A stretch of DNA of 19,224 nt from Alphaproteobacteria bacterium (GTDB taxonomy: Bacteria; Pseudomonadota; Alphaproteobacteria; RF32; CAG-239): assembly GCA_017650255.1 (NCBI GenBank), contig JAGCFG010000126.1, positions 1 through 19,224 on the forward strand, written 5' to 3'. A model generated the notes under the pieces. That model was not told the origin of the DNA and ran no database searches. It saw only the letters and a list, made by a program, of their open reading frames with translations. Of the stretch, positions 1-19,224 are shown piece after piece (the first letter of the stretch is position 1; each line of letters begins with the position of its first letter). The translations under genes and the position numbers were made by a program.

Positions 1-335
1 ATGAATTTGACAATTATAAAGTTTTTAAGCAGTTTGAAAGAGTGGTTTCGGTTCCGGTTTATATGGGCGTTGAAAAGAATGTGGATTTGTCGGTGAAAGA
101 CGATGTGGTTGTAACTTTGCCACGCAATGCGGTAAAAACAGCTAAATTTACTGTCAATTACACAAAACCTGTAAAAGCTCCGATAAAACAGGGCGATAAA
201 CTTGGAGAAGTTAAGATGGAGGTTGAGGGGCAGCCGGTGCGCTCAATTCCGTTGTATGCAGATCAAAAAGTTGATAAACTTGGCTTTTTCGGACGTATTA
301 AGAGCAATATAACTTATTTTTTGTTTGGAAAATAA
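1..335 (+). CDS. D-alanyl-D-alanine carboxypeptidase (PBP5/DacC-like), C-terminal fragment
   Basis: This is the 3' end of a gene that begins before the window; the reading frame is open from base 3 to the TAA at 333–335. The roughly 110 visible residues match the C-terminal beta-rich domain of S11 family penicillin-binding proteins (PBP5_C). Seen are the opening EFDNYKVFKQF, the LPRNAVKTAKFTV strand, the PIKQGDKLGEV turn and a terminal LGFFGRIKSNITYFLF amphipathic helix that would tether the protein to the inner membrane. In this family the missing N-terminal domain trims the terminal D-Ala from peptidoglycan stem peptides in the periplasm. Its position directly before tmk is common in Alphaproteobacteria. 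The catalytic SxxK, SxN and KTG motifs lie outside the window, so activity cannot be judged. Confidence 0.85.
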   Translation, partial: EFDNYKVFKQFERVVSVPVYMGVEKNVDLSVKDDVVVTLPRNAVKTAKFTVNYTKPVKAPIKQGDKLGEVKMEVEGQPVRSIPLYADQKVDKLGFFGRIKSNITYFLFGK

Positions 336-339
336 AAAG

Positions 340-978
340 ATGAGCGGTCGGTTTATTACCTTTGAGGGAGGAGAAGGTTGCGGCAAAACCACACAGATTG
401 CCCTGTTAGTTGAATATTTGAAAGCCAAAGGGATTGAGGTTGTGGTTACTAAAGAGCCGGGTGGAACTCCCATTGGGCAAGAGTTGCGTAAAATGCTTTG
501 TACCGGTGATAAGGACAAGTTTGATGCGGTCGCTGAGGCTTTGCTTTATTATGCGGATAGAAGGATTCATATGCAACAGAAGGTTTTGCCGGCCTTGAAG
601 AGCGGAGCATGGGTGGTGAGTGATCGTTTTGCCGACTCTACCATGGCTTATCAGTATTACGGGTATAATAAAAGACTGTCAAAAGAGATGTTGGACAAGC
701 TTTATGAGATGACTGTCGGTGATTTTTATCCGGATTTGACAATTATACTTGATATTGACCCAAAAATCGGTTTGGCTCGTTCATTTGCGAGAAATAACCT
801 TAGTGATGCAAAAGAAACAAGGCATGAAAGCCGAGAAACCGAATTTCACGAAAATTTGCGCCGCGGTTTTTTGGAGATTGCGAAGACTGCAGAAAGATAT
901 GCGGTTTTGAATGCAGATATGAGTGTTGATGATTTGCATGAGCGAGTGGTCGCTTTGGTGGAGAAGAGGTTTTTTTGA
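340..978 (+). CDS. tmk: Thymidylate kinase
   Basis: Phosphorylates dTMP to dTDP in the cytoplasm for DNA precursor synthesis. The 212-residue product has the expected length. It shows a P-loop GGEGCGKTT at residues 10–18 just after FITFE, the TKEPGGTPIGQELR segment that contacts dTMP, the DRFADSTMAYQ motif, and an Arg-containing LID region around ARSFARNN. An upstream in-frame TTG at 325 would lie inside the previous gene. The ATG at 340 gives the normal family start and has a GGA motif about 10 bases upstream. The preceding stop codon ends 4 bases before it, and holB overlaps its stop, so the three genes are probably co-transcribed and translationally coupled. The Cys in the P-loop (often Ala or Ser) is a minor variation. 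Confidence 0.95.
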   Translation: MSGRFITFEGGEGCGKTTQIALLVEYLKAKGIEVVVTKEPGGTPIGQELRKMLCTGDKDKFDAVAEALLYYADRRIHMQQKVLPALKSGAWVVSDRFADSTMAYQYYGYNKRLSKEMLDKLYEMTVGDFYPDLTIILDIDPKIGLARSFARNNLSDAKETRHESRETEFHENLRRGFLEIAKTAERYAVLNADMSVDDLHERVVALVEKRFF

Positions 979-2018
979 TGGTTGAGGCAGACAACATAAC
1001 TCCGCAGAATAACTTTTTTTTGATGGGACAGGAAGAGGCGGAAAAAGTTGTTTTGGAGGCATATAAAAATAATAAGCTTCATAATTCGTGGCTGATTTCC
1101 GGCGAAAAAGGGATTGGTAAGGCGACATTTGCTTATAAATTTGCACGTTTTTTGCTGAGCGATAAAAAAGGAACCGAAACGATAAATACCAGTCCGGACA
1201 GTCATGCAAACAAGTTGATTTCAAGCGGTTCGCATCCGGATTTGAAGGTGGTTGTGCGCGACTATATTGAGAATGACCGTAAAAAGATTTTGAAGGCGAT
1301 AAAGGCCGGTGAGCCAATGAGCGACGAAGAGCTGAGCAATTTGAAAAAATCTGCTTTTATCAGAATTGGCGATGTTCGCACGATTAATGAGTTTATGTCA
1401 AAGAAATCGGCGCAAGACGGGTGGAGAATTGTGATTGTTGACAGTATTGATGATATGAATACTGAGGCGGCAAACGCATTGCTGAAGATTTTAGAGGAAC
1501 CGCCGGCAAAAAGTATGATTATGCTGATCAGCCACAATGTCGGAAAGCTTTTGCCAACGATAAAATCGCGCTGCGCAAAGTTGGTTTTGCGACCGCTTGA
1601 TGACAATGTTGTGATTAGTTTGCTCAGAAGATATCGTCCGCAACTCTCGGAAAAAGAGATTACGGGGATTGCAAAAATTTCGTCAGGCAGTATCGGAAAG
1701 GCTTTGAGGTATGCTGATTGCGGAGCTTTGAAGGTTTATGACGAGTTGCAGAGAGTTGTTTTTTCTGGACGGAATTTTAAGATTGAGGATTTGCTCGACT
1801 GGGTTGATGCGGCGGCTAAGGATGATGAAAGTTTCGGTTTGTCGCAAGAGTTGATATTAAAGTTTTGTTCTGATAATGTTGTTACAAGCAAAAATGTGGA
1901 AGAAACCGCGTTGCTGTGGGATGATGCGATGCATATTTTTAAGCAGTGCGACAGTTTGAATATGGACAGAAAGCATGTAATGATTAATATTGTTGCTAAG
2001 TTGTGTAATTTGAATTGA
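978..2018 (+). CDS. holB: DNA polymerase III subunit delta'
   Basis: Clamp-loader subunit that helps load the beta sliding clamp onto DNA. The product is 346 residues with a RuvB/DnaX-like AAA+ fold. Visible are a Walker A-like GEKGIGKAT at about residues 42–50 and the segment NALLKILEEPP. Nearby is the IKSRCAK sensor-1 stretch carrying the SRC motif typical of delta' and DnaX. The C-terminal third is the less conserved collar domain. The ATG at 978 shares bases with the tmk TGA (TGATG), which is the classic coupled start; a TTG one codon earlier is less likely. The order tmk–holB–tatD is typical of Alphaproteobacteria, although metG, which often sits between holB and tatD, is absent here. 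Confidence 0.93.
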   Translation: MVEADNITPQNNFFLMGQEEAEKVVLEAYKNNKLHNSWLISGEKGIGKATFAYKFARFLLSDKKGTETINTSPDSHANKLISSGSHPDLKVVVRDYIENDRKKILKAIKAGEPMSDEELSNLKKSAFIRIGDVRTINEFMSKKSAQDGWRIVIVDSIDDMNTEAANALLKILEEPPAKSMIMLISHNVGKLLPTIKSRCAKLVLRPLDDNVVISLLRRYRPQLSEKEITGIAKISSGSIGKALRYADCGALKVYDELQRVVFSGRNFKIEDLLDWVDAAAKDDESFGLSQELILKFCSDNVVTSKNVEETALLWDDAMHIFKQCDSLNMDRKHVMINIVAKLCNLN

Positions 2019-2026
2019 GGATTGAG

Positions 2027-2821
2027 ATGTTAGTTGATAGTCATTGTCATATAGACTTTAACGATTTTGAAGATGATATTGAGGACGTGATTAATAATAT
2101 GCGGCAAAACGGAGTGACTGCTGCGCTTAATGCTGGGAACAGCTTTGAAGGTTTTGAAGATCAATTGAAGTTGTCGGAGAAATATCCTTTTATTTATACG
2201 GCAGTTGGGGTTCATCCTCATAATGCTGACGAATATCCTGAAGTTACGGCAAAAGATTTGCTTGAGAGAACCGAGCATAAAAAGGTTGTGGCAATCGGTG
2301 AGTGTGGTTTGGACTATTATTATGATTACAGCACAAAAGAAAATCAGATAAGATTGTTTAGGGAACATATTGTTGCTGCGCAGGAAAGCGGTTTGCCGTT
2401 GGTGATACATACGCGCGATGCTGATGATGATACAATTGCAATATTGAAAGAAATGTATGAAGAAAAGCCTTTCAGCGGAGAGATTCATTGTTTTTCTTCT
2501 TCTAAAGAATTGGCGGATTTTGCTCTTTCTATCGGGTTTTATATTTCGGCTTCCGGCATAATTACCTTTAATAAAAGCGGAGATTTGAGAGATATATTTG
2601 CGCAAGTGCCTGATGAAAAATTGTTGGCAGAGACGGATTCTCCGTTTTTGGCACCGGTACCGCTGAGAGGGCACAGAAACGAACCGGCAAATGTGAAATA
2701 TGTTGTTGAAAAATTGGCGCAGATAAAAAATTTGCCATGGGAAAAAGTGGCAGAAATAACTACTAATAATTTTTATAAATTATTTAGAAAGGCCAGTGAT
2801 AAGGGGAGGTATGAATACTGA
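2027..2821 (+). CDS. tatD: TatD family metal-dependent deoxyribonuclease
   Basis: Amidohydrolase-fold hydrolase; family members act as 3'-5' exonucleases on DNA or RNA, or as D-aminoacyl-tRNA deacylases. The 264-residue product has the full set of family signatures: DSHCHIDF at the N-terminus (the HxH metal ligands), AIGECGLDYYYD (the bridging Glu), HTRDADDDT, HCFSSS, and ETDSPFLAPVPLRGHRNEP (the Asp ligand and C-terminal signature). The start was placed at the ATG at 2027, preceded by GAGG 6–7 bases upstream; a TTG at 2015 overlaps the holB stop but would add an atypical MRIE extension. Its TGA overlaps the ATG of the next gene. Whether the real substrate is DNA, RNA or another compound cannot be read from the sequence. 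Confidence 0.93.
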   Translation: MLVDSHCHIDFNDFEDDIEDVINNMRQNGVTAALNAGNSFEGFEDQLKLSEKYPFIYTAVGVHPHNADEYPEVTAKDLLERTEHKKVVAIGECGLDYYYDYSTKENQIRLFREHIVAAQESGLPLVIHTRDADDDTIAILKEMYEEKPFSGEIHCFSSSKELADFALSIGFYISASGIITFNKSGDLRDIFAQVPDEKLLAETDSPFLAPVPLRGHRNEPANVKYVVEKLAQIKNLPWEKVAEITTNNFYKLFRKASDKGRYEY

Positions 2822-3609
2822 TGTATAAAGTGACTATTTTGGGCAGCGGAGCTGCTCCCGGAGTGCCGTCTATTGCTTTGGGGTGGGGAAGATGCAATGC
2901 TGCGAATCCAAAAAACTGCAGAACAAGGACTTCTACATACATTGAGTATAACGGAATTAAGCTGTTGGTTGATACTTCGCCGGATTTGCGTTGGCAGTTG
3001 TTGCAAAACCACATAAGTTCTTTGGATGGGGTTTTGTATACGCACTCTCATGCCGATCATTTGCACGGAATTGATGATTTGCGCGAGATAAACAGGTTGA
3101 AGAGGACAAGTCTTAATTTTTATGCAACAAAAAGCACGGTAGATGTTATTGAGCGCAGTTTCCCTTATTTGTTGGCAAAAAGAGAAAAAGAGAATAATAT
3201 TTCAATGCAACCGAGTTTGATTGCAAATGAAGTTTTTCATTATAAAGAATTTTATATTAATGGGATGAAGATTGTGCCAATCAGATTGTTGGGACATGTG
3301 TTGCCTTCTACCGGATATATATTTAATGATGGAGAAGTGGTTTATGTTGCCGATTATCGCAGCATTGAAGAAGAGGCGTTTAAGTTTATTACAAAGCCGG
3401 TTAAGTTGGTGATTTTGCCGTTGACAACAATAGAGGGGTCGCATTTCCATGCCAGCTTTGAGGAGATTATGCGCGATGTTGACAGACTTGCTCCAAAAAT
3501 GGCAATAATTAACCATATGGCTTCTGAGTGTGATTATGATGAGATTGAAAAAATTACACCGGAAAATGTTGAGCCGGGATATGACGGGATGACTGTGGAG
3601 TTTGAGTGA
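2821..3609 (+). CDS. MBL-fold metallohydrolase (PhnP-like)
   Basis: A 262-residue metallo-beta-lactamase-fold enzyme. The dinuclear metal motif THSHADH is at residues 74–80, preceded by LLVDTSPDLR and followed by HGIDDLREINR. Later ligands are probably the His in LLGHVLPSTG, the Asp in VYVADYRS and the His in INHMASE. The N-terminal ILGSGAAPGVPS and the CRTRTSTYIE segment match PhnP and the alphaproteobacterial MBL protein that regularly follows tatD. PhnP is a phosphodiesterase acting on cyclic ribose phosphate. No phosphonate genes are nearby here, so a role on nucleotide-type phosphodiesters is only inference. The start ATG overlaps the tatD TGA, and its own TGA overlaps the next ATG, so expression is likely coupled in both directions. 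Confidence 0.88.
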   Translation: MYKVTILGSGAAPGVPSIALGWGRCNAANPKNCRTRTSTYIEYNGIKLLVDTSPDLRWQLLQNHISSLDGVLYTHSHADHLHGIDDLREINRLKRTSLNFYATKSTVDVIERSFPYLLAKREKENNISMQPSLIANEVFHYKEFYINGMKIVPIRLLGHVLPSTGYIFNDGEVVYVADYRSIEEEAFKFITKPVKLVILPLTTIEGSHFHASFEEIMRDVDRLAPKMAIINHMASECDYDEIEKITPENVEPGYDGMTVEFE

Positions 3610-4478
3610 TGAGTGAGAGATTGTTGTGTATATATCATATTGCTGACCACGACGGAAAAGGTTCGGGGGCGGTGGTCAAAAGTGTGTATCCGGAGGCGGA
3701 GTTCTTGGGACTTAATCACGATATGGATATTCCTTATGAAAAGATTGAGGAATATGAGAGAGTTGTGGTTTGTGATTTTGCTTTGCCGGTTGACTATATG
3801 TTTGAGATGAGCAAGAAAAAAGACTTTGTTTGGATTGATCATCATGTTTCGGTAATTGAGGAGTATGAACGCAAGCTCTTAAAGGGAGAAACACCGATTA
3901 AAGGTTTGAGAAAAGTCGGAACGGCAGCAATGGAGCTTTGTTGGCGATATTTTTATCCGCAAAAAGAAGTCCCTTTGGGAGTTGTGCTTTTGGCAAAAAA
4001 CGATTTGTTCGATTTGCGTGATGAGAGAGTGCGTCCTTTTGAATATGCAATGCAATCATTGGGAGTTAATGCTCCTCAAGATGAAGTTTGGCAAAAGCTT
4101 TTTAAGGGTGAGCTTGATATTGATAAGATGGTTGAAGAAGGAAAAAGAATTTTGGCTTGGATAAACGTGCGCAATTATAGGCTGGTGAGAGGCATGGCGT
4201 TTGAAAGTGAGATAGATGGTTTGAAGTGCATCTGCGCAAATATGCCGCAAGGGTATTCTTCGTTTTTTGATTCTGTGCCGGAAAGAGATAAATATGATGT
4301 TATGATAAATTTTTATATGAATAAGAGGAGAAAGTGGAATTTATCTTTTTATTCAGACAAGGCAGATGTAGATGTGTCAAAATTGGCGGCGAAATTCGGT
4401 GGAGGCGGGCATAAAGGTGCAGCCGGAGCTTCGGCTTTGGACGAGTTGCCTGATTTTTTGCGTAAAAATATGGGTTAA
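3609..4478 (+). CDS. DHH family phosphoesterase (nanoRNase-like)
   Basis: A 289-residue DHH/DHHA1 phosphoesterase. The metal-binding motifs appear in order: HIADHDG (residues 10–16), CDFA (55–58), the name-giving DHH in WIDHHVSV (77–79), and LLAKNDLFD. Near the C-terminus GGGGHKGAAG is the DHHA1 substrate-binding loop. Relatives include NrnA/NrnB oligoribonucleases and pAp phosphatases, which degrade short RNAs or 3'-phosphoadenosine phosphate in the cytosol. The wording of the first motif looks closer to NrnB-type proteins than to RecJ. The ATG overlaps the MBL gene stop, so this appears to be another member of the tmk–holB–tatD–MBL unit. I would not assign a gene symbol because the substrate is not evident. 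Confidence 0.85.
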   Translation: MSERLLCIYHIADHDGKGSGAVVKSVYPEAEFLGLNHDMDIPYEKIEEYERVVVCDFALPVDYMFEMSKKKDFVWIDHHVSVIEEYERKLLKGETPIKGLRKVGTAAMELCWRYFYPQKEVPLGVVLLAKNDLFDLRDERVRPFEYAMQSLGVNAPQDEVWQKLFKGELDIDKMVEEGKRILAWINVRNYRLVRGMAFESEIDGLKCICANMPQGYSSFFDSVPERDKYDVMINFYMNKRRKWNLSFYSDKADVDVSKLAAKFGGGGHKGAAGASALDELPDFLRKNMG

Positions 4479-4504
4479 GCTTTAGTGTTTGAGAGGATTG
4501 GAAT

Positions 4505-5344
4505 ATGAAAAAGATTGTTAGATTTTTGGTAAATTTGTTGAGAAAGATTGTCAGAGCAATCATTTATCCTTTTCGCAAGCTGTTGTTTTGGCTGTTGCTG
4601 ATTGTGCTTGCCGGAGTTTATTTTTTTCCAGTCATAAAGTATAAGATTGCATATACTGATGTTGTAGATTGGTACAAAGGCAAAATTTATAAAATTCAAG
4701 AAGAAAAAGCAAAACCGACGGTGAAAAAAGGTACGGATCAGCTGGTGTATATGGAAACTGTGCCAGAGGTTGTGACTGTTGGTCGCAGAAGTTTCGGTCA
4801 GCCTAAAGGGGCAGCTGTAGTTAGAGGAGTTGACGTTTTGAAACAGCAATCGGAGGATGTGGTTGCTTTTGATGCTGAAGAGGAAAGAGCTGTTGGTGGA
4901 CCAGACGGGGTGCAAAAAACAGAGGATAAGTTTGAGCAGAAAAATGTTTCGGGATTTGCTCCAATTCAGGATAAAAAGTCTTTTGTGAAAGAAAAGAAGG
5001 AGCCTAAAAAACTGTCTATATCCGCAGGTGAATATTCTGGACTTGATTATTTGAAAGAACCGGTAACAGTTGAGGGTGCTGCAAAAGTTGTGAATGTGAA
5101 TGAGGTTGTTGTCGGTGATACTTATGTGTTCTTATATGGAATATATGCCAATCCGAGAACGGAAAACGGAGTTAAAGGCGCGGTATTCTTGCGTTCTGTT
5201 TTGAAGAATGAAAGAGTAAAGTGTGAAATTTTGGCTCATGTTGTCGGGGACGGTACAGCAACAGCTGAATGTTTTGTCGGACAAGAAAGTATTAATCAAA
5301 TGTTGGTTGATGAGGGCTTTTCTAAAAAAGTGCCTGTAAAATAA
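4505..5344 (+). CDS. Membrane-anchored protein with degenerate SNase-like (thermonuclease-fold) domain
   Basis: A 279-residue protein that I do not recognise as a named family. The N-terminal 24 residues are strongly basic and amphipathic. A single membrane helix follows at about 26–43, then a charged, Lys/Glu-rich linker of low complexity to about 185. Residues 187–275 look like a staphylococcal-nuclease fold: VVVGDTYVFLYGIYANP, an AVFLRSVL helix, and INQMLVDEGFSKK, which matches the family's C-terminal N..LV..G.A segment. The catalytic set appears lost. The usual GIDAPE reads GIYANP, no Arg precedes it, and the DRYGR segment is replaced by GDGTATAE. It is therefore more likely a binding module than a nuclease. 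The start is the ATG at 4505 with GAGAGG upstream, 26 bases after the DHH gene; TrkH follows 12 bases later. Confidence 0.6.
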   Translation: MKKIVRFLVNLLRKIVRAIIYPFRKLLFWLLLIVLAGVYFFPVIKYKIAYTDVVDWYKGKIYKIQEEKAKPTVKKGTDQLVYMETVPEVVTVGRRSFGQPKGAAVVRGVDVLKQQSEDVVAFDAEEERAVGGPDGVQKTEDKFEQKNVSGFAPIQDKKSFVKEKKEPKKLSISAGEYSGLDYLKEPVTVEGAAKVVNVNEVVVGDTYVFLYGIYANPRTENGVKGAVFLRSVLKNERVKCEILAHVVGDGTATAECFVGQESINQMLVDEGFSKKVPVK

Positions 5345-5356
5345 AAGGGAAAAAAG

Positions 5357-6802
5357 ATGTGGCAACCTGTTTTGATGTTTAACGGATATTTTATAAGCGT
5401 TCTCGGTACGGCAATGCTGTTGGTGGGGGCATATGATATGTATGAAACCTCATCATCTTGGTCATATTTTTTAAGTGCGGCATTGCTTGCGCTTTTTATC
5501 GGGTGGGGGCTGTTGCTCTCTAATAAAACCGATAGTCACACTTTGAGCATGAAACAAGGGTATTTGCTGACGGTTACAAGTTGGGTGAGTATGAGTTTTG
5601 CGGCGACGCTGCCTTTTGTCTTTTATGACAGCAATTTGAGTTTTGCTGACGTTTTTTTTGAGACGGTTTCGGGCATAAGCGGTACGGGAGCGACTGTTTT
5701 TGCCGATGTTGAAAGTTTGCCTAAACAAATTTTGCTGTGGCGTTCTATCTTGAACCTTTTGGGTGGTATCGGAGTGGTAATTTTTGCATCTGCATTGTTG
5801 CCGTTTTTGGGAATTGGCGGTATGCAGATTTTTCAGCGAGAAAATTCCGATGTTAATGACAAGTTTATGCCGAAGTTTCACTATATAGCAAAGCGGATAA
5901 TTTTGGTATATGCGGTTTTGGTGGCTGTTTGTGTTCTTTGTTTGTATTTTGCCGGAATGAATTGGTTTGATGCAATAAATCATGGCTTTTCGGCTGCGGC
6001 GACCGGTGGTTTTTCAACCAAAAATAACTCAATAGCTTTTTATGACAGTCCGAAAATTGAGGCGGTTATTGTACTTTTTATGTTGTTGTCAGCATTGCCC
6101 ATGACTTTTTATGTGATGTTGCTGCAAAATAAGACCGAGCAATCTGTGAGAGCTGCACAAGTCGGGGCGTTTATTAGGGCGGTAGCGATTTCTGTCTTGA
6201 TAATGGCTCTTTGGTTAAGGTTTAAGGGAATATACAGCAGTTTTGCAGAGGCTCTGCGATATGCTGCTTTTAACGTCGTTTCGGTTATTACGACTTGTGG
6301 ATTGTCTTCGGCAGATTATCTGACTTGGGGAAGTTTTGCGGTGTTGTTTTTTGCAATTATTATGTTTGTAGGAGGATGCAGCGGTTCGACCACGGGGTCT
6401 ATTAAAATTTTCCGTTGGCAGGTTTTGGCATCTTTTTTGAAACAGGCTATGATTTTGGCAATTGAGCCGAAGAGAATGGTTGTTTTGAAAATTAAACAAT
6501 TTGTTATTGACAACCAGGTGGTTGCTTCGGTTATGATATTTGTAACCATGTTTTTTGCAACGGCAGGAATTTTGATTTTATTGTTGGCATTGACCGGAGT
6601 TGATGCCGCAACTTCAATGGCTGCAGTTTTTGGTTGCATTACAAATGTGGGACCGAGTTTTATTGATAGCTTGGGACCTAGTGGTAATTATGGCGATTTT
6701 TCGCCTTTTGTAAAATATGTATTGGCGGCGGCAATGTTGTTGGGAAGATTAGAAATTTTAACAATTTTGGTTGTCTTTACTCGCAATTTTTGGAGGAGAT
6801 AA
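5357..6802 (+). CDS. trkH: TrkH-family potassium uptake protein
   Basis: Pore-forming subunit of a Trk/Ktr K+ uptake system in the inner membrane, 481 residues with about ten hydrophobic helices. The four MPM repeats can be followed by their filter loops: VSGISGTGATVF, SAAATGGFSTKNN, VVSVITTCGLSSADY and FGCITNVGPSF. Between repeats the segment FVGGCSGSTTGSIKIFR is a family hallmark. The C-terminal AAAMLLGRLEILTILVVF also matches TrkH and KtrB. No trkA or ktrA (NAD-binding regulatory partner) occurs in the window, so the gating subunit must be encoded elsewhere. The ATG has AAAGGGA seven or so bases upstream. The following PH-domain gene starts 3 bases after its stop, and that gene's GGAGGAGAT ribosome site lies within the last codons of trkH. 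Confidence 0.93.
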   Translation: MWQPVLMFNGYFISVLGTAMLLVGAYDMYETSSSWSYFLSAALLALFIGWGLLLSNKTDSHTLSMKQGYLLTVTSWVSMSFAATLPFVFYDSNLSFADVFFETVSGISGTGATVFADVESLPKQILLWRSILNLLGGIGVVIFASALLPFLGIGGMQIFQRENSDVNDKFMPKFHYIAKRIILVYAVLVAVCVLCLYFAGMNWFDAINHGFSAAATGGFSTKNNSIAFYDSPKIEAVIVLFMLLSALPMTFYVMLLQNKTEQSVRAAQVGAFIRAVAISVLIMALWLRFKGIYSSFAEALRYAAFNVVSVITTCGLSSADYLTWGSFAVLFFAIIMFVGGCSGSTTGSIKIFRWQVLASFLKQAMILAIEPKRMVVLKIKQFVIDNQVVASVMIFVTMFFATAGILILLLALTGVDAATSMAAVFGCITNVGPSFIDSLGPSGNYGDFSPFVKYVLAAAMLLGRLEILTILVVFTRNFWRR

Positions 6803-6805
6803 AAA

Positions 6806-7321
6806 ATGGCTGGATATGTTGAAGGCAGTATGGCAAAAGATGAGTTTGTGAAGGTTAAAGCAAAGTACCATTGGCTCGTATGGTTGAAATTTTATTTCAA
6901 TTTGTTGTTTTTCGGCGGTGTAGCAGTCGCCTGTTTGGTGGCCGGAGTTAATATGTATTCCAATGACAATGTTGTTTTTGCTATTATTTTTGGTGTAATT
7001 GCGTTATTGATGGCAATATATGTTTTGTTTACTTTTCTTAAATTAAAACTTACGGAAATGGCTTGCACAAATCGCAGGGTTATTTTTAAGTCTGGTATTG
7101 TTTCGCTGAAAACTGCAGAGGTTAAGGTTGATAAAATTGAGTCTATTCAAATCGAACAAACTTTTTGGGGCAGAATTTTAGGTTGCGGTAATATTATTTT
7201 TTCGGGAACGGGGACAACAAAAGTTGAATTTTTCAATGTGAGCAGACCGTGGAAAATTAAAACCGAAATAGAGGAGGTTTTATCAGACAGTCCTGCAGCA
7301 AAAACAGAAGATGAAGATTAG
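6806..7321 (+). CDS. PH-domain (bPH2/YdbS-like) membrane protein
   Basis: A 171-residue protein with two membrane helices (about 29–49 and 57–79) followed by a cytoplasmic bacterial PH domain of the YdbS/bPH2 type. Diagnostic stretches are LTEMACTNRRVIFKSGIV, VDKIESIQIEQTFWGRILG and NIIFSGTGTTKVEF. The C-terminal tail is short and acidic. The function of these proteins is poorly defined; some are implicated in envelope stress or membrane assembly, but nothing here pins it down. A very strong ribosome site (GGAGG) precedes the ATG, and the gene is tightly linked to trkH, so it is probably co-expressed. It is the last gene of the + strand block and is followed by a strong hairpin terminator. 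Confidence 0.8.
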   Translation: MAGYVEGSMAKDEFVKVKAKYHWLVWLKFYFNLLFFGGVAVACLVAGVNMYSNDNVVFAIIFGVIALLMAIYVLFTFLKLKLTEMACTNRRVIFKSGIVSLKTAEVKVDKIESIQIEQTFWGRILGCGNIIFSGTGTTKVEFFNVSRPWKIKTEIEEVLSDSPAAKTEDED

Positions 7322-7324
7322 ATT

Positions 7325-7354
7325 AAAAAAATACCGCCTCGGCGGTATTTTTTT
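7325..7354 (+). terminator. Bidirectional Rho-independent terminator
   Basis: A-rich run, then a perfect ATACCGC/GCGGTAT stem closed by a CTCG tetraloop, then a run of T. It lies between the convergent PH-domain gene (+) and ackA (–). The A-run/T-run symmetry means it can stop transcription from both sides. Confidence 0.92.
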
Positions 7355-7370
7355 GTGATAATTAAAGTTA

Positions 7371-8558
7371 TTATATCAACTTTATTGTATCTTGCGCGAT
7401 TACAAGTTCTTCGTCTGTCGGAATGACAAAGACTTTGACTTTTGAATCGGCTGTGGAAATGCGGGTTATTTGTCCGCGCTTTTTATTTTCTTCTTCGTCA
7501 AGAGTAATGCCGAGATAGGCCAAGCGATTGCAAACAAGTTTGCGAACTTCGGCACCATTTTCGCCAACACCGCCCGTAAACACAATGGCATCAACTCCAC
7601 CCATGGCCGCGATATAGGCACCGATATATTTAACAATGCAGTAGCTATAAACCTGCATTGCAATAATGGCTTCTTGGTCGCCGGCAAAATATTTGACCTC
7701 AACATCACGGTTGTCAGAAAGTCCACACAAACCGAACATTCCGGATTGTTTGTTCAACATCTTGTCAACTTCGTCGATGCTCTTGTTTTGTGTTTTCATA
7801 ATATAAAGCGGGATATATGGGTCCAGATCGCCGCAGCGTGTTCCCATGACAACACCGGCAAGAGGGGTGAAACCCATTGAGGTATCAATGCAAATGCCGT
7901 CTTTGACAGCAGCAATTGAGGCGCCGTTACCAATGTGGCAAGTGATAACTTTGCTGTGCTCAGGGTTGCCCAGCAATTCGATGGCTTTTTGCGATACGTA
8001 TAAATGTGATGTTCCATGCATGCCGTAGCGTCTGATTTTGTAATCTTTGTATTGATTTTTGGGAAGAGCATACATGAAGGCTTCGGGTTTCATGGTTTGG
8101 TGAAAAGCCGTGTCGAAAACTGCTACCTGTTCAATGTTTGGCAAAAGGTTTTTGATGGCCTTGATACCCAATATGGCGGCAGGGTTGTGCAAAGGAGCAA
8201 GAGCGCAAAGCTCTTCGATTTTTTCAATTACATCATTTGTTATGAGAACCGAGCGGTTGAAATATTCTCCGCCATGGACAACGCGGTGGCCGACACCGGC
8301 AAGCTCGTCAAGGCTTTTGAGCGGACCACTCAAGAGCAGGTCAAAAACTGCTTTAATGGCTTCTTGGTGAGTGGGGAGTGGCATTTCTTTAATTTGTTTT
8401 TCACCATCTCCTATTTTCATGCTGACAAAAGCACCTTCGATACCGATACGCTCAGCCAAACCTTTGGCAAGCACGGTATATTTGTCGCCGTCAACATCAA
8501 ACAGTTGATATTTTAGGGAAGAAGAACCGGAGTTCAAAACCAAGATTTTTTTCGTCAT
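7371..8558 (-). CDS. ackA: Acetate kinase
   Basis: Interconverts acetyl phosphate + ADP and acetate + ATP in the cytoplasm, giving substrate-level ATP during overflow or fermentative growth. The 395-residue product has the normal length. It contains the N-terminal VLNSGSSSLKYQLF phosphate-binding segment, GHRVVHGG, RYGMHGTSHLYVS, CHIGNGASIAAV, DTSMGFTPLAGVVMGTR (the catalytic Arg) and FTGGVGENG, all diagnostic of the ASKHA acetokinase family. AGAGG sits 5 bases before the ATG. It lies 44 bases downstream of pta on the same strand with no terminator between, so the two form an operon, and it is closed by the bidirectional hairpin at 7325–7354. Confidence 0.97.
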   Translation of the reverse strand: MTKKILVLNSGSSSLKYQLFDVDGDKYTVLAKGLAERIGIEGAFVSMKIGDGEKQIKEMPLPTHQEAIKAVFDLLLSGPLKSLDELAGVGHRVVHGGEYFNRSVLITNDVIEKIEELCALAPLHNPAAILGIKAIKNLLPNIEQVAVFDTAFHQTMKPEAFMYALPKNQYKDYKIRRYGMHGTSHLYVSQKAIELLGNPEHSKVITCHIGNGASIAAVKDGICIDTSMGFTPLAGVVMGTRCGDLDPYIPLYIMKTQNKSIDEVDKMLNKQSGMFGLCGLSDNRDVEVKYFAGDQEAIIAMQVYSYCIVKYIGAYIAAMGGVDAIVFTGGVGENGAEVRKLVCNRLAYLGITLDEEENKKRGQITRISTADSKVKVFVIPTDEELVIAQDTIKLI

Positions 8559-8602
8559 TTTTACCTCTATAAAATCAAATATAAATCAAAATTATCCATA
8601 AA

Positions 8603-9607
8603 CTATTTTTGAGCCTGCAGGCAGGTGATGGCTATCATGCCGACAATGTCGTCAACCAAGGCTCCGCGTGAAAGGTCGTTGACAGGCGCATTGAGGCCTT
8701 GCAAAATGGGACCATAGGCTTCGTTGTTGCCCAAACGTTGGCAAAGTTTGTAACCGATGTTGCCGGCATTGATGTCGGGGAAAACCAAAACTCTGGCAGA
8801 ACCGGCTACTTCGCTGTTTGGAGCTTTTTTGTTGGCGACAATGGCGTCTACTGCGGCATCAAGTTGTAGCTCACCGTCAACTCTGATGGGAGAATTTACA
8901 TATTCCGGCGCTTGCAGTTGTTGTTGAGCCAGTTTTAAGGCTTCGGTAACTTTGTCGACTTTTTCGCTTTTTGCTGAGCCTTTGGTAGAAAAAGAAAGTA
9001 ATGCCACTTTGGGTTCTATGCCGAAAGACATTGCAGTTTCTGCCGCGTCAATGGCAATGTCTGCCAGCTCTTGCGAGGTTGGGTCGATGATGATTGCGCA
9101 GTCAGAAAAGATGAACGGCTCGTTGTTGGAAACAATTACAACGGCAGAAGAAACGGAGCGGCCTTTTTTCTTTGATTTGATAATTTGCAAAGCAGGGCGA
9201 ACCGTATCAGCAGTAGAGTGGTTGGCTCCGGAGACCATGCCATCGGCATCGCCTGATTTTATCATCATGGTGCCGAAATAGTTGTAATTTGCAACTTGTT
9301 TGCGGGCATCTTCTAAAGATATGCCTTTTTCTTTGCGCATTTCGTAAAATGTTTGGGCATATTGCTCGAGTTTTTCCGATTTTTCGGGTTCTAAAATCTC
9401 AATGCCGTCAAGGCTCCAATTGTTTTTTGCAAAATGGTCTTTTATCTCGCTGACGTTGCCCAAGATTATGATTTTTGCGGCTTTTAAGTCGGCAATTATG
9501 TGAGCGGCCTCGAGAATTCTTTTATCTTCGCCCTCGGGCAGGACAATGGTTTTTATATCTTTTTGTGCTTTGGTTATTAAATTTTGTAAAAAAGCTGTGT
9601 GTTGCAT
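8603..9607 (-). CDS. pta: Phosphate acetyltransferase
   Basis: Transfers acetyl from acetyl-CoA to phosphate, making acetyl phosphate for AckA. At 334 residues it is the short single-domain form, without the N-terminal regulatory domain of the long enterobacterial Pta. Recognisable stretches are IVLPEGEDKRILEAA near the N-terminus, YFGTMMIKSGDADGMVSGA, SSAVVIVSNNEPFIFSDCA, ALLSFSTKGSA, RVLVFPDINAGNIGYKLCQR and GPILQGLNAPVNDLSRG. GGGAG about 10 bases before the ATG is the likely ribosome site. The gene opens the pta–ackA operon, and its promoter must lie in the 130-base divergent region to its right. A malic-enzyme C-terminal domain shares this fold, but the length and the linked ackA settle the call. 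Confidence 0.96.
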   Translation of the reverse strand: MQHTAFLQNLITKAQKDIKTIVLPEGEDKRILEAAHIIADLKAAKIIILGNVSEIKDHFAKNNWSLDGIEILEPEKSEKLEQYAQTFYEMRKEKGISLEDARKQVANYNYFGTMMIKSGDADGMVSGANHSTADTVRPALQIIKSKKKGRSVSSAVVIVSNNEPFIFSDCAIIIDPTSQELADIAIDAAETAMSFGIEPKVALLSFSTKGSAKSEKVDKVTEALKLAQQQLQAPEYVNSPIRVDGELQLDAAVDAIVANKKAPNSEVAGSARVLVFPDINAGNIGYKLCQRLGNNEAYGPILQGLNAPVNDLSRGALVDDIVGMIAITCLQAQK

Positions 9608-9676
9608 TAGGTTTACTCCCTTTGATTAAGTTATGCTCAATAAACAACGATTTTGCAAAAAAGTCCATAAAAACTT

Positions 9677-9737
9677 TTGCTTTTTAAGATATTTTAAATT
9701 ATGATGGTTTCAATGCCAAAAGATAGGGAGTTATATA
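9677..9737 (+). promoter_or_regulatory. Candidate sigma70-type promoter and leader for the 9738 gene
   Basis: A TATGAT −10 box at 9700–9705 has TTGCTT exactly 17 bases upstream (9677–9682). A GGGAG ribosome site is at about 9726–9730, a few bases before the ATG at 9738. The intergenic region (9608–9737) is shared with divergently transcribed pta, whose own promoter is less clear. The −10 match is good and the −35 weak, so this is moderate evidence. Confidence 0.45.
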
Positions 9738-10358
9738 ATGAAATTTTGCAGTTTTTTGATGTTGTTTTTGTTGGTGGCGGCTCCGGCTTTTTGTGCCGAT
9801 GATTATTCTTCGGTAATAGATGTCGATGTTACCGACAGCAGTGCTGCAGTGGCAAGAGAAAAAGCCATGGCTCAGGCCAACAGACAGGCTTTGGACAATG
9901 CTGCCGCAAGTTTTGCAAATGCTGAGGGGATGAATCTTGTTCGTTCACTGAGCAGTGAGCAAATTCAATATTTTATCAAAGAAGCGACAGTTTTGGAGGA
10001 AAAATCTTCTAATGTCCGCTATATTGCAAAATTGAAAGTTACCGTGCGCAATAATATATTGCGCCAATATCTGCAGGAGAAAGGTGCTTCTGATTATGAT
10101 TTTGCAAAAAATCTTAATGTGCTTTACAGTTTTTCGCGGCTTGCCGATTGGGTTTCGGTTGAAAAGAGGATTAAGACAATTGCGGCGGTGGAAGATGTGC
10201 AGACCATTGCCATGACACCAAATAAGGTGCAGTTCAAAATTGAGTATTCCGGTGATGTTGATGCTTTGTTGCAAACAATGGCGGCGCATAATCTCAATTT
10301 GCGTAAAAACGGTAATATTTATGTTTTGAGCCTATCCGATTTTAGTTTGGGAGAATAA
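9738..10358 (+). CDS. Secreted periplasmic protein of unknown function (DUF2066-like)
   Basis: A 206-residue protein with a clear Sec signal peptide: a short basic start, a hydrophobic run FLMLFLLVAAPAF and a likely signal peptidase I site after AFC. The Cys is not in a convincing lipobox. The mature part begins with an Ala/Gln-rich helix (AREKAMAQANRQALDNA) followed by alternating strands and helices. This resembles the DUF2066-type periplasmic proteins in which a similar helix follows the signal peptide, but I cannot confirm family membership. The AI-2E-family gene begins 3 bases after its stop, so the two are translated from one message. In other Alphaproteobacteria a secreted protein of this size often precedes an AI-2E family gene, which supports a conserved but unexplained pairing. 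Confidence 0.6.
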   Translation: MKFCSFLMLFLLVAAPAFCADDYSSVIDVDVTDSSAAVAREKAMAQANRQALDNAAASFANAEGMNLVRSLSSEQIQYFIKEATVLEEKSSNVRYIAKLKVTVRNNILRQYLQEKGASDYDFAKNLNVLYSFSRLADWVSVEKRIKTIAAVEDVQTIAMTPNKVQFKIEYSGDVDALLQTMAAHNLNLRKNGNIYVLSLSDFSLGE

Positions 10359-10361
10359 AAA

Positions 10362-11426
10362 ATGCCGACAAGTTCCAGTGTTAAGTCCAACCGCAATTTT
10401 TGGCTGGCTTTGTTTGTTGTTTTTTGCGTTTTTGTGTATGTTTTGCGCTCGGTTATTATGCCTTTTGCGGCGGGAATTGTTATCGGCTATTTGTTAGATC
10501 CTGTTGCCGGTCGTTTTGAAAAATTGGGTTTGAGCAGAACTTTGGCAACGGTTTTGGTTATGGTTTTGGCGCTGGTTGTCATGGTTCCGGCGGTTATTTT
10601 GATTGTTAATATGCTTGATAGTCAGATTAGCACTTTTATTGCGGCAGTGCCGAATTATGTTTCTTCTTTGGTAAAGAAATTTGAGCCGGTTTTGCTGCGT
10701 TTGCAAGAAGAGTTTCCGTCGCTTGAACCGGACAGAGTCAAAGAATATATGCGCTCAAATATGGCAAATAACTTAAAAATTTTCGGAAAAATTATAAAAA
10801 GTATTGTTTCAGGCGGAATGGCGCTTATCAGTCTTGTATCTTTGATATTGGTCACTCCGGTTGTGGCTTTTTATATGCTGCGCGATTGGGATAATTTTGT
10901 GACAAAGATTAAAGGTTTGTTGCCACGCAAATATAAAAAAGATATTGAAGAACAGGCAAAAGAAATTGATCGCACTTTGGCCGGTTTTATCCGCGGACAG
11001 CTTTGTGTTTGTGTGATATTGGGAAGTTTTTATGCCATCGGGCTTTATTTGTGTGGGTTGGATTTGGGACTGATGGTCGGATTTTTTGCCGGTATTATAT
11101 CTTTTATCCCTTATGTCGGCTCGATTTCGGGTTTTGTGCTCAGTATTTGTCTGGCGGTTGCGCAATTTGATACTTGGCAGCCTTTTGTGGCGGTTGTTGC
11201 GGTGTTTTTGGTCGGGCAGTTTTTGGAGGGCAATTTTTTAACCCCGAAGTTGGTCGGCGACAGTGTTGGGTTGCATCCGGTGTGGATTATGTTTGCACTT
11301 TTGGCCGGAGGAGTTTTGCTTGGATTTTTGGGTTTGATGATTGCGGTTCCGGTGGCGGCAATTATCGGTGTTTTGCTGCGCCATGCAATCAAAAAATATA
11401 AGAAAAGTACTCTGTATTTGGGGTAG
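10362..11426 (+). CDS. AI-2E/PerM family transporter
   Basis: A 354-residue polytopic inner-membrane protein of the AI-2E transporter (PerM) family, with seven or eight hydrophobic segments. The N-terminal pair of helices includes LRSVIMPFAAGIVIGYLLDP, a strong family signature. A long soluble stretch covers about residues 85–150. The C-terminal half has GFFAGIISFIPYVGSISG, FLEGNFLTPKLVGDSVGL and HPVWIMFALLAGGVLLGFLG, the conserved tail motifs. Members have been proposed to export autoinducer-2 or exchange ions, but most are uncharacterised and the actual substrate cannot be inferred. GGGAG precedes the ATG within the end of the upstream gene. The gene ends facing the convergent kinase-like gene, with a palindromic element in between. 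Confidence 0.88.
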   Translation: MPTSSSVKSNRNFWLALFVVFCVFVYVLRSVIMPFAAGIVIGYLLDPVAGRFEKLGLSRTLATVLVMVLALVVMVPAVILIVNMLDSQISTFIAAVPNYVSSLVKKFEPVLLRLQEEFPSLEPDRVKEYMRSNMANNLKIFGKIIKSIVSGGMALISLVSLILVTPVVAFYMLRDWDNFVTKIKGLLPRKYKKDIEEQAKEIDRTLAGFIRGQLCVCVILGSFYAIGLYLCGLDLGLMVGFFAGIISFIPYVGSISGFVLSICLAVAQFDTWQPFVAVVAVFLVGQFLEGNFLTPKLVGDSVGLHPVWIMFALLAGGVLLGFLGLMIAVPVAAIIGVLLRHAIKKYKKSTLYLG

Positions 11427-11495
11427 ATTTTTTATTTTCTCAAGTAAAGAATAGTGTCGTAGTTTATCTTTATGAAAAGAAGAAAATATAAAAAA

Positions 11496-11623
11496 GTCAT
11501 CCCTCCAAAAACGTTAGTTTTTGGTCAAGGGATCTTCGAATTTTTTTAATTGGAAGCAGTGCTGGTGCACTGAGGTTAAGATTCCTTGACGCACGGACAC
11601 TGTTGCGCCAAGCGAGGAATGAC
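11496..11623. repeat. 128-bp palindromic intergenic element (MITE/REP-like)
   Basis: The element starts with GTCATCCCTC (11496–11505) and ends with the near-perfect inverted copy GAGGAATGAC (11614–11623). A second inverted pair lies inside it, TCAAGGGATCTT (11525–11536) against AAGATTCCTTGA (11578–11589). Each arm has its own hairpin: CCAAAAAC-GTTA-GTTTTTGG at 11505–11524 in the left arm and a short CGCA/TGCG hairpin at 11590–11607 in the right. The centre has CAGTGC-TGGT-GCACTG at 11557–11572. The result would be a branched, cruciform-like fold with no coding capacity. It sits between the convergent 10362 and 11699 genes and might also help stop transcription. The GTCATTCCTCGC-type end resembles dispersed palindromic repeats known from Rickettsiales and other Alphaproteobacteria; that relationship is inference. 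Confidence 0.7.
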
Positions 11624-11698
11624 ATTTATGTGTTTTTCTTGTCGAAAAACGAGCAATGACACTCTTAGTTAGCAATGCTTTTTCTTAATTGAGCATGA
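11624..11698. other. Hairpin and second partial repeat end in convergent gap
   Basis: Non-coding. It contains GTTTTTC-TTGTC-GAAAAAC (11632–11650) directly followed by GAGCAATGAC (11651–11660), which resembles the end of the adjacent palindromic element (GAGGAATGAC). The remaining bases, and 11427–11495 on the other side of the element, are A+T-rich and show nothing I can assign. The hairpin could terminate either flanking gene. Confidence 0.4.
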
Positions 11699-12418
11699 TT
11701 ACAGTTTAAGTTCCGGAAGTTCTTTTTGCAAATATTCCTTTTCTGCTGTGGTAAGCGGCCGAACAGATTGGTATCCGTTGATAATTTCTTGTTTATGCGG
11801 TGTATTTCGAATGAAACGGGCGATTTCGCAGGCAAAAGGCCAGTAGCGCCAGCGATCAAAGTCAATCAAAAATATTTTGTCTTCTGTCTGCATAAAATTG
11901 GTCAAGTTCAGGTCATAATGGCAAATACCTTTTGGCAGATTGCGGAAATTGGATTCTGAAAGAAATTTTGTATATATTCGTAAATTGCTTTTGAGCTTAT
12001 CTGCTATGGAAAGTATTTTGTATTTTAAGGGGTATTCGGGGGTAAATTTTTTGCTGCTGATAATGTGAAAATTTGCTACGGTCTTGCCAATTTTGTAAGC
12101 TGTTTTTTCATCTAAAATATTAATCTTTGTTCCATTGATAAAGCTATGCTTAGCAGCAAGTTTTTTCTTATCCATTTCAAAGATATCTTCAACATTTGCA
12201 ACGTTAAGTCCTTCGTCAAACAGAAATTTTTGAAAATAATTTGATTTTAAAAAGCGAAATTGGCGTGATATAGATGTTTTTTTATTTATTATGATTACAA
12301 ATTTTTTTGATTTGTTTTCGAGAATATAAACATCTTTGCTATTCTTAACTATCGGAGGGTAAATTTTTATGTCTTTGCCGTATTTTTTACGTAACAAATC
12401 ATTTGTAATTTTAGTCAT
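11699..12418 (-). CDS. Phosphotransferase (APH/choline-kinase-like) family protein
   Basis: A 239-residue kinase-like protein. The catalytic loop HYDLNLTN at residues 167–174 matches the HxDxxxxN Brenner motif of aminoglycoside phosphotransferase/choline kinase-type enzymes. LIDFDRWRYWP (184–194) supplies the DFG-equivalent metal-binding Asp186, followed by the ACEIARFIR helix typical of APH proteins. The N-lobe is less conserved; the Lys in KKFVIIINK is a possible ATP contact. The product is Lys-rich and the DNA visibly more A+T-rich than neighbouring lpxB, which could reflect transfer. The start is the ATG at 12418, with AAAGGATG about nine bases upstream; a further upstream start would read through that ribosome site. 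The substrate is unknown: a sugar, lipid A/LPS core component or amino-alcohol are all possible. It follows a structured RNA region. Confidence 0.7.
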   Translation of the reverse strand: MTKITNDLLRKKYGKDIKIYPPIVKNSKDVYILENKSKKFVIIINKKTSISRQFRFLKSNYFQKFLFDEGLNVANVEDIFEMDKKKLAAKHSFINGTKINILDEKTAYKIGKTVANFHIISSKKFTPEYPLKYKILSIADKLKSNLRIYTKFLSESNFRNLPKGICHYDLNLTNFMQTEDKIFLIDFDRWRYWPFACEIARFIRNTPHKQEIINGYQSVRPLTTAEKEYLQKELPELKL

Positions 12419-12441
12419 TATGTAACATCCTTTTTTAGCCA

Positions 12442-12468
12442 GAACAAAACCCACCGAAAGGGGGGCGG
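12442..12468 (-). terminator. Terminator-like hairpin before the kinase-like gene
   Basis: On the – strand CCGCC (12468–12464) pairs with GGTGG (12455–12451) and is followed by GTTTTGTT. The stem is short and contains one G·U pair, so it may be a conditional rather than a strong terminator. The kinase-like gene begins about 24 bases further on. Confidence 0.45.
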
Positions 12469-12645
12469 ATGTTCGAAAACCGTACTAAAATACAAAAAAC
12501 GGCTCGGCTTATTCAGCCATACAGCCTTATTCACCGACATCCGTCCAAGACAGAAGTCGGTATATAATTTGTTAGTCGCCATTACCTATGCGACTGTATT
12601 TTAGTAAAGGGTTTTCGACGCCCTGGGTATGTTTTAATACCCAGA
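12442..12645 (-). ncRNA. Structured RNA: unrecognised ncRNA or cis-regulatory leader
   Basis: Non-coding stretch between lpxB and the kinase-like gene, read on the – strand. It opens with the hairpin CTGGGTAT/ATACCCAG (12623–12644). A long closing stem follows: CGAAAACC (12474–12481) pairs with 12610–12617, and TACTAAAATACA (12483–12494) pairs perfectly with 12595–12606, with a small bulge between. Inside are three hairpins: GTCGC/GCGAC (12575–12594), ACCGAC/GTCGGT (12533–12561) and a nested GGCT/AGCC pair (12501–12526). A terminator-like CCGCC/GGTGG stem with TTTTGTT follows at 12442–12468. A TATAAT box lies at 12652–12657, about seven bases before the first hairpin. I checked it by eye against RNase P, tmRNA, 6S, SRP and T-box signatures and found none. 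Stand-alone RNA and regulatory leader are both open. Confidence 0.65.
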
Positions 12646-12651
12646 GTAATT

Positions 12652-12677
12652 ATTATAGATGGTTATGAAATTTGCAA
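12652..12677 (-). promoter_or_regulatory. Promoter candidate for the structured RNA
   Basis: Perfect TATAAT at 12657–12652 on the – strand, seven bases before the 5' hairpin of the RNA. The upstream TTGCAA (12677–12672) is only 14 bases away, so the −35 element is weak or displaced. It begins just after the lpxB stop codon. Confidence 0.5.
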
Positions 12678-12683
12678 GAGATA

Positions 12684-13841
12684 TTATTTTATCAGTTCAA
12701 AAATTGCATCGGCAGCTTTTTCGCTTGGAGTTTGTTCCCCAAATCCCAAGGCTTTTCGTACATCGTTAAAGCCTAAAAGTTGGTGTTGGTAAAAATCTCC
12801 CTTTTGTAAAAAGAGTTCGGTATATTTGACAATATTTTCGATATTGCAGTCTTTTTGCAAAAGTTCCGGCACAATTTCACGATTGAGCAAAATGTTTGAC
12901 AGGTTTACAAATTTGATGTGCATAAGGTGTTTGACAATAAAGGCCGTTAGAGCAGATACCTGGTAGCCGATTATGTGCGGTACATTGGCAATGGCGAGTT
13001 CCAAAGCAACGGTGCCCGAGGCGGCAATGGCAGATTCGGCAGCACACATGGCGTTGTGGCGATCGACGCTGCTCTCCACCAAAAGAATCGGCAAATTGCA
13101 ATCTGAGGTCATTTTTTTGATACGCTTTTCAACGGTGCGGACGGTGGGGATTACAAAAAGCAAATCAGGGTGGTTTTCATAGAGTTTTTGCGCGCTGTTG
13201 AGAAAAATCGGCAATAGGGTTGCAACCTCGTTGTGGCGCGAACCCGGGAGTATGCAGATAATTTTTTTGTCTTTGGAAATGTTGTATTTTTTTCTGAAAT
13301 TTTCTTTGTTGCCTTTGGCTATCGGGCTTTCGATTACCGGGTGTCCGACAAAGACGGTTTTTAGGCCGTGGGGGATGAAATATTTTGCCTCATAGGGTAA
13401 CAAAGTCAGCAGGCAGTCGACATATTTGTGCATGGTTTTGGCGCGCTTTTTCTTCCATGCCCAAACTTGCGGTGCAACATAGTGAACCTGCGGAATGTTG
13501 ACTTTTTTTGCGCGCAATTTTTCTTGGACGCGGCTGGCAAAACTCCATGAATCTATGGTTACAACAATATCGGGGTGGATGCGTAAAATGTCGTCTACGG
13601 TTTGTTTGATGCGTTTCAAGACACGCGGGATGCTGGGAATAACTTCGGCAATACCCATGATGGAAAGTTCCGATATATCAAATATCGATTTTAGGCCCTC
13701 GGATTCCATGTTTTCGCCGCCAAGACCAAAAAACTCGATGTTGCCTTTGGTCTTTTTCTTCATTGCGGACATTAATCTGCCGCCAAGGGCATCGCCTGAG
13801 GGTTCGCCGGCTATTAAGTATATTTTTAATCTATTGCTCAA
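12684..13841 (-). CDS. lpxB: Lipid-A-disaccharide synthase
   Basis: Condenses UDP-2,3-diacylglucosamine with lipid X to make the tetraacyl disaccharide core of lipid A at the inner-membrane surface (glycosyltransferase family 19). The 385-residue product has the family start KIYLIAGEPSGDALGG, FFGLGGENMESEG, the VDSWSFASRV-type region (here TIDSWSFASRVQEK), HYVAPQVWAWKKKR, FVGHPVIES, CILPGSRHNEV and AIAASGTVALELAI. The start is not an ATG. A TTG at 13841 lies six bases after GGAG and gives the standard N-terminus, whereas an earlier in-frame TTG at 13865 would add residues inside lpxI. The gene overlaps the lpxI end by 11 bases, indicating translational coupling. It is the last lpx gene of the cluster. 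Confidence 0.95.
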   Translation of the reverse strand: MSNRLKIYLIAGEPSGDALGGRLMSAMKKKTKGNIEFFGLGGENMESEGLKSIFDISELSIMGIAEVIPSIPRVLKRIKQTVDDILRIHPDIVVTIDSWSFASRVQEKLRAKKVNIPQVHYVAPQVWAWKKKRAKTMHKYVDCLLTLLPYEAKYFIPHGLKTVFVGHPVIESPIAKGNKENFRKKYNISKDKKIICILPGSRHNEVATLLPIFLNSAQKLYENHPDLLFVIPTVRTVEKRIKKMTSDCNLPILLVESSVDRHNAMCAAESAIAASGTVALELAIANVPHIIGYQVSALTAFIVKHLMHIKFVNLSNILLNREIVPELLQKDCNIENIVKYTELFLQKGDFYQHQLLGFNDVRKALGFGEQTPSEKAADAIFELIK

Positions 13842-14676
13842 GATAATCTCCGGGTTCAATCCCAACTATAAACATACCTTGCTTGTTAGCATAATTGATA
13901 ACTTCTTTTTGGTCAACAATTAATGCATTGCCGGCATGAACAGCAACACCGTTAAGGCCGCTTTGTTTGGCATTGTCAATGGTTCTTTTGCCGATTGTGG
14001 GCAGGTCAATGCGCATGTCTTGCTGGGGTTTGCGCAGTTTTACCAATACGCCGCCGGAGCCTTTGCGTTTGTAGTTGGCGCAACGTTTTATCAGCTCGTC
14101 GGTGCCTTCTATTGCCTCAACACCCAAAACAATGCCTTCTTGCACAATTACGGATTGTCCGATGTCGAGTTTGCCAAGATTGAAGGCGGCGCCGACACCT
14201 CTTTTGATGTCTATCAGGTCTTGTTTGGAGGGTTTTTTCTTGGTTAAAATTCCGGCAGGTGCCAAAAGATCGGGCATAACTTCTTGTATGCCGACAACTT
14301 TCATTTTTTCGGCTTCAATCTCTTTGATGACCGCGCGCAACAGTCCGTCGTCGCCCAAGGCTTTGCTGCCTACTTTGGCAAAAAATGCGGTGGTGCGCAA
14401 GTCGGGGATTAAGTCTTTGAAAGACGGACGGCGGATGGTGCCGATCATAATCAACTCTTCGACTTTTTCTTCTATCAGTTTTTTCAGACCGGAACCGGCT
14501 TGTCCCATGCGTATCCACAAATGGGGGATTTTGTCGTCTATCAAATCGGCTGAGGCGTTGCCTTCTACTGCAAGCACAAAAAAGCTGCGGCCGATGTTGA
14601 GACAATGTTCAATCAGTTGGTGGGGAAGGGTGCCGCCGCCAGCGATTATTCCGAGTTTTTTTTGCAAATTTTCCAT
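13831..14676 (-). CDS. lpxI: UDP-2,3-diacylglucosamine pyrophosphatase
   Basis: Hydrolyses UDP-2,3-diacylglucosamine to lipid X and UMP, the step performed by LpxH in gammaproteobacteria; LpxI (formerly DUF1009) is the typical alphaproteobacterial replacement. The 281-residue product matches in length. It shows GIIAGGGTLPHQLIEHC near the N-terminus, MIGTIRRPSFKDLIPD, LGDDGLLRAVIKEIE, a linker, then VQEGIVLGVEAIEGTDEL, GGVLVKLRKPQQDMRIDLP and AVHAGNALIVDQKEVI. The position between lpxA and lpxB is the hallmark arrangement. The ATG begins nine bases after the lpxA stop with AGGTAG upstream, and the 3' end overlaps lpxB. Confidence 0.95.
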   Translation of the reverse strand: MENLQKKLGIIAGGGTLPHQLIEHCLNIGRSFFVLAVEGNASADLIDDKIPHLWIRMGQAGSGLKKLIEEKVEELIMIGTIRRPSFKDLIPDLRTTAFFAKVGSKALGDDGLLRAVIKEIEAEKMKVVGIQEVMPDLLAPAGILTKKKPSKQDLIDIKRGVGAAFNLGKLDIGQSVIVQEGIVLGVEAIEGTDELIKRCANYKRKGSGGVLVKLRKPQQDMRIDLPTIGKRTIDNAKQSGLNGVAVHAGNALIVDQKEVINYANKQGMFIVGIEPGDYLEQ

Positions 14677-14685
14677 TAAAACTAC

Positions 14686-15513
14686 CTATTCAGCAATCAA
14701 AACATTGCGACGACCGATCATGGCGTCTTCGATAAACTCGACAATTTCCATAACCAAAGCGTTGTCTTTATATTTTTCTTTGGCTTTGTTTACTCTGGTT
14801 TCAAAATTGTCTTCTTTGGATTTGAAAATATACATATAAGCTCTGGTAATGCTTTTTATGGTGGCTTCGTCCATGCCGCTGCGTTTCATGCCGACAAGGT
14901 TTAGGCCGCGGAGTTTGCCTCTGTCGCCTGTTACCATGGCAAAAGGAATGACATCACGGGCAATGCCGGTCATGCCGCCAATCATGGCTTTGCGTCCGAT
15001 GCGGCAGAACTGGTGAACGGCGCAGTTGCCGCCCAAAATTGCACCGTCGCCGATGCGGGTGTGTCCGCCGATGACGGCATTGTTGGTCATTATGACATTG
15101 TTGCCGACAACGCAGTCGTGAGCAATGTGGCAGTTTACCATAAACATGCCGTCGTCACCGACGCGGGTAATCATTTTTTCGGGCTCTTCGCCGCGTATCG
15201 GGGTTTGGCCTTTCGGGGTGCCGCATTGCATAGTAACGTTTTCTCTGATTACATTACGTTTGCCGATGACAAGACGTGCGCCTTCTTGGAACTCGTTGCC
15301 GTGGTCTTGCGGGCCGCCGCCGAGCACTGCTCCGGGAAATACAACCGTGCCTTCGCCGATGGTGGTGTCGCCCATGATGGTTACATTTGAGAGCAGGCGA
15401 ACGTTTTCACCGATTTTGGCTTTTGCGCTGATGTAGCAAAAAGGTCCGATTTCGGCTGTTTCGGCAATTTGGGCGCCGCTTTCGATGACGGCAGACGGGT
15501 GAATTTTGGTCAT
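14686..15513 (-). CDS. lpxA: Acyl-ACP–UDP-N-acetylglucosamine O-acyltransferase
   Basis: First step of lipid A synthesis: transfers a 3-hydroxyacyl chain from ACP to the 3-OH of UDP-GlcNAc. The 275-residue product is a left-handed beta helix built of hexapeptide repeats through residue ~190, for example IHPSAVIESGAQIAETAEIG and later VGNNVIMTNNAVIGGHTRIG. The catalytic-His segment is VNCHIAHDCVVGN, and an alpha-helical C-terminal domain follows (LVGMKRSGM onward). The ATG at 15513 was chosen because MTKIHPSAVI is the family start and GAGG lies upstream; an in-frame TTG at 15528 falls on the ribosome site itself. The gene heads the lpxA–lpxI–lpxB unit. lpxD and fabZ, usual upstream neighbours, are not here; instead a tRNA gene lies divergently 187 bases away. 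Confidence 0.96.
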   Translation of the reverse strand: MTKIHPSAVIESGAQIAETAEIGPFCYISAKAKIGENVRLLSNVTIMGDTTIGEGTVVFPGAVLGGGPQDHGNEFQEGARLVIGKRNVIRENVTMQCGTPKGQTPIRGEEPEKMITRVGDDGMFMVNCHIAHDCVVGNNVIMTNNAVIGGHTRIGDGAILGGNCAVHQFCRIGRKAMIGGMTGIARDVIPFAMVTGDRGKLRGLNLVGMKRSGMDEATIKSITRAYMYIFKSKEDNFETRVNKAKEKYKDNALVMEIVEFIEDAMIGRRNVLIAE

Positions 15514-15656
15514 GTTAAGAATCCTCAATTTTTATGGTTAAACAATATAGTGTGAGATTAGACGGATGCGATAAAAATGTAAAAACACAAAAAATTTCTG
15601 ATTGTTTCTTTTTTGAAATGTTTTATGTTTGCGGGCAGATTAAAGAAAAAATGTTG

Positions 15657-15685
15657 TTGACAAGAAAAAATTTCTGACATAAAAA
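15657..15685 (+). promoter_or_regulatory. Promoter of tRNA-Gln
   Basis: TTGACA (15657–15662) and TAAAAA (15680–15685) are separated by exactly 17 bases. A G/C-rich discriminator (GCCGTG) follows, and the mature tRNA starts about 15 bases downstream of the −10. A near-symmetric AGAAAAAATTTCT tract lies in the spacer. The rest of 15514–15656 upstream of lpxA is A+T-rich, with no convincing lpxA promoter. Confidence 0.75.
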
Positions 15686-15700
15686 AGCCGTGTTCTATGT

Positions 15701-15774
15701 TGCTTCATCGTCTAATGGTAGGACAGCGGACTCTGACTCCGTTAATCTTGGTTCGAATCCAGGTGAAGCAGCCA
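15701..15774 (+). tRNA. tRNA-Gln (anticodon CUG)
   Basis: Complete cloverleaf of 74 bases including an encoded CCA. The acceptor stem is TGCTTCA pairing with TGAAGCA (7 of 7), discriminator base G. The D arm contains CTAATGGTAGGAC. The anticodon stem GCGGA/TCCGT encloses the loop CTCTGAC, so the anticodon at 15733–15735 is CTG, reading CAG. The T arm CTTGG/CCAGG has the loop TTCGAAT. The D-arm wording TCGTCTAATGGTAGGAC is characteristic of alphaproteobacterial tRNA-Gln. It stands alone, with its own promoter upstream and terminator downstream. Confidence 0.97.
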
Positions 15775-15783
15775 AAACACTTC

Positions 15784-15811
15784 AAAGCCCTGATTTTTCA
15801 AGGGCTTTTTT
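15784..15811 (+). terminator. Terminator of tRNA-Gln
   Basis: AAAGCCCT/AGGGCTTT is an 8-bp perfect stem around a nine-base loop, followed by TTT. It begins 10 bases after the tRNA CCA end. Confidence 0.9.
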
Positions 15812-15828
15812 AAAGGTGTGTCAAACAA

Positions 15829-15863
15829 AAAACTCCGCCGGTAAAAAAAACAAGCGGAGTTTT
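15829..15863 (-). terminator. Terminator of the 15867 membrane-protein gene
   Basis: AAAACTCCGC (15829–15838) is perfectly inverted at 15854–15863. On the – strand the stem is followed by a T-run, directly after the stop codon of the membrane-protein gene. It can also back up the tRNA terminator from the other side. Confidence 0.85.
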
Positions 15864-15866
15864 GTT

Positions 15867-16262
15867 TTAGATGTTGATTTTGTTATAGCATATCAAAGAC
15901 TGTGTTATCCACGAGATGTTCAGCAAAGTTAAAAATATGTACATTGCCGTAAAACCCGCAGGAGGAAGAGATGCAAAGCGGAACAATAGCATTCCGAGAA
16001 TGTTGCCTGCCAGTGTTGAAATTAGCAATATTATATATGATACTTTTGTCGGTTTTTTTAATGTTTTATCGGCAAAATATTTCATATAATTCAAAACACC
16101 GAGAATAAGCATGGTTGCGGTGATAAGCAGCGCTGACATAACCACGCAAACAGGTGCGGTTGCTTGATTGTTGATGATCAACATAATCAGTGCCGCAAGG
16201 CACGACAGGGCAGGTGTGGCCATAAAAAAGATGGCTTCAAAAAAATTGGCTGATGATTTCAT
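15867..16262 (-). CDS. Small four-helix membrane protein, paralogue A
   Basis: A 131-residue protein of unknown function with four predicted membrane helices and a short basic loop (ADKTLKKPTK) between helices 2 and 3. Helix 4 and its lead-in (LPPAGFTAMYIFLTLLNIS) closely match paralogue B (LPKPFFTGMYAFLTLLNIS). I place the start at the ATG at 16262, because the 41 bases before it align with the leaders of B and C, whose starts lie at the equivalent place. The longer reading from an ATG at 16295 would translate that leader; it does have a weak GGA upstream, so it is not fully excluded. The gene has its own hairpin terminators on both sides, so it is probably a single-gene unit. No known domain is recognised. 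Confidence 0.65.
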   Translation of the reverse strand: MKSSANFFEAIFFMATPALSCLAALIMLIINNQATAPVCVVMSALLITATMLILGVLNYMKYFADKTLKKPTKVSYIILLISTLAGNILGMLLFRFASLPPAGFTAMYIFLTLLNISWITQSLICYNKINI

Positions 16263-16330
16263 AACAAAAAAATTGGTGACAATAATAAAATTCATGTTTC
16301 CATTTTCTATGATATTCTATTGTTGGTCAA
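16263..16330 (-). promoter_or_regulatory. Promoter and conserved leader of paralogue A
   Basis: TTGACC (16330–16325) and TAGAAA (16309–16304) are 15 bases apart. A 41-base leader follows that contains ATTATT, then CACCAA and a T-run, matching the leaders of paralogues B and C. No Shine-Dalgarno motif precedes the ATG. This copy is the most diverged of the three promoters. Confidence 0.5.
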
Positions 16331-16370
16331 CAGGAAACAAGAATTTAGGAGCAATCTTTTGTTAAAAACA

Positions 16371-16401
16371 AAAAATCCTCCGAGGGCGGAGGATTTTTTT
16401 T
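16371..16401 (-). terminator. Terminator between paralogues B and A
   Basis: TCCTCCG/CGGAGGA stem with an AGGG loop, flanked by A-run and T-run on opposite sides, so bidirectional in form. It lies just past the paralogue B stop. Confidence 0.9.
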
Positions 16402-16411
16402 GAGATTTTTG

Positions 16412-16795
16412 TTACAGTTCGTGCATAAATGCACCGGATACCACAAAAAGCGATATGTTGAGCAGGGTTAAAAATGCGTACATTCCTGTAAAAAAGGGCT
16501 TTGGAAGTGTGGTGAGCTCCAAAAAAAGAAGCCCGCCGATGTTGAATACCAAAACTATCATTGCCAGCATTGTAAAAGCCAGCTTGAAGTTTTTTTCTCT
16601 GGTTTTTTGTGCATCGGCAAGAAAGCCCATAATTACAGGGGCAAGAGTTACGGTAATGGCGATTACAGAGGACAGTGAGCAAAGCGGCTCGTCTACCACA
16701 TTGTCAAGCCACAAGGTGACAAAAGTTGCACCATAAAAGGCAATTGGGATGAGCATACACCACAATGTTGCAAAAAATACTGTTTTAATCTTCAT
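16412..16795 (-). CDS. Small four-helix membrane protein, paralogue B
   Basis: A 127-residue protein of unknown function with helices at about 7–30, 38–59, 71–93 and 99–123 and a charged loop (ADAQKTREKNFK) at 60–71. Its first half aligns with paralogue C: TLWLDNVVDEPLCSLSSVI against TLWIGTEINKPLSSITSAI. Its last helix aligns with A (see 15867–16262). The ATG at 16795 is preceded by a conserved leader without a Shine-Dalgarno motif and by a near-consensus promoter. It stands between two strong terminators, so it is likely transcribed alone. No catalytic or ligand-binding motif is visible; roles in membrane integrity, or as a holin- or transporter-like protein, would be guesses. Confidence 0.75.
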   Translation of the reverse strand: MKIKTVFFATLWCMLIPIAFYGATFVTLWLDNVVDEPLCSLSSVIAITVTLAPVIMGFLADAQKTREKNFKLAFTMLAMIVLVFNIGGLLFLELTTLPKPFFTGMYAFLTLLNISLFVVSGAFMHEL

Positions 16796-16867
16796 AATTG
16801 ATAAAAATTTAGTTAATAATAAAAAATGTTCCGGTTTGTTTATATTAGGTTATAATTTTTTTGTCAA
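16796..16867 (-). promoter_or_regulatory. Promoter and conserved leader of paralogue B
   Basis: TTGACA (16867–16862), 17-base spacer, TATAAA (16844–16839), then a 43-base leader to the ATG. The leader shares its length and most bases with that of paralogue C (AACC, ACATTTTTT, ATTATT, AAATTTTT). No AGGAGG-like motif is present, in contrast to most other genes in the window. Confidence 0.85.
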
Positions 16868-16868
16868 T

Positions 16869-16900
16869 AAAAAATCCCCCGAAAAGCGGGGGAGTTTTTT
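16869..16900 (-). terminator. Terminator between paralogues C and B
   Basis: TCCCCCG/CGGGGGA stem with a five-base loop, between A-run and T-run. It follows the paralogue C stop by a few bases and abuts the promoter of paralogue B. Confidence 0.92.
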
Positions 16901-16904
16901 GTTT

Positions 16905-17291
16905 TTATCGAAATCTGCTGTAATATGCAGCAGATATGAGCAGTATTGCACCGTCCAGCAGGGAGATAACTCCGTAGATGATGATAAGTACCGGTCGGGA
17001 AACCACCGTGTACTCCATCATAATTAACCCAAGAATGCTTGCCAGTAGCGCGACTGCTGTCATGGGGATGAGCAGTTTTTTTGCCTTTTTCCTGAGTGGG
17101 GTGAAGGCCGGAACAATAACCTCCAATACTAGGAGGGTTAAGGTTGCTGCGATTGAGATGGCTGAAGTAATCGAGCTCAAAGGCTTGTTGATTTCAGTGC
17201 CAATCCACAAAGTGCAACACACTGCCACACATGCAATTGTCGCAATAGCGGCGAAAAACAGGCATAACCTGAAAAATTTATGTGAACGCAT
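16905..17291 (-). CDS. Small four-helix membrane protein, paralogue C
   Basis: A 128-residue protein with membrane helices at about 9–30, 39–62, 73–93 and 99–123, a basic loop (LRKKAKK) between helices 2 and 3, and a short basic tail. It shares the TLW–PLSS–TSAIS–TL block and the ME(Y/L)T..(S/P)(R/K)P lead into helix 4 with paralogue B. The start is the ATG at 17291. A longer frame from a TTG at 17363 exists, but that TTG is itself the −35 box of a TTGACA/TATAAA promoter, so the extra 24 residues would be untranscribed. Function unknown. It is the first of the three units after aspS, with its own promoter and terminator, and I recognise no named family. Confidence 0.75.
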   Translation of the reverse strand: MRSHKFFRLCLFFAAIATIACVAVCCTLWIGTEINKPLSSITSAISIAATLTLLVLEVIVPAFTPLRKKAKKLLIPMTAVALLASILGLIMMEYTVVSRPVLIIIYGVISLLDGAILLISAAYYSRFR

Positions 17292-17363
17292 ATACACAAA
17301 AATTTGGTGAATAATAAAAAAATGTCTTGGTTCGTTTATAACAGATTGTAATGTTTTTGTCAA
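17292..17363 (-). promoter_or_regulatory. Promoter and conserved leader of paralogue C
   Basis: TTGACA (17363–17358), 17-base spacer, TATAAA (17340–17335), then a 43-base leader to the ATG. A second TTGACA lies 14 bases further upstream (17377–17372), at the place equivalent to the −35 of paralogue B relative to the terminator. No ribosome-binding motif is visible. Confidence 0.88.
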
Positions 17364-17378
17364 ACATTTTTTGTCAAT

Positions 17379-17410
17379 AAAAAATCCCCCGATTATGGGG
17401 GAGTTTTTTT
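17379..17410 (-). terminator. Terminator of aspS
   Basis: TCCCCC/GGGGGA stem with a GATTAT loop and A/T-runs on both sides, at the aspS stop codon. Its left part is within a 26-base direct repeat shared with the terminator at 16869–16900. Confidence 0.92.
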
Positions 17411-19178
17411 ACTTCTTTTCGTCTTCGACGATTTTTATGTGCAGTTCTTGGAGCTGTTGCTCGGTGACATAGTTTGGCGCCTGCATCATGAGATCTTGTG
17501 CTTTGCCGTTCAACGGAAAGAGAATGACCTCTCTGATGTTGGGTTCGTCGGCCAAAAGCATAACCGTGCGGTCAACCCCAGGGGCGCAGCCGGCGTGCGG
17601 AGGTGCACCATATTTGAAAGCACTAATCATGCCGCCGAATTTGTTGTCGACTACCGAGTGGTCATAGCCGGCAATTTCGAAGGCCTTATACATAATGTCC
17701 GGTTCGTGGTTGCGAACTGCGCCGGAAGAAAGCTCTATGCCGTTGCAAACAATGTCGTATTGATAAGCCAAAATATCCAAAGGATCTTTGTTTAAAAGAG
17801 CATCCATTCCGCCTTGGGGCATTGAGAACGGATTGTGCGAAAACTCGATTGCGCCTGTTTCTTCGTTTCTTTCAAACATCGGAAAATCGACTATCCAGCA
17901 GAAGCGAAAAGCATTTTTTTCAATCAAATCAAGCTCAGTTCCGAGTTTTGTTCTGGTCTGACCGGCAAATTTGTTCAATTTGTCGACTTGACCTACCATC
18001 AACAATACGGCGTCGCCATCGTCTAAGCCGAAAAATTCTTTGGCTTGAGATAATTTTTCTTCGGTAAACAGTTTGGCAATTCCTTTGGCGCCATTGGCAG
18101 AAAGGGCAATATAAGCCATGCCGCCCATGCCTTCTTCCTTGGCGTAGGCATCGAGCTTATCAAAGAAAGAGCGCGGTTTGTCAGCAATTGATTTAACCAC
18201 AATTCCGCGGACTTGTTCGCCTTGTTCAACTTTGCTGTCATATATGCCAAATCCGGAGTTGTGGAAAAATTCGGTTGCGTCCATAATTTCGAGCGGATTG
18301 CGCAAGTCGGGTTTGTCAGAGCCATATTTTATCATAGATTCGCGGTAGGGAATTCTTCTATATGGCGGCTGGTCGACTGTTCTGCCATTGGCAAATTCGG
18401 TAAATACGCCGCTTAAGGTTTTTTCCAAAACGGCAAAAACGTCCTCTTGGGTGGCAAAGCTCATCTCCATATCGAGCTGATAAAACTCTCCTGGGCTGCG
18501 GTCGGCACGAGGGTCTTCGTCACGAAAACAGGGGGCAATTTGAAAATATTTATCAAAGCCGGAGACCATCAACAGTTGTTTGAACTGTTGCGGGGCCTGG
18601 GGCAGAGCATAGAACTTGCCCGGATTTACGCGGGAAGGAACCAAAAAGTCGCGTGCGCCCTCCGGTGAAGATGCTGTCAAAATCGGGGTTTGATATTCAA
18701 TGAAACCTTGTTCCAACATCAGTCTGCGCATTGAGGCAATGACCTTTGAGCGCAATAGCATATTTTTGTGCAGTTTTTCTTTGCGCAAGTCTAAAAAGCG
18801 ATATTTTAAGCGAATGTCTTCCGGCGCGTCGTCTTCTACGGCAATTTGGAAAGGCAAAATTTCGGCCTTTGAATATACCTGCAGGGCATCTACCTTAATT
18901 TCTATCTCGCCGGTGGGGAGATTGGGGTTGATGCTTTCTCTGATGACGGCAATACCATCAACGCCGATAACCGACTCAGCACGCAAGTCCTGTATTTGGG
19001 CAAAAAGGGAGGAGTTGCTGTCAAAAACGCATTGGGTAATACCGTAGTGATCTCGCAAATCGACAAAGCAAAGGTTGCCAAGATTGCGTTTGCGATGTAT
19101 CCATCCGGCGAGTTTTACCCGCTTTCCGGCATCTGCGGCTCTGAGTTGTCCGCAAGTAAAGTTACGGTATTCGTTCAT
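17409..19178 (-). CDS. aspS: Aspartyl-tRNA synthetase
   Basis: Class IIb synthetase that charges tRNA-Asp, and in many bacteria lacking AsnRS also tRNA-Asn. The 589-residue protein is of full bacterial type. An N-terminal OB anticodon-binding domain ([22 protein letters not shown]) is followed by motif 1 around [23 protein letters not shown]. Motif 2 is [23 protein letters not shown] insertion domain occupies the middle, then [13 protein letters not shown], and motif 3 is [20 protein letters not shown]. The His in GWIHRKR is the residue found in non-discriminating enzymes of the Pseudomonas type, which would require GatCAB downstream; this is suggestive only. AGAGGA precedes the ATG. The 46 bases upstream (19179–19224) are too short to place a promoter. 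Confidence 0.97.
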
Positions 19179-19224
19179 TTTTTATCCTCTATGTAATTTT
19201 TTTAAAGCGGGTGTATTATTATGC

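Follow-up and report, generated by a model that had tools for sequence, protein, structure and literature searches.

The closest described relatives of the element reported here are the C4 and sRNA-Xcc1 RNAs. C4 is an antisense RNA that is described in one report (PMC5320573) as released by RNase P in phage P1; the same report describes multi-copy C4-like sRNAs in Acinetobacter baumannii (Group 1), apparently processed likewise. According to a second source (PMC12197685), C4 RNA of P1 base-pairs with its target in the region surrounding the ribosome-binding site and so prevents translation. For sRNA-Xcc1, a 2025 report (PMC12444791) places the RNA upstream of symE, and integron cassettes are a known source of it. 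In the annotated P1 record, the order of elements is promoter, a1, b1, C4, a2, b2 and icd. The P1 C4 fold consists of a closing stem and two hairpins; the second loop holds the strand complementary to b2 and is followed by the strand complementary to a1 and a2. Of P1 b1, 7 of the 8 bases fit. Translational and terminator riboswitches are also relevant, since in them a strand that can mask the Shine-Dalgarno sequence has a second possible partner, and a terminator is present as well. Here we describe an element that is probably a C4-type antisense leader of a kinase gene with two competing folds, found in a stretch of 19,224 nt of DNA (hereafter the window).

The initial annotation had pointed to a strongly structured RNA at 12442-12646 on the minus strand, and this was borne out. 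The minus strand from 12660 to 12442 has a predicted energy of -85.8 kcal/mol, compared to a mean of -51.4 (sd 4.2) for dinucleotide shuffles (z -8.2), and none of 200 shuffles was as stable. The large closing stem, with 12 perfect pairs (TACTAAAATACA/TGTATTTTAGTA) and 8 further pairs (CGAAAACC/GGTTTTCG), could be identified as described, as could the three inner hairpins, the additional 5' hairpin, the upstream TATAAT and the downstream terminator-like hairpin (Table 1). The plus strand of the same stretch folds almost equally well (z -7.1), such that folding by itself does not fix the strand of the element; the minus strand is assigned because of the terminator, the Shine-Dalgarno sequence, the downstream ORF and the relatives. 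The unit is longer than had been noted, since it reaches as far as the Shine-Dalgarno region and start codon belonging to the kinase gene. Moreover, the relatives keep two alternative pairing sets, of which the large closing stem represents just one.

Two possibilities had been proposed for the element, a new ncRNA or a ligand-sensing leader. The best reading is a 5' leader belonging to the APH-family kinase gene, and not an ncRNA of lpxB. A leader is supported over a free ncRNA, because an ORF (60 aa or longer) starts 35-130 nt 3' of S2 in 148 of the 164 copies with enough sequence, whereas random places gave 130 of 492; when applied upstream on the opposite strand, the same test gave 32 (of at most 164). 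For ligand sensing, no evidence was found. RNase P, tmRNA and 6S had been excluded by eye and indeed none of them matches, so a free-standing ncRNA of these kinds was rejected; the 6S model (RF00013) has no match in the window, nor, with a threshold of E 0.001, in the genome from which the window comes.

Table 1. Parts of the leader and the gene behind it, listed 5' to 3' along the transcript (window coordinates)
Feature	Position	Strand	Basis
TATAAT, probable -10 box	12652..12657	-	sequence; 27 nt 5' of conserved RNA start
Hairpin P0, sequence variable between copies	12623..12646	-	fold; by eye in relatives
Small stem AGGG/CCCT, loop carries a1	12608..12624	-	a':a1 complementarity
a1 (GTCGAAAACC), partner of a'	12610-12619	-	a':a1 complementarity
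b1, variable, pairs with b' to give helix P2, the 12-pair stem of the initial annotation	12594..12606	-	b':b1 permutations
Hairpin P3 (AGTCG...CGACT)	12574..12595	-	98.0% of cells paired in alignment A1
Hairpin P4, S1 inside its 3' strand	12533..12561	-	fold
S1 (GGACGGATGT), 5' strand of C4-like closing stem, partner of S2	12537..12546	-	S1:S2 permutations
C4/sRNA-Xcc1-like core: S1, H1, H2, a', S2	12463..12546	-	RF02221 match
Hairpin H2 (GCCGT...ACGGT), b' in loop	12479..12503	-	stem variation in relatives
b' strand in H2 loop	12483-12494	-	b':b1 complementarity
a' (GGTTTTCGAAC), partner of a1	12471..12481	-	permutations; a' position in P1 C4 RNA
S2 (AACATCC), pairs with S1 or with Shine-Dalgarno strand S3	12467..12473	-	permutations, run counts
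Intrinsic-terminator-like hairpin (12449-12470) and T-run	12446..12470	-	5' arm overlaps the predicted S1:S2 helix in most copies
S3 (GGATGTT), kinase Shine-Dalgarno region	12424..12430	-	perfect complement of S2
APH-family kinase-like gene, 239 aa, ATG at 12418	11699..12418	-	PF01636, E 9.1e-8

Over the element, matches to Rfam families all stay below the respective gathering scores, and to this extent it had been correctly called unrecognised. However, two models align to it in the same register, and the layout is that of C4. The sRNA-Xcc1 model (RF02221) covers 12455-12546 with 30.1 bits (E 0.0014; gathering score 53), and the C4 model (RF01695) gives 21.2 bits (E 0.071; gathering score 45). 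The c4-a1b1 model (RF03163; gathering score 46.7) has no match to the element at E up to 5. In a set of 18 genomes, comprising 17 from the same family as the window and G054 from another, RF02221 matched all except G088 at E 0.1; the matches listed range from 26.7 to 40.5 bits, and in none of the genomes is the cut-off of 53 passed. All 27 RF02221 matches listed for G136 fall on copies found with our own model R1 (below), while in other genomes some lie outside the R1 matches listed. RF01695 matched in 3 of the 18 genomes, in no case over its cut-off. Higher scores were seen at related loci: the R1-type locus L298, from another family, has 51.7 bits with RF02221 (cut-off 53), and L297 has a c4-a1b1 match of 29.5 bits (E 0.00044; cut-off 46.7).

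A DNA search of 57 genomes, including the window's own, gave matches in 24 at E ≤0.1, some of the weakest of which are short and may be due to chance. An alignment of 25 copies (A1) served to build the covariance model R1, with a structure that includes a1:a' and b1:b' and excludes S1:S2 and S2:S3. In A1, 91.9% of cells are paired, 16 pairs have both sides changed and the covariation score is 0.247, compared to 0.122 in shuffles, with 0 of 500 shuffles as high in each case; further pair types, one of five covariation measures, were not above shuffles (208 of 500 as high). All six pairs of helix 3 in this alignment, which corresponds to the b1:b' pairing, carry two-sided changes. Helix 5 (P4) has 93.3% of its cells paired and two-sided changes in no pair. 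The alignment therefore supports a conserved structured RNA with covariation. Covariation in homologues had been set beforehand as the test that could refute the initial annotation, and its presence leaves that annotation unrefuted.

The variation between copies extends to individual parts. The small stem bearing a1 can be GAGG/CCTC, GAGC/GCTC or GGAA/TTCC (by eye), and the outer pairs of H2, where the whole stem could be read, include AGCC/GGTT, ACTA/TAGT, ACTG/CAGT, GCTA/TAGT and AGCT/AGCT, many other entries in this list being stem fragments. Hairpin H1 of the core carries AATAAG...AATAAG. A candidate pseudoknot between the P3 loop and P4 (GCATA/TATGC) was seen by eye. In some copies a 5' GGGCG could be paired by eye with the terminator arm as an antiterminator; this was inconsistent across subfamilies and was dropped.

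R1 matches (E 0.01) were found in 142 of the 152 genomes of the window's family, in a survey that scored up to 18 candidates per genome. Copy numbers come from deeper scoring of 22 chosen genomes, which gave 68 matches in G136, 58 in G028 and 43 in G005, and a single match in each of G002 and G061. The window's own genome, which is 79% complete, holds one copy. In a sample of the class, 25 of 385 genomes had a match at E 0.001, and 20 of these are outside the family. A strict core pattern was found in at least 102 stretches of named records; most of the 80 listed are MAGs titled as Alphaproteobacteria or proteobacterium, with gut and rumen samples as frequent sources, and one is Azospirillum sp. 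CAG:239. Viral contigs gave 0 matches to this same pattern, which fits the canonical subfamily only, and within that scope a phage-borne element was rejected.

For the pairing tests, 106 matches (A2) were reduced to 100 copies by dropping two opposite-strand echoes of known copies, one match truncated where its contig ends, and three second sites with weak scores (E 0.00098 to 0.009), of which one stands in tandem. The Shine-Dalgarno tests used 94 copies, the other 6 having no assigned start. Among loci held out from other families, L289 was left out as a duplicate of L017, and 23 of the 25 copies had an assigned start and entered the Shine-Dalgarno tests. At two loci (L132 and L162) two leader copies stand in tandem, ~240 and 306 nt apart, and L171 may hold a weaker second site ~300 nt off. 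The leaders at L256 and L257 are near-identical by eye and come from two genera (G008 and G131); this could reflect either recent transfer or contamination.

In most copies, S2 is complementary to both S1 and S3. In the window, GGATGTT of the kinase Shine-Dalgarno region is the exact complement of AACATCC of S2, and S1, S2 and S3 change together across subfamilies: CGGATGT/ACATCCG/GGATGTT, GGAAG/CTTCC/GGAAGTT, AGAGG/CCTCT/AGAGGTT and GGGTGGATG/CATCCACCC/GGGTGGAT. When S2 was permuted among the copies, the S1:S2 score of 2140 (100 copies; permuted mean 1598, sd 36) and the S2:S3 score of 1536 (94 copies; 1175, sd 36) were each reached in 0 of 500 permutations. The same was true of non-canonical copies only (53 for S1:S2 and 50 for S2:S3; 0/500 for both) and of the held-out copies of other families, where S1:S2 scored 591 vs 403 (25 copies, 0/500) and S2:S3, more weakly, 327 vs 284 (23 copies, 0/500). 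Runs of at least 7 pairs are found for S1:S2 in 97 of 100 copies, and between S2 and the Shine-Dalgarno region in 64 of 94, leaving 30 without. With background genes, canonical S2 forms such a run in only 3 of 493, a figure lowered by some wrong starts, since background starts were taken as the first ATG after a stop.

Inside single genomes the S2:S3 signal mostly vanishes: 114, 191 and 240 of 300 permutations were as high in G136, G028 and G005, respectively. The only low genome was G116 (7/300), and a mixed canonical set gave 11/300. Because S2 and S3 are near-constant in one genome, little or no within-genome signal is expected; the S2:S3 signal is thus mostly between lineages, and reflects fewer events than copies.

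The complementarity of a' with a1 and of b' with b1 was reached in 0 of 300 permutations each, and that of a':a1 in the held-out loci in 0 of 500. Within one set or genome, the a/b pairs gave 0/300 in the canonical set, G136, G028 and G116, and 2/300 in five G005 copies. The strands a1:a' and b1:b' are therefore private to each copy, being variable yet complementary within a genome. Because these pairings are built into R1, copies having them are easier to find, which favours the tests. Compared with the region before the start codon, mostly in the window's family, a' and b' show no match above permutations (143/300 and 54/300 as high). In the held-out families a' has some match there (1/500), while b' has none (493/500); the residual a' match in these families may represent an intermediate state.

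Other features of the copies were compared with shuffled sequences. Promoter-like pairs with a score of 8 or more out of 12, mostly 24-29 nt 5' of the model start, occur in 78 of 100 copies vs 223 of 500 shuffles, and at a looser threshold in 86 of 100 vs 338 of 500. Folded alone, 90 of the 100 cores give a closing helix with two or more hairpins, compared to 44 of 500 shuffled cores, a comparison in which the closing helix is favoured because the cores were trimmed at the best S2 complement, and in which the choice of S1 by complementarity was not repeated in the shuffles. The predicted S1:S2 helix overlaps the 5' arm of the terminator in 98 of 100 copies if 1 nt is taken as the minimum, and in 67 of 100 if 3 nt are required.

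A switch with two competing folds can be proposed on this basis. Comparison of the copies shows the pairings and their joint changes; we infer promoter use, termination, the assignment of ON and OFF, a possible release by RNase P and any action in trans. A transcript from the leader's own promoter would carry P0, the private strands a1 and b1 and then the C4/sRNA-Xcc1-like core. In the OFF fold, a1:a' and b1:b' would be paired, with S1 held in P4 and S2 free; the terminator could form, and S2 would cover the Shine-Dalgarno sequence of transcripts that read through. In the ON fold, S1:S2 would close the core with H1 and H2, invade the terminator arm and leave the Shine-Dalgarno sequence free. 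The core could possibly be freed by RNase P, by analogy with C4. The predicted energy prefers the a1:a'/b1:b' fold by 15.6 kcal/mol on average, and by 26.5 in the window, so the core-closed fold would probably depend on a partner, on a protein or on loss of the 5' part.

A further reading, which we regard as improbable, is that the leader is a privately addressed, self-reinforcing switch in which the ON core freed by RNase P turns new transcripts of the same gene ON. The freed a' and b' would capture a1 and b1 of these transcripts, which then could not adopt the OFF fold. If this were true, pili, adhesins and envelope enzymes could have many independent heritable on/off states without DNA rearrangement, through dozens of differing a/b pairs and one common anti-Shine-Dalgarno strand.

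The genes behind the leaders were surveyed with Pfam in 109 downstream proteins, including the window's kinase, chosen from 150 ORFs with near-duplicates removed by eye; in these tallies one protein may match several families, and the sample is weighted to genomes with many copies. The commonest were BspA-type repeats (12), bundlin pilins (10), PilS pilins (9) and outer-membrane barrels (7), followed by glycosyltransferases, APH kinases (PF01636) and OmpA-like domains (5 each), opacity porins (4), and the EcoRI-type methylase (PF13651) and autotransporter families (2 each). Many other downstream proteins start like lipoproteins, by eye. In G028, the next ORF of 14 of the 20 fetched copies (L219-L238) has the type IV pilin-like GRSMIEMLGVL or a close variant in its first 50 residues; these pilin-like genes are apparently one large paralogue family taking the leaders along. 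The leaders at L010 and L146 stand before genes for EcoRI-type adenine methylase-like proteins, assigned by eye, which alongside helix-turn-helix regulators form a non-envelope theme. Elsewhere in the window, at 15867-17363, three tandem ORFs of 127-152 aa appear by eye to be small membrane-protein paralogues, and the hairpins between them have weak matches to leader-peptide models.

Of the alternatives to a C4-type leader, the one that survives best, though in our judgement still unlikely, is a riboswitch of a new class, in which the conserved junction and the AATAAG/AATA internal loop would bind a metabolite or second messenger and so choose between S1:S2 and S2:S3. A platform of terminator and Shine-Dalgarno sequence is present, there are invariant unpaired nucleotides, and the wide range of surface genes downstream resembles the broad gene sets of some second-messenger riboswitches. 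However, no shared metabolic theme was seen among the downstream genes, the conserved core aligns with the models of sRNA-Xcc1 and of C4, an antisense RNA, and the a and b strands are copy-specific, which to our knowledge is not a usual riboswitch feature.

There is only a slim chance that the element is mainly a trans-acting sRNA, whose terminated or RNase P-cut core would repress other genes, with the neighbour as one target. Such a role would be in line with C4 and the A. baumannii C4-like RNAs, which are described as processed from longer transcripts (PMC5320573), and cross-talk would be possible, since S2 is near-identical across the copies of a genome. Against this, a matching Shine-Dalgarno sequence is frequent in the adjacent gene and rare in others, as the run counts above indicate, and closure of the core would conceal S2. 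A mobile repeat, MITE-like or a recombination site, whose inverted repeats mimic RNA structure, could account for the long inverted repeat and the many matches per genome (as in G136), but is rejected as the main reading because the complementary strands a1 and b1 differ between copies of one genome and the orientation is biased to ORFs; the match of S2 to the Shine-Dalgarno sequence and the result from viral contigs with one strict core pattern also speak against it, and we consider it very improbable. An integron attC site was also weighed, in view of the integron cassettes that carry sRNA-Xcc1; it seems unlikely, as the copies lie on many different contigs, contain promoter-like and terminator-like sequences and precede genes.

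Returning to the C4-type leader, the likeness to C4 of P1 and P7 extends over the promoter, a1, b1, a core with closing stem and two hairpins, and a regulated gene in the same direction. As in C4, b' lies in the loop of the second hairpin and a' before the closing 3' strand, while a1 and b1 lie upstream in the same predicted transcript and are complementary to a' and b'. The a' and b' strands of P1 have further matches in a2 and b2, which precede icd, whereas those of the leader do not match the region before the start codon; instead, S2, the 3' strand of the closing stem, matches the Shine-Dalgarno sequence. Unlike C4, the leader's core is followed by a terminator-like hairpin, and the element is chromosomal, present in up to dozens of copies and below the cut-off of the C4 model.

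By score, the closest known system is sRNA-Xcc1. We examined 30 fetched loci over its cut-off (L259-L288), of which the 26 with an assigned start were retained, a few of these starts appearing too far downstream. Here it is b' and a' that match the downstream gene at its Shine-Dalgarno region (0/300 permutations each), while S2 (128/300) and the 5' half (63/300) do not; a' also matches within 150 bases upstream (0/300), and b' less so (8/300). Thus a' and b' match the Shine-Dalgarno region in sRNA-Xcc1, whereas S2 does so in the window's family, where, as judged from these matches, the Shine-Dalgarno-matching role has moved to S2. The b' and a' matches suggest that the neighbouring gene is the target of sRNA-Xcc1, and the adjacent gene is where such a target could be sought.

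Among the other known systems, the A. baumannii Group 1 RNAs resemble the leaders in that many C4-like RNAs occur per bacterial genome. They differ in that they are described as processed sRNAs whose proposed targets lie elsewhere, whereas the leaders here are matched to their own Shine-Dalgarno sequence. As in riboswitches, S2 would have an alternative partner, the complementary S1, and a terminator-like hairpin is nearby, but the recognition strands of the leader are private to each copy. Literature searches brought up papers on C4 and sRNA-Xcc1, and among the top 3 to 18 of up to 5,554 papers per search none was on leaders that occur dozens of times before surface genes, with private a/b strands and a closing strand matched to the Shine-Dalgarno sequence. 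We conclude from these sequence comparisons that the leaders derive from RNAs of the C4/sRNA-Xcc1 type or are close imitations of them, which ties antisense-type RNAs of phages and integrons to a large leader family of surface genes in uncultured gut Alphaproteobacteria, with a proposed mechanism that can be tested by a plain reporter. If the private a/b pairing works in trans, it would constitute an RNA-only route to variable surface expression. We rate multi-copy C4-like sRNAs as known, and a Shine-Dalgarno-matched leader family before surface genes as apparently new.
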